Shown here one piece after another: positions 1 to 64,000 of a DNA stretch of 64,000 bases (positions are counted from its first letter, which is position 1; each line of letters begins with the position of its first letter). The stretch is from Metabacillus dongyingensis. Lineage in GTDB: Bacteria; Bacillota; Bacilli; Bacillales; Bacillaceae. The DNA is taken from positions 2,296,001 to 2,360,000 of the forward strand of contig NZ_CP082944.1 of the NCBI RefSeq assembly GCF_019933155.2, written 5' to 3'. The notes beneath the pieces are model-generated. The model ran no database searches, was not told where the DNA came from, and was given only the letters and a program-made list of their open reading frames with translations. Made by a program: the position numbers and the translations under genes.

Positions 1-294
1 TTTAACTCTACAAGAGGCACAATTGAAGAAGCGATGATCCGCCTTGAAAATGACGGTGTAAAAGTGAATCATGCACATGTCCGTCTGCTTCATCCATTCC
101 CGTCCGTTGAGTTGCTTCCGCTTGTTAAAGCAGCTAAAAAGGTTGTAGTGGTAGAAAATAATGCAACTGGACAGCTTGCTAGTCTTATAAAAATGAATGT
201 GGGTCATGCAGAGAAAATTTCCAGTATTCTTAAATATGATGGAAATCCGCTCTTGCCGCATGAAGTTCATTCAAAATGCAAGGAGTTGTTCTAA
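1..294 (+). CDS. korA: 2-oxoacid:ferredoxin oxidoreductase subunit alpha, C-terminal part
   Basis: The reading frame is open from the first base and ends at the TAA at 292-294, so only the last 97 residues are in the window. The fragment matches the end of KorA-type alpha subunits: a segment about alpha and beta subunit contact, with the typical 'VVVVENNATGQLA' strand near residue 50. With the next gene it would form the thiamine-diphosphate enzyme that oxidatively decarboxylates 2-oxoglutarate or another 2-oxoacid to the acyl-CoA with ferredoxin as acceptor. The beta-subunit ATG follows the stop directly, so the two are cotranscribed. Identity rests mainly on the neighbour. Confidence 0.85.
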   Translation, partial: FNSTRGTIEEAMIRLENDGVKVNHAHVRLLHPFPSVELLPLVKAAKKVVVVENNATGQLASLIKMNVGHAEKISSILKYDGNPLLPHEVHSKCKELF

Positions 295-1161
295 ATGGCG
301 ACGTTTAAAGAATTTAGAAACAATGTAAAGCCTAACTGGTGCCCCGGCTGCGGAGACTTCTCTGTACAAGCCGCCATTCAGCGTGCTGCTGCAAATGCAG
401 GCCTCGAACCTGATCAGCTTGCTGTAGTTTCAGGAATCGGATGTTCAGGCCGTATTTCGGGCTATATCAACGCTTACGGTTTCCATGGTATTCACGGCCG
501 TTCCCTTCCAATTGCGCAAGGTGTAAAAATGGCAAATAAAGATTTAACCGTCATTGCATCAGGCGGCGACGGTGACGGATTTGCCATCGGAATGGGCCAT
601 ACGATTCATGCCATCAGAAGAAATATTGATGTCACCTATATCGTAATGGACAATCAAATTTATGGATTGACAAAGGGCCAGACGTCTCCGCGAAGTGATG
701 TTGGCTTCAAAACTAAGAGCACGCCGAAAGGTTCAATTGAATCTTCCTTATCAGTCATGGAAATGGCACTTACGGCAGGAGCAACATTTGTAGCACAGAG
801 CTTCTCAACTGATTTAAAAGATTTGACGTCAATCATTGAAGCAGGGATCAATCATAAAGGATTTTCTTTAATCAACGTCTTCAGTCCATGTGTCACTTAC
901 AATAAAATCAACACATATGACTGGTTTAAAGAAAATCTTACAAAACTTAGTGATATTGAAGGATATGACCCATCAAACCGCATGACTGCCATGCAGACTC
1001 TGATGGAGAAAAACGGACTTGTAACGGGTTTGATTTATCAAAACAAGAATCAGCCATCCTATCAGGAGCTTGTCTACAACTACAGCGAAACTCCTTTATC
1101 ACATGCCGATCTGCAAATCAGCGAAGAGAAATTCAACGAATTGCTCTCAGAATTTATGTAA
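295..1161 (+). CDS. korB: 2-oxoacid:ferredoxin oxidoreductase subunit beta
   Basis: A 288-residue protein of the usual length for the thiamine-diphosphate-binding beta subunit. Near residue 18 it has WCPGCGDF, the conserved cysteine pair, and around residue 88 GGDGDGFAIGMGH followed by MDNQIYGLTKGQ, the ThDP/Mg binding motif. The ATG abuts the korA stop, and AAGGAG at about 280-285 serves as its ribosome site. The enzyme is cytosolic and couples 2-oxoacid oxidation to ferredoxin reduction. A Rho-independent terminator follows at once, closing the operon. The assignment to 2-oxoglutarate rather than pyruvate is from family knowledge, not from a residue I can point to. Confidence 0.93.
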   Translation: MATFKEFRNNVKPNWCPGCGDFSVQAAIQRAAANAGLEPDQLAVVSGIGCSGRISGYINAYGFHGIHGRSLPIAQGVKMANKDLTVIASGGDGDGFAIGMGHTIHAIRRNIDVTYIVMDNQIYGLTKGQTSPRSDVGFKTKSTPKGSIESSLSVMEMALTAGATFVAQSFSTDLKDLTSIIEAGINHKGFSLINVFSPCVTYNKINTYDWFKENLTKLSDIEGYDPSNRMTAMQTLMEKNGLVTGLIYQNKNQPSYQELVYNYSETPLSHADLQISEEKFNELLSEFM

Positions 1162-1171
1162 TGAGAAAAAT

Positions 1172-1201
1172 GTCTATCCTCAGGATAGGCGTTTTTTTTT
1201 T
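1172..1201 (+). terminator. Rho-independent terminator after korB
   Basis: A GTCTATC / GATAGGC hairpin with a five-base loop is followed by a run of ten T, 11 bases after the korB stop. Confidence 0.9.
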
Positions 1202-1360
1202 ATTGATTTTAAGTTTTATAAAAAAATAAGCGAGTTTTTTTCTCATGTGTTCAAACGTCTACACTGGGTGGACAGTCTCCTTTACACCACTATTTAAGGA
1301 TGATAGAATTTCATATATACTCATTAAAATAGATGTTTTTTGGAGCGAGGAGTGTTCACA

Positions 1361-2401
1361 GTGAATGGAAAAATGAAAGCAATCGTTAAGCACCGCAAAG
1401 GCTTTGGTGCTGAACTGCAGATGGTAGACATCCCTCAGATTAAAGAAAATGAAGTGCTGATCAAAGTAAAAGCTACTTCAATCTGCGGAACAGATGTTCA
1501 TATATATACATGGGATGCATGGTCGGAAAGCAGAGTGAATCCGCCTTATGTTTTTGGCCATGAATTTTCTGGAGAAGTTGTAGAAATAGGAAGTAAAGTA
1601 ACAAGCGTTGAAATCGGAGATTTTGTTTCCGCTGAAACGCATTTAGTATGCTATGAATGTCCGCAATGTTTAACAGGACAGTATCATATTTGCAAAAACA
1701 CAAAAATTATAGGTGTCGATACAGATGGATGCTTTGCAGAGTATGTGGCTTTGCCGGCAGTGAACCTTTGGAAAAATCCAAATGAAATGCCTTTTGATGT
1801 AGCATCTATTCAAGAACCGATGGGAAATGCGGTGCACACAGTTTTAGCAGGAGATGTTGCAGGGAAAAGTGTTGCTGTCATTGGATGCGGCCCTATTGGG
1901 ATTATGGCTGTAGGAGTTGCAAAAGCAGCAGGAGCATCTCAGGTCATTGCCCTTGATTTGAACGACTACCGTTTAAATTTAGCAAAAGAAATGGGCGCAA
2001 CAACGGTCGTCAATTCGAAAAATGAAGATCCTTTGGCGAAGATTAATGAATTAACAGACGGCAACGGTGTAGATGTTGTCTGTGAAATGTCAGGGCATCC
2101 AATTGCGATGGATCAAGGATTTAAAATGGTAACCAATGGCGGACGTGTTTCGATCCTGAGTCTTCCTGTCCGTCCAGTTGAAATAGATATCACCAATGAT
2201 GTCGTTTTTAAAGGAATCACGGTACAGGGAATTACAGGGAGAAAAATGTATGAAACGTGGCAGCAGGTTTCAAGACTTTTAAAATCAGGGCAAGTAGATG
2301 TAACCCCGCTGATTACTCATCACTTCTCTTTAGAAGAATTTAAAAAAGGCTTCGATTTAATGATCGAAGGTAAATGTGGTAAAGTCGTATTACACCCATA
2401 G
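1361..2401 (+). CDS. tdh: L-threonine 3-dehydrogenase
   Basis: Zinc-dependent medium-chain dehydrogenase that oxidises L-threonine to 2-amino-3-ketobutyrate with NAD+, the substrate of the next enzyme Kbl. From the GTG at 1361 the protein is 346 residues, as in B. subtilis Tdh. Visible are the catalytic-zinc region SICGTDVH, GHEFSGEVVEIG, the structural-zinc cysteines (CYECPQCLTGQYHIC) and the NAD-binding GCGPIG loop. I chose GTG 1361 because GAGGAG at 1347-1352 sits eight bases upstream; the longer TTG-started frame at 1340 would have no ribosome site. ATG 1373 is an alternative. Stem-loop at 2411-2441 separates it from kbl. Confidence 0.95.
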   Translation: MNGKMKAIVKHRKGFGAELQMVDIPQIKENEVLIKVKATSICGTDVHIYTWDAWSESRVNPPYVFGHEFSGEVVEIGSKVTSVEIGDFVSAETHLVCYECPQCLTGQYHICKNTKIIGVDTDGCFAEYVALPAVNLWKNPNEMPFDVASIQEPMGNAVHTVLAGDVAGKSVAVIGCGPIGIMAVGVAKAAGASQVIALDLNDYRLNLAKEMGATTVVNSKNEDPLAKINELTDGNGVDVVCEMSGHPIAMDQGFKMVTNGGRVSILSLPVRPVEIDITNDVVFKGITVQGITGRKMYETWQQVSRLLKSGQVDVTPLITHHFSLEEFKKGFDLMIEGKCGKVVLHP

Positions 2402-2410
2402 TGTGAACTT

Positions 2411-2441
2411 CATTCAGCGGGGGCTTCTCCCCCGTTGAATG
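2411..2441 (+). terminator. Strong hairpin between tdh and kbl
   Basis: A 13-bp stem (CATTCAGCGGGGG with CCCCCGTTGAATG, one G-T pair) closes a five-base loop ten bases after the tdh stop. There is no proper T run, so it may act as a transcript-stabilising or processing hairpin, or as a partial terminator that lets tdh and kbl be expressed at different levels. Confidence 0.65.
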
Positions 2442-2633
2442 TTAGTTAAGGCCCGCAGAATTGCAGGTACACAGACGTTGCCGCAGTGAGTGGAGCCATT
2501 AGTATGTGTTCTAAGCTAGTGCTATTACTGGCAGTAAATCCAACCTTAGTTTTCTAGAATCCACCATACATACCATAAGGCGGAGGAATTACTGTCCATT
2601 AATGCGTGATAAAAGAATGAAAATGGAGGGGCT

Positions 2634-3815
2634 ATGATGAAAGGTTTTGAATATTTACAGGCAGAACTTGATGAAATGAAACAGCAAGGAACATTCCGGA
2701 CGCTGATTCCTCTCGAATCAGACCAGGCATCAAAAGTTGTCATCGATGGAAAAGAATTAATTCAATTATCATCTAATAACTATTTAGGATTAACAACTCA
2801 TCCAAGACTGGTAGAAGCAGCAATCAAGGCTGCAGAGAAATTTGGTGCAGGAACCGGATCTGTCAGAACGATTGCCGGTACTTTTACAATGCATGAAGAA
2901 CTTGAAACAAAGCTTGCTGAATTTAAGCATACAGAAGCTGCACTAGTGTTTCAGTCAGGTTTTACAACAAACCAGGGCGTTCTTTCTTCTATTCTGACAA
3001 AAGAAGACGTTGTGATCTCAGATTCTCTGAATCATGCTTCAATCATCGACGGAATCCGATTAACAAAGGCTGCGCGCAAAGTGTATAACCATGTTGATAT
3101 GGCAGATTTAGAAAGAGCATTAAAAGAATCAGGAGACTTTAGAGTCCGTCTAATTGTTACTGATGGTGTTTTCTCTATGGATGGAAATATTGCTCCACTT
3201 CCGGAAATTGTTGAGCTTGCTGAAAAATACGATGCACTTGTCATGGTGGATGATGCCCACGCTTCTGGTGTTCTTGGACAAAACGGCCGCGGAACAGTTA
3301 ATCACTTTGGACTTGATGGACGTGTACATATCCAGGTCGGGACATTAAGCAAAGCGGTTGGTGTTTTAGGAGGATATGTAGCAAGCACACGTACTCTAAT
3401 TGATTACCTTATTCAAAAAGGCCGTCCATTTTTATTCAGTACGTCCCATCCTCCAGCTGTTACAGCCGCCTGTATAGAAGCGATCAACGTACTTATAGAA
3501 GAGCCTGAACTGATTGAAAAGCTATGGGATAACGCAAAATTCTTCAAAAAAGGCCTTGAAGATCTAGGTTTTGATACAGGTAAAAGCGAAACACCTGTAA
3601 CACCGGTTATAGTCGGGGACGAAGCCTTGTCTCATCAGTTCTCAGATAAATTGCGGGAATATGGTGTTTTTGCACAAGGCATAGCATTCCCGACAGTTGC
3701 AAAAGGGCAGGCTCGCGTGCGTACAATTGTAACAGCTGAGCATTCTAAAGAAGAATTGCAAACAGCTTTAGATATCTTTGAAAAAGCAGCAAAAGAATTG
3801 AATATTTTGTCATAA
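2634..3815 (+). CDS. kbl: Glycine C-acetyltransferase (2-amino-3-ketobutyrate CoA ligase)
   Basis: PLP enzyme of the alpha-oxoamine synthase family, 393 residues, cleaving 2-amino-3-ketobutyrate with CoA to glycine and acetyl-CoA, the second step of threonine degradation. It aligns closely with B. subtilis Kbl from memory: SSNNYLGLT near residue 45, [13 protein letters not shown] around 75, [13 protein letters not shown] near 207, and [13 protein letters not shown] carrying the PLP lysine. Start ATG at 2634 (or the adjacent ATG 2637) follows GGAGGGG. Paired with tdh upstream as in B. subtilis. Confidence 0.95.
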
Positions 3816-3821
3816 TTTTTT

Positions 3822-3846
3822 AAAGAGAGGCTAAGTCCTCTCTTTT
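3822..3846 (+). terminator. Rho-independent terminator after kbl
   Basis: Perfect AAAGAGAGG / CCTCTCTTT stem with a six-base loop and TTTT, just after the kbl stop. Confidence 0.9.
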
Positions 3847-4055
3847 CCATTAGAAACAAATTTCATTCCATCAAATTCTGATGTCTTGCTGCAGTTCATA
3901 GCCCACTTTGAAAACAATTGAAGAAAAAGCACCTTCCTCCCGTCAATTCTTATTTTCTGCGGGTGACTAAAAGACGCTTTCGCGTTTCTTGATTTGTTTA
4001 TTTAGTAAGATTGTTTTACTATAGATATATGTCCTTTCTTGATTTGTATATTGTT

Positions 4056-4084
4056 TTGTCATTTAAGAACATATATACTATAAA
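4056..4084 (+). promoter_or_regulatory. Probable sigma-A promoter for miaB-ricA
   Basis: TTGTCA (4056-4061), 17-base spacer, TATAAA (4079-4084), within the 328-base gap between kbl and miaB. A short ACTCTC/GAGAGT hairpin (about 4093-4110) lies in the leader before the miaB ribosome site AAAGGAG. The rest of the gap is AT-rich, with two copies of 'TTTCTTGATTTGT', and shows no gene. Confidence 0.6.
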
Positions 4085-4143
4085 ATTGGTATACTCTCAC
4101 TCCGAGAGTAAGGTTAGAAGGGTTTGAAAGGAGACTGTTTTAC

Positions 4144-5673
4144 ATGAATGAAAAGCAGCGTTTGGAAAATACACAGGTAAATCCTGCGGACAAAAAATCC
4201 GAAAAGGATTACAGCAAGTATTTCCAAGCCGTTTATATGCCACCTTCCTTAAAGGATGCAAAAAAGCGCGGCAAAGAGGAAGTGAAATACCAAAATGATT
4301 TCAGCATTTCAGAAGAGTTCAGAGGCCTTGGGAATGGAAAGAAATTTCTGATTCGCACATACGGATGCCAAATGAACGAACATGATACTGAAGTCATGGC
4401 TGGAATTTTCATGGCACTCGGCTATGAAGCTACGAACACAACAGAAGATGCAGATGTGATTCTCTTGAATACATGTGCCATCCGTGAAAATGCAGAAAAT
4501 AAAGTATTCGGTGAAATCGGTCACCTGAAGTCCCTTAAAAGAGAAAAACCAGGTTTATTGATCGGTGTCTGCGGATGTATGTCGCAGGAAGAATCTGTTG
4601 TCACAAGAATCATGAAGAAACATCAGCATGTTGACATGATCTTTGGAACGCATAACATTCACCGCTTGCCTAATATTCTTAAAGACGCCTACATGTCGAA
4701 AGAAATGGTCATCGAAGTTTGGTCTAAAGAAGGCGACGTTATTGAAAACCTTCCAAGAGAGCGCAAAGGAAATGTCAAAGCATGGGTTAATATCATGTTT
4801 GGCTGCGATAAATTTTGTACGTACTGCATCGTTCCTTATACTCGCGGAAAAGAAAGAAGCAGACGCCCTGAGGAAATCATTCAGGAAGTGCGTCAGCTTG
4901 CTGCAAGCGGATATAAGGAAATTACTTTGCTTGGCCAGAATGTAAATGCATATGGAAAAGATTTTGAAGACATCTCATACGGCCTCGGCGATTTAATGGA
5001 TGAAATCCGTAAAATTGATGTTGCCCGTGTCCGCTTTACAACAAGTCACCCTCGTGATTTTGATGATCATCTGATTGAGGTGCTTGCTAAAGGCGGTAAC
5101 CTGCTTGATCATATTCACTTGCCTGTTCAGTCAGGAAGCTCTGAGATCTTAAAGCTGATGGCCCGCAAATACGACCGGGAAAAATATATGACATTAGTGA
5201 AAAAAATTAAGGAAGCGATTCCAACGGCTTCTTTGACGACAGATATCATTGTAGGTTTCCCAAATGAAACAAATGAGCAATTTGAAGAAACGCTGTCAAT
5301 GTACCGTGAAGTTGAATTCGACAGTGCTTATACGTTCATTTACTCTCCTCGTGAAGGGACGCCTGCAGCAAAAATGCAAGATAACGTTCCTATGGAAGTA
5401 AAGAAAGCACGTCTGCAAAAACTGAATGATCTTGTTAAAGAAATTTCAGCTAAAAAAATGATGGAATACGAAGGTCAGGTTGTAGAAGTGCTTGTAGAAG
5501 GGGAAAGCAAAAATAACCCTGAAGTACTTGCAGGCTATACAACTAAAAGCAAACTTGTAAACTTTAAAGGTCCAAAGTCTGCTGTCGGCCAAATTGTTAA
5601 AGTGAAAATAAACAAAGCAAAAACGTGGTCTTTAGATGGGGAAATGGTAGAAGAAGCGATAGAGGTGAAATAG
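4144..5673 (+). CDS. miaB: tRNA-2-methylthio-N6-dimethylallyladenosine synthase MiaB
   Basis: Radical-SAM methylthiotransferase that adds the 2-methylthio group to i6A37 in tRNAs reading UNN codons. The 509-residue protein has the full order: a Bacillus-type N-terminal extension, the UPF0004 domain with three cluster cysteines ([29 protein letters not shown]), the radical-[18 protein letters not shown] motif near residue 225, and a C-terminal TRAM domain. The start follows AAAGGAG with a suitable gap. ricA begins three bases after its stop, so they form an operon, as in B. subtilis where RicA is linked to MiaB-type [4Fe-4S] chemistry. Confidence 0.97.
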
Positions 5674-5676
5674 GGG

Positions 5677-6108
5677 ATGTCATTATATACTAAAGAAGAA
5701 ATCGTAGCAAAAGCCCGTGAATTAGCACAAATGGTTGCTGATACCAAAGAAGTTGAGTTTTTCAAAAAAGCGGAAGCGCAAATCAATGAGAATCAAAAAA
5801 TCCGTGAAAAAGTAGCAAGTATTAAAAGTCTTCAAAAACAGGCTGTTAACTTCCAGCATTACAGCAAGCAGGAAGCATTAAAGCAGGTAGAAGATAAAAT
5901 TGATAAAATTCAGGAAGAATTGGATGAACTTCCAATCATTCAGGAATTTAAAGAATCTCAAGTTGAAGTGAACGATTTGCTTCAATTGATTGCAGTCACG
6001 ATCTCAAACCATGTGACAGACGAAATTATCCGCACAACCGGCGGAGATCTGTTAAGCGGTGAAACGGGTTCAAAACTAAATAATTCACCAGGCTCAGCCT
6101 GTCACTAA
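5677..6108 (+). CDS. ricA: RicA (YmcA), subunit of the RicAFT regulatory complex
   Basis: A 143-residue, mostly helical YlbF/YmcA-family protein. In B. subtilis RicA with RicF and RicT carries [4Fe-4S] clusters, assists RNase Y-dependent mRNA maturation and is needed for biofilm, competence and sporulation decisions. The C-terminal tail ends in SACH, with a single cysteine two residues from the end, fitting the known C-terminal cysteine ligand of RicA. It starts three bases after the miaB stop, and a strong terminator follows. Confidence 0.93.
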   Translation: MSLYTKEEIVAKARELAQMVADTKEVEFFKKAEAQINENQKIREKVASIKSLQKQAVNFQHYSKQEALKQVEDKIDKIQEELDELPIIQEFKESQVEVNDLLQLIAVTISNHVTDEIIRTTGGDLLSGETGSKLNNSPGSACH

Positions 6109-6114
6109 AAGAGG

Positions 6115-6145
6115 AGCACACTGTTCAGAGCAGTGTGCTTTTTTA
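6115..6145 (+). terminator. Rho-independent terminator after ricA
   Basis: AGCACACTG / CAGTGTGCT stem with a seven-base loop and a run of T. The following 300 bases up to the cotE promoter contain no convincing gene. Confidence 0.92.
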
Positions 6146-6445
6146 TTTTCTTTATATTGCAAAGCTTCAATAGAGGATGTTTCTGATAAATTTCGAAAAG
6201 AGCCTGATAAAAATTATATAGAGACCGATAAAATTTATTGCTAATCCGCCCTAGCTCCAACAGCGTTAAAAATTCCTGCAGAAAACCACGCCACTTCACT
6301 AAATAAATATCTAATTAAACTATGTTCTAAATAATCATAGTTTTTTATACTGCCGGCAGCAAAGGCAAAAAGCGCCTTTCCTGCCAAAACCTTTGTGATC
6401 AACTGACCCCCTTGGCAATTCAGCTTTTCTTTTCAAATTTTAGGC

Positions 6446-6472
6446 ACATATCTGGGCGTACACGCATACAAT
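6446..6472 (+). promoter_or_regulatory. Candidate sigma-E promoter of cotE
   Basis: CATACAAT at 6465-6472 is the sigma-E -10 consensus, and ACATATC at 6446-6452 resembles the -35 with a 12-base spacer, slightly short. cotE in B. subtilis is transcribed first by sigma-E, so position and sequence agree. It lies about 120 bases before the cotE start. Confidence 0.55.
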
Positions 6473-6590
6473 GAACTATACCGATTCATGTATTGGTGGA
6501 ACATATTATTTATTCCTTTATATTAGTAGCACAAACCCTACTAGCCCAGCATAGGATTAAATGAAGATTGATTGAGGAGGGTATGTACGA

Positions 6591-7136
6591 ATGGCTGAAT
6601 ACAGAGAAATAATCACCAAAGCGGTAGTTGCGAAAGGCAAGAAGTTTACTCAATCCACGCACAGCATTGCTCCTTCGCAAAAACCAACAAGCATTCTAGG
6701 CGGCTGGTTGATCAACCATAAATATGATGCCAAAAAGGTTGGGAAAACAGTCGAGGTTGAAGGTACTTACGACATTAACGTATGGTATTCGTATGCTGAT
6801 AATACGAAAACAGAAGTTGTCACTGAAAAAGTTTCATATGTGGACGTCATTAAGTTGAAATATAAAGATAACAACTTTTTGGACGATGAGCATGAAGTCA
6901 TTGCAAAGGTTATGCAGCAGCCAAACTGCATGGAGGTCAATATTTCTCCAAATGGAAGCAAGGTTGTTGTTTCAGCTGAGCGTGAGTTTTTGGCGGAAGT
7001 TGTCGGGGAAACAAAGGTGGTTGTCGCAATTAACACAGAATCATTTGCTGAAGCGGATGAAGACTGGGAAGAAGATCTTGATGAGGAGTTTGAAGATCTG
7101 AATCCGGAATTTTTAGTCGGCGGAGATGAAGAATAA
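6591..7136 (+). CDS. cotE: Outer spore coat morphogenetic protein CotE
   Basis: A 181-residue protein of the same length as B. subtilis CotE, beginning [19 protein letters not shown] and ending in the acidic tail rich in Asp/Glu (about residues 150-181). CotE forms the ring around the forespore on which the outer coat is assembled, made in the mother cell. Start ATG follows GAGGAGGG. Flanked by ricA and mutS as in B. subtilis. A sigma-E-like promoter is visible upstream and a terminator downstream. Confidence 0.96.
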
Positions 7137-7137
7137 G

Positions 7138-7180
7138 AGGAAACTAGGGAGAATCTATCTTCCTGGTTTTTCTTTTTTTA
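7138..7180 (+). terminator. Terminator after cotE
   Basis: AAACTAGGGAG pairs with CTTCCTGGTTT (two G-T pairs) and a T-rich tract follows. Confidence 0.75.
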
Positions 7181-7327
7181 TGGAATTCTAATAATTTTGC
7201 ACCTTTCGTATTCTTAATATACTATTCCTGGGACAACCTTCCGGGATTCGGGCGAAGCAAAAAATCCTCCATGTATGTTATAATAAAGTTTGTTTTGAAA
7301 CGTACGCAAATGCAATGGGGGATTACT

Positions 7328-9916
7328 ATGGCTACATATACGCCGATGATACAGCAATATTTAAAAATAAAGGCAGAGTATCAGGATGCCTTTTTATTTT
7401 TTCGTTTAGGCGACTTTTATGAAATGTTTTTTGAAGATGCAAAAAGAGCATCTGCTGAACTTGAAATTACATTAACGAGCAGAGATGGTGGAGGCGCCGA
7501 GCGAATTCCAATGTGCGGTGTACCGTATCATTCTGCTCCTGGATATATAGAATCTTTAATTGAAAAAGGCTACAAGGTAGCCATATGTGAACAAACTGAA
7601 GATCCAAAACAGGCAAAAGGTGTTGTACGCCGCGAAGTTGTGCAGCTGATCACACCAGGAACGGTTATGAATGGAAAAGGTCTGCAGGAGCGGGAAAATA
7701 ACTATTTAGCGTCTGTAACTGCCTTTCCTTCTAAGTTTGGTTTTGCGGTTACAGATCTATCGACTGGTGAAAATCAAGTGACCTTATTAAATCATATTGA
7801 TGAAATTATAAATGAAGTGTATTCACTTGGTGCAAAGGAATTAGTTGTACATCCTGACTTTCCTGAATCATATATTAAAAAAATTGCTGAAAAATCAAGA
7901 GTGACCGTTTCGTTTGAAATAGATGCGGGCACAGAGAAATTTGAAGCGATTATCGATCATCTTGAAGATGTGAGATTAAAAGAAACATTTGGGAGACTGC
8001 ATAACTATTTGCAGAAAACGCAAAAGAGAAGCCTTGATCATCTGCAAAAAGTAAAAGTCTATCAGCTGCAGGATTTTATGAAAATCGATTTATACTCAAA
8101 GCGGAATTTGGAGCTGACGGAAACGATCCGTTCTAAAGGCAAAAAAGGCTCGCTGCTCTGGCTTCTTGACGAGACTAAAACAGCAATGGGCGCGAGAATG
8201 CTCAAGCAGTGGATCGATCGGCCATTGCTTTCCAAAAATGAAATCAAAAGCCGTCTTCAAATGGTCCAATCCTTGCTTGATCACTATTTTGAACGCGAAG
8301 ACCTCAGAGAACGGCTAAAGGAAGTCTATGATCTTGAAAGACTTGCGGGGAGAGTGGCATTCGGAAATGTCAATGCAAGAGACTTAATCCAGCTCAAGAA
8401 ATCATTGCAGCAGGTGCCTGCGATCAAAGAAGTGATAACATCTGTAAAGGATAACCAAATAAATGAAAAGGCAGAACAAATTGACACTTGTACAGAACTG
8501 ACAGACTTACTTGATTCTGCTTTAGTAGAGAATCCGCCCCTGTCTATTAAAGACGGCAATATCATGAAAGACGGCTTTCATGAACAGCTCGATCAATTCA
8601 GAGATGCAAGCAGAAACGGCAAATCATGGATAGCAGAGCTTGAACAGCAAGAGCGGGTGCGTACAGGCATCAAATCACTTAAAATAGGGTTTAACAGGGT
8701 ATTCGGCTACTATATTGAAGTGACAAGAGCAAATGTACACTTGCTTGAAGAAGGCAGGTACACACGGAAGCAAACATTGACAAACGCTGAAAGATTTATA
8801 ACACCGGAGCTTAAAGAGAAAGAAACGCTCATTCTAGAAGCAGAAGAAAAAATGGTAGACATTGAATATGAATTGTTTGTCGAGCTTCGTGAACAGGTGA
8901 AGAAGTTTATTCCAAGACTTCAATCCTTATCTAAGTGCATAAGTGAATTGGATGTGCTTCAGTGCTTTGCTGTCATCAGTGAAAAAAGACATTATTCTAA
9001 ACCCTCTTTTTCAGATCAGGAGCTGTTCATTAAGGACGGCAGACATCCAGTTGTTGAAAAAGTAATGAATTCTCAAGAATATGTTCCAAACGATTGTTAT
9101 TTCTCAAATGACCGCGGAATGCTGCTGATTACAGGACCTAACATGTCCGGAAAAAGCACGTATATGAGACAGGTTGCATTAACAGCCATCCTCGCTCAGA
9201 TCGGGTGTTTTGTTCCTGCTTCAGAAGCTGTTCTTCCGATCTTTGATCAAATTTTTACCCGAATAGGAGCAGCGGATGACCTAATATCAGGGCAAAGTAC
9301 CTTTATGGTTGAAATGCTTGAAGCGAAGAATGCGATTGTCAATGCTACGGAAAGAAGTTTAATATTATTTGATGAAATCGGGCGGGGAACTTCAACGTAT
9401 GATGGAATGGCACTCGCGCAGGCCATTATTGAACATATTCACCATCATATCGGAGCTAAAACTTTGTTCTCCACGCATTATCATGAACTGACTGGTCTTG
9501 CTGACGGTTTGCCGCAGCTTCAGAATGTCCATGTATCAGCCGTAGAAGAAAACGGCAAGGTAGTGTTCCTTCACAAAATCGAGGAAGGTCCGGCAGATAA
9601 AAGTTATGGAATTCATGTCGCCGAGCTTGCCGAGCTGCCAAATGAGCTGATCATCAGAGCAAAAGCAATTTTAGAAAGCCTTGAAGCCGAACAGACAGTA
9701 AAAGTCCCAGCATCTATCATGGAAAAGTCGGAAACATTTAAAAGCGATGAAGCTCAGCTCTCCTTTTTTAATGAACAGCCTGCTAAGAAGGAAAGCAGAC
9801 CGGTTCCGAAAAAAGATATACTGGTACTAGAACAGATACGGGCGATCAATCTGCTTGAAATGACGCCGCTTGATGCAATGAATGAACTCTATCAAATTCA
9901 AAAAAAATTAAAATAA
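7328..9916 (+). CDS. mutS: DNA mismatch repair protein MutS
   Basis: The mismatch sensor, 862 residues from ATG 7328. N-terminal GDFYEMFF holds the Phe-x-Glu mismatch-stacking motif. The ATPase has [13 protein letters not shown] (Walker A), [16 protein letters not shown] (Walker B and signature region) and STHYHEL. Near the C-terminus QLSFF is a good sliding-clamp binding motif. ATG 7328 gives the family N-terminus ([15 protein letters not shown]) and has GGGGG upstream; the longer frame from 7271 adds 19 unrelated residues. mutL starts 16 bases after the stop. Confidence 0.97.
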
Positions 9917-9932
9917 TGAAGAGGTGAACAGC

Positions 9933-11771
9933 ATGGGGAAAATTATTCGCCTTGACGATTCACTATCAAATAAGATAGCTGCAGGAGAAGTTGTCGAACG
10001 TCCGGCTTCTGTTGTAAAAGAGTTAACGGAAAATAGTATAGACGCCGGCAGCACTGTCATTGAAATTCATATAGAAGAAGCGGGTTTAAGCAAAATCCGC
10101 ATCATAGACAATGGAGACGGCATTCTGCCTGAAGATTGTCTGAACGCTTTTCACAGGCATGCTACAAGCAAAATCAAAGATGAAAACGACCTTTTCCGGA
10201 TCCGGACTCTTGGTTTCCGGGGAGAGGCCCTGCCGAGTATCGCGTCTGTTTCCCATGTTGAATTAAAAACAAGCACAGGGTCTGGTGCAGGCACGAGAAT
10301 GGTGCTTTCAGGAGGAAAGGTAGACATCCATGAAGCTGCTTCAAGCAGAAAAGGAAGCGACCTTACTGTTACGAATTTATTTTTCAACACACCAGCCCGT
10401 TTAAAATATGTCAAAACAGTTCATACCGAGCTTGGCAACATTACAGATGTTGTCAATCGCCTGGCATTGTCCAATCCAACTATTTCTTTCAAGCTGACTC
10501 ATAACGGAAAGCCAATGCTGCATACGAGCGGGAACGGTGATGTGCGCCAAGTCATAGCGGGCATTTATGGACTGGGCATTGCAAAAAAAATGATTCCTAT
10601 TAACTTACAGTCTCTTGATTTTGAAGTGAAAGGCTATATATCTCTTCCTGAAATCACCAGAGCATCAAGAAACTATATATCAACGATCGTAAATGGCAGA
10701 TTTATTAAAAACTATCCGCTTGTAAAAGCCATTCAGCAAGGCTATCATACCCTGCTTCCAATCGGCCGGTTTCCAATTGTCTTTCTGGAAATTAATATGG
10801 ATCCTATTTTAGTCGACGTAAACGTTCACCCTGCCAAAATGGAAGTCCGGCTAAGCAAAGAGGCTGAATTAAATGATCTGATTACTGCTGGAATTAAAGA
10901 CGCATTTTCGCATCAAAAGCTGATTCCTGAAGCCGTCTTGCCGAAGCGGAAAGAAAAAAGCTTTGATGAACAGCAAACATTTTCGTTCAGTCATGCTGAG
11001 AAAAAACCACTATCAGCAGCATCTCTTCCGCAAGTAATGGAAAAGCCAGTGATTGAAGCAGCAGAAGCTCTAGAACCAGAAGAAAAGATCATCGAACAAA
11101 GTTCTCCAGTTATTGAGGAGGAATTTGAAGTTTATGATGAACAGCCAGCTGATTATCATGAAGAACTGTTAACGACAGAATCTGAACCGAGAGTGCCTGT
11201 ACTTTATCCAATAGGCCAAATGCATGGAACATATATCCTCGCTCAAAATGAGACTGGATTATACATTATCGATCAGCACGCGGCTCAGGAGAGAATCAAT
11301 TATGAATACTTTAAAGAAAAAGTAGGACAAGTTGCTACGGAAGTTCAAGAGCTCCTAGTCCCGATTACCATGCACTATTCTGCAGATGAAGCCCTGATCA
11401 TCAATGAGAAAATGCAGGCATTGGGTGAAGTCGGAATCTTCCTTGAGCCCTTTGGGGGAAATAGTTTTATCGTGCGTTCTCACCCTCAATGGTTTCCACG
11501 CGGAGAAGAACGGGAATTAATTGAAGAAATTATTCAGGAAGTGCTCGATCATAAACAGGCGGATATTAAAAAGCTTCGTGAAGAAGCAGCGATTATGATG
11601 AGCTGCAAGGCAGCTATAAAAGCAAATCATCATCTTCGCAATGATGAAATGTTTGCTTTGCTTGAAACGCTGAGGAAATCAACAGATCCTTTTACTTGTC
11701 CGCACGGAAGACCAATTATTATTCATTATTCGACGTATGAGATGGAAAAGATGTTTAAGCGCATTATGTAG
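9933..11771 (+). CDS. mutL: DNA mismatch repair endonuclease MutL
   Basis: GHKL ATPase and nicking endonuclease of mismatch repair, 612 residues. N-terminal motifs: ENSIDAG, DNGDGI and [15 protein letters not shown]. The C-terminal nuclease motifs [24 protein letters not shown] and CPHGRPI are all present, so it should be an active endonuclease as in B. subtilis and unlike E. coli MutL. The ATG at 9933 follows GAGGTG with six bases between. The last ~45 bases overlap, in antisense, the reading frame of an integrase remnant, suggesting the 3' end was an integration site that kept the mutL sequence whole. Confidence 0.97.
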
Positions 11772-11998
11772 AGGGTTTTAACGAAGGAAATAAGACTTTG
11801 CCCACTTTTTGCCCACCTAGTGTTTAAATACTTTTCAAACTTACTGACGTTTTCTTCCTCGTATTTCTTTGTAATGTGGAGATAAACGTCTGCAGTCATA
11901 GTTACAGTACTATGACCTAGTCTATCACTAACAAATTTAATATCTGCATCGCTTTCCAAAAGCATTATGGCATGTGTATGTCTTAATCCCTGATGGCA
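11726..11998 (-). pseudogene. C-terminal remnant of a tyrosine recombinase (integrase)
   Basis: The minus strand encodes HQGLRHTHAIMLLESD, then DRLGHSTVTMTADVYLHI: the Arg-His...His box, the LGHS His and the catalytic Tyr of phage/ICE integrases. Everything upstream, including the first catalytic Arg, is missing, since the frame hits a stop at 11999-12001. Its end runs into the mutL 3' end, so mutL was probably the attachment gene of a lost element. No other phage gene is nearby. Confidence 0.8.
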
Positions 11999-12142
11999 TT
12001 ATGAAATAATCTAGAAGTAACCAAAAGCCCTTCTCTTAACCTGAGAGGGGTATTATTTTATTTACAGCTCAAAATTTTTTCACTTTGATACCAAATATCC
12101 CTGCTCTTCAATGTCTTTCTTATTCAGCGTCTAAAAAAGGTT

Positions 12143-12494
12143 CTATATTTCCAAGTTAGGAATATCGCACGTATTGTGAATATCTAATGCAATGGCGATC
12201 CATATTTCTGCAATCCCCATATGAGAATAGATTCCTAAAATATAGATTCCTACAACCCTATAACCACATCCCAACAGCCGTCTATACATCGTGCCCTTAG
12301 TATCACCAGCCGCCTGCAGGGCGCCTGCTAAAACGAGTCCAATCGCCAAGGCAAGTTGGGATAAAAGCATCGATTCGCAAAGTAATGGCAACCACTCGAA
12401 TCGCTTCTGCATCAGTCGTAAACCAGGCTGCCATCCAAGGAGCTTTGAATACCATGATTAGCCCAATTATACTCATGAGTAATTCGAAGAAGCT
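12143..12494 (-). pseudogene. MATE-family efflux transporter, frameshifted C-terminal remnant
   Basis: Two overlapping minus-strand frames together read as the C-terminal third of a multidrug and toxin extrusion transporter. Frame one has VVAITLRIDAF (12361-12400). After a frameshift near 12360, LAIGLVLAGALQAAGDTKGT follows, the typical MATE sequence before a transmembrane helix. No N-terminal part is present. It is a non-functional relic between the integrase relic and the amine oxidase. Confidence 0.65.
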
Positions 12495-12545
12495 GTTCCT
12501 TGTTAGGGTTTATACATAAATAGTAAGAATTCATAGGCATCTATT

Positions 12546-12580
12546 CCGGTGAATACAATGGAATAAATCTATTTCACTGG
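12546..12580 (+). promoter_or_regulatory. Inverted repeat before the amine oxidase gene
   Basis: CCGGTGAATA and TATTTCACTGG are inverted copies (one-base bulge) separated by 14 bases and ending ten bases before the start codon. Could be an operator or an mRNA hairpin that controls translation; nothing more can be said. Confidence 0.35.
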
Positions 12581-12590
12581 GGATGAAGAG

Positions 12591-14063
12591 ATGCCTAAAA
12601 ACATAAATTATCAATTATCGACGCAACAAATGATTAACATTATTAGAAATGGTCTTAAAAAGTCGCAAGTTCCCAAACAAATTACTATTGTCGGCGCAGG
12701 ACTAGCAGGACTGGTTACGGCATCTCTATTGAAGGAGGCAGGGCACAACGTTGCAATTCTTGAAGCCAGCAATAGGGTTGGCGGACGTGTCTTTACCATA
12801 CGATCCCCCTTTAGCGATGGGCTTTATTTTAACGCAGGCGCAATGCGTATTCCTCATAGTCATTTTTTGACATTAGAGTATATTAATAAATTCGGGCTAA
12901 CCGTAAACCCTTTTATTAACCGAACTCCATTGGATATTCTTTATGTAAATGGAATCAAAACACGTCTTACTATATTTGAACGTAATCCAAGTATTTTAAA
13001 CTTTCCCATTGCTCCGAATGAACGTGGTAAAAGTGCAGAGGATCTGTGGAAATTAGCTATACAGCCAATTATCGATTTCATTAACCAAAACCCAACTAGA
13101 AATTGGCAACTCGTAGAAAAAGAATTTGAAGACTATTCGCTGGGTTCTTTCTTAAAATCTTACCATTATCAATATGGAACGACTTTTTCAGCTGGAGCAA
13201 TTGATATGATCGGTGTACTTCTTGACTTAGAAGCATTTATGGGAATGTCATTTGTTGAAGCTTTGCGAGAAGAAATGTCCTTTAGCGCAAATCGTTTCTA
13301 TGAGATAACCGGCGGCATGGATCTGCTGCCAAGGGCATTTCTTCCGCAATTAAAAGAAGACATTGCATTCTCTCAAAGGATGACGAAAATTGTCCAACAT
13401 AACAACAGAGTAACTATCCATTCCACCCATCAGGACACCTTAGAGCACTCCACCATAACGGGTGATCTTGCCATCATAACCATTCCCTTTTCAGTGTTGC
13501 GATTTGTGGAAATTGAACCATACCATTCTTTTTCCTATTACAAACGGAGAGCGATTCGGGAACTGAACTATATAGGCGCAATAAAAATCGGTATCGAGTT
13601 TAAAAGCAGGTTTTGGGAAAGGCATGATCAATATGGCGGTAAATCCATAACAGACCTGCCGATTCGATTCACTTATTACCCAAGTCAAGGGATTGGTACA
13701 AAAGGACCTGCTGTGGTTTTGGCAAGCTATACATGGGCGGACGAGGCTTTAACTTGGAACGGGCTATCAAACGAAGATCGCATTCGCTATGCTTTAAAGA
13801 ACTTAGCTGAAATATACGGAGACCAAGTCTATTCTGAGTTTGTATCAGGAACTTCCTTTAGCTGGATAGATAATCCATATTCTTCTGGTGCTTTCACGGC
13901 TTTTGAAACGGGTCAGGAAACCGATCTATATCCTTATATTGCTATACCTGAAGGAAGAGTGCACTTTGCCGGTGAACATACTACTCTTATCCACGGTTGG
14001 ATGCAAGGCGCAATTGAATCCGGAATACGGGTTGCTTATGAAGTGAATGACATGCCAAAGTAA
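12591..14063 (+). CDS. Flavin monoamine oxidase family protein
   Basis: A 490-residue FAD-dependent amine oxidase. The N-terminal FAD site ITIVGAGLAGLVTASLLKEAG is followed by the GG doublet motif ASNRVGGRVFT. C-terminal VHFAGEHTTLIHGWMQGAIESG is the second FAD/substrate segment of the monoamine and L-amino-acid oxidase family. It oxidises a primary amine or amino acid to imine, ammonia and H2O2; the substrate cannot be read from sequence. No signal peptide is evident. The ribosome site is weak (GGGGATGA). Confidence 0.88.
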   Translation: MPKNINYQLSTQQMINIIRNGLKKSQVPKQITIVGAGLAGLVTASLLKEAGHNVAILEASNRVGGRVFTIRSPFSDGLYFNAGAMRIPHSHFLTLEYINKFGLTVNPFINRTPLDILYVNGIKTRLTIFERNPSILNFPIAPNERGKSAEDLWKLAIQPIIDFINQNPTRNWQLVEKEFEDYSLGSFLKSYHYQYGTTFSAGAIDMIGVLLDLEAFMGMSFVEALREEMSFSANRFYEITGGMDLLPRAFLPQLKEDIAFSQRMTKIVQHNNRVTIHSTHQDTLEHSTITGDLAIITIPFSVLRFVEIEPYHSFSYYKRRAIRELNYIGAIKIGIEFKSRFWERHDQYGGKSITDLPIRFTYYPSQGIGTKGPAVVLASYTWADEALTWNGLSNEDRIRYALKNLAEIYGDQVYSEFVSGTSFSWIDNPYSSGAFTAFETGQETDLYPYIAIPEGRVHFAGEHTTLIHGWMQGAIESGIRVAYEVNDMPK

Positions 14064-14097
14064 AACAAAATAGATAGATCAGGACTGTATAAATAGG

Positions 14098-14256
14098 AAC
14101 TGGCTTAAAGTCATTGACTATCAGTATAAAAATATCTTAATCTACGGATTAAGAAAGAAGCAATTTGGAATTTTACTCTCTTTTGAAGATGGTTCACCAG
14201 CTGGTAATATTAAAAAGTGCGTTTTTAACGAAAATAATGATTTTATATACCTTTAG
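14098..14256 (+). pseudogene. Unidentified gene relic in the 332-base gap
   Basis: An open frame of 52 codons without a start reads NWLKVIDYQYKNILIYGLRK..., a coherent protein-like segment ending in TAG. It looks like the C-terminus of a lost gene. I do not recognise the family. The rest of the gap to hmp holds the three direct repeats listed next. Confidence 0.35.
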
Positions 14257-14305
14257 CCGAAGTTAAAAGGCAGTGAAGGCAAGCTTTAACTTGTTCTGTT
14301 GTGAG

Positions 14306-14363
14306 GTAAAATCGGCAGAATTGTTGTTTATTGGTAAAATCGTTTGGGCATGTTAGTAAAATC
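14306..14363 (+). repeat. Three direct copies of GTAAAATC upstream of hmp
   Basis: GTAAAATC at 14306-14313, 14334-14341 and 14356-14363, spaced 28 and 22 bases, ending 33 bases before the hmp start. No NsrR-like palindrome is visible, so these may be the regulatory sites, or chance in AT-rich DNA. Confidence 0.4.
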
Positions 14364-14395
14364 CGAGAAAATTAAACATAGAAGGGTGCATTAAT

Positions 14396-15628
14396 ATGCT
14401 TGATGATAAAACCATTAATATTGTACAATCAACCGCCCCTGTTTTAAAAGAGAATAGTAAAGAAATAGGAAAAAGATTTTACAAGCTATTATTTGAAAAA
14501 GCTCCAGACTTACTTAACATCTTCAACCAAACGAATCAAAAAAGAGGTCTTCAGCAGGAAGCATTAGGATATGCCGTTTATGCAGCTGGAGAATACATTA
14601 CAAATCTGGATGCTATTAAACCAGTAATTGAAAGGATTTCTCAAAAACACCGTGCCATTGGAATAAAACCTGAACAATATCCAGTTGTAGGTGAAACGTT
14701 ACTTCAAGCAGTAAAAGATGTTCTTGGTGATAATGCAACAGATGAAATTATTGAAGCGTGGGGTAAAGCATATGGATATATATCAGACGCTTTTATTAGT
14801 CTGGAGAAAAAACTTTATGAAGAATCAGAACAACAACCAGGAGGTTGGGAAGGATATCGGACTTTTTATGTAGATAAAAAAGTAAAGGAAAGTGATGAGG
14901 TCACATCATTTTATTTAAAGTCCAAAGATGGAGAAGCAATATCTTCGTATAAAGCTGGTCAATATCTTACGATCAGGGCAGAAATCCCTGGAGAGCAATA
15001 CACGCATATTCGTCATTACAGCCTATCTGAGGCACCTGGTAAAGATTACTATCGCATCAGCGTTAAGCGTGAAGATGAGCATGGAAATTCTCCAGATGGA
15101 ATTGTTTCAAACTATCTGCATGATCAGATTCAATCTGGTGATACACTGCAATTTTCCGCACCTGCTGGTGATTTTGTTATCCGCAAAGATAATGTACCAA
15201 TTGTGCTGATTAGTGGAGGAATTGGAATTACTCCTTTATTAAGCATGTTAAATACAATCGCAGAAGAAAAACTATCACGTCAAGTTACGTTCATTCATGC
15301 TACAAGTAACAGCAAAACACATGCTTTTAGAGAACATGTGAAGGAATTAGAAAACAACTTTGATTACTTAAAGTCATATGTTTGTTATAATTCACCAACT
15401 GTAGAGGATAAAAAAGCAAAAAATTATGATAAAGAAGGTCATATTGACTTGAACTTCCTGCAATCCTTACTTCCTACAAAAGAAGCTGATTTTTATTTCT
15501 GCGGTTCAATTCCGTTTATGGAAGCGATAATTAAAGCCTTAAATGAATGGGAAGTTCCGAAAGAACATATACACTACGAGGTTTTTCGTCCAGTGGCAAT
15601 GTTGGGGGAAGAAGACATGAACCTGTGA
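14396..15628 (+). CDS. hmp: Flavohaemoglobin, nitric oxide dioxygenase
   Basis: Converts NO plus O2 to nitrate with NAD(P)H and FAD. The 410-residue protein has the globin domain (about 1-140; FYKLLF with the B10 Tyr, proximal His in SQKHRAIGIKPEQYPVVG), then a ferredoxin-reductase-like domain with HIRHYSLSEAP (FAD) and LISGGIGITPLLSML (NAD). The C-terminal HYEVFRP is typical. Start ATG follows GAAGGGTG. A terminator follows, so it is monocistronic. Confidence 0.95.
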   Translation: MLDDKTINIVQSTAPVLKENSKEIGKRFYKLLFEKAPDLLNIFNQTNQKRGLQQEALGYAVYAAGEYITNLDAIKPVIERISQKHRAIGIKPEQYPVVGETLLQAVKDVLGDNATDEIIEAWGKAYGYISDAFISLEKKLYEESEQQPGGWEGYRTFYVDKKVKESDEVTSFYLKSKDGEAISSYKAGQYLTIRAEIPGEQYTHIRHYSLSEAPGKDYYRISVKREDEHGNSPDGIVSNYLHDQIQSGDTLQFSAPAGDFVIRKDNVPIVLISGGIGITPLLSMLNTIAEEKLSRQVTFIHATSNSKTHAFREHVKELENNFDYLKSYVCYNSPTVEDKKAKNYDKEGHIDLNFLQSLLPTKEADFYFCGSIPFMEAIIKALNEWEVPKEHIHYEVFRPVAMLGEEDMNL

Positions 15629-15643
15629 ATGAAAGTGAAAACG

Positions 15644-15670
15644 AGTCAACAAATGATGTTGGCTTTTTTT
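15644..15670 (+). terminator. Terminator after hmp
   Basis: AGTCAACA / TGTTGGCT stem with a five-base loop followed by seven T. Confidence 0.88.
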
Positions 15671-15716
15671 GTCCTTCATTCTCACCTCATATTTTTTAGT
15701 GACATTTATTGAAGAA

Positions 15717-15926
15717 TTACTCCTTCAAATCATCTGTATCGACATCAAATAATTTACAAACTCTTACAATTTGATCGTCCGTCACATGCTTTTTATTTCT
15801 CACAATGCTCGAAAGTGCTCTGACCGAAATTTTAAGGTAATCCCTTGTTTTTCTCTGACAGAAATTTCTTATTAAACTAACCTGCAGCGTAAGCTCAATA
15901 AAAAAAGCGATTCTTCCATACAAAAA
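15717..15926 (-). pseudogene. Degenerate XRE-type helix-turn-helix gene
   Basis: The minus-strand frame reads ISVRALSSIVRNKKHVTDDQ and then ends in LFDVDTDDLKE, the second half of a Cro/CI HTH. The first part is abnormal: where helix 1 and 2 should be there is a poorly matching segment, and the only upstream start (TTG at 15947) lies inside the neighbouring terminator. Probably a truncated or frameshifted regulator; a short functional gene with an internal TTG cannot be excluded. Confidence 0.45.
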
Positions 15927-15950
15927 GAGGTTGGTTGCTAGAACCAACCT
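15921..15950 (-). terminator. Terminator of the 15960-16442 gene
   Basis: Perfect 9-bp AGGTTGGTT / AACCAACCT hairpin with CTTTTTG in minus-strand reading, ten bases after the stop codon. Confidence 0.85.
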
Positions 15951-15959
15951 GATAATATT

Positions 15960-16442
15960 TTAATAAAAATTGTCATCTCCATTCTGCTGATCACTTTCAG
16001 CAGGAACCGAAACTCCCATAGTTCGCAAAGATTCTTTTGCTTGTTTTAAATAGGATTCTGCTTGTTCTTGCCACTTGATAATCACTTTAATAAACGTTTT
16101 GAACTCAGGACTTGCATTTTCCTCCATAGTTATTAATCCTTCACTTACCTTTTTATCCTGGTTTTCTGCATTTTTTATACAAGCCACCAGTGTTTCTACA
16201 ATGGATTGCTGCTGCTCACCATTTACTAGTCTCTGAGATGAACCTACTGCTGTAACGCGATGATAGGAAGCAGGCACTAGATGATTATGCATCTCGCGAT
16301 TCCCTTTTAAATTTTTGGTTTTTGGTATATGGAAAAGTTCAGAGCTCATAGCACATACCATTTCTTCAGCATATAAACTTTTGTGTAACAAATTTAAAAT
16401 ATGTCCCCAGTTGTTAACCCGATAAAAATAGTAAGGCTGCAA
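15960..16442 (-). CDS. Conserved-looking hypothetical protein
   Basis: A 160-residue protein started by TTG at 16442, with AAGGAGAT a few bases upstream on the minus strand. It is mixed, mainly helical in the second half (a QEQAESYLKQAKESL-like amphipathic stretch near the end), with no signal peptide or membrane helix. A dedicated terminator supports real expression. I do not recognise the family. It is on the opposite strand to most neighbours, like ymaF next to it. Confidence 0.7.
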   Translation of the reverse strand: MQPYYFYRVNNWGHILNLLHKSLYAEEMVCAMSSELFHIPKTKNLKGNREMHNHLVPASYHRVTAVGSSQRLVNGEQQQSIVETLVACIKNAENQDKKVSEGLITMEENASPEFKTFIKVIIKWQEQAESYLKQAKESLRTMGVSVPAESDQQNGDDNFY

Positions 16443-16889
16443 AAAAACATCTCCTTTTTATAGAAAATTGGATCCCCCATTTCCATACTATGATTTAGTA
16501 TCAAAATTAATGTAAGACCTTCTTCTTAAGCTAAAGCGTGCTTTACTTTAATAAGGAATAAAGTTATTACTTATTAAAGTAAAGGTGCGGATTAGTTGAA
16601 AATGAAACATATAAATCGAAAATAATAAAGGAGTGCGAGAGATAATCTTCAACTCCTTTAATTGCCTATAACACTTTTAAGTTAACTCTTCTCAAAGTGC
16701 AGCAAGAGGAGTTTTATCCATCTTCTATAAAGAGGGGCATTCTTCAATTTTGGAGGCTCGCTTTTTTACTGAATAGCGATGAAATTTAGTTTTTTAAGAA
16801 TGTCCTATTTGTAAGGAAAATGATTAATATATTTCGATGTTTAATAGCTCAGCTTTTTTAGTGTGCAGAAGAGTAATTGATTCCCTGAA
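16443..16889. other. Intergenic stretch of about 450 bases
   Basis: AT-rich and without a supportable gene. It contains a weak GGAGTGCGAG...CAACTCC hairpin near 16630-16660 and degenerate traces of the dispersed repeat ('AGAGGGGCATTCTTCAA' near 16731). Confidence 0.5.
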
Positions 16890-16891
16890 TA

Positions 16892-16918
16892 ATAAAAACT
16901 CACCTTATCGGTGAGTTA
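16892..16918 (-). terminator. Terminator of ymaF
   Basis: AACTCACC / GGTGAGTT hairpin followed, on the minus strand, by a T tract. Confidence 0.85.
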
Positions 16919-16929
16919 AGAAATTTATG

Positions 16930-17304
16930 TTATAGACTTGTTCTTCCGCTATATCTGTGTCTATGTGGTGTAATTCCATCGACAGTGGTTACCCCACTAA
17001 ATTCATGATAATGACCACCATTCTGAACAGGAATTGCTGGTCCAGTTATACCGCGTATTTGATGTCTATGTCTGTTATCAATAGATGTAAAAGTAAAATA
17101 TCTGTGTGTATGTTGGATTCCACTTGGTGCAGGTTCAGTAGTTCCAGCATATTGATGACTGTGTCCGTCATCAAAAGATGTAATGCCTTTAAATTCGTGG
17201 GTATGAACCGGCATTCCATCCCATGATGTTATAAAGAGTTTATGGGAATGCATTGGGTCTGAATCATCTGAATGATACAAGAAACCATTAACAGGGATAT
17301 CCAT
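16930..17304 (-). CDS. ymaF: YmaF-family histidine-rich repeat protein
   Basis: A 124-residue protein built of short repeats each with a His-x-His core: HSH, HTHEFKG, HSHQYAG, HTH, HRHQIRG, HYHEFSG, HRHRYSG. This is the YmaF family, function unknown, plausibly metal binding. AAGGGGCGG lies before the ATG. In B. subtilis ymaF sits just before miaA-hfq, so finding it here places this accessory DNA in the mutL-miaA interval. Confidence 0.85.
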   Translation of the reverse strand: MDIPVNGFLYHSDDSDPMHSHKLFITSWDGMPVHTHEFKGITSFDDGHSHQYAGTTEPAPSGIQHTHRYFTFTSIDNRHRHQIRGITGPAIPVQNGGHYHEFSGVTTVDGITPHRHRYSGRTSL

Positions 17305-17661
17305 TAATAACCGCCCCTTAAATCCTTTTTAACACATTATTCAAGGACAAAACAAAAGATGTAAGATTGGGAAAAGTTATTAAAGGAAATTAACACAATT
17401 GACACTTTAAAGAATTAATAAATAAAATACCTCTCCAAAAAGGGAGGAGTTATCGATTAAATTAAAATAAGCTTGCTTCTTTAGCTGCTTCTAAGTTTAT
17501 TTAAAATGGAGAGAAGGTGCGGGTGCAAGAGTGGTAGATCACTGAATGAATCCGCAGCTCTTTTTTCTTATTATGCTAACGCCGCAGGATTGTTTAAAAA
17601 AGGGATTTTAAGGGAGGAAGCCGAATAGTGGATTTATAAGAAATTTAGGAGGAGTAGAAAA
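17305..17661. other. Intergenic stretch between ymaF and the first DinB gene
   Basis: About 357 bases between divergent genes, so both promoters should lie here. A CTCTCC/GGGAGG hairpin occurs near 17430-17455. AGGAGG before 17662 is the ribosome site of the next gene. No other gene is visible. Confidence 0.5.
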
Positions 17662-18123
17662 ATGCAAAAGGTAGCTGAGGGAATAAGTCATTGGATAAAA
17701 ACATTACCAGAAGAGTACAACTCTATGTCTGAAGAAGAAATTTCAAATCGGCCATTACCAAATAAATGGTCAAAAAAAGAAATTTTAGGACATCTATGTG
17801 ACTCTGCGATAAATAATATTGAGAGGTTTATAAAAATTCAATATGAAGAACAAGTTTATGTTATTCAATCGTATAATCAAGACCAATGGGTAACGGTTCA
17901 GAATTATCAAGATAGAACACTTGATGAAATAGTAAACCTTTTTCAGACGTTAAATAAGCAAATTGTTAATATTGTTAAGAATGTTCCTAACGAAAAGCTA
18001 TCCAACCTTTGTGACATAGGAAATAATCAACATAAAACACTGGAGTGGCTTATACAAGATTATCTTGGGCATATGGAACACCATATTCACAATCAAATCT
18101 TGATTGAAAATAGCGACTTTTAA
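17662..18123 (+). CDS. DinB-superfamily four-helix protein
   Basis: A 153-residue DinB/YfiT-like protein. LGHLCDS (residues about 42-48) and LGHMEHHIHNQ near the C-terminus give the three metal-binding histidines of the fold. Family members are mycothiol- or bacillithiol-dependent transferases or of unknown function; the target here is not known. AGGAGG precedes the ATG at 17662. First of three divergent DinB-fold genes in 8 kb, which differ strongly in sequence and base composition and so are separate acquisitions, not duplications. Confidence 0.82.
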   Translation: MQKVAEGISHWIKTLPEEYNSMSEEEISNRPLPNKWSKKEILGHLCDSAINNIERFIKIQYEEQVYVIQSYNQDQWVTVQNYQDRTLDEIVNLFQTLNKQIVNIVKNVPNEKLSNLCDIGNNQHKTLEWLIQDYLGHMEHHIHNQILIENSDF

Positions 18124-18392
18124 ATTTAATTCTTATTCAGCTACCATGAAAATAAACTTCTATAATTCCGCCGCAAAATCATTAAACTATGGATTGGGTT
18201 GACTGGATTAAAAACCAGTATGGACAAGTTCAACATATTTTCATTCTCTCTGGTGCAGCGACAATATTTCTGCTGCATGGATGGCTACGGGTGTTTTTCT
18301 TCAATAAGACAACTTAAATGATATTTCACAATCGAGGGTTTTTCTTGAATATCTGTTCAGCATGGAATATTCATGATTAATCTTCCATGAAA
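18124..18392. other. Intergenic DNA with partial repeat and a possible tiny frame
   Basis: An ATG at 18189 opens a 42-codon frame (MDWVDWIKNQYGQVQH...) with no good ribosome site; its last third lies in repeat-like DNA ('CTTCAATAAGACAAC', also seen at 26304). 'ATGAAAATAAACTTCTATAA' at about 18148 recurs at about 52754. 18283-18345 is a partial copy of the dispersed repeat. Confidence 0.45.
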
Positions 18393-18548
18393 TGGCGCTT
18401 ATCTGTAAAGGTAAGCGTCCTGTTTAATGGAAAAAAGATTGAGTTAATCATCTGATTTTTAAATAATTGGTATTAAGCAATCGGGGAGTTTAATTGAAGA
18501 GTGGATTCAACTTTTTGTTCAACAATCGGGCCAGATAATCGAATAAGC
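18393..18548 (+). repeat. Dispersed repeat, type B module plus minimal unit
   Basis: GGCGCTTATC...GGTAAGCGTCC hairpin (18395-18420) followed by the type B tail (GAGTTAATCA...AATTGGTATTAAGC) and then a minimal unit GTTCAACAATCGGGCC...AATCGAATAAGC at 18518-18547. The same module occurs at 29703, 33459 and 62098. Confidence 0.8.
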
Positions 18549-18610
18549 TTCCCCTTTCCCTTACTTTTACAATATGATAGAGGGAAATAAAATAAGTCTC
18601 TGGAGGTATT

Positions 18611-19360
18611 ATGGATAGAAACAGATATTCAGCAATAGCCCATCAAAGCCATACTTTTTATAATCCGATTAATCCATCAAAAATAGACAAAGTTATTGAG
18701 TTACTTGCTTTAAAAGATAATGACAAAGTAATTGATATAGGTGCTGGGAAAGGTGAAATTCTTCTTCGGATTATTGAAAGGTACAAATCTAAATGTATTG
18801 CTATCGAGAAATATGGTGATTTCACAGAACAACTTCAAATAAATGCTAAAAATAGAGGGGTTTTAAATAATATTGAAATCATTACAGAAGATGCTAAAGT
18901 AGCAATTAACACAATAAATGAGCAGTTTGATGTAGCGATTTGTATTGGTTCAACTCACGCATTAGGCGGATTGCATGAAACGTTGGATACGCTGAGGAAG
19001 TGTGTAAAAAAGGGTGGATATGTGCTCATCGGTGAAGGCTACTGGAAGCAGCAGCCAAGTAACGAATATTTGGAGGCGCTCGGAGGAGCGGAAGAATCCG
19101 AATTACTAAGCCACTTCGAGAATGTGAAGGTTGGCGAAAAACTAGGCCTAATTCCACTCTGGTCTTACACTACTAACGACGATGAATGGGATGAATACGA
19201 GTGGCTTTATGCTATGTCCATTGAGAATTATTGCTACGAACATCCTGATGATCCAGATTGCGATGCAATGTTACAAAAGATCCGGACTTGGAGAAGTACA
19301 TATCTGAAATGGGGCAGAGATACCCTTGGATTTGGGATATATCTTTTTAGGAATATGTAA
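18611..19360 (+). CDS. SAM-dependent class I methyltransferase
   Basis: A 249-residue Rossmann-fold methyltransferase. VIDIGAGKGEIL (about residue 40) is motif I binding SAM, CIAIEKYGDF the acidic motif II, EDAKVAIN motif III and FDVAICIGSTHALGG motif IV; the C-terminus ends in a family-like LKWGRDTLGFGIYLF. Substrate unknown; the layout suggests a small-molecule methylase. TCTGGAGG lies before the ATG. Flanked by dispersed repeats on both sides. Confidence 0.88.
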   Translation: MDRNRYSAIAHQSHTFYNPINPSKIDKVIELLALKDNDKVIDIGAGKGEILLRIIERYKSKCIAIEKYGDFTEQLQINAKNRGVLNNIEIITEDAKVAINTINEQFDVAICIGSTHALGGLHETLDTLRKCVKKGGYVLIGEGYWKQQPSNEYLEALGGAEESELLSHFENVKVGEKLGLIPLWSYTTNDDEWDEYEWLYAMSIENYCYEHPDDPDCDAMLQKIRTWRSTYLKWGRDTLGFGIYLFRNM

Positions 19361-19370
19361 AATTCAATTA

Positions 19371-19450
19371 AAGGGCGCTATTCTTCGATAAGACAAAATA
19401 AATGATCTTCAACAATCGGGGGCGATTGCAGCAAAACGTGATTGCCTATA
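19371..19450 (+). repeat. Dispersed repeat, partial unit plus type C
   Basis: AAAGGGCGCTATTCTTCGATAA is a partial unit; CTTCAACAATCGGGGGCGATTGCAGC...GTGATTGCC (19408-19446) is a type C unit with a GGCGATTGC-type hairpin. Confidence 0.75.
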
Positions 19451-19660
19451 AATGATAGGGTGTTAGATGGCGACTTATCACCAATAATAGACCATCCAAC
19501 GAAATGTAGGATTTCTGAATAAAAGCCCATTACAACATCATCTGTGAAGAAATAAGCTCTGTCCTAAGTGATAAAAATGGTGGAGAGGAATATATGACTG
19601 AAATTAAATATGGAGAATATGAGACTCACCGATATATTTATTAGCTTACTTGACGACCAT

Positions 19661-19752
19661 TATTTAATAATCGGGGGCTTTAACGGAAGTCTTTTTACTA
19701 TATTCTGAGTAAAATCGATATTCAGCAATCGGGCGCGTTTGTAGAGTATTGA
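19661..19752 (+). repeat. Dispersed repeat, two partial units; truncated frame before it
   Basis: TTTAATAATCGGGGGCTTTAACGG and ATTCAGCAATCGGGCGCGTTTG. Just upstream, at 19594, an ATG with GGAGAGG before it opens a frame of only 14 codons (MTEIKYGEYETHRY...), which looks like the 5' end of a gene cut off next to this repeat. Confidence 0.6.
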
Positions 19753-19807
19753 AAAAAAACCAATTTCTCAATTTTAATGCTGAGAAATTGAGAAATTGGG
19801 CTTTTTA
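19752..19807. terminator. Bidirectional terminator downstream of the GNAT gene
   Basis: Perfect 15-bp CCAATTTCTCAATTT / AAATTGAGAAATTGG stem with a ten-base loop. It has eight A on the left (T in minus reading) and CTTTTT on the right, so it can stop transcription from both sides. Confidence 0.9.
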
Positions 19808-19821
19808 ATATGGGAATTTCC

Positions 19822-20379
19822 TTAATGTTGTAAATCCGCATTTTCCTGACGATACCCCTCTTGATTAATTTTGCCACCCCATTCTGAAGCTAATACTCCC
19901 ATAAAATACGTATCATAGAAGTTTCCCTCAAAAAAAGCATGCTTCCTTAACTGTCCTTCTACAATAAATCCAATCTTTTTATACAAACTAATTGCTTGTT
20001 CGTTAACTCCCCTTGTTGTTAAATAAATTTTATTTAGACGCAGTTGCTTGAAACCAATGTCAATCATTTGCTCCATAGCAGGTTTTCCATAACCTTGGCC
20101 ACGAGCTTCAGGGGCTAACAAGATACCGATACTTGCTCTACCATGTTCAAGTTCTATATTTCGAAGAAAAATCCATCCGATGAGCCGTTTTTCTTCATTT
20201 TTAATAGCTAACAAAAGGTCTCCGTTTTGTCGTTTTTTCTCCACATGATTTACAGTTTGTTCAAAAGTCAATGGTGTTCTTCCTACCATTGAAATGGAAA
20301 CAGAGTCGTTCAACCAGCGATGTAATTCCTTTATATTTTCTGTTTCAAATGCATGAAGAGTTACTTGTTTATTGCTCAT
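19822..20379 (-). CDS. GNAT-family N-acetyltransferase (RimJ/RimL-like)
   Basis: A 185-residue acetyl-CoA-dependent acetyltransferase. The acetyl-CoA loop is EARGQGYGKPAMEQMIDIGF (about 90-109), preceded by SIGILLAP; INEQAISLYKKIGF-type ending (VNEQAISLYKKIGFIVEGQLR) is typical of RimJ/RimL enzymes that act on protein N-termini or small amines. It is read from an ATG at 20379 with GAGGAATAA upstream. The last 12 codons are present again, on the same strand, in a relic at 22464-22499. Confidence 0.88.
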   Translation of the reverse strand: MSNKQVTLHAFETENIKELHRWLNDSVSISMVGRTPLTFEQTVNHVEKKRQNGDLLLAIKNEEKRLIGWIFLRNIELEHGRASIGILLAPEARGQGYGKPAMEQMIDIGFKQLRLNKIYLTTRGVNEQAISLYKKIGFIVEGQLRKHAFFEGNFYDTYFMGVLASEWGGKINQEGYRQENADLQH

Positions 20380-20515
20380 TTTTATTCCTCTTTCCCCTAT
20401 TTAGTTTTTTTGTGAATGCAAATTTGGTTATTAACTTCAAATTTATTTGGCTACATGCTTTTTGGTAAATACTCCATTAATAGTTGTGATATACACTAAC
20501 ACCCTTAGGCATTTA

Positions 20516-20665
20516 TTACTCATAAATATCGAATAAATAGCCAAAAGGATCATTTTTCTTTTCTTCAAATGTCTTTTTTTCACATAGTGAAATAGGAAAA
20601 GATGCTAATATTATAATAGAAGTACACAAGAAAATTAAGCACAGTATGCCTAACAAAAAGACCAT
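20516..20665 (-). CDS. Small single-pass membrane protein, 49 residues
   Basis: A short minus-strand gene with an excellent site GAGGAGG (20674-20680) eight bases before the ATG at 20665. It encodes a hydrophobic N-terminal helix (MVFLLGILCLIFLCTSIIIL) and a charged tail ending DPFGYLFDIYE. It lies between the GNAT and LacI genes. I do not recognise a family. The ribosome site and hydrophobic/charged layout make it a likely real gene that length filters would miss. Confidence 0.55.
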   Translation of the reverse strand: MVFLLGILCLIFLCTSIIILASFPISLCEKKTFEEKKNDPFGYLFDIYE

Positions 20666-20709
20666 ACAAGTTTCCTCCTCATTTTTCTTTTTAACAACAG
20701 CTTAAATTA

Positions 20710-20723
20710 TGGAAACCGTTTCA
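20710..20723 (+). promoter_or_regulatory. LacI-type operator upstream of the 20760 regulator
   Basis: TGGAAACCGTTTCA is an imperfect palindrome of the LacI/GalR operator type, 37 bases before the start codon; probably autoregulation. The fit to the CcpA cre consensus is poor at the centre. Confidence 0.5.
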
Positions 20724-20759
20724 GAGCAAGGCATAAATTTTGAGAGGAGAAAGTAAAAT

Positions 20760-21722
20760 ATGGCAAACATTAAGGATATAGCAAAGATGGCCGGAGTCTC
20801 AGTTACAACCGTATCCCGTGTGATAAATAATCATCCATATGTAAGCTTTGAAAAAAGGGAAGCCGTTTTGCGTGCCATTGAGGTAAGCAAATATGAAAAA
20901 AATATAAATGCTGTCCATTTGAGTAAAGGGAAAACCTTCCTTATAGGTATTGCTATTCCATTTTCAAATCATCCATTTTTTGCTTTGATAGTCGAGGGAA
21001 TAGCGAATGAAGCATTGAATAATAACTATAAGCTTGTTCTTTTCCAAACTAATTATGAGGAATTTAGGGAAATTGAAGCGTTAGATATGTTAAAACAAAA
21101 GCAAATAGATGCTTTAATCATTTGTTCTAGAATTTGTCAATGGGACACTATAGATGCTTATTTAGACTATGGTCCGATAATCTTTTGTGAAGATACAAGA
21201 GATAAAAAAGTATCTTCAATCTTTATGGATCATTATAAAAGTTTCTCCAAAGCGTTAGAGTATTTGCATTTTAAAGGTCATAGAAAGGTTGGCATATGTG
21301 TAGGGAGAAGAACGGGATTCAACGGTGAACAAAGAATATTAGCCTACAGGGATTTTCTGAATAAAATCAACGAACCTTTTGAATCAGAATATATTTTCTC
21401 TGATTGTTATGATTTCGAAAACGGGGAGGAGATTGTTCAAAGATTAATAAATATGAATAATCCTCCCTCTGCTTTATTGGTTTCTAATGACCAAGTAGCT
21501 GCAGGAATTGTTACATGCAGTAAGGAAAAACGAATTTCAATACCGCATGAACTGGCAATTATAGGATTTGATAATCAGCCTATAGCTAAAATAATGAATA
21601 TCACTACAATTGAAATACCTTTAGTGGAGATGGGAAGAAAATTATTTCTTCGGGCAATCAATAATAAAAATATTTCTCAGGAAGAAATATCAGTGAAATT
21701 AGTCGAACGACTAACGGTATAG
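20760..21722 (+). CDS. LacI-family transcriptional regulator
   Basis: A 320-residue regulator. The N-terminal HTH is IKDIAKMAGVSVTTVSRVIN with hinge helix near 50, followed by a periplasmic-binding-like sensor domain (IGIAIPFSNHPFFALIVEGI; C-terminal LAIIGFDNQPIAKI, the usual signature). AGGAG precedes the ATG. No sugar gene is adjacent: downstream is a repeat and a broken VOC gene, so its target is unknown and it may regulate at a distance or be an orphan left after loss of its operon. Length is close to the family mean. Confidence 0.9.
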   Translation: MANIKDIAKMAGVSVTTVSRVINNHPYVSFEKREAVLRAIEVSKYEKNINAVHLSKGKTFLIGIAIPFSNHPFFALIVEGIANEALNNNYKLVLFQTNYEEFREIEALDMLKQKQIDALIICSRICQWDTIDAYLDYGPIIFCEDTRDKKVSSIFMDHYKSFSKALEYLHFKGHRKVGICVGRRTGFNGEQRILAYRDFLNKINEPFESEYIFSDCYDFENGEEIVQRLINMNNPPSALLVSNDQVAAGIVTCSKEKRISIPHELAIIGFDNQPIAKIMNITTIEIPLVEMGRKLFLRAINNKNISQEEISVKLVERLTV

Positions 21723-21745
21723 TAAAAATAGAAATTTGCTTTTCT

Positions 21746-21777
21746 TGTTCAGCAATCGGACCAGTTTGTTGAAGAAG
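21746..21777 (+). repeat. Dispersed repeat, minimal unit
   Basis: TGTTCAGCAATCGGACC...GTTTGTTGAAGAAG: only the two inverted ends with no central hairpin module. Confidence 0.65.
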
Positions 21778-21870
21778 GATATTTTCTGTTTTTAGCAAAT
21801 TAGAAATACAAACAAACTTATCAGGAATACAGGATATTGCAAAATAACAGGAACATAGGGGATATGAGAT

Positions 21871-22295
21871 TTGAAGATCCATAGAATAGATCAGTAAATG
21901 ATCTCTCTGCCGCTAAAGAGTTTTTTCTCGGTTTTGGCCTTGAGGTGCAAGGGGAATGGGAAATGGAAGGAGAGTTGATGGATCAGGTAGTTGGGCTTAA
22001 TGACGTTAAAGTAGCATGTGTAGGATTGGGGACGCCAGACGGTCAGGCATGGATAGAGCTAATCAATTTTTATACGCCGTCAGATGAAAAAGATATTCAG
22101 CAACCTTTTGCAAATACCCTGGGTATCCGGCATATTGCATTTGCTGTTGAAGATATTGAAGCCGTTGTTGCCAAATTGAAAAAGAAAGGTATGGAAATCT
22201 TTAGTGAGATACAAAACTATGAAGAAAGATATAAGTTATGCTACTGTCGTGGGCCAGAGGAAATTATTTTAGAGTTGGCGCAGCAAATCAAATAA
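21871..22295 (+). pseudogene. VOC-family (glyoxalase-fold) protein, frameshifted near the N-terminus
   Basis: From 21871 the frame reads LKIHRID and then hits TAA; from 21891 another frame reads SVNDLSAAKEFFLGFGLEV and stays open to 22295. The family pattern is IDHVSVND, so about seven bases seem to be missing at 21891. The remaining 130 codons are a normal VOC domain, with RHIAFAVEDIEAVVAKL and a C-terminal EEIILELAQ metal-ligand strand. A shorter protein could start at GTG 21945, but it would lack the first beta strand and its metal ligand. Substrate unknown. Confidence 0.65.
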
Positions 22296-22463
22296 ATTAA
22301 GGGTAATTAATAGTTATCGGGCCAATAATTGATGGATTTTGACATACCGCCAGTGAAATATGTAATCACGTAGATAAAGTTGTTCCGCAAACGGGCTCTT
22401 TAATGAAGTAAATTTCTCCTATTAATTTACGGAGAAGCTGAGTTTTTTAGTATTGGAATTTCC

Positions 22464-22499
22464 TTATCGTTGTATATCCGCATTTTCCTGACGGTATCC
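22464..22499 (-). pseudogene. Relic of a second GNAT gene, last 11 codons and stop
   Basis: Minus-strand GYRQENADIQR-stop nearly repeats the end of the intact GNAT at 19822 (GYRQENADLQH), and its flank GGAATTTCCTTA is also shared. It joins directly to a recombinase relic at 22507. Confidence 0.7.
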
Positions 22500-22506
22500 C
22501 TATAAA

Positions 22507-22641
22507 GAAGGAAATATGACGGTTAATCAAATTTGTGAAATTACAAATGTGTCTAGAGCTTCATTATATAGAAAGCTATCAGAAGGAACAAATAGTCTTT
22601 CTTTATTCCATTTAAACCAATTGTTCATTCATAAAAAATAA
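22507..22641 (+). pseudogene. C-terminal HTH relic of a serine recombinase (resolvase/invertase)
   Basis: The frame EGNMTVNQICEITNVSRASLYRKL is the C-terminal DNA-binding helix-turn-helix of serine resolvases. It ends at 22641, and no catalytic domain precedes it; instead the sequence joins a GNAT relic in opposite orientation within eight bases. Confidence 0.7.
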
Positions 22642-22724
22642 TTGCAAAGTTGGTATTATTTGTTAAAATGGATTCGAAAGATGCTGTTGTCACTGAATGA
22701 AGAACATTTGGGAGGGGATTAACA

Positions 22725-23267
22725 ATGAATGAGACCAAACCGTTAAAAGAGTTTCTTCAGGAAAGGAAAGAAAGTAGCATTGCCACGATCGCTCAGTACA
22801 TTGAGGACCATATCGCGGAAAACTGGCAAAGCCTCTTCGAGAATAACCGGGATAAGTTGATGCAAGCATATAATGAGGCAGGCGATAGGGCGTACGGGAC
22901 GTATTTGCATCTGCTGTTTTTATCTGTTCATAAAGAGCTTAATAAGGCAGGATTGCGTGCGGAACCTAGATTGCCAGGCGATTTCGGCATTTCAAGAGAG
23001 TGGGGCAACATGGAAGACAGACAACGTTGGATGTGGAGCACCATTTTTTCTATGAATGAAGAGCCTTTAGGTACCTTAGTCACTATTGTGTTTCATGATC
23101 ACACGCAGTTTCGGGTTCCCCGTCAGCCTGAAATCATCGCTTTACTCGAAACGCACAAGGAGGATGTCGTTGAGGCCCTCTCTTTCAGTTCCGTTGACTT
23201 CAAGCAGGCGCGTGAATTCAAGATTGAATACGAAGAATACGTGCAGAATCAGCATAACAAAGGCTGA
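22725..23267 (+). CDS. Hypothetical protein, 180 residues
   Basis: A soluble, largely helical protein with conserved-looking WGNMEDRQRWMWSTIF in the middle and TLVTIVFHDHTQFRVPRQPE later. No known motif, signal or membrane helix. AGGGGATTAACA stands before the ATG. Its base composition is visibly richer in G+C than the flanking DNA. I do not recognise the family. Confidence 0.75.
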   Translation: MNETKPLKEFLQERKESSIATIAQYIEDHIAENWQSLFENNRDKLMQAYNEAGDRAYGTYLHLLFLSVHKELNKAGLRAEPRLPGDFGISREWGNMEDRQRWMWSTIFSMNEEPLGTLVTIVFHDHTQFRVPRQPEIIALLETHKEDVVEALSFSSVDFKQAREFKIEYEEYVQNQHNKG

Positions 23268-23541
23268 AGAACCAAAGGGTTACGGCTTATAGAGTCCTCA
23301 GTCTATAAAAATAGAAGCATCAAGGTTAACCCTATGAGCCTTCTATTGTATGAAATTAAAATACGAACGAAAAAAGCAGCCGGCAGCTGTCGATCGGACT
23401 TCAAAACAGAACAATAAGGGTGATTTCCTCTGCCTTTTCGGATTTTCGGGCGGACTACCTATCTGCTTTTGTTACGACTATAAATAAATTCGACAATACC
23501 GAGAAATGTTATGAGATGAAAAAATGGAAGGAGAGTAATTT

Positions 23542-24039
23542 ATGGTCAAACAACTGATCGTCGGCGATGCAACGCATGAACTGGCCACTACGCGCCGCAT
23601 TCTGGAACGCTTGCCCGAGGAGCATATGTTGTGGAAGCCGCACGAGAAATCGATGACGCTCGGCGGGCTGGCCACGCACCTGATCAACCTGCTGAACTGG
23701 CAAATCGCGATTTTTCAGTACCCTGAGTTCGATCTTTCGACCGTGCCGTTGCGGCGGGAGCCTTTGGAAAAACGCGCTGACGTTCTGGAGGAGTTCGACG
23801 CGAACGTCGGCAAGTTTGAAAAGCTGCTCGCCGAATGCGACGAGAAAACGCTCGGCGAGGAATGGACGCTGCGCCACGGCAACCATATCATCCTCAGCGA
23901 GCCGCGGGCGATCGCGCTCCGCACCTTCGGATTAAGCCACATGGTCCACCACCGGGCGCAGCTGGGAGTATATTTGCGGCTTCTCGATATTCCGGTGCCG
24001 GGCATCTACGGTCCCTCGGCCGACGAGGAAGCCCAATGA
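23542..24039 (+). CDS. DinB-family protein, foreign base composition
   Basis: A 165-residue DinB/YfiT protein: TTRRILERLPEEHMLWKPHEKS-type N-terminus, GGLATHLINLLNW with the first metal His, and LSHMVHHRAQLGVYLRLLD with the other two. The 500-base gene is strikingly GC-rich against AT-rich surroundings, with third positions mostly G or C, so it came from a higher-GC donor (Paenibacillus-like). AAGGAGAG precedes the ATG. Function is probably thiol-dependent transfer or detoxification. Confidence 0.88.
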   Translation: MVKQLIVGDATHELATTRRILERLPEEHMLWKPHEKSMTLGGLATHLINLLNWQIAIFQYPEFDLSTVPLRREPLEKRADVLEEFDANVGKFEKLLAECDEKTLGEEWTLRHGNHIILSEPRAIALRTFGLSHMVHHRAQLGVYLRLLDIPVPGIYGPSADEEAQ

Positions 24040-24153
24040 ACTAAGTTTCTCGACCCGATACGCGCCAAAAAGGTCGTAGGGCACGGCATGAACGCCGGTA
24101 CTCTGCGACTGTTTTTATTGTCGTCGAATACTGCTTTTGTAATCCATCCTTTG

Positions 24154-24273
24154 TCAAAATAACAAGTAGCTATCGCAGATCCTAACCAACCGGAAATATA
24201 ATAGTACCTCAGTAACCTTCACACCAAGTTCACCGGCTAGATGATCGTAACAGGTTCGAGCATGGCGAACTTG
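24154..24273 (-). pseudogene. ArsR-family regulator relic
   Basis: Minus-strand QVRHARTCYDHLAGELGVKV is the distinctive dimerisation region of one ArsR/SmtB subfamily; the HTH is missing and the frame then changes to a hydrophobic YYISGWLGSAIATCYF reading that may be a separate transporter relic. Part of an 860-base gene-free stretch (24040-24902) made of fragments. Confidence 0.6.
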
Positions 24274-24474
24274 TTTTAGTCCTTAGCGTAGGGAAAATCG
24301 GCTTTTTCTAAGTCGAAATTTGCTTAGCGTATGTTTTCCGCGTTTTGTTGGTAGGACCCCCAATACAAAAAAATCTTCTACTATTTAATAGACAATTTAA
24401 AATTCACAATAAAAACTGCATAACAAAGGGATTTGTTTTTGTACATTTTAAGTGTATTCATAATAGACATTTTA

Positions 24475-24645
24475 TCAAAATTCTAAATGTGGATTTTGAA
24501 TAAAGTCTGATACTTTATAAAGAAGATTGATCGCTTGGAATAAAGTTTGAGTAAACTCCTGTATTAATTTACCCGGTTTTTCTTTTTGTTCATACTCCAC
24601 AAAAGAATGGCCAGCTTCTAGCGTAAGAAAGGAAATTAGATAGTT
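24475..24645 (-). pseudogene. Unidentified gene relic
   Basis: A minus-strand frame of 56 codons without start reads coherently (LEAGHSFVEYEQKEKPGKLI... KVSDFIQNPHLEF, then stop). It seems to be a C-terminus. Family not recognised. Nearby 24298-24362 contains 'CTTAGCGTA' twice beside AAAATCGGC and TTTTCCGCG, a possible repeat of another kind. Confidence 0.35.
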
Positions 24646-24902
24646 CATCTTGAATTTGTAAGGTATCCATTAAAGGGCAGGATTCTTTAATCCACAAAAA
24701 GGCCAGATTGTAGAATAACATCTTCACTGACTGGGTTTGTCAGGGGAGTTGTTTTATTATTAAACCAATCAAAAAAAATAAAAATAAAGGAGTGAAGGAA
24801 GTGTGTTATCTTGTTTTGAGAAACCGACCGGCCCCTGTGATAATGTTTTAGCTATTCCTTATATCTAAATTTTAATAATTTAAGGTGAGGGGAGAAAATC
24901 AA

Positions 24903-25439
24903 ATGAACCTAGAACTAATGGATATTTTTCGCATGGAATTTGACTTTAGTTGGGATACTGAGACCTGGTTTTTACCTTTAGAATCTGCTCTTGAGGGTTT
25001 AAATTCCACAGATGCAAGCTGGCAACCCCCTGGAGGAGGGAATACAATTTTGCAAACTATGAACCATCTAAATTATTACAACGCCCTACTTGTTAGACAA
25101 ATCAATGACACAACGCCTAGAAAAAAGGCATCTAATAACGAGGCTACATTTGGAGATATCGGGGACCCAGCAGATTCTAAATGGAAGGCAATCTTGGCAG
25201 AGAATACATTTGGAGATATCGGGGACCCAGCAGATTCTGAAAAATGGGAGGCAGTCTTGGCAGAAACACGCCAAATTTGTGAAAATTTGCGTAAATCACT
25301 AGCACAAATTAATGACAGTCAGCTGGAAGAGGAACATGTTGGGGGGCTGGCTCGTCAAATTTTGCACAACGTATACCATACAGGGCAAATTGTATTAATT
25401 CGTAAACAACAAGGCTCTTGGCCAAAGGAGCGAGAATAA
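24903..25439 (+). CDS. DinB-family protein with an internal 20-residue duplication
   Basis: A 178-residue DinB-fold protein (RMEFDFSWDTETWFLPLESAL start; metal histidines in TMNHLNYYN and in LHNVYHTGQIVLIRK). ATG 24903 follows AGGGGAG by eight bases; the GTG at 24885 overlaps that site. Residues about 82-120 hold two tandem copies of TFGDIGDPADS-x-KW-x-A-x-LAE, so the helix-loop between helices 2 and 3 is 20 residues longer than normal. Third DinB gene of the region and AT-rich, unlike the second. Confidence 0.85.
   Translation: MNLELMDIFRMEFDFSWDTETWFLPLESALEGLNSTDASWQPPGGGNTILQTMNHLNYYNALLVRQINDTTPRKKASNNEATFGDIGDPADSKWKAILAENTFGDIGDPADSEKWEAVLAETRQICENLRKSLAQINDSQLEEEHVGGLARQILHNVYHTGQIVLIRKQQGSWPKERE
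25145..25262 (+). repeat. 60-base in-frame tandem duplication inside the DinB gene
   Basis: The first 33 bases of the unit (from 25145 and from 25205) are identical; the rest differs by a GAA insertion and a few A/G changes, so the duplication is not brand new. Confidence 0.9.
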
Positions 25440-25446
25440 TTTGTAT

Positions 25447-25614
25447 ATTCCGCTATAGGGCGCAATTCTAAAGTATTGGATTGCGCTCGTTATTCCATTA
25501 TAGGGGGCGATTGCTTAACCAAGTGTCGCCTCTTCTTATTAAGGTAAAGGGCAGTTTAACGGAGTAATCGAATTTGATCGTTATTCCACAATCGGGCCAT
25601 TTAATCGAATAAGG
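25447..25614 (+). repeat. Dispersed repeat, three units in a row
   Basis: GGGCGCAATTC...GGATTGCGCTC hairpin (25457-25487), then a type A unit (GGGGGCGATTGCTTAACC...TGTCGCCTC..., 25503-25569), then a minimal unit TTCCACAATCGGGCC...TTAATCGAATAAGG (25582-25614). Confidence 0.85.
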
Positions 25615-25726
25615 ATTATTTAGAATTGGAACAGTTATCCATCAAGTGGGTTAGTCCAGTTTGCGCAAGCTCAATTTTGATGTATCATGTATGAGGTTGT
25701 CCACATTATTCCAAAGGAGTTGTTGA

Positions 25727-26161
25727 ATGATGTCAATTAGTTTGAACCCGTATTTGTTTTTTGACGGTAACACGAGAGAAGCGGTCCATTTTTACGAGAA
25801 AGCGCTTGGCGGGAAAGTGATGGGTATCATGACTTACGGAGATATGCCGGCTGACCCGAATCATCCGTTGACGGATGACATGAAGGATCGCGTTATGCAT
25901 GCACACTTGAAAGTCGGCGACGCGGATCTCATGTTCTCCGATACGTTTGCAGGCATGCCTTATCAGCCAGGGAATACGATTCAGATTGCAATCCATCCCA
26001 AAGAAGAGGCAATAGCGAGGGAAATCTTCGCCGCTTTGGAAGATGGCGGACAAGTCGTTATACCCCTTCATAAGACGGATTTTAGCCCCTTGTACGGGAT
26101 GGTAAAGGACAAGTTTGGGGTTAATTTCAATGTGAATGTCCCAGGGGAGCAGCCGCAGTAA
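25727..26161 (+). CDS. PhnB/YjdN-like VOC-fold protein
   Basis: A 144-residue glyoxalase-fold protein of the PhnB/YjdN type: LNPYLFFDGNTREAVHFYEKALGG start, MHAHLKVGDADLMFSD in the middle and FSPLYGMVKDKFGVNFNVN end. Function of the family is unclear; it is not a proven phosphonate enzyme. AAGGAG before the double ATG. It is somewhat GC-richer than its surroundings and has its own strong terminator. Confidence 0.88.
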   Translation: MMSISLNPYLFFDGNTREAVHFYEKALGGKVMGIMTYGDMPADPNHPLTDDMKDRVMHAHLKVGDADLMFSDTFAGMPYQPGNTIQIAIHPKEEAIAREIFAALEDGGQVVIPLHKTDFSPLYGMVKDKFGVNFNVNVPGEQPQ

Positions 26162-26193
26162 TAACAAACAGACTTCCGCTTCACCAACAAACA

Positions 26194-26225
26194 AAGCCTC
26201 CTGTTCGCGAATGGACAGGAGGCTT
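26194..26225 (+). terminator. Terminator after the PhnB-like gene
   Basis: Perfect 13-bp AAGCCTCCTGTTC/GGACAGGAGGCTT stem (one G-T) with six-base loop; T run is weak. Confidence 0.8.
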
Positions 26226-26282
26226 CCTCAGTTGCAATACAATGGTTGTGTGTCTAATGAGTAAATCATACGAGACCAAGTT

Positions 26283-26380
26283 TCCTCAATAATTGGGCGC
26301 TTTTCTTCGATAAGACAACAAAAAGTGATATTCCGCAATCGGGGGCGATTGCAGCATATTGTGATCGTCTCCTTTATCAA
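26283..26380 (+). repeat. Dispersed repeat, partial unit plus type C
   Basis: CTCAATAATTGGGCGCTTTTC, then TTCCGCAATCGGGGGCGATTGCAGC...GTGATCGTCTCC with a GGCGAT-based hairpin. Confidence 0.75.
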
Positions 26381-26441
26381 AGAATATGACAGGATGTAAA
26401 ATAAACTTATAGTCAATATATATAAATGAAGGGATTCTTAA

Positions 26442-26789
26442 ATGGATTGGAATTGTAATGAGACGAGCATAAATATTCCATATACAGTTGGAAACTTAAA
26501 GACATTATTAGAAACCCTGTGTAGTAAAGAAAACAGTTTTTCACAATATGATTTTGTTAATTGGTGCGATAACTTAACAATGGTATTCGATAATGATGAA
26601 GGTACCGAATTAGATGAGAATGATTCAATGGCTTTCAACATAGCAAGAGATATTGAATGTCAATGGGATTTGTTTTTAGTAAATACATACTCATTAGAAG
26701 AATTGCAGAAATTAGATCTTTCAAAAGTAAAGTTACCTCACGTGTGGTTTATTGATTGGTTGAAGCAGTTAAATGAGAAGCAAAAGTGA
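26442..26789 (+). CDS. Hypothetical acidic protein, 115 residues
   Basis: A small soluble acidic protein (MDWNCNETSINIPYTVGNLK start; HVWFIDWLKQLNEKQK end). GAAGGG lies 9 bases before the ATG. No motif recognised. It fills the single-gene space between two repeat blocks (26283-26380 and 26795-26919), the arrangement typical of this region. Confidence 0.7.
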   Translation: MDWNCNETSINIPYTVGNLKTLLETLCSKENSFSQYDFVNWCDNLTMVFDNDEGTELDENDSMAFNIARDIECQWDLFLVNTYSLEELQKLDLSKVKLPHVWFIDWLKQLNEKQK

Positions 26790-26794
26790 AATCC

Positions 26795-26919
26795 TTATTA
26801 AGCTAAAGAGGGCGATTGCTTAAAAAAAGTGTCGCCTCTTCTTATTGAAGTAAAGGGCAGTTTAATTGAAGAGTGGATTCAACTTTTTATTCAGCAATCG
26901 GGCCAGATTATTGAGTAAC
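26795..26919 (+). repeat. Dispersed repeat, type A plus minimal unit
   Basis: TTAAGCTAAAGAGGGCGATTGC...GTGTCGCCTC...GGGCAGTTTAATTGAAGAG then TTCAGCAATCGGGCC...TTATTGAGTAAC. Confidence 0.85.
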
Positions 26920-27066
26920 TCACTTTTATAATAAATGGATATTTATTTTGGAATTTAGACGAGATTGTGAAAAATTGTATTTAAACTAAGATGTAGGTCA
27001 TTTAAAGGGATTTATTTAGGAAATATAGAATATTTTTATTTATGTGATAAAAAGGAGTCGGTGTCA

Positions 27067-27302
27067 ATGAAAAATAGCAAGAATTTATATGGGCACAAAT
27101 ATGAGGGGATAGCATTATTTTCCCAATAAACACGCAATGCCCCTATAAACCGAAAGGGGTACTTAAATTAAATAGAAATTTAAATGAAAATCCTTTTTTA
27201 GAAATTGAAAACCCAAAAGCATGGGGATCAGTTCATTTGAGATGGCTTTACCATGGCAGAAGAGATAAAAAGGTATCAAGGAGGAAACATAGACATGGCT
27301 GA
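27067..27302 (+). pseudogene. Small gene broken by a one-base deletion
   Basis: AAAAGGAG precedes ATG 27067, which reads MKNSKNLYGHKYEGIALFSQ-stop. In the next frame the text continues smoothly (PINTQCPYKPKGVLKLNRN... ENPKAWGSVHLRWLYHG) to 27302. One C lost in TTTTCCCAATAA (about 27121) would explain it. It overlaps the start of the methyltransferase. Family not recognised. Confidence 0.5.
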
Positions 27303-28026
27303 CAGGATATTTGAAGAGCCAAGGCTTGCAGATATTTACGATTTGTTTGATTCGTCAGAACGTCTAGATCTTGACCCGTATGTTGCAATGACAGACGAAT
27401 TCGGTGCTCAATCCGTAATTGACATTGGTTGTGGAACCGGCATCCTTGCCTGCCGACTTGCTGCACTTGGTAAGGAAGTCATTGGGGTCGATCCAGCCGC
27501 AGCCTCGCTCAAAGTCGCAAGCCGTAAGTCGTATGCAGATCGGGTCAGATGGCTTCATGGAACAGCTGCGATGCTCGCTGGAGTGCAAGTGGATCTAATC
27601 ATGATGACTGGAAACGTCGCCCAAGTCTTTGTAACTGACGAAGAGTGGATGTCAACACTTCGTGAATGTCGTAGTGTTATTCGACCGGGTGGACGGCTAG
27701 TATTCGAGGTTCGTGACCCTTCAAAGGAAGCGTGGAAGGACTGGAATCGTGAGCAGTCCTATCAGGTGATTGAAGCACCTAAAATCGGAAAGGTAGAGAA
27801 GTGGGTGGATCTTCTCGATGTGCAACTGCCGCTAGTTTCGTTCCGTCAAACATTCGTTTTTCAGAGGACAGGGACGGTACTGACCTCAGATTCGACATTG
27901 AGGTTCCGGAGTAAGTCCGAGATTATTGACACTTTATTGACCGCAAACTTACCTGTCGAGGATATTCGAGATGCACCAGATCGCCCTGGACTAGAATTCG
28001 TCTTCATCGCTCGCAGCCCAGACTAA
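27295..28026 (+). CDS. SAM-dependent class I methyltransferase
   Basis: A 243-residue methyltransferase: VIDIGCGTGILACRLAALG motif I, VIGVDPAAAS motif II, VDLIMMTGNVAQVF motif IV, then VIRPGGRLVFEVRDP. AAGGAGGAAACATAGAC sits before ATG 27295, so that start is preferred to the ATG at 27253. The gene is richer in G+C than its flanks. Substrate unknown. Not a paralogue of the 18611 methyltransferase. Confidence 0.88.
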   Translation: MADRIFEEPRLADIYDLFDSSERLDLDPYVAMTDEFGAQSVIDIGCGTGILACRLAALGKEVIGVDPAAASLKVASRKSYADRVRWLHGTAAMLAGVQVDLIMMTGNVAQVFVTDEEWMSTLRECRSVIRPGGRLVFEVRDPSKEAWKDWNREQSYQVIEAPKIGKVEKWVDLLDVQLPLVSFRQTFVFQRTGTVLTSDSTLRFRSKSEIIDTLLTANLPVEDIRDAPDRPGLEFVFIARSPD

Positions 28027-28627
28027 AGATACATCCATACTTGTTAAACATAAGGGACTGGTATTCTTGAAGACGTAAGGGCATCGCAATTATTTTGTTA
28101 AACGAAAACGATAGTTGAACTACCGGGTGGCGTTAGTTGCACAACTACTATCTTGTTACTCATCCCAAGAGATGAACCTCTGGCAGGTAAAGGAATTTCG
28201 CTATATGTTTATAAAAGTAAAGAAAATCAAAGAGATCGTTATTAAGCAAACGGGCGCTATTCTGGAGCAAGAATTGTGCTCTTTCTTAATGTTAAGGTCA
28301 AGATAATGGAATAGCGCTTATGACTAAACAATGATTATACGGTAGGTATATAAATAAATATGATCATAAGTTAGATAAGAGAATCTGGCGTTATATAAGT
28401 AAACAAATGACTCCTAAAGATCGGATGAAACATACACAAAAAGCAAATGTAAAAATCTTACAACATCAGTATCTTTCTTTCTAAAACATTTTTTAAACTG
28501 AGTACTAGCTTTTTTGAGTGAGTATATAATTTGTAATATTTACTAAATATCTTTATCCTAGATAACATAGCTATTACTTAAAGTTAGCTGTTGAAAATAA
28601 ATAAGAAATAATCAGGAGGAAAGCATA
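28027..28627. other. Intergenic stretch of 600 bases with a gene relic
   Basis: A frame without start at 28335-28484 (DKRIWRYISKQMTPKDRMKH... LSF, stop) looks like the C-terminus of a lost gene of unknown family. 28239-28316 is a dispersed repeat. AGGAGG before 28628 is the ribosome site of the ene-reductase. Confidence 0.45.
28239..28316 (+). repeat. Dispersed repeat, variant unit
   Basis: TTATTAAGCAAACGGGCGCTATTCTGGAGC...GTGCTC...AATGGAATAGC: conserved ends with a different middle. Confidence 0.6.
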
Positions 28628-29689
28628 ATGGAACATACGATGATCAGTAAGCTTTTTGAACCTGTAACCATAGGTGGGTGGAAGTTGCGTACAAGAACAG
28701 CCATGGCACCAATGACACGCTGTTTTGCTGATGTTCAAACAGGAGTAGTTGGTGAAGATGTCGTGGAATATTACCGTCGACGTGCAGCGGATGGAATTGG
28801 TCTGATTATTACTGAAGGCATTGTCATTAGTCCTCGCGCAAAAGGTAATCCAGGCGTTCCGGGGCTGTATACTCAAGAACAAATTAATGCGTGGAAAAAG
28901 GTAACAGAAGCTGTGCATCGAGAAGGTGGAACGATCATCGCACAAATTTGGCATGTTGGAAGAGCGAGTCATCATGAGATTGCTGGCAATCTACCACCAC
29001 AGGCACCATCAGCTATACGAGCAGAAGGAAAAGTATCACGATTTGGAAAACCTTTTGATATACCTGAAGAAATGAGTATCGACGATATTAAAGAAGTCAT
29101 TGGCCAATATGCACAAGCTGCAATAAATGCGATTGAAGCAGGTTTTGACGGAGTTGAAGTGCACGGTGCCCACGGCTATTTAATTGATCAATTTAATTCA
29201 GATGTTTCCAATCACCGGAAAGATAGATACGGAGGAGATCTTGCAGGCAGACTAACATTTATGAAAGAAGTCTTAAAGGAAGTTATTAATGCAGTGGGAG
29301 CTAATCGTACACTTATTCGATTTTCAGCGTTAAAAATTGACCAGCCGGATTACATGTGGGAAGATCCGGAAGAAGCTATTCAAACTTTTATTGAAGCTTA
29401 TAAAGAGGTTGGTATGACAATGATTCATCCGTCAACCATGGAATTTACCAAAACAATTGCCGATGGAAAAACAATGCATCAGCTCGTCCGTAAATATTGG
29501 GATGGAATTATTGTCGGAGTCGGAGATTTAAATGCTGAAACAGCTGAACAAGCAATAGCAGAAGGAACGGTTGATATCGCTGCTTTTGGACGTCCGTTAC
29601 TTGCCAATCCAAATTTTCTTCATAGAGTGGAAAAAGGAGAAGAAATTATTCCCTATGATGCAAAAATTCATCTGAAAGAATTAATTTAG
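28628..29689 (+). CDS. Old-yellow-enzyme family alkene reductase
   Basis: A 353-residue FMN-dependent NAD(P)H ene-reductase of the NemA/YqjM superfamily. TIM-barrel marks: LRTRTAMAPMTRCFAD (FMN contact), IIAQIWHVGRASH, HGAHGYLIDQF with catalytic region, SNHRKDRYGGDLAGR and VDIAAFGRPLLANP. It reduces activated C=C bonds and often detoxifies electrophiles or nitro compounds. AGGAGGAAAGCATA before the ATG. No partner gene adjacent. Confidence 0.93.
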   Translation: MEHTMISKLFEPVTIGGWKLRTRTAMAPMTRCFADVQTGVVGEDVVEYYRRRAADGIGLIITEGIVISPRAKGNPGVPGLYTQEQINAWKKVTEAVHREGGTIIAQIWHVGRASHHEIAGNLPPQAPSAIRAEGKVSRFGKPFDIPEEMSIDDIKEVIGQYAQAAINAIEAGFDGVEVHGAHGYLIDQFNSDVSNHRKDRYGGDLAGRLTFMKEVLKEVINAVGANRTLIRFSALKIDQPDYMWEDPEEAIQTFIEAYKEVGMTMIHPSTMEFTKTIADGKTMHQLVRKYWDGIIVGVGDLNAETAEQAIAEGTVDIAAFGRPLLANPNFLHRVEKGEEIIPYDAKIHLKELI

Positions 29690-29693
29690 TCCT

Positions 29694-29820
29694 TTATTCA
29701 AGAATCGGGCGCTTATCTGTAATAAGGTAAGTGTCTTTTTTAATGGAATAAAAGATTGAGTTAATCACCCGATTTTGAAATAATTGGTATTAAGCATTCG
29801 GGCAGGATAGTTGAAGAGTG
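29694..29820 (+). repeat. Dispersed repeat, type B
   Basis: TTATTCAAGAATCGGGCGCTTATC...GGTAAGTGTC hairpin followed by six T, then GAGTTAATCACCCGATTTTG...TTGGTATTAAGC and GGGCAGGATAGTTGAAGAG. Placed five bases after the ene-reductase stop, so it may also serve as its terminator. A 3' half unit (CCTCTTCTTATTG...AGTTTTCTTGAATAAG) lies at 29973-30017. Confidence 0.85.
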
Positions 29821-30051
29821 ATTTCAAGAATTCTGTTCAAATTAAGTGGTTTTATTAAAGAGAACTTTATATTTAATGCTCACTAATATCAATATTAGAC
29901 CCAAAACTGTAGTCAAGAAAGGATAAATAAAAGGGATTCAGGGGAAACAGAGGAAAGAGGAAATGGATTATGGTGGCCTCTTCTTATTGATGTAAAGGGC
30001 AGTTTTCTTGAATAAGCAGCGAATGATTATTGTAGGTTGGAGGTGTGGTAT

Positions 30052-30522
30052 TTGAAAAGCGACTATCTTTATACAGAATTCTTAAATGTCTCCAGGAAAT
30101 TGAACCAGAAATTAAAGATAGCTCCCGTTTTATATGGTTCTTTAGGGCTTGAGAAAGTAATTGAAGTAGAATTTTCCCCACAGGACATAGATATACTAGT
30201 TCCTTTGAGATTTATAAAAAATGAGTGGCAGACATTAAAGGAGACAATGGAAGAGCTAGGCTACACATTGGTAGATTTACACGAACATAAATTTGTAAAC
30301 GGGAAGGTTGAAATTGGATATTCATTTGAAGAAGACTTAAAGCCCTTTGCTGGTGTGAACTATGAAGATTTAAAAGAAATGTATGATGATGGGGTATCAT
30401 ATCGTTTACTATCAGTTGAAGATTACCTTAATGTTTATAAAAGAGCATTAAAAGACGGTTATAGAAGAACAAAGAATAATAATAAAGACCTTAAGAAAAT
30501 TGAAGTTTTAGAAAACCTATGA
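30052..30522 (+). CDS. Nucleotidyltransferase-fold protein
   Basis: A 156-residue protein with YGSLGLEKVIEVEFSPQDIDILVP (about residues 28-51), a G-S-x(n)-D-x-D nucleotidyltransferase motif, and a C-terminal helical part. TTG 30052 is chosen because GGAGGTG ends six bases before it; the longer TTG at 30037 lies ahead of that site. Stand-alone enzymes of this kind include aminoglycoside or tRNA nucleotidyltransferase relatives; the acceptor is unknown. Confidence 0.72.
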   Translation: MKSDYLYTEFLNVSRKLNQKLKIAPVLYGSLGLEKVIEVEFSPQDIDILVPLRFIKNEWQTLKETMEELGYTLVDLHEHKFVNGKVEIGYSFEEDLKPFAGVNYEDLKEMYDDGVSYRLLSVEDYLNVYKRALKDGYRRTKNNNKDLKKIEVLENL

Positions 30523-30743
30523 TTATTTTACATTAGACCTGTGTATCGGATGATTAATAAAAGCGAGATTATAGAAGCAATTCGAATGTATTGAAAAATT
30601 GGAAAAAGAGTTGAGTGGCGAATATCAAGTATAGTAATGGATGCCATTGAAGATACATTGAACAGATATACATATGATTTAGGTTATTTAGAACGGAGAC
30701 TAACTCGATTGCAAAAAAATAATAATCCATTTAATAACTAAGT

Positions 30744-30820
30744 TTTTCAACAATCGGGGGCGATTGCTTAACAAAGTGTCGCCTCTTCTTATTGAAGCAA
30801 AGGGCAGGATTGTGGAAGAA
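30744..30820 (+). repeat. Dispersed repeat, full type A
   Basis: TTTTTCAACAATCGGGGGCG...CTTAACAAAGTGTCGCC...GGGCAGGATTGTGGAAGAAG. Upstream, 30523-30743 holds coding scraps (a 34-codon ATG frame MDAIEDTLNRYTYDLGYLER... from 30639) that look like a decayed small gene. Confidence 0.88.
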
Positions 30821-30891
30821 GGAAATGTCATTAAATGAAATGAATATAATCCCCGATAGAAATAAAAACCTTTTAAAGAAGAGGTGTACAA

Positions 30892-31884
30892 ATGGAAATT
30901 AATAATCGGATAGTAGCTATATTAAAAGATAACTATGGAATTAAAGTAACTTTAATTGAACAAAAGCCAGGCGGATGGTCTGCTTTAGCTTTCTTAATCG
31001 AGGATGAAAGTAAAAAGTATTTTTTAAAAGTTTATAACAAAAAAAAGCCTTCTGTTAAACCGTGGATTAAAGCAATTGACAGGTATACTCCCTTAGTAAA
31101 GTGGTTGAATGAACAAACAGTTTTAAAAAATAATATTGTAAATCCAATCCTTACGAAAGCAGAGAGTAATAAATGTGAAGACGAAGAGTACGTTTACTTG
31201 CTATCAGAGTATATAGAGGGCACTACAATTGGTGAAAAGAAACTTAATTCAGAACAGATTAATGAACTGGCAAAGATTATTGGAATACTTCACAAGAATA
31301 CTCCCAATATCCCATATGAATTGAAAGAGCAACAAACAAAAGAAAGTTTTAACATAGACTTTTGCGATCTATTGAGTTCTTTTATTTATAATGATCTGGA
31401 TAAAAAATTTGATGCGGTATATGAGGTCGTAAAGCCTTATGCTGGTTGTTTGTTCGATAATATTCACAGGATGGAGTATTTATCAAAAACTTTGAAATGC
31501 AAACCTCACAAGTTTGTTTTGTCCCATGCAGATGCCCATAATTGGAATGTAATGCAAGGTAGTAATTTGATGCTTATTGATTGGGAGTGCTTAAAACTTG
31601 CTCCACAAGAACAAGATTTAATTTTAATTGTAACGGAGTCTTATGCTCAGCAGTTTTTAAGAGAATATAAAAAATATATAGAATATGAAAATCCCGATTT
31701 AGATGCATTGGAGTTTTACTCTCTAAAGCGAAAACTCGAAGATATCTGGGAATGGATTAAGGATTTACGTTTTGAAGGATTAGTAAAATCAAAAGAAGTT
31801 ACAGTTGAACTCTTAAAACTAAATCTGGATGCGAGTAAAAATACTGATAGTTTTCAATCGGAAATGAAAAAGGTCTTTAAATAA
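30892..31884 (+). CDS. Aminoglycoside-phosphotransferase-like kinase
   Basis: A 330-residue protein-kinase-like phosphotransferase. The catalytic loop is LSHADAHNWNVM (about residues 208-219; catalytic Asp and Asn) and the metal-binding LIDWE follows. N-terminal GGWSALAFLIE and KYFLKVY contain the ATP lysine region. It could phosphorylate an aminoglycoside, spectinomycin-like drug or a metabolite. AAGAGGTG before the ATG. A dispersed repeat lies on each side. Confidence 0.85.
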   Translation: MEINNRIVAILKDNYGIKVTLIEQKPGGWSALAFLIEDESKKYFLKVYNKKKPSVKPWIKAIDRYTPLVKWLNEQTVLKNNIVNPILTKAESNKCEDEEYVYLLSEYIEGTTIGEKKLNSEQINELAKIIGILHKNTPNIPYELKEQQTKESFNIDFCDLLSSFIYNDLDKKFDAVYEVVKPYAGCLFDNIHRMEYLSKTLKCKPHKFVLSHADAHNWNVMQGSNLMLIDWECLKLAPQEQDLILIVTESYAQQFLREYKKYIEYENPDLDALEFYSLKRKLEDIWEWIKDLRFEGLVKSKEVTVELLKLNLDASKNTDSFQSEMKKVFK

Positions 31885-31890
31885 TAATAT

Positions 31891-31970
31891 ATTCCCTCAA
31901 CAAACGGGGGCGATTGCTTAACAGAGTGTCACCTCTTCTTTTTAAAGTAAAGGACAGTTTAATGGAATAA
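31891..31970 (+). repeat. Dispersed repeat, type A
   Basis: TTCCCTCAACAAACGGGGGCG...CAGAGTGTCACCTCTTC...GGACAGTTTAATGGAATAAG. Confidence 0.85.
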
Positions 31971-32015
31971 GGTACTAGAAAATATAGTAATACTGCTTTA
32001 ATAGGGGGACCATTA

Positions 32016-32378
32016 ATGAGTACACTTGATAAAGTTACAATAGCACAGTTATTACACGCTTTAAAACAAACGTGGTCATTTAAATCAAGTTCCAAATGGA
32101 GTATGGATAATCCTTCGAAAGGACAATGTGGTGTAACATCATTAGTAGTCAACGACATTTTAGGTGGGGAAATACGAAAAACCCCCTTATTTGAAGGTTG
32201 GCACTTTTACAATATGATTCACAATACACGCTATGATTTTACAGAGTCTCAATTCAATGAAAGTATAAGTTATGAAGATTTGCCTTCAAATAGAGAAGAG
32301 GCTTTTATGGATACAAACTTTAATCAATACAACTATCTAAAAAGTAGTGTTTTAAAAGAACTAAGTAAAACTGAATAA
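32016..32378 (+). CDS. YunG-family protein
   Basis: A 120-residue protein resembling B. subtilis YunG: LKQTWSFKSSSKW, GQCGVTSLVVNDILGGEI, GWHFYNMI, RYDFTESQF. A single Cys after Gln-, then a His and an Asp in that order resemble a papain-like catalytic set, though activity is not shown for the family. ATAGGGGG precedes the ATG. Short single-gene unit bounded by repeats at 31891 and 32403. Confidence 0.78.
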   Translation: MSTLDKVTIAQLLHALKQTWSFKSSSKWSMDNPSKGQCGVTSLVVNDILGGEIRKTPLFEGWHFYNMIHNTRYDFTESQFNESISYEDLPSNREEAFMDTNFNQYNYLKSSVLKELSKTE

Positions 32379-32402
32379 TAAGTTTTCTTAATATAAAACT
32401 TA

Positions 32403-32472
32403 CTTATTCAATAATCGGGGGCGATTGTGTCGCCACTTCTTATTGAAGTAAAGGGCAGGATTGTTGAATAAG
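32403..32472 (+). repeat. Dispersed repeat, compact 70-base reference copy
   Basis: The ends CTTATTCAATAATC (32403-32416) and GATTGTTGAATAAG (32459-32472) are inverted repeats matching at 13 of 14 positions. Between them is GGGGGCGATTGTGTCGCC, the shortest hairpin, then CTTCTTATTGAAG, itself palindromic, and TAAAGGGCAG. This is the clearest copy for defining the element. Confidence 0.9.
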
Positions 32473-32539
32473 AAATATTTGTATTTTTGTGGTATTATTT
32501 ACAATATAATGCAATGCAAATCTAAAAGGGGGCTTTTTT

Positions 32540-32875
32540 ATGATAAGAAAATCGGTATTAGTTATTGGTGCTGTAGCAGTTCTTACACTATCAATTGGAA
32601 TAAAGAAAGATTTGGAAAACCCAAAGGCTTTAGCTAATGTTTACCCATTTTCAGAAAATGATTACAAAGGTCAAGTATACGTGGAAGATGAGGATAAAAT
32701 CAGAGTTGTATCAGTAGAAGAACAAGAAATGAGAGAGAAAGACTCATATAAAGTAAAAGATATTACTACTGTAATCACAGCAGATGAACAAACTATGGTA
32801 GAAAATACATCAATTTCAGCGGGATTTGTTTCACAAAAAGAAGGGACAGGCTTCAATTTCAAAAAGGAGAATTAA
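32540..32875 (+). CDS. Putative secreted or membrane-anchored hypothetical protein
   Basis: A 111-residue protein with N-terminal MIRKSVLVIGAVAVLTLSIG, a basic start plus hydrophobic helix that fits a signal peptide or anchor, then an acidic, hydrophilic domain without cysteines. AAAGGGGG before the ATG. No family recognised. Confidence 0.7.
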   Translation: MIRKSVLVIGAVAVLTLSIGIKKDLENPKALANVYPFSENDYKGQVYVEDEDKIRVVSVEEQEMREKDSYKVKDITTVITADEQTMVENTSISAGFVSQKEGTGFNFKKEN

Positions 32876-32882
32876 TTCTCAA

Positions 32883-32935
32883 CTAGCTCAACAAACGGGG
32901 GCGGCTGCAGCACACTGCAATCGCTCTTTCTAATT
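32883..32935 (+). repeat. Dispersed repeat, type C
   Basis: CTCAACAAACGGGGGCGGCTGCAGCACACTGCAATCGCTC: the hairpin GCGGCTGCAG/CTGCAATCGC has a 10-bp stem with one G-T pair and a four-base loop. Confidence 0.85.
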
Positions 32936-33003
32936 AATAAACATCCAAGTTGATAAAATTATCTCTAAGCAAATTTACGTTTGGGGTTACGGAGGGCTAC
33001 ATA

Positions 33004-33534
33004 ATGAATAAGGCAGCTCAGGCTTACTGGAATGAACATTGGAAAGGTCAAGAAAAACCTCAGTCAGTTAGTGCATGGCAATTTGGAGCTAATCCAGATC
33101 ATCTAGCTCAATTAGTGATAGATGGTATAAAAACAGCAACATGTTCTGGTTATATTTTTTATGAGTTGGAAAATGAACCGGTTCCAACAATAGAGGATTA
33201 TAGCATTATTTTAAACAGTGAAGACAAGCCTTTAGCAATCATTAAAACGGTGGAAGTCACATTAACGCCGATGAACGAAGTGTCTGAAGAGTTTGCTATT
33301 GCAGAAGGAGAAGGGGATAGAACATACCAATATTGGAGAGAAGCTCATGAAAAATTCTTTAGAAATGAACTAAGTGCAATAGGACGTGAATTTTCAGAAG
33401 ATATGCTGCTTATTTGTGAACGTTTTATAGTAGTTGATGTGAAAAAAGTTAAAACTTGGGCGCTTATCTGTAATAAGGTTAGTGTCCTTTTTAATGGAAT
33501 AGAAGATAGTGTTAATCAACTAATTTTGAAATAA
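33004..33534 (+). CDS. ASCH-domain protein whose C-terminus is encoded by a repeat
   Basis: A 176-residue ASCH-fold (PUA-like) protein: VSAWQFGANPDHLAQLVIDG, KTATCSGY, then LLICERFIVVD where family members normally end. ASCH proteins are thought to bind RNA or act as small amidohydrolases. ATG 33004 follows GGAGGG; the frame extends upstream to 32950 without a ribosome site. The last ~24 codons, from about 33459, are read through a type B dispersed repeat, giving an added tail (TWALICNKVSVLFNG...). The original stop was probably lost when the repeat arrived. Confidence 0.82.
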   Translation: MNKAAQAYWNEHWKGQEKPQSVSAWQFGANPDHLAQLVIDGIKTATCSGYIFYELENEPVPTIEDYSIILNSEDKPLAIIKTVEVTLTPMNEVSEEFAIAEGEGDRTYQYWREAHEKFFRNELSAIGREFSEDMLLICERFIVVDVKKVKTWALICNKVSVLFNGIEDSVNQLILK

Positions 33535-33556
33535 TTGGTCTTAAGCACACCGGAAG
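33459..33556 (+). repeat. Dispersed repeat, type B, overlapping the ASCH gene end
   Basis: GGGCGCTTATCTG...GGTTAGTGTCC hairpin, T run, AATGGAATAGAAGATAGTG TTAATCA and AATTGGTCTTAAGC match the type B copies at 18393, 29703 and 62098. Confidence 0.85.
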
Positions 33557-33698
33557 CAACACTATCGATTGCATTTGCTGGTTTAATTAGAGGTCCAATA
33601 CTAGCACGATGTTCCTAATAATAACCACTTCCTTTACTATTCTTAGTTGAAGTATTCAGGTTATTATCTGCTTATATCGAATATGTATGCTGAATTGC

Positions 33699-33775
33699 GT
33701 TATTCAACAATCGGGGGCGATTGCTTAATAAAGTGTCGTCTCTTCTTATTGAAGTAAAGAAGCAAGTTAGTTAGT
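33699..33775 (+). repeat. Dispersed repeat, type A
   Basis: GTTATTCAACAATCGGGGGCG...TAATAAAGTGTCGTCTC...AAGTAAAGAAGCAAG; the 3' end is degenerate. Confidence 0.8.
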
Positions 33776-33860
33776 TCAAGAAGAAAATCAAACTAACAAT
33801 ACTTACAATTACTAGAATATAAAAATGGCGAATCGGGTTCGTTTACGAGAAAATTAAAAC

Positions 33861-33897
33861 AACCTTAGTCATGTGTTGGCTATATCTGACTAAGGTT
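33861..33897 (-). terminator. Terminator of the 33929-34351 gene
   Basis: Perfect 11-bp AACCTTAGTCA / TGACTAAGGTT stem with a 15-base loop, T-rich on the minus-strand side. Confidence 0.8.
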
Positions 33898-33928
33898 ATA
33901 ATCTCTTTGATAATGGTAAGGCGGTATG

Positions 33929-34351
33929 TTACTTATCGTCAGCCTTGACAAAGTCTTCATGACGGAAAAACATGGTAGGTTCATGGAATTGTAAATTTAT
34001 ATCTGAACCTACTACACTAACTTCAACATCTTTTTCGTTCTCTTTTATTTTGCCGATAACAGTAACTCTGTAAATATTTCTTATTGCAACATCAACAAAT
34101 ACTTGACGACATGATTGACTGCCCAAAACGATATCTTCATCACAGATTACTATTTCAGGAGTTTCATTTGACACTACGCATCTTGCACCTGACGGAAATA
34201 GTGGTTGAGTAGGTGCAGGACATTCCTGAACTACTACTCTAACATCTTTAACCTTATCTGTATGGTTCTTTAAAGTGATAATTAGACGCGAAGGACTGCC
34301 ACCGGGAAAAGATACTGGAACACGAAATGGACCGGTTGTTATACTAGACAT
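33929..34351 (-). CDS. Hypothetical beta-rich protein, 140 residues
   Basis: Start ATG 34351 follows AAAGGAGG on the minus strand; earlier in-frame starts lack one. The protein begins MSSITTGPFRVPVSFPGGSP and is rich in Val and Ile strands (IITLKNHTDKVKDVRVVVQE; EVSVVGSDINLQF) with three cysteines, no signal peptide and no membrane helix. The style recalls small coat- or exosporium-associated proteins but I cannot assign a family. It is the only minus-strand gene between 20.7 and 52.4 kb. Confidence 0.75.
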   Translation of the reverse strand: MSSITTGPFRVPVSFPGGSPSRLIITLKNHTDKVKDVRVVVQECPAPTQPLFPSGARCVVSNETPEIVICDEDIVLGSQSCRQVFVDVAIRNIYRVTVIGKIKENEKDVEVSVVGSDINLQFHEPTMFFRHEDFVKADDK

Positions 34352-34466
34352 GAGATTGCCTCCTTTCTTTGAATATATAATAAGATATGTATTCTTCATT
34401 TGAATTGAAATGGACAAAGGCTTATTTCGTGAAACCTAGGCGGTATAAGAAAATGCAGATTTAATA

Positions 34467-34582
34467 GCTTCGGGTGCTTATCTTCTATAAGAAAAGATAA
34501 TAATCTTCCATAATCGGAGGCGATTGCTTAACAAAGTGTCGCCTCTTCTTTTTAAGGTAAAGGGCTTGATTGTTGAATAAGA
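34467..34582 (+). repeat. Dispersed repeat, variant plus full type A
   Basis: TTCGGGTGCTTATCTTC...GAAAAGATAA hairpin, then TTCCATAATCGGAGGCG...CAAAGTGTCGCC...GATTGTTGAATAAG. It lies upstream of a minus-strand gene yet has the same orientation as all other copies. Confidence 0.85.
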
Positions 34583-35292
34583 ATAGACCTAATTTGATAT
34601 AAGTAGTAATTGGAGATGACAACTAAGTATCTCTCAAGATCGAGTTGAAAATTATGATATAGAATTTGAAACTAAGATAATAGAACTTGGAAGGAAGTTA
34701 ATGAGTTCAATAATATGGGTAGAAAATAACTCATAGAGTTAAGGATCTTCAACAAACGGGCGCGTTTACAAAATTAATAAAGTATTTATAATCAATAAAC
34801 ATTAGCTAAATATAATTATGTTAACTTTAAATTGTAACGATGAAGACAACAATATTCTATTGAAGATAGGGTGTGTTAGATAAAATGGTTACTAAAGTGG
34901 GCATAAGTTTTTTACTTTTAATGGTACATTTCTACTTGCTATGAGTAGCATCTGAAAATTTTTTCTTTTTATATTGTATTACAATTAAACATAGAATCAG
35001 ATGTCAGCAAAAATAATGCTGGCTTTTTTATTGTGCAGAACTAGATGGAACTACTCAATAACGGAACGAGAACGTTCTCTCTTCTTTTTAAGTAAAGGGC
35101 AGATTAGATGTGCGAAATGTTTCTAGCTTAAACAGAGGATGGCCACATTCCTCTGGTAAAGGGTAGATAGTTCCTATGGAACTAAAGGATTATATAGAAG
35201 AAAAAAATGAGGGGGTAACCCCCCTGAAGAGGAAATACGGACTATATTAATAGTTTTTTAATGAATTATCTTTAAATTCTGACAGTTTATGT
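34583..35292. other. Gene-free stretch before the sugar operon
   Basis: Contains a partial repeat CTTCAACAAACGGGCGCG (34745-34765), a 19-codon hydrophobic ATG frame at 34885 without ribosome site, a GTCAGC/GCTGGC terminator-like hairpin with T run near 35003-35033, a degenerate repeat at 35050-35110 and a GGGGG-taa-CCCCC hairpin near 35211-35226. No gene is supported. Confidence 0.5.
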
Positions 35293-35316
35293 TATACTCT
35301 ATGTAACCGGTTACAT
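35293..35316 (+). promoter_or_regulatory. Extended -10 promoter and LacI operator 1
   Basis: TGTTATACT gives an extended -10 (TATACT at 35293-35298). ATGTAACCGGTTACAT at 35301-35316 is a perfect 16-bp palindrome over the expected start point, so the regulator encoded next should repress itself here. Confidence 0.8.
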
Positions 35317-35354
35317 TTTATAGATTCAATTTCAGTAGTATAGGGGATGCACCA

Positions 35355-36365
35355 ATGGTAAAGATGAACGATGTTGCAGAGAGAGCAAATGTTTCAAAAG
35401 CTACGGTTTCGAGGGTGCTGAGGAACCCAGAAACGGTGAAGAAGGCTACGCGGGATAAGGTGTTGGCGATCATTGAGCAGCTGAATTATCAACCGAATAT
35501 TTTGGCACGGCATTTCAGAAGAAGTGAGACCAATACGATCCTGGTCGTTGTTCCGAACATCATGAATACGGTGTTTTCTCATATTCTTGGCGGGATTGAG
35601 CATGCCGCAGGAGAGAATGGTTACCGTGTGTTGCTCGCAAACACAAATCAACAGGTGGAAAAGGAATATGAATACCTTGATCACCTAAAACAGCGCCAGG
35701 TGGACGGAATGATTTTGCTGTCTGCCCGAATGGATAAAGGAATCATAGCTGAAGTGATGAAACAGTATCCGGTCGTTCTTACGGCGGACTATCTCGAAGG
35801 CATCGCCATTCCAACTGTCAGCATTGATAATGTGAGCAGCGCTCGAACGGCAACTGAGCATCTCATCAAACTAGGTCACTCCCGAGTCGCTCATATCACA
35901 GGCCCACTTCATCTTCAGGTGAGCCAGGACCGTCTGAAAGGGTATCGTCAGGCACTTTTGCAAAATAACCTGGATGTGGATAATATCTTAATACAGGAGG
36001 GAGATTTCTCCCATGAATCCGGCTACAACCAGATGACCAAGATGTTGGCGCTGGAACATCCGCCGACTGCTGTATTTTCTGCGAATGATGAAATGGCAAC
36101 AGGCGTGATCAAGGCGGCGAAAGATTACGGTCTTTCGGCTCCTGAGGATCTTGCAGTTGTGGGATTTGATAATATTAAGCTTTCAGCTATTTATGATCCA
36201 GGAATAACCACAATAGCTCAGCCGATGTTTGAGATGGGCAAAAAAGCAGCTGAACTGTTGCTTCATCAGATTACTGGAGTTGAGATGACAAAAAGGCAAT
36301 ATGTACTAGAGAGCGAATTGATTATTCGTGATTCATGCGGTGCAAAACTTCTAAATGATGATTAA
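35355..36365 (+). CDS. LacI-family repressor of the sugar ABC operon
   Basis: A 336-residue LacI/GalR regulator: HTH MNDVAERANVSKATVSRVLR, hinge YQPNILARHFRR, sensor domain with NTILVVVPNIMNTVFSHIL and the C-terminal LAVVGFDNIKLSAIYDPGIT. AGGGGATGC stands before the ATG. It heads the operon and three palindromes of the type TGTAACCGGTTACA flank it, at its own promoter and before the isomerase. The inducer is unknown; Gfo/Idh and isomerase partners suggest a cyclitol, uronate or modified sugar. Confidence 0.92.
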   Translation: MVKMNDVAERANVSKATVSRVLRNPETVKKATRDKVLAIIEQLNYQPNILARHFRRSETNTILVVVPNIMNTVFSHILGGIEHAAGENGYRVLLANTNQQVEKEYEYLDHLKQRQVDGMILLSARMDKGIIAEVMKQYPVVLTADYLEGIAIPTVSIDNVSSARTATEHLIKLGHSRVAHITGPLHLQVSQDRLKGYRQALLQNNLDVDNILIQEGDFSHESGYNQMTKMLALEHPPTAVFSANDEMATGVIKAAKDYGLSAPEDLAVVGFDNIKLSAIYDPGITTIAQPMFEMGKKAAELLLHQITGVEMTKRQYVLESELIIRDSCGAKLLNDD

Positions 36366-36368
36366 TAT

Positions 36369-36382
36369 TGTAATCGGTTTCA
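36369..36382 (+). promoter_or_regulatory. LacI operator 2
   Basis: TGTAATCGGTTTCA, an imperfect copy of operator 1, just after the repressor stop codon. Confidence 0.65.
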
Positions 36383-36434
36383 TTTTTCGAAAACTGAATA
36401 ACTTTTGAAATAGAGGGTTTGAGGTTAATTGAAA

Positions 36435-36450
36435 ATGTAACTGATTACAT
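36435..36450 (+). promoter_or_regulatory. LacI operator 3
   Basis: ATGTAACTGATTACAT, close to operator 1 with two central changes, 38 bases before the isomerase start. Operators 2 and 3 are 66 bases apart, which would allow looping. Confidence 0.72.
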
Positions 36451-36487
36451 TTAATAAAATAATAGTTTTAGAAGAGGAGAGGTTGAA

Positions 36488-37252
36488 ATGTCAAAACGCA
36501 TACCTGTGGCACTGCAAATGTACACGCTGCGAAATGAAACAGAAAAAGATTTTATTGGGACGCTGAAAAAGGTTGCTAATATCGGATACGATGGCGTTGA
36601 GTTCGCCGGATATGGCGGACTGGAAGCATCAGAGCTGAAAAAGGCGCTGGATGATTTCGGACTTAAGCCAGCATCAAGCCATATTCCCTTAGAGACATTG
36701 GAGTTGGATTTGAATTCTGTCATAGAATATCAGCACGTCATTGGAAACAAATACATTGTCTGTCCGTTCCTCCCGCCAGAGCGGCGAAGTGAGCAGGATT
36801 ACCGTGAGCTTGTATCCATCCTGAATTCCATTGGTGAAACATGTCATAAAGAAGGATTATCGTTCGCCTATCATAACCATGATTTTGAACTTCAGCCTTT
36901 GTCTGATGGCATAAAGCCACTTGAACTGCTGCTTGAAGAAACAAATCATGATTGGGTGAAAGCGGAGTTTGATGTGTACTGGCTGACCAAAGCAGGAGAA
37001 GACCCAGTGAAGTGGCTGGAAAAATATCAGGGAAGAACACCACTTGTTCATTTGAAAGATATGACCACCGAAGGCGAACAGTTCTTTGCGGAGCTTGGTA
37101 CAGGCGGCGTGAATCTGGAAGCAATTTTAAACAAAGGAGAATCATCCAAAGTGAATTGGTGGATTGTAGAGCAAGATCAGAGCCGACGCTCACCGCTTGA
37201 TAGCATCGAAATAAGTTTTCAATACCTTACAAAGAACTACATAAAGGTGTAA
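36488..37252 (+). CDS. Sugar phosphate isomerase/epimerase (xylose-isomerase-like TIM barrel)
   Basis: A 254-residue AP-endonuclease-2/xylose-isomerase-like barrel. LQMYTLRNETEKDFIGTLKK start, FAYHNHDFEL and EFDVYWLTKAG with metal ligands, PLVHLKDM near residue 190 and WWIVEQDQSR near the end match the IolE/IolH-type family. It isomerises or epimerises an unknown sugar or keto-sugar. GAGGAGAGG precedes the ATG. First structural gene of the operon, 34 bases before the binding protein. Confidence 0.88.
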   Translation: MSKRIPVALQMYTLRNETEKDFIGTLKKVANIGYDGVEFAGYGGLEASELKKALDDFGLKPASSHIPLETLELDLNSVIEYQHVIGNKYIVCPFLPPERRSEQDYRELVSILNSIGETCHKEGLSFAYHNHDFELQPLSDGIKPLELLLEETNHDWVKAEFDVYWLTKAGEDPVKWLEKYQGRTPLVHLKDMTTEGEQFFAELGTGGVNLEAILNKGESSKVNWWIVEQDQSRRSPLDSIEISFQYLTKNYIKV

Positions 37253-37285
37253 CCGCTATTTTAAATGAGAAAAGAGGGGATAGCT

Positions 37286-38581
37286 GTGAAAAGAGTAGTG
37301 TTGACGTTAAGTATTGTTGCGGTTATGTTGTTATCCGCATGCGGTTTAAACGGCGGGGGTGCGAAGGAATCGTCAGTAAATGAATCAGGTTCCAAAGGGA
37401 AACAGACGCTAGAGTTCTGGCAGATTGATCCGGGAGAGAAAGAAAAAGTGTACAAGGAAGCCGTGGAGCGTTTTGAAAAAGAGCATCCGGACGTTAAAGT
37501 GAAAATGCTGCAGATTCCAAACGATGCCTACAAACAGAAGCTCTCCGTTGCCATGTCTGGCGACCGTGCTCCAGACGTATTTGTAAGCTGGGGCGGAGGC
37601 TGGCTGAAGAATTTTGTAGATCAAGATAAGGTGCTTGACATTACTGCCGATACTGACAAAGATCATTTCAACAAACTGGCTCTGGACAATTCAACGTATG
37701 ATAACAAAGTGTTCGGATTGCCGCTCGGCTTATCCATTGATGTTGTATTCTTCAACAAAGACATTTTCAAGAAATACGGGTTAACCCCTCCAGAGACATA
37801 CGATGAGTGGCTTAAGATTGTTGATACCCTCAACAAAAATGACATCATTCCAATTGCGTTGGCGAATAAAACTAAGTGGCCAGGTGCGTACTATTTGATG
37901 AACTTTGCGAGCCGTATAGGCGGCCCTGAGCTATTTGACAGTGCGTTCCACCGGACTGGAAAAGGCTTTGATGATCCGGCTTATCTGAAAGCGGGAGAAC
38001 TTATTCAGGAAATGGTAAAAATGAAAGCGTTTAACTCAGGCTTTAATGGTCTTCCCTACGATGAAGGACAAGGGCGCCAGCTCATGTATTCCGGCAAGGC
38101 TGCGATGACCGATATGACCATTTCGTTTGTGAACAACATGAAAGAAGAAGCTCCTGATTTTGAAAGTAAGCTGGATTTCTTTGTATTCCCGACAGTGGAT
38201 GGCGGCAAAGGCGATCAAACCCATATTGGCGCATCAGCGAGTCCGGTATGGTCTGTTGCAAAAAACAGCAAAAACCAGAAGCTGGCAATTAAACTTGCCA
38301 AGGAGCTGAGCAGCACGGAAACCGCCCAGCAGTATGTTGACCGCACTGGTTCATTAACAGCGGTGGACAATGTCGTTCCAACAGATCCATTCACTAAACG
38401 TTTTTACGATGTGGTAAAAAATGCTACCCACCTTCAGATGCCATATGACCAGACACTTCCACCAGAGCTTGCAGAGCTCCACAAAGATACAACGCAAGCA
38501 GTGTTCGGTCTTGATATGACCCCGGAAGAAGCAGCGGAAAAAATGGAGCAAAAAGCCAAGGAAGATCTGAAGAAGGAGTAA
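37286..38581 (+). CDS. Sugar ABC transporter substrate-binding lipoprotein
   Basis: A 431-residue family-1 extracellular solute-binding protein. N-terminal signal MKRVVLTLSIVAVMLLSAC ends in the LSAC lipobox, so Cys would be lipidated. Mature part begins with a Ser/Gly linker, then TLEFWQIDPGEKEK and later AFNSGFNGLPYDEGQGRQLM, typical of sugar-binding clusters. GTG 37286 is preferred because AGAGGGGA lies just before it and gives a normal signal peptide. Works with the two permeases; no ATPase is in the operon, so a shared MsmX-like ATPase is expected. Confidence 0.93.
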   Translation: MKRVVLTLSIVAVMLLSACGLNGGGAKESSVNESGSKGKQTLEFWQIDPGEKEKVYKEAVERFEKEHPDVKVKMLQIPNDAYKQKLSVAMSGDRAPDVFVSWGGGWLKNFVDQDKVLDITADTDKDHFNKLALDNSTYDNKVFGLPLGLSIDVVFFNKDIFKKYGLTPPETYDEWLKIVDTLNKNDIIPIALANKTKWPGAYYLMNFASRIGGPELFDSAFHRTGKGFDDPAYLKAGELIQEMVKMKAFNSGFNGLPYDEGQGRQLMYSGKAAMTDMTISFVNNMKEEAPDFESKLDFFVFPTVDGGKGDQTHIGASASPVWSVAKNSKNQKLAIKLAKELSSTETAQQYVDRTGSLTAVDNVVPTDPFTKRFYDVVKNATHLQMPYDQTLPPELAELHKDTTQAVFGLDMTPEEAAEKMEQKAKEDLKKE

Positions 38582-38650
38582 TTGCTGAGGTGCCAAAGGG
38601 GCTATGACCCCTTTGATCCTTTCATTTGTTAAACGTTGAGGAGGGATGAC

Positions 38651-39598
38651 GTGGAAACGCAATTAAAAGGAATACCAACGGCGAAGAAGGTTGTGCAGCC
38701 GGCTGTGAGACCAAAGAGTAAATCATTGAACAAGTTTGTAACCATCAGTCTGTTTCTAGCTCCGGCAATTATCATTTATGTCATTTATGTTCTGTACCCG
38801 ATTTTCTCGACCTTGCTCTACAGTTTTTACGAGTGGGACGGTGTGGGTGCGGGCACATATGTTGGACTGCAGAACTATGTCAATTTATTGAGTGACAGCA
38901 TTTTTTGGACGTCATTGACGAATAACACTTGGGTCGTGCTGACCTCAGTTTTTGTACAGATTCCTCTTGGACTGATTATGGCGCTTATGCTGCTTGCACC
39001 AATCCGAGGCATCCGGCTGTTCAGCGGTGTTTACTTTTTTCCATTCTTAATCTCCACTGTGGCAGTTGGACTCCTATGGGTGCTCATGCTTGATCCGTTG
39101 AATGGAATCATTAACCAGCTCGTGAGTTTTTTAGGTTTTGAAAACGTTGAATGGCTGAGCAAATCCCGTACGGCCATGTTTGCGGTTTTACTTGTTATCG
39201 TATGGCAGTTTTCTCCGTTTTATATGATTCTGTTTAAAGCAGCAATCGTTGGTATTCCGGAAGAGCTTTATGAAGCAGCAGAGATCGATGGTGCGAATGC
39301 GTTCACGAAGTTTTTCCGTATCACCTTTCCGCTGTTAATGCCTACGATTATCAGTTCTTCCATCTTGGCGATTGTCGGATCGCTCAAGGCGTTTGATATT
39401 TTCTATGTTATGACGGGTGGCGGACCAAACCACGGAACTGAGCTGCTTGGAACATACATGTTCAAGCAGGCATTTGTGAACTTTAACATGGGATATGCCA
39501 GTGCAATAGGGTTTGTCATGTTTTTCCTTGCGATGATAGTGACCATCATCATTCAGGCACTTGATTTTTACCGGAAGAAGAAAGGAGCCTATGCATGA
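38651..39598 (+). CDS. Sugar ABC transporter permease (MalF/UgpA type)
   Basis: A 315-residue inner-membrane protein with six predicted helices and the EAA loop EELYEAAEIDGANAFTKFFR that contacts the ATPase. GTG 38651 has GAGGAGGGATG upstream. Ends in an ATGA overlap with the second permease, indicating translational coupling. Confidence 0.93.
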   Translation: METQLKGIPTAKKVVQPAVRPKSKSLNKFVTISLFLAPAIIIYVIYVLYPIFSTLLYSFYEWDGVGAGTYVGLQNYVNLLSDSIFWTSLTNNTWVVLTSVFVQIPLGLIMALMLLAPIRGIRLFSGVYFFPFLISTVAVGLLWVLMLDPLNGIINQLVSFLGFENVEWLSKSRTAMFAVLLVIVWQFSPFYMILFKAAIVGIPEELYEAAEIDGANAFTKFFRITFPLLMPTIISSSILAIVGSLKAFDIFYVMTGGGPNHGTELLGTYMFKQAFVNFNMGYASAIGFVMFFLAMIVTIIIQALDFYRKKKGAYA

Positions 39599-40416
39599 AT
39601 TTAGCGATAAAAAAAATCCCTCTGTACGTGATTGCCATTATTCTTCTTGTGTTTACAGGCTTTCCTTTTCTTTATATGATTTCGACCAGTTTAAAAAGCC
39701 GAACAGAGTTCTTCGAAAAACCGTATTCTCTTTTTTCTTCCTTTACCCTTGAAAACTATAAGAGTGTATTTGAAATGGGACTGTCCCGTTATTTTCTAAA
39801 CAGCATCCTCGTGTCAGTAGTAGCTGTATTTGCAGTAATGCTGATCGCTGCATTGGCGAGTTATCCTTTAAGCAGGATGAAATTCAAGTTGAATCGCGTC
39901 GTGTTCCTGCTTTTTATTGCCGGCATGATGCTTCCAATCCATGCGACATTAATTCCTATCTTTAAGCTTTCAGAAAGCATGGGGATGTACGACACAATCT
40001 GGGCGCTGCTTGGTCCATATATTGCATTCAGTCTTCCAATTTCCATCTTTATTCTGACGCAATTCATGCAAGAGATTCCGGTGTCCCTAGAGGAAGCTGC
40101 AAAAATTGACGGCTGCAATCACTTCGGCATTTTCTGGCGTGTGATTTTGCCGATGCTTACACCGGCGTTAATGACCGTTTTAATCTATAACTTTATTCAT
40201 TTATGGAATGAATTTATATTTGCGCTTGTGCTGATCTCAAGTCCGGAAAACATGACCTTGCCACTCGGTTTACAGGATTTTAAAGGAGAATTTTCCGTTA
40301 ATATTCCGGGCTTAATGGCCGCACTTACACTGGCAAGTCTGCCTATCCTTGTCGTCTATCTTTTTTCGCAGGAAAAAGTGGTGAAAGGCTTGGCTGGAGG
40401 AGCAGTAAAAGAGTAA
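39595..40416 (+). CDS. Sugar ABC transporter permease (MalG/UgpE type)
   Basis: A 273-residue partner permease, six helices, EAA loop VSLEEAAKIDGCNHFGIFWR. Begins four bases before the end of the first permease. Followed after 19 bases by the broken dehydrogenase gene. Confidence 0.93.
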   Translation: MNLAIKKIPLYVIAIILLVFTGFPFLYMISTSLKSRTEFFEKPYSLFSSFTLENYKSVFEMGLSRYFLNSILVSVVAVFAVMLIAALASYPLSRMKFKLNRVVFLLFIAGMMLPIHATLIPIFKLSESMGMYDTIWALLGPYIAFSLPISIFILTQFMQEIPVSLEEAAKIDGCNHFGIFWRVILPMLTPALMTVLIYNFIHLWNEFIFALVLISSPENMTLPLGLQDFKGEFSVNIPGLMAALTLASLPILVVYLFSQEKVVKGLAGGAVKE

Positions 40417-40435
40417 TAGGCAGGAGAGTGACACC

Positions 40436-41530
40436 TTGAAAAAAATAAACATTGGATTGATTGGCTGTGGTGTAATCAGTGATATTTATTTAACAAACTG
40501 CAGTCGTTTCGAGCATTTAGATGTCATTGCTGTTGCCGATTTGGAACGCGGGCGGGTGGAACAGAAGGCGGAGGAACATGGCATTCCTTATGTACTCTCG
40601 GTTGATGAATTAATCTGTCATGAGGAAATTGATATTGTACTGAACTTAACTTAACACCACCTGGCGGACATTATACATTGTGTCTACAGGCCTTGAAAGC
40701 TGGGAAGCATGTCTATGTGGAAAAACCGCTCAGCGCTTCTATTCAAGAAGGTAAAGAATTGTTGGCTACAGCCAAAAAGAATGGCTTATTGATAGGTGCA
40801 GCGCCTGACACGTTTCTAGGAGCAGGACTTCAGACGTGCCGGACGCTCATTGAGAAAGGTGCAATCGGCCAGCCAGTTGCAGCTACCGCTTTTATGCTTA
40901 AGAGAGGACCGGAGAACTGGCATCCGAATCCTGCGTTCTTTTATCAATTTGGCGGAGGTCCGATGTATGACATGGGTCCTTACTACTTAACGGCATTTAT
41001 TTCTCTTATGGGCCCGGTTAAGCGGGTTACCGCTTCTGCCGGCATTCCCTTTTTAGAACGAACGATTATGACGGGAGAGGATGCAGGAAAGAAAATACCA
41101 GTTCAGACACCGACCCATATTTCTGGGAATGTGGAGTTCAAAAGCGGAGCGATCGGCACCATCATCACAAGCTTTAATGTGCTGGCCACACAAACGCCGT
41201 TTATTGAAATCTACGGAACGGAAGGGATCGATTTCTGTTCCGGATCCGAACACGTTTGCTGGGCCGGTAAAGCTTAACCGTAAAGGAACGGATCAGTGGG
41301 TAGAGCAAGAGCTGGTTTCCAAAGCAGTTGAGAACCTGCGTGGCCTAGGGATTGAAGACATGGCAGATGCTATATTGAATAGACGGCACCACCGTGCGTC
41401 GGGAGATCTAGCTTTTCATGTACTTGAAATCATGCATGGTTTTCATGAGTCGGCTTCTCTTGGCAGGCATTATGAAATGCAAAATTCATACATCTGTCCT
41501 GAATTGCAGGAGGAGACAACTCCACCTTAA
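40436..41530 (+). pseudogene. Gfo/Idh/MocA-family dehydrogenase, two frameshifts
   Basis: TTG 40436 follows GGAGAG and opens an NAD-binding Rossmann start INIGLIGCGVISDIYL. At 40643-40652 the 5-mer AACTT is present twice in tandem; removing one copy restores LNLTPPGGHYTLCLQALKAGKHVYVEKPL. A second break, +1 near 41225, shifts from GTEG to SISVPDPNTFAGPVKL. The C-terminus HVLEIMHGFHESASLGRHYEM is typical. The enzyme would oxidise the imported sugar with NAD. With two frameshifts it should be inactive. Confidence 0.88.
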
Positions 41531-41811
41531 TTTATGGTGAGAAAGGAATGCTTCGTTTAGAGGATGATCCTGCCTATTCGCTCGTCGCTCAATACAAAAC
41601 TGGTGAAGTTGTCAACTGCGCACTAGAATGGATAGAGTCCAACAGAAAAGGCGGCCAGACAAAGTCACATGTCATCGATCACTTTGTGGACTGTATTCTG
41701 AATGGAGAGACGCCAATAATTACGAGTGAAGAAGGAATGAGGTCGCAGGATGTCATCTTGGCTGCTGTCGAGTCGAATACGACAAAGCTAATTGTGAAGG
41801 TGGGAGTCTAG
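41512..41811 (+). pseudogene. Second Gfo/Idh/MocA dehydrogenase, C-terminal third only
   Basis: The frame STLIYGEKGMLRLEDDPAYS... SHVIDHFVDCILNGETPIIT...EEGMRSQDVILAAVES is the C-terminal domain of a different Gfo/Idh protein. Its N-terminal two thirds are gone and it is fused to the tail of the first pseudogene, so a deletion joined two tandem genes. Confidence 0.82.
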
Positions 41812-41843
41812 CAAAAGGAAGGCTATGATATTTTAAATAGGGA

Positions 41844-41885
41844 AAAGCGGCCTGCATGAGAATATGCGGGCCTTATCTTTCGTTT
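41844..41885 (+). terminator. Terminator of the sugar operon
   Basis: AAGCGGCCTGCAT pairs with ATGCGGGCCTT (one bulge), then a T-rich tract. Confidence 0.75.
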
Positions 41886-42008
41886 TTAATGATATCAATA
41901 AACTCTGCTAATTCTTTCTGTGTCATTCCTTTATCTTTTTTATCAGGCGCAGAAATAACAGTCCATTGACCTTATAATACGAAAGGGCAGGATTGTTGAA
42001 GAAGCTCA
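41886..42008. other. Relic and 3' half repeat
   Basis: The minus strand from about 41972 to 41873 reads WTVISAPDKKDKGMTQKELAEFIDIIKNER-stop, a coherent C-terminal relic of an unknown protein. 41984-42003 is only the 3' end of a dispersed repeat (GGGCAGGATTGTTGAAGAAG). Confidence 0.5.
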
Positions 42009-42269
42009 TTGGTACAGGCGGTTTTATTTTTGAAAGATTTACCCATCTTTAGTGTTCTATCATTAACCTTAGGCATATTCATATGGTATTTAATTTTCGT
42101 TATGATCAAAATGGAAATCATATTAGCAATTATATTAATTCAACTCATTGTTTCTGTGATTGGACTTTTTAGAAGAGGTGAGAATAAAATTCTTATTTCG
42201 TTAGGCATTTTGTTAAGCGTCTTGCCTGTTGTAACTTACGTTTATTTCAATGTTAATCAGCAGCAATGA
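42009..42269 (+). CDS. Small membrane protein, up to 86 residues
   Basis: Three hydrophobic helices (IFSVLSLTLGIFIWYLIFVM; IILAIILIQLIVSVIGLF; ISLGILLSVLPVVTYVYF). The start is uncertain: TTG 42009 or TTG 42030; neither has a good ribosome site, so the upstream repeat may have replaced the original 5' end. Family unknown. Confidence 0.5.
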   Translation: MVQAVLFLKDLPIFSVLSLTLGIFIWYLIFVMIKMEIILAIILIQLIVSVIGLFRRGENKILISLGILLSVLPVVTYVYFNVNQQQ

Positions 42270-42369
42270 GAGGATCAAAATTAGCTCGACAAATGGTGTC
42301 GATTACAGCACAAGGTAATAGTCCTTTTGGATAGACTTGAGCAACATTTTGAAAATAGGGGGACAAAGA

Positions 42370-43047
42370 TTGTATAAAGACTATGAACTTATGGAAATAC
42401 AGACAGAAGTCTTATTTAAAATTGATCATTTAAAGAGAATAACAGAAATAAATGAGTCAACCGATTTAATAGCACCTTTCTTCTTTTTGGGTCGTACAAA
42501 AGAAGGCAACGTCATTCGGTTCAACAAAACTTTTCCGGATCATCATAAAATAAAGATATTTGAAGTAGTAAATAACAATCAAAATAACATAGAGCTTGGG
42601 AACTTAATTATGAATGTAAGTAAGTTAAAACAGATAAATAAGATATGGATGGGTCCTGCCTATGTTTTCCCTGAAAATTTTAATATGACTTCAAATGCAA
42701 TTAAAATAACGAACGATAATAAAGAGTTATTGCGAATGGGATTCCCAAATCTTATTCAGCATTTTGAAAAGAGACAGCCCGTTTATGCCATTATTCAGAA
42801 CGGAATAGCAGTTTCTGTCTGCTGCAGTGCAAGAAAGAGTTCAAGAGGTGCTGAGGCAAGCGTAGAAACTTTGGATTCTTATCAAGGTTGTGGATATGGG
42901 ACAAGTAGTGTAATTGCCTGGGCAAACGAAATTAGAAAAGCAGCTTTATATCCACTTTATAGTACAGCTTGGGATAACTTCTCTTCGCAAACTATTGCGA
43001 AGAAATTAAACCTATACAAGTATGGGGTAGATCTGCACATAAGTTAG
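42370..43047 (+). CDS. GNAT-family acetyltransferase (FR47-like)
   Basis: A 225-residue protein whose C-terminal half is an FR47-type acetyltransferase: GIAVSVCCSARKSSRGAEAS, ETLDSYQGCGYGTSSVIAWA (acetyl-CoA loop) and PLYSTAWDNFSSQTIAKKL, ending YKYGVDLHIS. TTG 42370 is preferred as AGGGGGA lies six bases before it. Acceptor unknown. Confidence 0.8.
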   Translation: MYKDYELMEIQTEVLFKIDHLKRITEINESTDLIAPFFFLGRTKEGNVIRFNKTFPDHHKIKIFEVVNNNQNNIELGNLIMNVSKLKQINKIWMGPAYVFPENFNMTSNAIKITNDNKELLRMGFPNLIQHFEKRQPVYAIIQNGIAVSVCCSARKSSRGAEASVETLDSYQGCGYGTSSVIAWANEIRKAALYPLYSTAWDNFSSQTIAKKLNLYKYGVDLHIS

Positions 43048-43437
43048 TTTCCTTGTTCAATATTAGGGGCTTATGCTTCAAAAGGGAAACCAAAGATAAA
43101 AGAAATTAGTAGAACTCATCAAAAAAGAAGACCTTGCTCATATGAGTTAAGGTTGAGAAGAGCAGCTGTTTCACTCAACTAAATCATAAGGTTTGGTAAA
43201 GCTGAAGCTGATTTATACATCAAAAAGAAATAATTATTTATCATTTAAGAGTAAATAATACCCAATAATGAAAAGATTCAAAATTATTATCTGGTTAAAT
43301 GGAATAGTTTTCTGTAGGTAATTATCCTTAAAATGGTAATAATGGATAGATAAATATTTCCAATTTTAGTAGAGTGTAGAAGTACCCTCTTGCAAATAAA
43401 GGTACATATATTTTATGAAGAGAAGGGAGGTAATCTT
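43048..43437. other. Region before the peptide cluster
   Basis: About 390 AT-rich bases, with a degenerate repeat start (TCAATATTAGGGGCTTATG, 43058-43076). It should hold the promoter of the precursor gene, but I see no box strong enough to call. GGGAGG at 43425-43430 is the precursor ribosome site. Confidence 0.45.
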
Positions 43438-43665
43438 TTGGAACTTACAAGCTATGCATCTCCTAAAATGGAGATGGACAATACGCAAACGGTTGAAGAT
43501 CTAGTAGCATTCTTTATTGTAGCTGGTTATGTATTATTAGCGCTTGGAGCCACACTGATTCTAGGTGCAATTGCATGGTGCTTTATGTACGCGCGCAGCA
43601 GCTTCGAAGGAACGCTTGAGCAAGTAGAAGGCGGAGGCTGGAAATTCAGAATAGGATGTAAATAG
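43438..43665 (+). CDS. Putative bacteriocin/RiPP precursor peptide with two cysteines
   Basis: 75 residues from TTG 43438 (GGGAGG eight bases upstream). The N-terminal 24 residues are polar (leader-like: SYASPKMEMDNTQTVEDL). Residues about 25-51 are one long hydrophobic helix (FFIVAGYVLLALGATLILGA then AWCFMY) with small-residue GxxxG-like spacing. The tail is ARSSFEGTLEQVEGGGWKF followed by RIGCK. Cys48 and Cys74 are the only cysteines. Directly ahead of an ABC exporter, an M50 protease with a PqqD domain and a disulfide-forming pair, it is the natural substrate. No known bacteriocin family is recognised. Confidence 0.68.
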   Translation: MELTSYASPKMEMDNTQTVEDLVAFFIVAGYVLLALGATLILGAIAWCFMYARSSFEGTLEQVEGGGWKFRIGCK

Positions 43666-43674
43666 TTGCAAAAA

Positions 43675-43730
43675 GGGGGGAGACAAATCAACAATTCGAC
43701 CTGGTGTTTTGTCACCCTCTCTTTACACCT
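43675..43730 (+). terminator. Possible attenuator between precursor and exporter genes
   Basis: GGAGACAAA pairs with TTTGTCACC (one mismatch) across a 19-base loop, then CTCTCTTT. A leaky terminator here would make more precursor than transporter mRNA. Weak. Confidence 0.4.
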
Positions 43731-43816
43731 TTATCAATTACTAACATCTTATTTACAATTTAGAGTTATATTATAACAATTTTATTAAATAAAATCCAGT
43801 AAAGAGGTTGAAAAGA

Positions 43817-44572
43817 GTGATAGACATCTTAAAGGTAGACAATATTTCCAAAGTTTACAATAAAAAGGTTATAGCTGTTGATCAGGTATCTTTTCAGGTG
43901 AAAACTGGTGAAATTTATGGATTAATTGGTCCAAATGGTTCAGGAAAAACGACTACAATAAATATGATAACCAATTTTTCTAAGGCGGATACCGGTGAAA
44001 TAACAATAAATGGATTAAAAGGTTCTTCTTTAGCCGCAAGAAGCCAATTTGGTTATGTTCCAGACGAATTATTAATTCCAGAAACATTAACAGGATTTGA
44101 ATACTTGTCCTTTATGATGAAGATGTATGAAGTTGATGATGATTATGCAATGAAAGAATTGGTGAAGATATTCAGAATTGAAGATGCAATGCACTCATTG
44201 ATAGGGGGATATTCTCATGGAATGAAGAAAAAACTGCAATTTATAGCAGCTATTCTTCATCAGCCTAAGCTGCTGATTCTAGATGAACCTTTTAGGGGAT
44301 TAGATCCTGAGGCAGTGATTATCTTTAAAAAGCTTTTGGGGCATTACAGGGCGAAGAATACAGCTATTCTTATTGCCACACATGATCTGCTTTCTGCTCA
44401 ATCTCTGTGTGATAAGGTTGGAATTATCTCAAAAGCCGAACTGGTGGAAGATGGGAAAATTAAGGATTTATTACGCAAGTATTCAATGAATCAACTTGAA
44501 GATGTATTCATGGCAGCTTCAGGTTTATCAGAAAGAGGAATCGAAATTGATAAAGTCATTGGAAATCTCTAA
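43817..44572 (+). CDS. ABC transporter ATPase of the peptide cluster
   Basis: A 251-residue ATPase: IGPNGSGKTTTINMI (Walker A), GYSHGMKKKLQF (signature in the place of LSGGQ), LLILDEPFRGLDPEA (Walker B), ATHD switch His. The subtype matches exporters such as B. subtilis YydI or SkfE. GTG 43817 is chosen because AAAGAGG is eight bases upstream; TTG 43808 would touch it. Overlaps the permease start by 26 bases. Confidence 0.88.
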   Translation: MIDILKVDNISKVYNKKVIAVDQVSFQVKTGEIYGLIGPNGSGKTTTINMITNFSKADTGEITINGLKGSSLAARSQFGYVPDELLIPETLTGFEYLSFMMKMYEVDDDYAMKELVKIFRIEDAMHSLIGGYSHGMKKKLQFIAAILHQPKLLILDEPFRGLDPEAVIIFKKLLGHYRAKNTAILIATHDLLSAQSLCDKVGIISKAELVEDGKIKDLLRKYSMNQLEDVFMAASGLSERGIEIDKVIGNL

Positions 44573-46028
44573 GATTATCTACCTAACTTGGAAAAATCAT
44601 TATAAACAGCTGATCGTTCAAAATCCTTTCTTGAAGATTATTATTCCAATGACAGCCATTCTATTATTTGCACTTTTACTTTTATTAACAAAACAGGCTT
44701 TATATCCATTTATAGAATCATTTGGATTAACGGATCCAAGGATGATTCCCGTTATTTTTGTTGCCTTATTCATTAATCTATCTTTGCTAACAAGCATTTC
44801 CCTTAATATGCTGCTGCTTATTTCTCCTGAACGTAATAATATTGAACTCAGTATGCTATGGCTGCCTTTAACTGCTTTTCAAAGAAAAGCGGGATACTAC
44901 CTTCCGTTGCTTATCATAGTAACCTTTCTTTTATCCGTTTTTTATGTGCCAATTCTTTTAACTATGACTTTAGCGCTGAAATTTACATTTTTGCAAACAA
45001 TTGTGTTATTTGGCAGCATGTTTTTGCAGATTACCATGATTCTCTTTACAACATTAATTGTTTTTGAAGGTGTGAATTATCTGACAGGCCACTTGCTGAA
45101 TCTTCCATTTAACAGGGCGCTTAGTGTGTCATCAGCAGGGTTTGCCATTTTAGGAATCTTATTTTTGACTCTTGATTTGAATATGTTCCAAAGTTTATAC
45201 GTAAACATGGAGTACAACTTTTTATATCTAATGCTTATAAATCTGACTATTGTTTCAAATCTTTTCGGTGATTTTCAAGCAGGTTATGTGGTCATGGTCC
45301 ATTTATTGGCCCTATTTATCTTTCTAGTGTTTCTCTGCTGTGTACTGTTGCCTTCTTCCTTAAAAGATTCATCTGGGATTGCATTTCTTAAACGTCTTCC
45401 TTTCTCAAAAAACAAGTTTCTCTCATTTGCTGTGAAAGAATTCAAGGAAACCATCAGAAACTCTGAAAATATCTTATATGTTATCGTTTTGTCAACAATT
45501 AGTCTGTTTCTCGCATTCGTCCTGGATCTCAGCAGCTACTATGTTCTTTTGCCCATTCCAATTTGGATCATGAGCAGCTTCTTGAGCTACAGCTCTTATG
45601 GAAGAGAACAAAAGACATTTTTAATGTGGAACGCAATTCCTTATTCTTCGAAAAAATGGATATATGCAAAGCTGATTGCTAATATGTTTCTTTCTATCGG
45701 GCTAGCAACGATCCTGTTTATTGTTTTTAAAATGTCATATCCTTTACCTATACTTGAGTTTTATAAATATTTGCCGATCGGCATATTGGTTACGACTGCG
45801 GCTTATATGATTGGTGTCATTTTTCCCTACTCACCAAAACATCCTTATTCTACAGCATTTACCGCAGTAGGTGGAAGTCTGATTGCATTGCCTGCATTCC
45901 TGCTTATTTATAAGGGACTCGAATACGTCCCCCAATCAATTTATCAATATATCATTCTTTTTCTAATTGCAGTCTTTAGTTTATCTTTATATGTTATTGA
46001 TGGGTGGAAGAGAAAATATGCTGACTAA
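44547..46028 (+). CDS. ABC transporter permease of the peptide cluster
   Basis: A 493-residue integral membrane protein with about ten to twelve hydrophobic helices and no soluble domain, starting SLEISKIIYLTWKNHYKQLI. TTG 44547 follows AGAGGAA inside the end of the ATPase gene. It overlaps the next gene by 11 bases. Together with the ATPase it would export the mature peptide or give self-immunity, as SkfEF and YydIJ do. Confidence 0.82.
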   Translation: MIKSLEISKIIYLTWKNHYKQLIVQNPFLKIIIPMTAILLFALLLLLTKQALYPFIESFGLTDPRMIPVIFVALFINLSLLTSISLNMLLLISPERNNIELSMLWLPLTAFQRKAGYYLPLLIIVTFLLSVFYVPILLTMTLALKFTFLQTIVLFGSMFLQITMILFTTLIVFEGVNYLTGHLLNLPFNRALSVSSAGFAILGILFLTLDLNMFQSLYVNMEYNFLYLMLINLTIVSNLFGDFQAGYVVMVHLLALFIFLVFLCCVLLPSSLKDSSGIAFLKRLPFSKNKFLSFAVKEFKETIRNSENILYVIVLSTISLFLAFVLDLSSYYVLLPIPIWIMSSFLSYSSYGREQKTFLMWNAIPYSSKKWIYAKLIANMFLSIGLATILFIVFKMSYPLPILEFYKYLPIGILVTTAAYMIGVIFPYSPKHPYSTAFTAVGGSLIALPAFLLIYKGLEYVPQSIYQYIILFLIAVFSLSLYVIDGWKRKYAD

Positions 46029-46920
46029 TAAAAGCATTCCAGCGTTTCCTGTTGATGTCGTGCTAAAGGAGAATTGTATTGAAGATTTAGGTTTGGAGAA
46101 ACAGCATAAAATTGACCGTATGGCTTTTTATATGCTCTCCAAGATAGATGGCAAGAAGACAATTGAGGATCTGATTGAGGAAATTCATGATCATTTTTCT
46201 GATGTAAAGAAAAAACAAATTGAAAAAGACTTGATGAATGTGTTCAGCCTGCTCGAACAGCATCATCTTATAAATTTTTCCAATAAACTGCAAGATACAC
46301 TTTTGTCTTACTTTGTGACATTAACAAATCGAAAATATATTCCATCTGCTAAACGATATAACATCCAAACCCTTTCATTTCCTGCAATGGTTTTGTTTGT
46401 TTTAGTAAGGTGTGCAGCTCAGCTCCTCCCTCTTATGGTAATAGTTACGCTGTTAAGCTCCATTCCATTTATAGTAAGCAAAGAAGCTGAAGCGATGACT
46501 GTGATTTTTTATAGCCTTTGCATATTTTTTGCTATCGCGGTAAGCATCAGTATCCATGAAACCTCACATCTTTACTTTTTGAGGCGCAGCCTGCAAAAAA
46601 ATTCAATTGGCTTTTTAAAGATTGGATTTATGAGTTTTAAGATCATTCGTCCTGCGGTAAATGAACAGCTTATTGTGGCCGTCAGCGGACCAATGATAAC
46701 CGGAGGTTTCGGAATAGCTGGGGCCTGGGCATGTTTGATGATTTCTGATCCGTTTTTCCATTTAGTGGGTTTGGTTTGTTCTGGCATTTTTTTGCTTCAT
46801 TTGTTAAATTTGCTGCCTTTCTTTAATGACGGAAGTAAATTGTATAATGAAATTTTTGATCAGCATAACAAAAGTACATCGCCTCCTTCTAAACTCAGAA
46901 AAAAACGCTACTCATTTTAG
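46018..46920 (+). CDS. PqqD-like recognition domain fused to an M50 membrane metalloprotease
   Basis: 300 residues from ATG 46018. Residues 10-90 look like a PqqD-type RiPP recognition element (DVVLKENCIEDL, FYMLSKIDGKKTIEDLIEEI, FSLLEQHHLI). The rest is membrane-embedded with HETSH (180-184), the zinc HExxH of site-2 proteases, and NLLPFFNDG (264-272), the N-x-x-P-x-x-x-x-D-G motif. It should bind the precursor through its N-terminus and cut it in or near the membrane, as B. subtilis YydH/EpeP does for EpeX. All catalytic residues are present. Confidence 0.85.
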   Translation: MLTNKSIPAFPVDVVLKENCIEDLGLEKQHKIDRMAFYMLSKIDGKKTIEDLIEEIHDHFSDVKKKQIEKDLMNVFSLLEQHHLINFSNKLQDTLLSYFVTLTNRKYIPSAKRYNIQTLSFPAMVLFVLVRCAAQLLPLMVIVTLLSSIPFIVSKEAEAMTVIFYSLCIFFAIAVSISIHETSHLYFLRRSLQKNSIGFLKIGFMSFKIIRPAVNEQLIVAVSGPMITGGFGIAGAWACLMISDPFFHLVGLVCSGIFLLHLLNLLPFFNDGSKLYNEIFDQHNKSTSPPSKLRKKRYSF

Positions 46921-46943
46921 TTATACGAAACGGGGAAATAGAT

Positions 46944-47225
46944 ATGAAGATGTATACGAAAGTTTTATTTTCAGCTGTAATAGTTTCACTCATACTAATG
47001 GCTATTTTCTTTACAGTTATTACGCTATATTCTCTTTTTACATTTCAATCATTCAGTCTAGGTGATTTCTATAAATTAGAAATTACTAAAGAGCCTGCAA
47101 GCTTTAATTTGGAAGCCTCAGAGGGAATGATATACCTGTTTGGAATCACAACCTTGTTTTTCATCATCCTGTTTTCTATCTCCCAAATGATTAAATCGAG
47201 AATGGCTAATGCAAATGAAAAATAG
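46944..47225 (+). CDS. Two-helix membrane protein of the peptide cluster
   Basis: 93 residues with an N-terminal helix (VLFSAVIVSLILMAIFF), an extracytoplasmic loop of about 35 residues and a C-terminal helix (YLFGITTLFFIILFSI) ending in a basic tail. ACGGGGAAATAG before the ATG. Overlaps the oxidoreductase by 17 bases. Could be the immunity protein or a transporter accessory; family unknown. Confidence 0.7.
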   Translation: MKMYTKVLFSAVIVSLILMAIFFTVITLYSLFTFQSFSLGDFYKLEITKEPASFNLEASEGMIYLFGITTLFFIILFSISQMIKSRMANANEK

Positions 47226-47829
47226 AAAGATAATAGCATGTCTGGTAATCATTACAATTCTCTTGTTTATAGCAGGAGTTGGCAACCTATTAATGTCTTC
47301 AAATTCTTCGGTAGCTTCAACTAAAATAAGTAGTGAAGAATTAATTGAAAATGGGTATGCTTTCGGTGACTCGGATGCCCCAATAACATTGATAGAATAT
47401 ACAAATTTTCAATGTACATACTGCAAAGAGCAGCATTCAGAACTTAATGAGGAAGTGGAAAGACTAATTAACGATGGAAAGCTCTACTATCTGATGAAGC
47501 ATGTATCTATTGAAGCTTATAAAAATGCTGAAATTGTAAATGAAAGAGTCAATGCTATTTCAGATAAGGACAGCCAGCTCAGTGTAATAAATAGGGTGTT
47601 TAAAGAACAGGAACAATGGAGTGAAAAAAATGCAGGTGAACTTGAAAGGTATTTTGAGAACGCAAATCTCCAAGAAAAGAATCCTGTCAAGATTAAAGGG
47701 AAATTGGAATCTGAAGTGAAAAAACTCGGAATTACATCAACTCCGACAACTATTATTAATGGACAAAAGTTTCAAGGGACATTAAAAAAAGAGGAGTTTC
47801 TCAAGTACATTGAAACAGAATTGGAATAA
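47209..47829 (+). CDS. DsbA-like membrane-anchored thiol-disulfide oxidoreductase
   Basis: 206 residues. N-terminal anchor (IIACLVIITILLFIAGVG), then a thioredoxin fold with DAPITLIEYTNFQCTYCKEQ (CxxC at 69-72) and the cis-proline loop TSTPTTI. This is the BdbD/DsbA layout that oxidises exported substrates. The VKOR-like partner overlaps its end. In this operon the obvious substrate is the two-cysteine peptide. Confidence 0.88.
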   Translation: MQMKNRKIIACLVIITILLFIAGVGNLLMSSNSSVASTKISSEELIENGYAFGDSDAPITLIEYTNFQCTYCKEQHSELNEEVERLINDGKLYYLMKHVSIEAYKNAEIVNERVNAISDKDSQLSVINRVFKEQEQWSEKNAGELERYFENANLQEKNPVKIKGKLESEVKKLGITSTPTTIINGQKFQGTLKKEEFLKYIETELE

Positions 47830-48271
47830 TCTTAAAGGTTTGTTTCTCTTATTTCTAGTTATCGGGTTTTGTGTTAGTACATATCTTTATCTTAGCAGTT
47901 TACTGAATGTCCCAATTGCCTGTCCTATAATTGATAGCACCAGCTGCATGAAAGTGAATGAAAGTCCTTATAGCAGGTTTCATGGAATGCCTGTATCGCT
48001 TCTGGGGATAATTGGCTATTCCATGCTATTAATAAATTTACCTTTGATTGATAAACGATGGGGGTTTTTATCCTTCTGCCTAATGATAATGAGTGCATTA
48101 GCATTTAGCGTGTACCTTATGACTGTCAGTATTTTTGTAATCAAAGCGCTCTGTATATGGTGTGCTGTTTCTGCTGGGATCATTTGTATAATTGCTGGAT
48201 TATGCATATGGAATATCTTGAGCTGTTGGGCTGACTATTTTCCATTACTCAAACATACGGATGATGCATAA
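47810..48271 (+). CDS. Vitamin K epoxide reductase family (VKOR) disulfide generator
   Basis: 153 residues, four to five helices. CPIIDSTSCMKVNESPYSRF (C38, C46) is the luminal loop pair with the conserved serine and Tyr-Ser; GMPVSLLGIIGY follows; CIWC (115-118) is the quinone-side active site. It would reoxidise the DsbA-like protein with quinone. TTG 47810 overlaps the previous gene by 20 bases. Last gene of the cluster; a terminator follows. Confidence 0.88.
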   Translation: MKQNWNNLKGLFLLFLVIGFCVSTYLYLSSLLNVPIACPIIDSTSCMKVNESPYSRFHGMPVSLLGIIGYSMLLINLPLIDKRWGFLSFCLMIMSALAFSVYLMTVSIFVIKALCIWCAVSAGIICIIAGLCIWNILSCWADYFPLLKHTDDA

Positions 48272-48282
48272 AACGTTCATGT

Positions 48283-48310
48283 AGCCACAGTCCATGTCAC
48301 TGTGGTTTTT
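48283..48310 (+). terminator. Terminator of the peptide cluster
   Basis: CCACAGT/ACTGTGG stem, seven-base loop, TTTTT. Confidence 0.85.
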
Positions 48311-48361
48311 ATTATTTTACAGCTTGCTATCATTGCCCAGTAAGGCTTTAAAAAGTGCTCA

Positions 48362-48392
48362 TCTTCAACAATCGGGCATTTAATGGAATAAG
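48362..48392 (+). repeat. Dispersed repeat, minimal unit
   Basis: CTTCAACAATCGGGCATTTAATGGAATAAG: two ends, no central module. It stands between the peptide cluster and the ger operon in the 330-base gap 48272-48603. Confidence 0.8.
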
Positions 48393-48603
48393 ATGTTGCT
48401 TAGAACCCCATTTTTATACAGCTCTCAGGCACATATGGAGTACCCTCAAGTGTGAAAATCAGGTGGAAATTTAAATTTCTATGACTTATCTCAAAAATAT
48501 TCGTAATCCCTCTCCTCTTAAAATCTAAATCATAATTAAGATTATTCCGGGAAACATAATAATGTTCTAACATGTATGGCATTTCATCTAAAGGGGATTT
48601 ATC

Positions 48604-50058
48604 GTGTTCCGAAAAAATAATAATATTATTCCAATAAGCGAGAATGTAGATGAAAACATCAAAACCCTAGAAAATGAATTCGGAAACAGTGCCGATTTAT
48701 CTATTAGAAAACTCAATTTTTCCACTAATATAAATGTATCCATCATACATATTGAAGGTATCGTAGACGAACAAAGCATGAATGAAAATGTGATTAAGCC
48801 AATTATACAACTTCTTAAAGAAATCGAGTCTGCCAATACTACAAAAGACTTGGCAGATCATATCATTCAAATTATATCTGCAGCCTCCATCACTATTATT
48901 TTAGACTGGTCTGAACTCTTAGATCGTATTTTGGCCGGATGTACAGTGATTTTGATAAATGGCTGCTCAAAGGCAATAGCTGTTGGTACACAAAAAATTC
49001 AATCTCGTTCTATTACTGAACCAACTACCCAAACAGTAATTAAAGGACCGAAGGATAGCTTTACAGAGAATATAAGTACAAACATTTCATTAGTTCGTGC
49101 TCGAATTCAAAATTCTAAATTAAGGCTTGAACGTACAAAAGTAGGAAGTGTGACAAAAACGGATATTGGCATTATGTATATTGAGGGAATTGCGGATAAG
49201 AACATGGTTATAGAAGCTGTGTCTAGGATAAAGAAGATTGAGATAGACGGCATACTTGATTCCAATTATATAGAAGAGGTAGTCCGAGACAACAGAAAAA
49301 CAATTTTTCCTCTTCTGCAAAATTCTGAGAGGCCGGATACTGTTGTTGCGAATTTATTAGAAGGCAGAATTGTTATTCTCATACAAGGAACACCATTTGT
49401 CTTAATTTTACCGGTCTATTTCATCCAGTTTTTTCAATCACCAGAAGATTATTATGAAAACAATATTTTTAGTTCTTTTTTACGATTAATTCGAATTGGC
49501 TCATTTTTTGTGAATATGTACGCGTCTGCTATCTATTTAGCTTTAATTACACACCATCATGGATTAATCCCCACTACATTAATGGTTTCGTTAATGGCCC
49601 AAAGAGAAAGGGTTCCTTTTCCGGCAATCGTTGAATTAATAATAATGGAACTTGCATTTGAAGTGCTAAGAGAGGCTGGAGTACGTATGCCTAGAGCAAT
49701 TGGTCCTGCTGTTTCCATTGTAGGAGCACTCATTTTAGGTCAAGCAGCGGTTGAGGCTGGATTTGTTTCTGCTGCAATTGTTATCATTGTAGCCACTTCT
49801 GCCATTAGTAGCTTTACGATTCCGAATACAAGTATTGTAAATGTTGCGAGAGGGCTGCGTTTTATAATTATTTTCAGCTCTGCTTTTATTGGTTTTTATG
49901 GAATTTTACTAATTTCATTATGTATTTTACTGCATATATGTAGTTTACGATCGTTAGGTGTACCTTATTTCGCTCCTTTTGCACCTTTAAGAATAGGTGG
50001 ACAAAGAGATGGTTTAATTCGTTTTCCAATCTTTTCGCGCTTAAGAAATCACCGGTAA
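48604..50058 (+). CDS. Spore germinant receptor A subunit (GerA/GerKA family)
   Basis: 484 residues from GTG 48604 (AAGGGGAT upstream). N-terminal soluble part of about 280 residues with two repeated halves, each containing an INxSLVRxRI-like or NFSTNINVSIIHIEGI strand, then LLEGRIVILIQGTPFVLILP and five to six helices (GVRMPRAIGPAVSIVGALIL is a family hallmark). Inner-membrane subunit that senses germinants and likely forms the ion channel. Expect a forespore sigma-G promoter; I did not find a convincing one. Confidence 0.93.
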   Translation: MFRKNNNIIPISENVDENIKTLENEFGNSADLSIRKLNFSTNINVSIIHIEGIVDEQSMNENVIKPIIQLLKEIESANTTKDLADHIIQIISAASITIILDWSELLDRILAGCTVILINGCSKAIAVGTQKIQSRSITEPTTQTVIKGPKDSFTENISTNISLVRARIQNSKLRLERTKVGSVTKTDIGIMYIEGIADKNMVIEAVSRIKKIEIDGILDSNYIEEVVRDNRKTIFPLLQNSERPDTVVANLLEGRIVILIQGTPFVLILPVYFIQFFQSPEDYYENNIFSSFLRLIRIGSFFVNMYASAIYLALITHHHGLIPTTLMVSLMAQRERVPFPAIVELIIMELAFEVLREAGVRMPRAIGPAVSIVGALILGQAAVEAGFVSAAIVIIVATSAISSFTIPNTSIVNVARGLRFIIIFSSAFIGFYGILLISLCILLHICSLRSLGVPYFAPFAPLRIGGQRDGLIRFPIFSRLRNHR

Positions 50059-50101
50059 ATAAATCAAATGAAACTCGAGTGAATATAAGAAGGGATCAAA
50101 A

Positions 50102-51277
50102 ATGAAGAAAATCTACACAATGCTTTTATGTATGATGTTGCTTACTGGATGTTCCAACTATAGAGAATTAAATGAATTAGGTCTGATTATTGCTATGGGA
50201 ATCGATCATTCTCAGGAAAATAATAATGGTTACAGGGTTACCTATCAAGTGGTAAACCCCAGTCAATTCTCTTCAACAGGTGATGCAAATGGAATACCGG
50301 TTATTAATTATTCGGTAGAAGCTAAATCTATATATGAAGCATATCGTTTGGCAACTACGATCATACCGAGAGAAAATAACATCTCACATCTATCTCTAAT
50401 AGTTATTGGTGAAGAGGTGGCGAGAGACGGACTGAATTTATTATTTGATGCGTTTGAAAGAGGGGAAAATGCAAGAACGTATATGCCGGTTTTTATTGCA
50501 AGAGGTTCGTCTGCTGAAGACATTTTAGGGGTAATTGAACCTATTGAGTCAAATCCAACAAAAAGCATCATTAGTACAAGTGAAAACAATCAAAAAATGT
50601 ATGGGGTTGCAAAGGTCATGCCTGTATATGAAGTCATTTCTGCTTTATCCAGTGAAGGAACAAACCTTCTATTAACTGGGATTAAATTAAATAAGGAACT
50701 AAAATCGAGAAACCAAACTGAAAATTTACAAGATATAGAACCATCTATTATAGAAATTAATGGTTTAGCGATTTTTAATAAAGATAAATTAATGAATTGG
50801 TACGATAGAGAAATGGCTCGTACTGCTCATTTAATTCTATCAGAAGTAGACAGTACGTCGTTTCCCATATCCTGTGATGGAAATAAGCACATTACATTTA
50901 CAGCCAAAGGAATTAAGAGTACGATTAAAACTGTTATAAAACCTAGTCCAGCTTTACAAGTTAACGTAACAATAAACGGTGAAATCGGTGAAACAAATTG
51001 CAATATTGATATTAGTAAAACAAAAGTGCTGAAAAAATTGGAAAGTGATTTGGAAAAAGAAGTTATAAACCAAATAAAACAAACAATTCAATTCGCACAA
51101 GAGGCTGAATCAGATGTTTTTGGGTTTGGAAATAAACTATCAAAGGAAAATCCTGAATATTGGAAAAAACATAAAAAAGAGTGGGACAAAATATTCGCTA
51201 ATGCAGGTGTCGATGTTCATGTGAATACTTCTATATATAATTCAGGAATGTTAACGGATCCCTATGAAACAAAATAA
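50102..51277 (+). CDS. Germinant receptor C subunit, Ger(x)C lipoprotein
   Basis: 391 residues. Signal ending LLTGC (lipobox) near residue 17, then the family opener NYRELNELGLIIAMGIDHS. Three-domain lipoprotein on the outer face of the spore inner membrane. AAGAAGGGATCAAAA before the ATG. Follows gerA by 43 bases and precedes gerB by 17. Confidence 0.93.
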   Translation: MKKIYTMLLCMMLLTGCSNYRELNELGLIIAMGIDHSQENNNGYRVTYQVVNPSQFSSTGDANGIPVINYSVEAKSIYEAYRLATTIIPRENNISHLSLIVIGEEVARDGLNLLFDAFERGENARTYMPVFIARGSSAEDILGVIEPIESNPTKSIISTSENNQKMYGVAKVMPVYEVISALSSEGTNLLLTGIKLNKELKSRNQTENLQDIEPSIIEINGLAIFNKDKLMNWYDREMARTAHLILSEVDSTSFPISCDGNKHITFTAKGIKSTIKTVIKPSPALQVNVTINGEIGETNCNIDISKTKVLKKLESDLEKEVINQIKQTIQFAQEAESDVFGFGNKLSKENPEYWKKHKKEWDKIFANAGVDVHVNTSIYNSGMLTDPYETK

Positions 51278-51294
51278 CAAAGAGGTGATTTGTT

Positions 51295-52398
51295 TTGTCC
51301 AAAATAAAAATTGATGGCATTCAATTATTCTGTATTATGGTTCTTTTCATGTTTGGGACAGCGGTTTTTTTAGATTTAGGCAGTGGAGCAAAACAAGATG
51401 CGTGGATCGTAACTCTAATCTCACCTTTTGCAGGGTTGATCTTGTTTACAGTTTATGTACAACTCCACAAGCGTTTTCCAGATTTACCCTTAACGGAATA
51501 TGTTAGGAAGATATGGGGGAAATATATTGGAGGCATAATAGGTTACTTTTATATCATTTATTTTATTTATATCGCATCAAGAGTTTTACGAGACTTTGAG
51601 GAATTATTAATTAGTGCGCCATACAATAATACTTCGATTATTACAATTGGTATTTGTATGACGTTTGTCTTAATCTACTCAGTGAATTTAGGTATAGAAG
51701 TATTCACAAGGGCAGCTTGTATATGTTTTATTATGGTTGCTTTCACTTTATTTATATTAAATATCTTTTATGTAATAGGTGATTTAATCCATTTTGAAAA
51801 TGTAAAACCCATTCTTGCAGACGGATGGAAACCGATACTAAAGGAATTAATACCGTTAAATATAACGGTTCCTTATGGGGAATTAATTATTCTCTCTATG
51901 ATATTTCCTTATATAAATAAACAAACGAAATTAATAAAGGTTGGAAGTATGGCGGTTGTATTCGTGGGTTTGTATTTAACATTAAACACACTTTTATTAA
52001 TTTGCATACTGGGTACTGACGTCCAATCAAGATCTGCATTTCCTGCCCTTACAGCAGTTAGCTATATAAATATTGCGGGATTTATCCAGCGATTAGATAC
52101 TTTTGTCATTCTATTAGTTGTGATCTTAGCATTTATAAAAGTATCAATATTTTTCTTTTGTGCAGTCATTGGAATGAACAACTTGTTCAAATTAAAACCC
52201 AGTTTGTTTTCTACTTATTTTGTAGGAGCAATCATTTATATATCGTCAATTATCATTGCACCTAGTTACCAAAACCATTTAGATGAAGGGCTAAAAAAAG
52301 TTCCTTATCTTCTTCATATACCTTTTCAAATAGTTATCCCGGCACTATTATTAATTACAGTTTTTATAAAAGGAAAAATAAAACAAGTTCTTTCATAA
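51295..52398 (+). CDS. Germinant receptor B subunit (GerB/GerKB, APC-like permease)
   Basis: 367 residues with ten hydrophobic helices, beginning KIKIDGIQLFCIMVLFMFGT, the usual GerB start, and containing PLTEYVRKIWGKYIGG. It binds the germinant in the receptor. AAAGAGGTG before TTG 51295. Operon order A-C-B is a known variant of the usual A-B-C. Confidence 0.93.
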   Translation: MSKIKIDGIQLFCIMVLFMFGTAVFLDLGSGAKQDAWIVTLISPFAGLILFTVYVQLHKRFPDLPLTEYVRKIWGKYIGGIIGYFYIIYFIYIASRVLRDFEELLISAPYNNTSIITIGICMTFVLIYSVNLGIEVFTRAACICFIMVAFTLFILNIFYVIGDLIHFENVKPILADGWKPILKELIPLNITVPYGELIILSMIFPYINKQTKLIKVGSMAVVFVGLYLTLNTLLLICILGTDVQSRSAFPALTAVSYINIAGFIQRLDTFVILLVVILAFIKVSIFFFCAVIGMNNLFKLKPSLFSTYFVGAIIYISSIIIAPSYQNHLDEGLKKVPYLLHIPFQIVIPALLLITVFIKGKIKQVLS

Positions 52399-52410
52399 AA
52401 TCAATGGAGG

Positions 52411-52623
52411 TTATTTCTTACCGCGTACATGGTACCAAAATAATCGCAGAAATATAGCAATAAAAATCGAGATAAGAAAATAATCTTCACCTCTTGCTAC
52501 TTTCAAAATTTTTTTAAGACTAAACCAAGATACATATATATCATTACCTTGTACTATGTCCAGAAAGACAATAAGAACGAAAGTACTAATCAATATGGAG
52601 ATAAGAATGCCTAACGCAAGCAT
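52411..52623 (-). CDS. Two-helix protein, possible germinant-receptor D-subunit-like
   Basis: 70 residues on the minus strand, convergent with gerB and only 12 bases from its stop. ATG 52623 follows GAGGGTG. Helices: MLALGILISILISTFVLIVF and DYFLISIFIAIFLRLFWY, then a basic end. Size and two-helix layout fit the small D proteins coded next to several ger operons, which modulate receptor activity. Opposite orientation is unusual for such a gene, so the link is an inference from position. Confidence 0.6.
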   Translation of the reverse strand: MLALGILISILISTFVLIVFLDIVQGNDIYVSWFSLKKILKVARGEDYFLISIFIAIFLRLFWYHVRGKK

Positions 52624-52980
52624 ATGAATCACCCTCAAGCTTTTATGTATTTGTAAAAAGGAAATCTAAAAGAATTTATGATCACATGTTTACTTGAATA
52701 TGTTTAACATGTTTTATCATTCATAACCAATATCTAAGTCGTTTTATCCATTATGAAAATAAACTTCTATAACTCCGAAAAACGACAATACAAAAGAAGA
52801 CACATCTCATTCGTTTTAAAATAATGAAGAGAGCCGCAAAATATAGAAAAGACCGATTCACCTCCCCTTGCTATACTAAGTTAGAGATAAATATTTTCTT
52901 CAATATTACTTGACGGGAATATTCCTGTTCGTTTATATTTTAATCAAAGGAATATAATTCTAATATATCGTGGTGTAAAG
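52624..52980. other. Intergenic stretch before the arsR gene
   Basis: No gene is seen. 'ATGAAAATAAACTTCTATAA' at about 52754 is also present at about 18148. The promoter of the arsR-AHSA1 pair should be in 52900-52975 (AT-rich, GGAATATAATTCTAATAT). Confidence 0.45.
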
Positions 52981-53301
52981 ATGAATACTACATTATTAAG
53001 TGCTCTTGCCGAGCCAAATCGATTAAGGATTGTTGAACTCCTTAGAGACGGACCTCTCACCGTGGGAGAAATTGCAGACCGACTTCAGATTCGCCAGCCA
53101 TTGGCATCTAAACATCTAAGTGTGCTTTATAAATCAGGGGTGGTGGAATTTTATGCGGAAGCAAATCGTCGAATTTATAAGCTTCGTTCAGAACCCTTTA
53201 AGGCATTAAACATTTGGTTGGAGCAGTATCGTGAAATATGGGAAGAAAAACTCGACAGCTTGGAACTTTATCTGAAGGAGTTACAAAATAAAAAACAATA
53301 A
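52981..53301 (+). CDS. ArsR-family winged-helix regulator
   Basis: 106 residues: LSALAEPNRLRIVELLRDGP, LTVGEIADRLQIRQPLASKHLSVL (recognition helix), then a C-terminal helix. No metal-binding Cys motif, so it belongs to the metal-independent group that is commonly paired with AHSA1 proteins. Fourteen bases before the AHSA1 gene. The ribosome site is weak. Confidence 0.9.
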   Translation: MNTTLLSALAEPNRLRIVELLRDGPLTVGEIADRLQIRQPLASKHLSVLYKSGVVEFYAEANRRIYKLRSEPFKALNIWLEQYREIWEEKLDSLELYLKELQNKKQ

Positions 53302-53314
53302 TTGGAGGAATAAA

Positions 53315-53812
53315 ATGTTTACAAAAACCGAAATCACCCGTAGTTTCAACGCTCCTCGTGAGCTTGTATTTAAGGCATTTACCGAATCAGAACATCTGCA
53401 GAACTGGTGGGGCCCAAAAGGATGGGCTTTTAATATTTCTAAGTTTGAACTTCGCCAGGATGGTGTCTTCCATTACAGCCAGATATCTCCTGACGGTAAT
53501 GTAATGTGGGTCAAATTTGTATATCATGAAGTAAATGCTCCAGAGAAACTCGTTTACACCTCTTTCTTTTCTGATGAAAATGGTAACATCGTACGTGCTC
53601 CTTTTAACGACAACTGGCCATTGGAAATTCTCAATACTTTTACATTCACCGAGCATGAAGGTAAAACAATACTTACGATGATTGGGGCACCTGTATCCCC
53701 AACTGAGGAGGAAATGAAAACTTACGAGGAGTTGCAAGAAATGGTTCAGGAGGGCTTTTCAGGAACCTTCGTTCAACTGGCTGTTTACCTCTCAAATATT
53801 TCAGAAAACTGA
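53315..53812 (+). CDS. SRPBCC / AHSA1-domain protein
   Basis: 165 residues with the AHSA1 lipid-pocket fold: ITRSFNAPRELVFKAFTES start, LQNWWGPKGWAFNI, and WPLEILNTFTFTEHEGKTIL. Ligand unknown. TTGGAGGAATAAA before the ATG. Operon with the ArsR gene, which probably represses both. Followed by a strong hairpin terminator. Confidence 0.9.
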   Translation: MFTKTEITRSFNAPRELVFKAFTESEHLQNWWGPKGWAFNISKFELRQDGVFHYSQISPDGNVMWVKFVYHEVNAPEKLVYTSFFSDENGNIVRAPFNDNWPLEILNTFTFTEHEGKTILTMIGAPVSPTEEEMKTYEELQEMVQEGFSGTFVQLAVYLSNISEN

Positions 53813-53831
53813 TATAGGTCGACGACGAACA

Positions 53832-53880
53832 AAAGAACAATGACACTGTTAATAGCAGTGTTCTCATTGTTCTTGGTAAT
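53832..53880 (+). terminator. Terminator after the AHSA1 gene
   Basis: AGAACAATGACACTG pairs with CAGTG...TCATTGTTCT (three-base bulge), small loop, AT-rich tail. Confidence 0.75.
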
Positions 53881-54011
53881 TATTTATTTTTACTGAATTT
53901 TAAACGAACGAGTGCTTTAGTTGAACATAAAAAAGTGATTATTTAAGAATGAGGATAATTTTATGTTATTCCATTAAAAGTCGCAATTCAAAAATAGTGG
54001 ATCGTGTCCTT

Positions 54012-54062
54012 TATTCTACAATCGGGGGCGATTGCTACATAATGCGATCACTCTTTATAGTT
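54012..54062 (+). repeat. Dispersed repeat, type C
   Basis: TTATTCTACAATCGGGGGCGATTGCTACATAATGCGATCACTC. A degenerate copy (ATTCAACATTCGAAAGCG...GCAGCACAAGG) is at 54372-54402. Confidence 0.78.
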
Positions 54063-54116
54063 GAAAAAGGTACAAAGTCTTTTTCGATTTTAATTTAGAT
54101 ATAGAGGTTGATTATT

Positions 54117-54347
54117 ATGGCTTTGCGAATGATTTTAAATTCAATTGCAGTGGGTTTGTTGCTTTTTTTAACAGCCGTCATCTTACCTGGAAAAATGAAC
54201 ATAAACGAGAATGCTTCAAAAATATTATTTGTAACAATAACATTAGTTTTATTTACTATTTCAAAAGATAAATGGTGGAAAAAGATATTTTCTTTAATCT
54301 TAAGTATAGTTTTCTGTATGATATTAATCGTATTACTAATACGATAA
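54117..54347 (+). CDS. Small membrane protein, 76 residues
   Basis: ATG 54117 follows AGAGGTTG. Three short hydrophobic helices (MILNSIAVGLLLFLTAVILP; ILFVTITLVLFTI; IFSLILSIVFCMILIVLLI). Family not recognised. Lies between two type C repeats. Confidence 0.62.
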   Translation: MALRMILNSIAVGLLLFLTAVILPGKMNINENASKILFVTITLVLFTISKDKWWKKIFSLILSIVFCMILIVLLIR

Positions 54348-54751
54348 GCAAGGTATTCGAATTCAATTTCTTATTCAACATTCGAAAGCGTTTGCAGCAC
54401 AAGGGGCATCGACTCTGTTAGGCAGGGGAGGGTTGACCTTCATGAGACATGTGAACTTCCAAAAGTGCAATCATAACAATACTTAATCAATTACTTCCTG
54501 TAATTGGCTAGCTAAGTATTCACTTTTTGGGGGTAAATCCCTATCCATTAGGAGTAATGCTGATCTTACTTAGAAACTGGTTAATGATATGGCTATGAAA
54601 TCCTAAGAATTCTAGAGCATTCGTGAGATTGAAATTAGTTTATCGAGGGAGTTTAGTTTAACAGGAATAAGAAGGCGATTGAAAAATTAATCATAATAAA
54701 GGAATTCTAGATTAGATCAATGAACCCGTTTATTTGTTGAGGCCATAAATG
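54348..54751. other. Intergenic stretch with scraps
   Basis: A 21-codon minus-strand frame (MDRDLPPKSEYLASQLQEVID, about 54492-54557) may be a relic. The rest shows degenerate repeat and no gene. Confidence 0.4.
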
Positions 54752-54792
54752 TAAAAAAGCCTTGTGGTACTTAATTTCCACAAAGGGCTTTT
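54752..54792 (-). terminator. Terminator of the 54797-55078 gene
   Basis: AAAAAGCCTTGTGG / CCACAAAGGGCTTTT stem (one bulge) with T run on the minus side. Confidence 0.85.
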
Positions 54793-54796
54793 GCAT

Positions 54797-55078
54797 TTAG
54801 TAAAGAGTAGGGGTTGGAGGACAGGCAACAGCATCAATAAATCTTGGATCAATACCATAAAACATCCAGAAGACACCGTTCCATCTATATCCAGAAACTT
54901 CACCATACTCGACGCGAGTTGGGTAAAACCAAAAGCGTTCTCCATTTATTAGCCAAACATATGTGTTTTGGTATAAACAGTCAATTACATAGGATACAGA
55001 AGGCTTGGGTGGAATGAATGTCGGGGGAGGCGATTGTGGTTGTTGTCTCATTGGACCTTGTGGTAGAAAAAATACCAT
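54797..55078 (-). CDS. Proline-rich hypothetical protein, possible spore-surface protein
   Basis: 93 residues; AGGAGTGAAATCAT before the ATG at 55078. Gln/Pro-rich start (RQQPQSPPPTFIPPKP), then an aromatic-rich domain (YVWLINGERFWFYPTRVEYG; VFWMFYGIDPRFIDAVACPP). Such Pro- and Tyr-rich small proteins occur on Bacillus spores but I cannot name a family. Confidence 0.68.
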   Translation of the reverse strand: MVFFLPQGPMRQQPQSPPPTFIPPKPSVSYVIDCLYQNTYVWLINGERFWFYPTRVEYGEVSGYRWNGVFWMFYGIDPRFIDAVACPPTPTLY

Positions 55079-55157
55079 ATGATTTCACTCCTTTTCAGAT
55101 TGGTCTTCAACATTATATGAATAAACAACCAGAAGGTTAAAAAAGGACAAATAACTT

Positions 55158-55250
55158 TGAACTAACGGGTGCTTAGTTCAACAAGAAAGAGTAGTTAAGA
55201 TCTTCAACAATCGGGGGCGTTAATCCAAGAAGGGTTAACGCCATTTTTGT
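55158..55250 (+). repeat. Dispersed repeat, two units
   Basis: GAACTAACGGGTGCTTAGTTC is a partial unit; CTTCAACAATCGGGGGCGTTAATCC...GGGTTAACGCC (55204-55243) has a fourth hairpin type, GGCGTTAA/TTAACGCC. Confidence 0.78.
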
Positions 55251-55335
55251 TAAACTAACTTACCGTAGAAACAAAATGAATTGTCCTTAATGGAATGGAA
55301 TAAACAATAATTTATAAGCAAATGAAAATAAAGCT

Positions 55336-55434
55336 TATTAAGCAATCGGGGGCGATTGCTTAACAAAGTCTTATTGAAGTAAAGGGCGGTTTCAATGGTT
55401 CTGATCAACAATCGGGACAAATTGTTGAATAACA
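55336..55434 (+). repeat. Dispersed repeat, deleted type A plus minimal unit
   Basis: TTATTAAGCAATCGGGGGCG...AACAAAGTC then TTATTGAAGTAAAGGGCGG: type A that lost the TGTCGCCTCTTC part. Then GATCAACAATCGGGAC AAATTGTTGAATAAC (55404-55434), the cleanest minimal unit. Confidence 0.82.
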
Positions 55435-55544
55435 AATAAAAATTTCAGGTATAGTAATTAAAGAAAAAAGAGAGAATTTTCGGTCTTTTTTTGTATGTCT
55501 TCTGCGTCACTTTTCATGTAATTGCTTTGCATCCATTAACACAA

Positions 55545-56462
55545 TTATATATAAATTTTTCCTTCCCCTACTTTCACACAAGCTCCTCCGATTTTGACTT
55601 GTTTATAATCATTTCCTTCTTTACTGATAGAAATATCAACAAAACTAGGACGCCCCATTTCTAAACCTTGTTCGCTGCGGATGGTATATGTTCCATTTTC
55701 ATTGAATGGAATGAGTGCATGTTCGATGAGATAAGCCCCTAAAGGTCCACTGGCGTTACCAGTAGCGGGATCCTCAGTAATTCCCATGGCAGGGGCAAAC
55801 ATGCGGCCATGTACCGTTGAACTAGGATTTACAGTTTCTAGCGTGAATACGAAAATATGCTGCGTATCCTTATTAGCTGAAAAAGATTGCTGCCACACAT
55901 CATTTCGGAAGTTGATACGTTTCATGGCATCTAGTGAACGTACAGGAATATATAAGAAAGGAACACCGGATGAAATCGTTTGGATAGGCAAGTTAGTATC
56001 AATTTCGTCAACAGACAATGACAAAAGATCAGCAATGACTTTGGTATCATGATACACTTCTCCAAATTTCGGGATTGGCTGACTCATTTCGGCCTTTGTG
56101 ATTTTATCATGCTCTTTATAAACAGTTACGTGAATATCTCCTACCCCTTCTTCTAAAATCCACTCATTAACACCTTGTACGGTCTCTACCCAATTTTCAA
56201 GTCCTAAGAGAAATGCGGTTCCTACTGTTGGGTGACCTGCTACTGGCAACTCAATTTGCGGGGTGAAGATCCGTACTTTTTTAGTTTTGGTCTGATCGCT
56301 AGGCGGGAAAATAAACACTGTTTCAGATAGGTTCAATTCCCGGGCTATTTTTTGCATTACATTTGTAGCAAGTGGTATTGAGGATTGAAATACAGCCAGT
56401 TGATTACCTCCAAACCTTTGATCAGTAAAAACGTCGACTAAAACGTAAGATAATTCTGACAT
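55545..56462 (-). CDS. PhzF-family isomerase
   Basis: 305 residues on the minus strand from ATG 56462 (GAAAGGAG upstream). LVDVFTDQRFGGNQLAVFQ, LNLSETVFIF (catalytic Glu region), LPVAGHPTVGTAFLL and ITEDPATGNASGPLGAYL are PhzF signatures. Members isomerise or epimerise small acids; not evidence for phenazine synthesis, as no other phz gene is present. Divergent from the lysR gene, which probably controls it. Confidence 0.92.
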   Translation of the reverse strand: MSELSYVLVDVFTDQRFGGNQLAVFQSSIPLATNVMQKIARELNLSETVFIFPPSDQTKTKKVRIFTPQIELPVAGHPTVGTAFLLGLENWVETVQGVNEWILEEGVGDIHVTVYKEHDKITKAEMSQPIPKFGEVYHDTKVIADLLSLSVDEIDTNLPIQTISSGVPFLYIPVRSLDAMKRINFRNDVWQQSFSANKDTQHIFVFTLETVNPSSTVHGRMFAPAMGITEDPATGNASGPLGAYLIEHALIPFNENGTYTIRSEQGLEMGRPSFVDISISKEGNDYKQVKIGGACVKVGEGKIYI

Positions 56463-56546
56463 TTTCATTTCTCCTTTCAATAAAAACTCTAATAAAAGAA
56501 TAACCCTTTTCTTTACATTAGTAAAATGAATCTTTATGATTATAAA

Positions 56547-56563
56547 CATGAATAATATTCATG
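56547..56563. promoter_or_regulatory. Palindromic operator between phzF and lysR genes
   Basis: CATGAATA-A-TATTCATG, a perfect 17-base palindrome of LysR type (inverted ATTC/GAAT arms), between the divergent starts, 21 bases before the regulator start. Confidence 0.7.
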
Positions 56564-56584
56564 CATGGAAATGAGGATAAAATC

Positions 56585-57472
56585 ATGACGCTTATTCAAA
56601 TGGAGATTTTTTTGAAAGTAATACAAACAGGGAGCTTTACTAGAGCTGGAGAAGAACTGGGGTTGTCTCAATCAGCAGTGAGTCATGCAATAACCAGTCT
56701 GGAATCTGAATTAGGTTTTATGTTAATCAAACGAAACCGATCAGGGGTAAGCATTACTGCAAATGGAGAACGGATGTTAGGTTATATAAGTAAAATCATG
56801 CACATAAAGGAACAAATGGAACAAGATGCAGCGAGTATCACAGGGGGACACACAGGTACGATCAGAGTAGGTACTTTTTCTAGTGTCTCCATTAAATGGC
56901 TGCCTCAAATCTTGAAACAATTTCAACAGAACTACCCTTCTATCCAAGTAGAATTATTAGAAGGGGGTTATGAGGAAGTGGAACACTGGATCAATGTGGG
57001 TTTAGTCGATTTGGGTTTTATATCAGTTACACCAAAAAATGTTCATGAGGTATTGATACTAAAAAAAGACCGATTCGTTTTACTTCTCCCTCAAGGACAT
57101 GCGCTTTGTCGAGATGGCTCTATTACGATGGAGAAGATAGCAGCAGAACCTTTTATCATGCCCAAAAAAGGGTGCGATGCCTATATAAGAAAGCTTTTTA
57201 AAGAGAGAAAATTAAAACCTAGTATCCGATTTGAAATAGGTGATGACCATGCAATAGTCGCATTAGTTCAAGCTGGGTTAGGAGTTAGTGTTTTACCGGA
57301 GATGACACTGCCAAATTCAATGGATAAAGTAGTGTCAGTCTACATTGGTGATGAAATATACCGAACGATTGGTATTGCTTCTACTTCGTTTACCACTCTT
57401 TCTCCAGCAGCTAAGAAGTTTTTAGAGGTAACAGAAGCTTGGATAATAGAAGAACGATCATTTATTCGTTAA
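56585..57472 (+). CDS. LysR-family transcriptional regulator
   Basis: 295 residues from ATG 56585 (GAGGATAAAATC upstream). HTH region IQTGSFTRAGEELGLSQSAV-SHAITSLE, then a two-lobed effector domain (GTIRVGTFSSVSIKWLPQIL). Divergent from phzF with a shared palindrome, the standard LysR arrangement. Confidence 0.92.
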   Translation: MTLIQMEIFLKVIQTGSFTRAGEELGLSQSAVSHAITSLESELGFMLIKRNRSGVSITANGERMLGYISKIMHIKEQMEQDAASITGGHTGTIRVGTFSSVSIKWLPQILKQFQQNYPSIQVELLEGGYEEVEHWINVGLVDLGFISVTPKNVHEVLILKKDRFVLLLPQGHALCRDGSITMEKIAAEPFIMPKKGCDAYIRKLFKERKLKPSIRFEIGDDHAIVALVQAGLGVSVLPEMTLPNSMDKVVSVYIGDEIYRTIGIASTSFTTLSPAAKKFLEVTEAWIIEERSFIR

Positions 57473-57515
57473 TTACAAGGATTACTCTCTAGCGTATAGG
57501 TAGTTGTAAGATATT

Positions 57516-57545
57516 GTGGAATCGGACCAGATAATTGAATAACAC
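57516..57545 (+). repeat. Dispersed repeat, minimal unit
   Basis: GTGGAATCGGACC...ATAATTGAATAACAC, degenerate at its left end. A 3' half unit GGGCAGTTTAATGGAATAAC is at 58176-58195. Confidence 0.6.
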
Positions 57546-57723
57546 TCGGAAGTTAATTTGATATTTATGTTACAAAATAGAGATTGTGAAGTAATGTACT
57601 TAAAGTAATAGGCAGTTTAAATAAGGAATTCATAATTTTAAAGAAGGAATATTCGACATATCCAGAGAAATTAATGTTTTTAAAACTTAATTTAGATGTA
57701 GCTTTATTAAGGAGAGAAAAAAC

Positions 57724-58155
57724 ATGACTTCAAACTTCCATAATGATTGTATTTTTTGTTCAATAGTTTCAGGCGATATATCCTCCAGTATTGTTTATAA
57801 GGACGATTATGTAATTGCCTTTATGGACATCTCACCTATTAATCAAGGGCACTTGCTGGTCATTCCTAAAAATCACTATGTGTATTTGTCAGATGTGCCA
57901 GAAAAGATAGCTGCCAGAATGTTTACTGTTGGTCAAAAGTTAGCAAATGCAATTCGTAAGTCCGATGTAAAATGTGAGGGCATTAACTTTTTTCTTGCAG
58001 ATGGTGAAGCAGCTTTTCAAGAAGTCTTCCATTCGCATTTGCACGTATTCCCACGATTTAAGGGAGATTCGTTTAAAATTGATGCAGATTGGTCGGTAAA
58101 TCCATCACGGACAGAGTTAGACGAAATAGCAAAAAGAATATGTTCATCAATGTAG
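57724..58155 (+). CDS. HIT-family nucleotide hydrolase
   Basis: 143 residues: CIFCSIVSGDISSSIVYKDD start, INQGHLLVIPKNHY, and the histidine triad FHSHLHVFPR. It cleaves nucleotide phosphoramidates or dinucleotides such as AppppA. AAGGAGAG before the ATG. Distinct from the core hit gene expected elsewhere. Confidence 0.92.
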   Translation: MTSNFHNDCIFCSIVSGDISSSIVYKDDYVIAFMDISPINQGHLLVIPKNHYVYLSDVPEKIAARMFTVGQKLANAIRKSDVKCEGINFFLADGEAAFQEVFHSHLHVFPRFKGDSFKIDADWSVNPSRTELDEIAKRICSSM

Positions 58156-58620
58156 GCACTTAAATAACTAACAGCGGGCAGTTTAATGGAATAACACTTC
58201 CAAACAAAACAGGATATTTATATTAAAATCGGTGTGACATTGTGAAGAAATGTACTTATACGCATTCCTTGTGACTGTAGGAATTATGTATTCAGCACAA
58301 GCGAAAGTTTTGGGGATATTATTGGGGATAATATTAAAACGGAAATTGCAGAATAGCTAATGAGCCCTGCACTTTCCTCAACAATTTTGTAATCGTTTCC
58401 AAAAAAGAAAACACCATCGGTGACAGCACTGTTCGTAGACACATAACTGAAATTATCTGTGTGAGATGGAAAGTGTAGTTGTAACATAACCTGGCTTTGT
58501 TATTTGCGAAGCTGGTTTTTTAATTGAGCAAAATTAAAAATTATGGCTTGATTATTATTAAAATTCATTATAAGATTAGAAAAATCAGATAAATCAAATA
58601 AATTAATTAACTGAAACACT

Positions 58621-58855
58621 ATGAACGGGAGTATTAAGGAATATTTATTGTTAAGAGAACTGTCGGCTGGTGAAAGACAGTCAATAAATCCCCCAACTCG
58701 CCCAGGAGTGGTAAGGCCGATATGTAGGTCTTAACGGTTGACCGCCGTAATAAAGTCCTTAAGCGGGTTCGTTTAGTTTTTTTAAATGAATCAATTAGAG
58801 TGGTACCACGTAGGCAAAGCCTGTCGTCTCTTATGAGATGATAGGCTTTTTTATT
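58621..58855 (+). promoter_or_regulatory. T-box leader upstream of leuA
   Basis: A tRNA-sensing leader: stem I region from about 58621, the T-box sequence AGAGTGGTACCACG at 58797-58810, and the terminator AAGCCTGTCGTCTC/GAGATGATAGGCTT plus TTTTTT at 58817-58855. CTC in AACTCGCC near 58697 is a candidate leucine specifier, fitting a leuA gene, though I could not fold stem I with certainty. Uncharged tRNA-Leu would allow read-through. Confidence 0.85.
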
Positions 58856-58887
58856 TTCAAATAAATTAACAAAAAGGTGGAGTCTGA

Positions 58888-60588
58888 ATGAATATCGAAA
58901 AATATTCTAGAGGTTACTTTATGCCCCCAGTGAAAAGCTTGAAATGGACAGAGAGGGAGTATATTACGGAATCTCCTACGTGGTGTAGTGTAGATCTTCG
59001 AGATGGAAATCAGGCTTTGGTCGTCCCTATGAGTCTGGAGGAGAAGTTAGAATATTTTCAATTGCTTTTGCAAGTAGGTTTCAAGGAAATAGAAGTGGGC
59101 TTTCCCGCTGCATCGGAAACAGAATTCGCTTTTTTACGCAGATTGATTGAACAAGATTTAATTCCGGATGATGTGACTATTCAAGTGCTAACACAGTCAA
59201 GAGAACACATTATAAGAAAAACATTTGAAGCGCTAAAAGGTGTGAATAAAGCAGTGGTGCACCTGTACAATTCCACATCAGTGGCACAGCGTGAGCAAGT
59301 ATTCAAAAAATCTGAAGAAGAAATTATTGACATAGCTGTAACCGGAGCAAAGATGCTTAAGAAATATGCTGATGAAACCGAGGGAGATTTCCAGTTTCAG
59401 TATTCCCCGGAAAGTTTCACGGGTACAGAAGTGGAGTTCGCACTTGATATCTGCAACCGGGTACTTGATATATGGAAACCGACAGTCAAAAACAAGGTGA
59501 TTATCAACCTCCCAGCTACGGTATCAATCTCCATGCCTCACGTTTATGCAAGTCAAATTGAGTATATGAGTGATCATCTGAACTACCGGGACAATGTGAT
59601 CCTGTCACTTCACCCACACAATGACAGAGGAACCGGGGTTGCAGATGCAGAGCTTGGAATGCTTGCCGGAGCGGAGAGAGTTGAAGGAACATTGTTTGGA
59701 AATGGAGAAAGAACAGGCAACGTAGACATTGTAACGCTAGCATTAAATATGTTTTCACACGGAGTGGATCCTAAGCTGAATTTTGAAAATATCCCTAAAA
59801 TTATTTCCATGTATGAAGAATTGACAAAAATGAAGGTTCACGAAAGACACCCATATGGCGGTGAACTCGTCTTTACTGCATTTTCAGGCTCCCATCAAGA
59901 TGCCATTGCCAAAGGGATGAAATGGCGTGAAGAAAAAGAATGTCAGTATTGGACCGTCCCTTATCTATTGATTGATCCGATGGATATTGGCAGAAAATAT
60001 GAAGGAGATATCATCCGTATTAACAGCCAATCCGGTAAGGGTGGAATCGGCTATGTGCTTCAGCAAAAGTATGGACTTGATCTGCCTGCCGAAATGCGTG
60101 AGAGCTTCGGATATAGTGTTAAAAATGTTTCGGATCGAAAGCACAAGGAGCTTATGCCGAATGAAATCTATGACATTTTTATCAACGAATATGTGAATAT
60201 TAATACCCCTGTCGAGTTTATCAATTACAAATTTACTCAAAATGATCATTACGAAACAATTGTATCGATCCGGATGAAGAATGAAGTACATGAATTTAAC
60301 GGTGTGGGGAATGGAAGACTAGACGCTATCAGCAACGTTCTTCAAACCCAATTGGGTATCTATTATAAAGATTTAGTTTATAAAGAGCATGCGCAAGAAA
60401 TAGGCTCAGGATCAAACGCTGTATCTTATGTAGGGATTACCGATATGGATGGTGTTGTATATTGGGGCTGCGGGATTGACGCTGATATTATGACCTCTTC
60501 TGTAAAAGCTCTGTTTAGTGCCGTTAACAAAATGGTATCCAGCTTACAACTTCCTGTTGATAAAGAATTTATCCTTTTAAAAAAATAA
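58888..60588 (+). CDS. leuA: 2-isopropylmalate synthase, type 2
   Basis: 566 residues of the long IPMS2 class (LeuA of Corynebacterium type). First step of leucine synthesis: acetyl-CoA plus 2-oxoisovalerate to 2-isopropylmalate. WCSVDLRDGNQALV (DRE-TIM metal motif), LSLHPHNDRGTGVADAELG, GNGERTGNVDIVTLALNM; C-terminal regulatory domain after about residue 430. AAAGGTGGAG before the ATG. It stands alone, without leuBCD, and has its own T-box. Confidence 0.94.
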   Translation: MNIEKYSRGYFMPPVKSLKWTEREYITESPTWCSVDLRDGNQALVVPMSLEEKLEYFQLLLQVGFKEIEVGFPAASETEFAFLRRLIEQDLIPDDVTIQVLTQSREHIIRKTFEALKGVNKAVVHLYNSTSVAQREQVFKKSEEEIIDIAVTGAKMLKKYADETEGDFQFQYSPESFTGTEVEFALDICNRVLDIWKPTVKNKVIINLPATVSISMPHVYASQIEYMSDHLNYRDNVILSLHPHNDRGTGVADAELGMLAGAERVEGTLFGNGERTGNVDIVTLALNMFSHGVDPKLNFENIPKIISMYEELTKMKVHERHPYGGELVFTAFSGSHQDAIAKGMKWREEKECQYWTVPYLLIDPMDIGRKYEGDIIRINSQSGKGGIGYVLQQKYGLDLPAEMRESFGYSVKNVSDRKHKELMPNEIYDIFINEYVNINTPVEFINYKFTQNDHYETIVSIRMKNEVHEFNGVGNGRLDAISNVLQTQLGIYYKDLVYKEHAQEIGSGSNAVSYVGITDMDGVVYWGCGIDADIMTSSVKALFSAVNKMVSSLQLPVDKEFILLKK

Positions 60589-60836
60589 GCGGGAAATGCT
60601 TCTGAAGAAAGCCAAAAACGTTGATAAATCAACGATGTAAAAAATTCTTGCATAATCGATAAAAAACGTAAATAGGCCAAACCCTCCAGTACAGTTATTA
60701 CATTACAGTGCCACATCGTGCAAGTTCACTTTGTGTTTAAACATTCTTTTCCTCCACACAATATGTAGGGGATGAATCTGGATGGTATGAGGACAAATTG
60801 AGCACTACCAATGATTAAAAATAAAGAAAGACTAGT

Positions 60837-60893
60837 AAGGTGTATGTGAAAGGACTTAAATAATGTCCTTTCACCATACACCTTTTTTAAATG
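60837..60893 (+). terminator. Strong terminator hairpin downstream of leuA
   Basis: AAGGTGTATGTGAAAGGAC pairs with GTCCTTTCACCATACACCTT (one bulged base), nine-base loop, six T. It lies 250 bases after leuA in the 460-base gap to the hydrolase; the rest of that gap shows no gene. Confidence 0.88.
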
Positions 60894-61048
60894 AAATTTA
60901 AACTTTCCTCTTACCTGACTTTAACCTTTATTGCCTAAGATAGACATGAAAAGGTAAAAGGAGGATTGGTCATACCTAAAGAAGAAAATCCGTCATTTAG
61001 AATCGAATATAGCGTTTATATCCATAGAGTTTATATAGGAAGTGGTGA

Positions 61049-62017
61049 ATGAAAACAAAAATAAAGAGTATGACGAGAAATATTTTATTAATTATAGTAG
61101 CAGTCCTTCTTATTTGGATCATTTTTCATAATGTTATGACTATATATGAACAAAAAAAATACCAAGCATTAGGAAAATTAGTTGAAGTGGGTGGAAACAA
61201 CATGCATGTCTATACAAAGGGTGATGGTCGAAATACAATTCTCTTATTAAACGGTTTGGGCACGGCTGCACCAGTGATGGATTTTGAACCTTTGATTAAT
61301 GAGATGGCTAAGTACAATAAAATTGTAGTCGTAGAACCTTTTGGATATGGCTGGAGTGATTTAACAAATAAGGAACGAACAGTGGAAAACATAGTTGAAG
61401 AAGTAAGAACAGCTCTAAAAAAGTCAAACATAGAAGGGCCATACATATTAATGCCTCACTCTGTTTCCGGAATCTATAGCATGTATTATGCTAATAAATA
61501 TCCAGATGAAATTAAAGCTATTATAGGGATTGATTTTACATTGCCGAAGGCTTTAGAATATTTTGCAGAGTCTGCACCAACATTGCCAAAGTATATGAGC
61601 TTTGCTGCCCCGACTGGAATTGTAAGATTTGCATTAACTATCACCTCTGATGAATTCCTGCCAATAGCAAATGAAGGAAGTTATTCTAATGAGAATCTAA
61701 AGATGACCAAAATCATTTCTGCTTGGAAAGGCTATAATCGAAATGTAGTGGATGAGGGAAATGAAATAAATAATAATATAGAAAAAACGAAAGATATGTC
61801 ATTTCCTGCGCATTTGCCTGTCATGATCTTTACTGCGGATAAAAATGAAGGAAATAAAGAAGGCCGATCAAATAAAACTTTTTATCAATCGCAATTAAGA
61901 AATGTAGCTATAAATAAACTCGTTATTTTAGAAGGACACCATTATCTCCATTGGACGCGGTATAAGAAAATATCCGATTACGTAAATGAATTCACGGATA
62001 CTTTTGTAAAGGATTAA
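61049..62017 (+). CDS. Membrane-anchored alpha/beta hydrolase
   Basis: 322 residues. N-terminal helix (ILLIIVAVLLIWIIFHNVM) anchors it, then the hydrolase fold: LLLNGLGTAAPVMDF (oxyanion HG-like), VEPFGYGWSD, nucleophile elbow MPHSVSGIYSMYYA and catalytic His in LEGHHYLHW. Substrate unknown. GGAAGTGGTG before the ATG. Confidence 0.88.
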   Translation: MKTKIKSMTRNILLIIVAVLLIWIIFHNVMTIYEQKKYQALGKLVEVGGNNMHVYTKGDGRNTILLLNGLGTAAPVMDFEPLINEMAKYNKIVVVEPFGYGWSDLTNKERTVENIVEEVRTALKKSNIEGPYILMPHSVSGIYSMYYANKYPDEIKAIIGIDFTLPKALEYFAESAPTLPKYMSFAAPTGIVRFALTITSDEFLPIANEGSYSNENLKMTKIISAWKGYNRNVVDEGNEINNNIEKTKDMSFPAHLPVMIFTADKNEGNKEGRSNKTFYQSQLRNVAINKLVILEGHHYLHWTRYKKISDYVNEFTDTFVKD

Positions 62018-62091
62018 TAGAATGTATTCATCTAAAAAGAAGCTTGTTGTTTATGCAATATCTATACAGCAAGTTTATTTTAATATATTTA

Positions 62092-62230
62092 ACAATCAAG
62101 GCGCTTATCTGATTTAAAGATAAGTGTCTTTTTAATGAAAAACGATTGTGTTAGTCATATCGATTTGAAATAATTGGTACTAACAAATGGACAGGAGTGT
62201 GAAGGATTCGACTTTTTACCTTCTTTATTT
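62092..62230 (+). repeat. Dispersed repeat, type B with terminator-like hairpin
   Basis: AAGGCGCTTATCTGATTTAAAGATAAGTGTC: ACTTATCT/AGATAAGT hairpin followed by TTTTT, then the type B tail ending AATTGGTACTAACAAATGG. As at 29694, it directly follows a gene and could end its transcript. Confidence 0.82.
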
Positions 62231-62312
62231 AAGGCTGTTTTCTAAAAGATTGTTCTAACTGGATAAAAGAACTAACTACTTGTATTTTATGGTGAAATAT
62301 ATAATTGGTTCT

Positions 62313-62345
62313 TATTCAACAAACGGGCAGGATCGTGGAATAAGA
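62313..62345 (+). repeat. Dispersed repeat, minimal unit
   Basis: CTTATTCAACAAACGGGCAGGATCGTGGAATAAG, with 14-base inverted ends. Confidence 0.8.
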
Positions 62346-62379
62346 ATGGTAAAATGAAAGAAACAAACGAGGTGCGGAT

Positions 62380-63020
62380 GTGTTTTTAAATAACTATTTC
62401 AATGATAATTTTCCTAACCTAAATTTTCGACCACCTTTATTTTATAACTGGGAAATAGGTATACGGTTCGGATTAGGGGTGGAGTGGAATAGAGAATATG
62501 ATTACAAAACAGTCCTTATATAAAAGGGGTTTATAATAGGGCTATCACTTTATTTAATTCATTACATTCACCAGACGAGGAAATTTTGGTTGTTATGGAT
62601 GTGAATGATTTTGGAGTTGGAATAACCTATAAGCACAAAGGTAGGCTTTTTTCTCCATATGTATTTGAAAAATCAGTCCTATATAAATTAAAGCATATAG
62701 AGATACCTTTTATATCTCCAGAAGACAATGAAGATGGAAAGTATAAAACACATAGATTTACTCTTAAATGTAAAGCATCTGATATTAAATACATTCCATT
62801 GTTAAAAGCAATATGCAATCAAGATTTAGGTATTCAACCAAGTATTTTTCATATGATATATTTTTTAAATATCAAAAGAAAAACCATTTTTTATGTTTAT
62901 GATGACAGGGGTTGTGATTTGCTTGCTGCATTTCCTGAGCCCATACGGGATATTTATAACAAATTCAATCACTGGATATTAAATTACGACAGGGATGAAA
63001 TAGACAAGGTATTTAAATAA
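62380..63020 (+). pseudogene. DUF3885-family protein, frameshifted
   Basis: GTG 62380 follows GAGGTG and reads FLNNYFNDNFPNLNFRPPLF-YNWEIGIRFGLG, then stops at about 62520. The next frame continues SPYIKGVYNRAITLFNSLHS... and LKCKASDIKYIPLLKAICNQ to 63020. Together they give a full DUF3885 protein of about 213 residues. A small indel near 62505 broke it. Function of the family is unknown. The second frame has an ATG at 62595 but no ribosome site. Confidence 0.8.
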
Positions 63021-63034
63021 GGATTCATCCTTCT

Positions 63035-63080
63035 TCAAAAAACGGTGGTCATTGCATCAAACTGCGGTTGCACTATGGGC
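63035..63080 (+). repeat. Dispersed repeat, degenerate type C
   Basis: CTTCAAAAAACGGTGGTCATTGCATC...CTGCGGTTGCACTATGG. Confidence 0.55.
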
Positions 63081-63111
63081 ATCTAAGGGATGAGTTACTA
63101 GGAGATAGAAG

Positions 63112-63258
63112 ATGAAAAAAGAACAAAAGAAGCGTCAGGACGGATTTTTTAAAGACATTATAATTGAGATTCGAGATTCAATATTATTTGAATTGATATG
63201 GAATATCATAATTTTTATTCCAAGAATGATGTTTCGCATAATAAAGAATATATTCTAA
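63112..63258 (+). CDS. Small basic membrane-associated protein, 48 residues
   Basis: ATG 63112 follows TAGGAGATAGA. The protein is lysine-rich at the start (MKKEQKKRQDGFFKD) and has an amphipathic/hydrophobic second half (LFELIWNIIIFIPRMMFRII). Similar short proteins occur in Bacillaceae. Strong ribosome site and biased composition support a real gene. Confidence 0.65.
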   Translation: MKKEQKKRQDGFFKDIIIEIRDSILFELIWNIIIFIPRMMFRIIKNIF

Positions 63259-63384
63259 CAATGTGAATTAGTTAGTTCAACACGAACTTATCCAGCTATA
63301 GAAACTACAAGTGTTATTCCGCTAAAGAGGGCTATAAATGAGAAAAATGCATTACTTAAGGAAATGATAAGTGGAATTAGAAAA

Positions 63385-63581
63385 ATGATGATTTATGAAT
63401 CATCCGAAGGCTCCTGCGTTTTCTCTAGGACACAATTAATAATGAACTTTGCATTGCAGATCATCACTGTGAAGAATTAGCAGCTGATGAAGAATACTGT
63501 GAGGAGATGGGGATTACAGAACAGGACTGGATATTCATAAGCGATCCAAGTGATGAGTGCCAGGAATTCCAAATTAATTAA
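63385..63581 (+). pseudogene. Small gene relic with a frameshift
   Basis: ATG 63385 reads MMIYESSEGSCVFSR and goes out of frame. The next frame reads TINNELCIADHHCEELAADE and then EEYCEEMGITEQDWIFISD to the stop at 63581. Cys- and Glu-rich small protein of unknown family. Confidence 0.5.
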
Positions 63582-63591
63582 AAAATAGGAC

Positions 63592-63665
63592 TGTTCATCA
63601 TTCGGGGGCGATTGCAGCACCGCGTGATCGCCATTTCATATTGAAAAATCGCGCATAAATTGTTC
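63592..63665 (+). repeat. Dispersed repeat, type C
   Basis: GTTCATCATTCGGGGGCGATTGCAGCACCGCGTGATCGCC...TTGTTCAATATGACG: GGCGAT/ATCGCC hairpin. Confidence 0.78.
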
Positions 63666-63694
63666 AATATGACGATTGTTTAAAGTGGGTGATT

Positions 63695-63916
63695 ATGAGA
63701 TATAAAATTGTAATTAACTCAATAGGAGAGATAATGATGGTGATTCCAGAAGAATTAGACCTAATTTCTGTATTTGGGGCAATTCCACAGAGGAAAGATG
63801 AAACAGATCCTTTTTATTATGATAATTTAACTTTTGTTTTTGAAAATCAATATGAATTATATGAAATAAGCATTTCTCCTTTTTATCACGAATTTTCTTT
63901 AAGTGTTAAGGAATAG
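63695..63916 (+). CDS. Hypothetical protein, 73 residues
   Basis: ATG 63695, with GTGGGTGATT as a weak site. Acidic, mixed protein (IPEELDLISVFGAIPQRKDE; NLTFVFENQYELYEISIS). Size and composition resemble small immunity-type or cassette proteins, but no family is recognised. Confidence 0.6.
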   Translation: MRYKIVINSIGEIMMVIPEELDLISVFGAIPQRKDETDPFYYDNLTFVFENQYELYEISISPFYHEFSLSVKE

Positions 63917-63930
63917 AAAACAAATAAAGT

Positions 63931-64000
63931 AATGTCATATCTTGAATTACTATCTGTTAGTAAAATTGAGATTTGTGAAAATAAAAAGGAAAAATTCAAA
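63931..64000 (+). CDS. Possible start of a further gene
   Basis: ATG 63931 opens a frame that reaches the window edge (MSYLELLSVSKIEICENKK...). No clear ribosome site; too short to judge. Confidence 0.25.

Follow-up and report, generated by a model that had tools for sequence, protein, structure and literature searches.

A seven-gene operon of Metabacillus dongyingensis is, by its gene set and the anatomy of its peptide, a cluster of the TMcins, a class of pore-forming antibacterial peptides, as far as can be judged from sequence. Two of its features look new, namely an RRE on the protease TmcP with a matching motif in the precursor leader, and a disulfide gene pair in the operon; neither the RRE with its motif nor DsbA/VKOR in the operon is found in the main text of the two TMcin papers (PMC12328743, PMC13252029). 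The preliminary description of this DNA had proposed a ribosomally made peptide whose precursor has two cysteines, a PqqD RRE-intramembrane protease fusion, an ABC exporter and DsbA/VKOR for the disulfide, all of which was borne out. It had also taken the gene set to be without a described counterpart, which proved mistaken, the class having been published in 2025-26 with a tmcA precursor, a tmcB/C exporter, tmcP, tmcE and tmcD. According to their description, TMcins share no homology with the gene clusters or leaders of known bacteriocins and had escaped genome mining.

Layout of the operon and its precursor

The window is the whole analysed stretch of 64,000 nucleotides, and the operon lies at 43438-48271 on its + strand, in the order tmcA, tmcB, tmcC, tmcP, tmcE, tmcD and VKOR.

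43438..43665, + strand: tmcA, 75-aa TMcin precursor with a TTG start (conserved in relatives; AF2)
43453..43470, + strand: leader motif Y6-A-S-P9-K-M11, predicted RRE docking site (motif/RRE co-occurrence)
43817..44572, + strand: tmcB, ABC ATPase (open from TTG 43808; GTG 43817 is the likelier start)
44547..46028, + strand: tmcC, permease (same-place gene in relatives)
46018..46920, + strand: tmcP, PqqD-type RRE fused to a site-2 (M50-like) protease (Pfam, profile and fold matches)
46018..46287, + strand: RRE domain of tmcP, residues 1-90
46555..46569, + strand: HExxH zinc motif of tmcP, H180, E181 and H184 (invariant in alignments A2 and A4)
46944..47225, + strand: tmcE, two-helix escort protein (profile match, likeness to the relative L087)
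47209..47829, + strand: tmcD, DsbA-like thiol oxidase with CTYC (Thioredoxin_4, 3.7e-22)
47810..48271, + strand: VKOR, predicted re-oxidant of TmcD (VKOR, 2.3e-20)
48283..48307, + strand: terminator-like hairpin (intrinsic) closing the operon

Each of the seven reading frames is open, with limits that agree with or come close to those first given, and the claimed tight packing was confirmed together with a terminator-like hairpin at the operon's end: the junctions measure 142 nt between tmcA and tmcB, then -23, -11, +23, -17 and -20, five of the six thus overlapping or staying below 25. With GTG 43817 and TTG 44547 as the probable starts of tmcB and tmcC, which differ slightly from those first proposed, the overlap between these two genes is 26. 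The further claim that dispersed repeats bound the operon was not confirmed: at E 0.001 the gap upstream (43048-43437) occurs just once in the genome, and the downstream gap has only short genome matches of about 30-57 bases. The arrangement exceeds chance, homologues of the small frame at 43438, which were looked for beside these genes in relatives and found there, adjoining homologous genes in other genomes; relatives of the operon come from Bacillus, Metabacillus, Marininema, Clostridia and one Actinoplanes, and both they and the TMcin class span Bacillota and Actinomycetota.

TmcB matches ABC_tran (4.8e-27) and is 35-46% identical to the same-place gene in 18 relatives and 57% in L087. TmcC, of which the published form has 12 helices, has no Pfam or NCBIfam match and shares 21-27% identity with the same-place gene in relatives and 42% in L087. 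TmcE, 42% identical to its counterpart in L087, is matched by its profile at 4e-27 (the window protein itself being among the seeds) and resembles the published TmcE as a two-helix protein with an outer segment.

The TTG start of tmcA is backed by an upstream GGGAGG and by the aligned precursors of relatives. The AF2 model (mean pLDDT 70.7) has a helix at residues 15-51 and strands at 56-63 and 67-74, and the peptide follows the TMcin plan, in which a leader is followed by a transmembrane helix, a Cys at position 25 of the mature form, a beta hairpin and a second Cys. The predicted leader covers residues 1-23 and the predicted mature peptide residues 24-75, with a disulfide Cys48-Cys74 (C25-C51 of the mature form); the start at A24 follows from the published C25 numbering, so that the agreement with TMcin-G1905 in the position of the first Cys holds provided that the mature peptide starts there. 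The window and TMcin-G1905 also have in common the transmembrane-helix precursor with two conserved cysteines and a beta hairpin, the ABC exporter, a site-2 protease with distal Asp/Pro, the two-helix escort and the DsbA-like oxidase. They differ in gene order, tmcA being first here and last in G1905, in the leader (23 aa as predicted, with YxxPxM, against 45) and in the DsbA gene of the core operon, accompanied here by VKOR. Of the two highly conserved Trp that flank the helix in TMcins, the second is present and the first is replaced by Phe, whereas both are found in 18 other aligned rows.

The RRE of TmcP and the leader motif

The N-terminal part of TmcP matches Pfam PqqD at 8.9e-7 (29.6 bits, cut-off 23.4), and its residues from about 5 to 90 are modelled with the RRE fold that had been anticipated for them, whereas the M50 match stays below threshold (0.011). 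Profile searches hit PqqD 5sxy (1e-8), TbiB1 (9.3e-4) and the site-2 protease MjS2P 3b4r (1.2e-3). In an alignment of 12 TmcP proteins, that of the window among them, neither HExxH nor a distal LLPFxxDG varies, and P267, D271 and G272 of the distal motif are invariant along with HExxH in alignments A2 and A4. The best Foldseek matches of the RRE are lasso B1 proteins bound to leaders, no Foldseek match at all reaching E 0.001, and in the fold comparison an unrelated methyltransferase domain obtains a higher Z than the B1 proteins do. Docking of YxxP and a Leu of the leader on B1 RREs has been described (PMC6784204). DUF3267 (PF11667) does not match the window TmcP at E 1; the TmcP of TMcin-G1905 carries DUF3267 with no mention of an RRE, and all five RRE-less relatives examined match DUF3267, three of them above cut-off.

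Among 55 precursor/protease pairs from 53 loci, the leader motif [YF]xxPx[AVILMF] is present in all 44 pairs with an RRE, which are not independent since many are Bacillus, and in none of the 11 without, while 5.5% of shuffled RRE-type leaders contain it. The pairs are what remains of 66 rows after removal of identical copies (two loci have two precursors), with leaders read from the furthest upstream start codon and an RRE profile built from twelve of the RRE-type proteins; several loci seeded other profiles. Queries came mostly from RRE-type members, and RRE-type clusters therefore probably make up a smaller part of the class than these counts suggest. Three loci were left out of the count: L064, where the contig ends before tmcP and the leader has the motif; L091, which has no TmcA match; and L092, which has neither TmcA nor TmcP and carries a stand-alone PqqD-like frame. 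An RRE is present in L091, with two 69-aa frames upstream that both have YxxPxI and two cysteines.

The experimentally studied TMcin works with a DUF3267 TmcP, RRE-less relatives exist and many RRE-type rows are close kin, so that the cluster could be a TMcin cluster whose RRE is vestigial or has some other function and whose motif is kept by descent or for membrane insertion. We regard this as rather unlikely, though deserving some weight. The motif persists in RRE-type pairs with a quite different helix and is missing from all others, including L068, which has neither RRE nor motif but a core 73% identical to a Bacillus RRE-type core; its spacing is near-fixed (the first motif residue precedes Cys1 by 41-42 residues in 36 pairs and by 37-38 in 8), and the fold is near that of leader-bound B1 proteins. 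A single RRE-less clade is rejected by TmcB trees (p-AU 0.002; 37 pairs, 28 with and 9 without RRE) and is compatible with TmcC trees (p-AU 0.24; 34 pairs, 28 with and 6 without), near-copies of Bacillus having been removed from both. RRE and motif would thus have changed jointly at least twice on the TmcB tree, a point which TmcC does not settle.

The disulfide genes

A DsbA gene lies within the operon in nine of the 55 pairs, the same-place relatives of tmcD belonging to Clostridia and, within the host's order, to two genomes. This changes the published picture of tmcD as staphylococcal only, the TMcin preprint having reported it missing outside staphylococci. The VKOR gene is the only VKOR found in the host genome, where a separate DsbB is also present, and a one-sequence profile recovered it in none of the other stretches (65 scanned); its link to the TMcin cluster is predicted from position in this single case.

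It is unlikely that DsbA and VKOR act in disulfide formation of the cell at large and merely travel with the operon. Most RRE-type clusters examined are without both and the host has its own DsbB, as such a role would have it; however, the DsbA gene recurs in the same place in those nine pairs, which come from Clostridia and the host's order, the reading frames overlap, and in G1905 the disulfide requires TmcD.

Product, related systems and proposed pathway

The precursor of B. paralicheniformis shares 62-73% identity with those of Clostridia and Actinoplanes, whereas clostridial TmcP is only 25-27% identical to the B. paralicheniformis protein. A core more conserved than its protease is unlike many bacteriocins and would suit a signal or self-acting peptide rather than a weapon; we consider this quite improbable, as a purified class member kills Gram-positive bacteria and forms pores, and structural constraint can preserve a pore-forming core that has many packing contacts.

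Among the systems found, the known RRE-protease fusion nearest to this one belongs to the daptides, which were discovered through an RRE fused to a site-2 protease, and not to EpeX. The idea of an EpeX-type system with its radical-SAM step replaced found no support, the family being TMcin. Daptides (Mpa) share with the window an RRE N-terminal to an intramembrane site-2 protease, short hydrophobic precursors and an ABC exporter, and their leader ELExMEAP has the same spacing as the ELxxYxAP of clostridial TMcins; the window differs by its single precursor, its two cysteines, the lack of Dmp-forming enzymes and a C-terminal Lys instead of Thr. Lasso B1 RREs (TbiB1, TfuB1) resemble the window in RRE fold and YxxPxL-type leader motif, whereas here the RRE sits on a membrane metalloprotease and no B2 peptidase or lasso cyclase is in the operon. 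The EpeX/YydF epipeptide shares an M50-family membrane protease and an ABC exporter; the window operon has no radical-SAM epimerase, and the two precursors are not known to be related. A separate, daptide- or EpeX-like RiPP class that is modified otherwise and merely resembles TMcins is extremely unlikely: the fusion is as in daptides and the NCBIfam daptide protease weakly matches two of five RRE-type proteases tested (16.6 and 23.7 bits, cut-off 300), but the operon agrees with TMcins in gene set and peptide anatomy, the precursor ends in Lys, and no aminotransferase, dehydrogenase, methyltransferase or radical-SAM gene is among the seven.

In the staphylococcal TMcin (G1905), TmcA lies in the producer membrane, its leader is cut off by TmcP, which TmcE assists, the disulfide is made by TmcD, and TmcBC exports the peptide. 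A published tmcP mutant accumulates the full-length precursor, and the antimicrobial pore formation of G1905 depends on the disulfide. For the window and the RRE-type clusters related to it, TmcP would use its PqqD-type RRE to bind YxxPx[hydrophobic] of the cytosolic leader and hold the membrane-embedded precursor at the protease, which would cut near A24. TmcD would then oxidise Cys48-Cys74 outside and be re-oxidised by the neighbouring VKOR. The mature product, a single transmembrane helix and after it a beta hairpin pinned by the disulfide, would assemble into beta-barrel pores in other Gram-positive cells. We hold it very likely that the operon is, as a whole, a TMcin cluster with an RRE-bound leader motif, intramembrane leader removal and a DsbA/VKOR disulfide relay. 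We find it probable, with less assurance, that there is an RRE branch of TMcins in which the fused RRE steers intramembrane proteolysis through a lasso-like leader motif, on an RRE-site-2-protease chassis shared with daptides; RRE and motif would have been gained or lost jointly at least twice (TmcB tree), RRE-less members would rely on DUF3267 proteases and unrelated leaders, and some RRE-type clusters would have their own DsbA, the window having the full DsbA/VKOR relay.

The RRE on TmcP ties part of the TMcin class to RRE-dependent RiPPs. Members that the core profile misses, of which L091 may be the first, can be sought with the help of a rule for the leader, namely YxxPx[hydrophobic] some 41 or 37 residues ahead of the first Cys. 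If true, the proposed pathway would mean that an RRE guides cutting within the membrane, and the choice of a membrane-embedded precursor by a site-2 protease becomes directly testable.

Gene content and identity of the operon

The preliminary description read this region as a seven-gene operon closed by a terminator, and seven + strand frames were indeed found here, with a hairpin and T-run at the operon end. The dispersed repeats said to bound it are hardly in evidence: none was found upstream, and downstream there were short partial matches.

42337 to 43047: protein like the kasugamycin N-acetyltransferase AAC(2')-IIb, directly upstream of the operon, below the cut-off (159 of 390 bits)
43438 to 48271, + strand: tmcA (75-aa precursor), tmcB and tmcC (exporter), tmcP (site-2 protease), tmcE (escort), tmcD (DsbA-like) and VKOR; junctions in order 142, -23, -11, 23, -17, -20

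Family searches with the window proteins identified the tmcB product as an ABC ATPase, a PqqD domain in TmcP (29.6 bits against a cut-off of 23.4) together with a sub-threshold M50 match, and Thioredoxin_4 followed by VKOR in the last two genes. They assigned no family to the permease (tmcC) or to the small tmcE product, which has two hydrophobic stretches.

From its anatomy and gene set, the cluster is almost certainly an operon for a TMcin, a transmembrane-helix pore-forming bacteriocin, and is predicted to confer antimicrobial activity. In the main texts of the TMcin reports, the core operon comprises tmcB, tmcC, tmcE, tmcP and, last, tmcA, with tmcD located separately; mutants showed that TmcP removes the leader, TmcE being required for cleavage, that TmcD makes the disulfide required for killing and that TmcBC ensures export (PMC13252029, PMC12328743). 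Every published tmc gene has a counterpart in the window, but tmcA comes first there, whereas it is last in the staphylococcal TMcin-G1905 and in L093 and L116, two loci whose protease lacks the PqqD-type leader-recognition domain (RRE). A mature peptide starting at A24, aligned with the AWF of Bacillus, would place the first cysteine at residue 25, as in TMcin-G1905. The AF2 model of the window TmcA (pTM 0.39) consists of a helix (15-51) and two strands (56-63, 67-74), which is the published TMcin fold.

Distribution of the protease and precursor

The host genome has one tmcP match and the six sampled congeners none (0/6). Of 80 genomes from the host's family, 27 carried TmcP relatives. Besides the host, these were 24 Bacillus (from the licheniformis and pumilus groups, among others) and two members of a third genus, one of them Metabacillus kandeliae. 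We take NC_006270.3 to be Bacillus licheniformis. Since the text of PMC12328743 mentions three gene arrangements and names a chromosomal cluster on NC_006270.3, Figure 3 of that paper probably already shows how the Bacillus loci are arranged.

The frame at 43438, earlier proposed as the precursor, proved to be conserved. In 17 of 18 wider stretches (16 from the host's family and two Paraclostridium plasmids), a small frame 5' of the ATPase matched the window peptide (E 4e-15 to 4e-11, identity 35-43%), and the peptide gene is followed by those for ATPase, permease and TmcP, in that order; the precursor of the eighteenth (L043) is more divergent. A scan with the precursor alignment brought in Marininema, Romboutsia, more Paraclostridium and one Actinoplanes. 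At class level, 17 genomes out of 398 matched, host counted. Across thirteen divergent cores, only two cysteines and one Phe are invariant.

In Actinoplanes philippinensis (L068:7914-11198), the TMcin core shares 73% identity with Bacillus across 51 residues, although the leader is unrelated and the exporter ATPase is just ~33% identical to that of the window; conservation of the core is far above that of its processing genes. Precursor genes are duplicated in tandem at L031:6419-6997, L093:9544-10125 and L117:6405-7042.

The annotated set comprised the window and 64 loci, some genomes being represented twice, with profiles built in this analysis; 55 distinct precursor/protease pairs were kept, from 53 loci.

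Disulfide genes

According to PMC13252029, tmcD is lacking outside staphylococci. In the present set, 9 of the 55 pairs have a DsbA-like gene after tmcE and on its strand. Besides the window, they come from two genomes of the host's order (L085, L087), P. ghonii, two plasmids of Paraclostridium bifermentans (the frame is split in one of them), two Romboutsia and an uncultured Peptostreptococcaceae. One further flagged locus (L121), outside these nine, carries it on the opposite strand. Among the annotated stretches VKOR was found in the window only, with a profile made from that one protein, which distant VKORs could therefore escape; L087, the nearest relative, has no VKOR-like frame after its DsbA gene. 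In the host genome the operon VKOR is the sole match, with one DsbB match elsewhere. From gene position and the published role of TmcD, a DsbA/VKOR relay is plausible.

In a Paraclostridium plasmid copy (L029:7454-10700), the permease and DsbA frames are both split. In clostridial RRE-type clusters (L028:10745-11377, L063:12353-12967, L065, L066, L067), a site-2-type DUF3267 protein follows DsbA, which perhaps gives two proteases per cluster.

The RRE and its leader motif

The leader motif [YF]xxPx[AVILMF] was present in 44/44 RRE pairs (43 Tyr, one Phe) versus 0/11 RRE-less pairs, the pairs being related and Bacillus predominating; it occurred in 5.5% of shuffled RRE-type leaders. From motif start to first core cysteine, the distance is 41-42 residues in 36 pairs and 37-38 in the eight of a short-helix precursor type. 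Pfam recovered PqqD in five of five RRE-type proteases (three above the cut-off, two just below) and DUF3267 in five of five RRE-less ones (three above, two below). On the TmcB tree the RRE label requires two changes, a single RRE-less clade being rejected (p-AU 0.002); the TmcC tree also draws two changes, yet one RRE-less clade is not rejected (p-AU 0.24). The key locus, L094, sits on a long branch in both.

The terms 'pqqd', 'rre' and 'vkor' are absent from the main texts of PMC13252029 and PMC12328743. In the full-text literature searched, mainly open-access papers, no paper tied RREs to TMcins, and nothing was found on PqqD with M50, bacteriocin and disulfide, on VKOR with bacteriocin or on RRE-Finder with M50. 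An RRE with a site-2 protease and leader peptide was encountered for daptides only, in the text of PMC10036551.

At L092:8870, a stand-alone 87-aa PqqD-like frame follows a 403-aa transporter-like protein, and no precursor was recognised at the locus. Outside the 55 pairs, L091:8061-11827 (- strand) encodes an RRE-type protease together with an ABC pair and a membrane-type protein of 90 aa. Upstream lie two 69-aa frames with motifs YVKPLI and YTKPSI, two cysteines each and a shorter hydrophobic stretch. Neither frame is matched by the TmcA profile or has a recognisable TMcin core, and they may represent a peptide family of their own that uses this chassis. The partnership of RRE and leader is well supported as co-occurrence and by fold, and we infer from it a mechanism in which the motif would be the docking site of the RRE.
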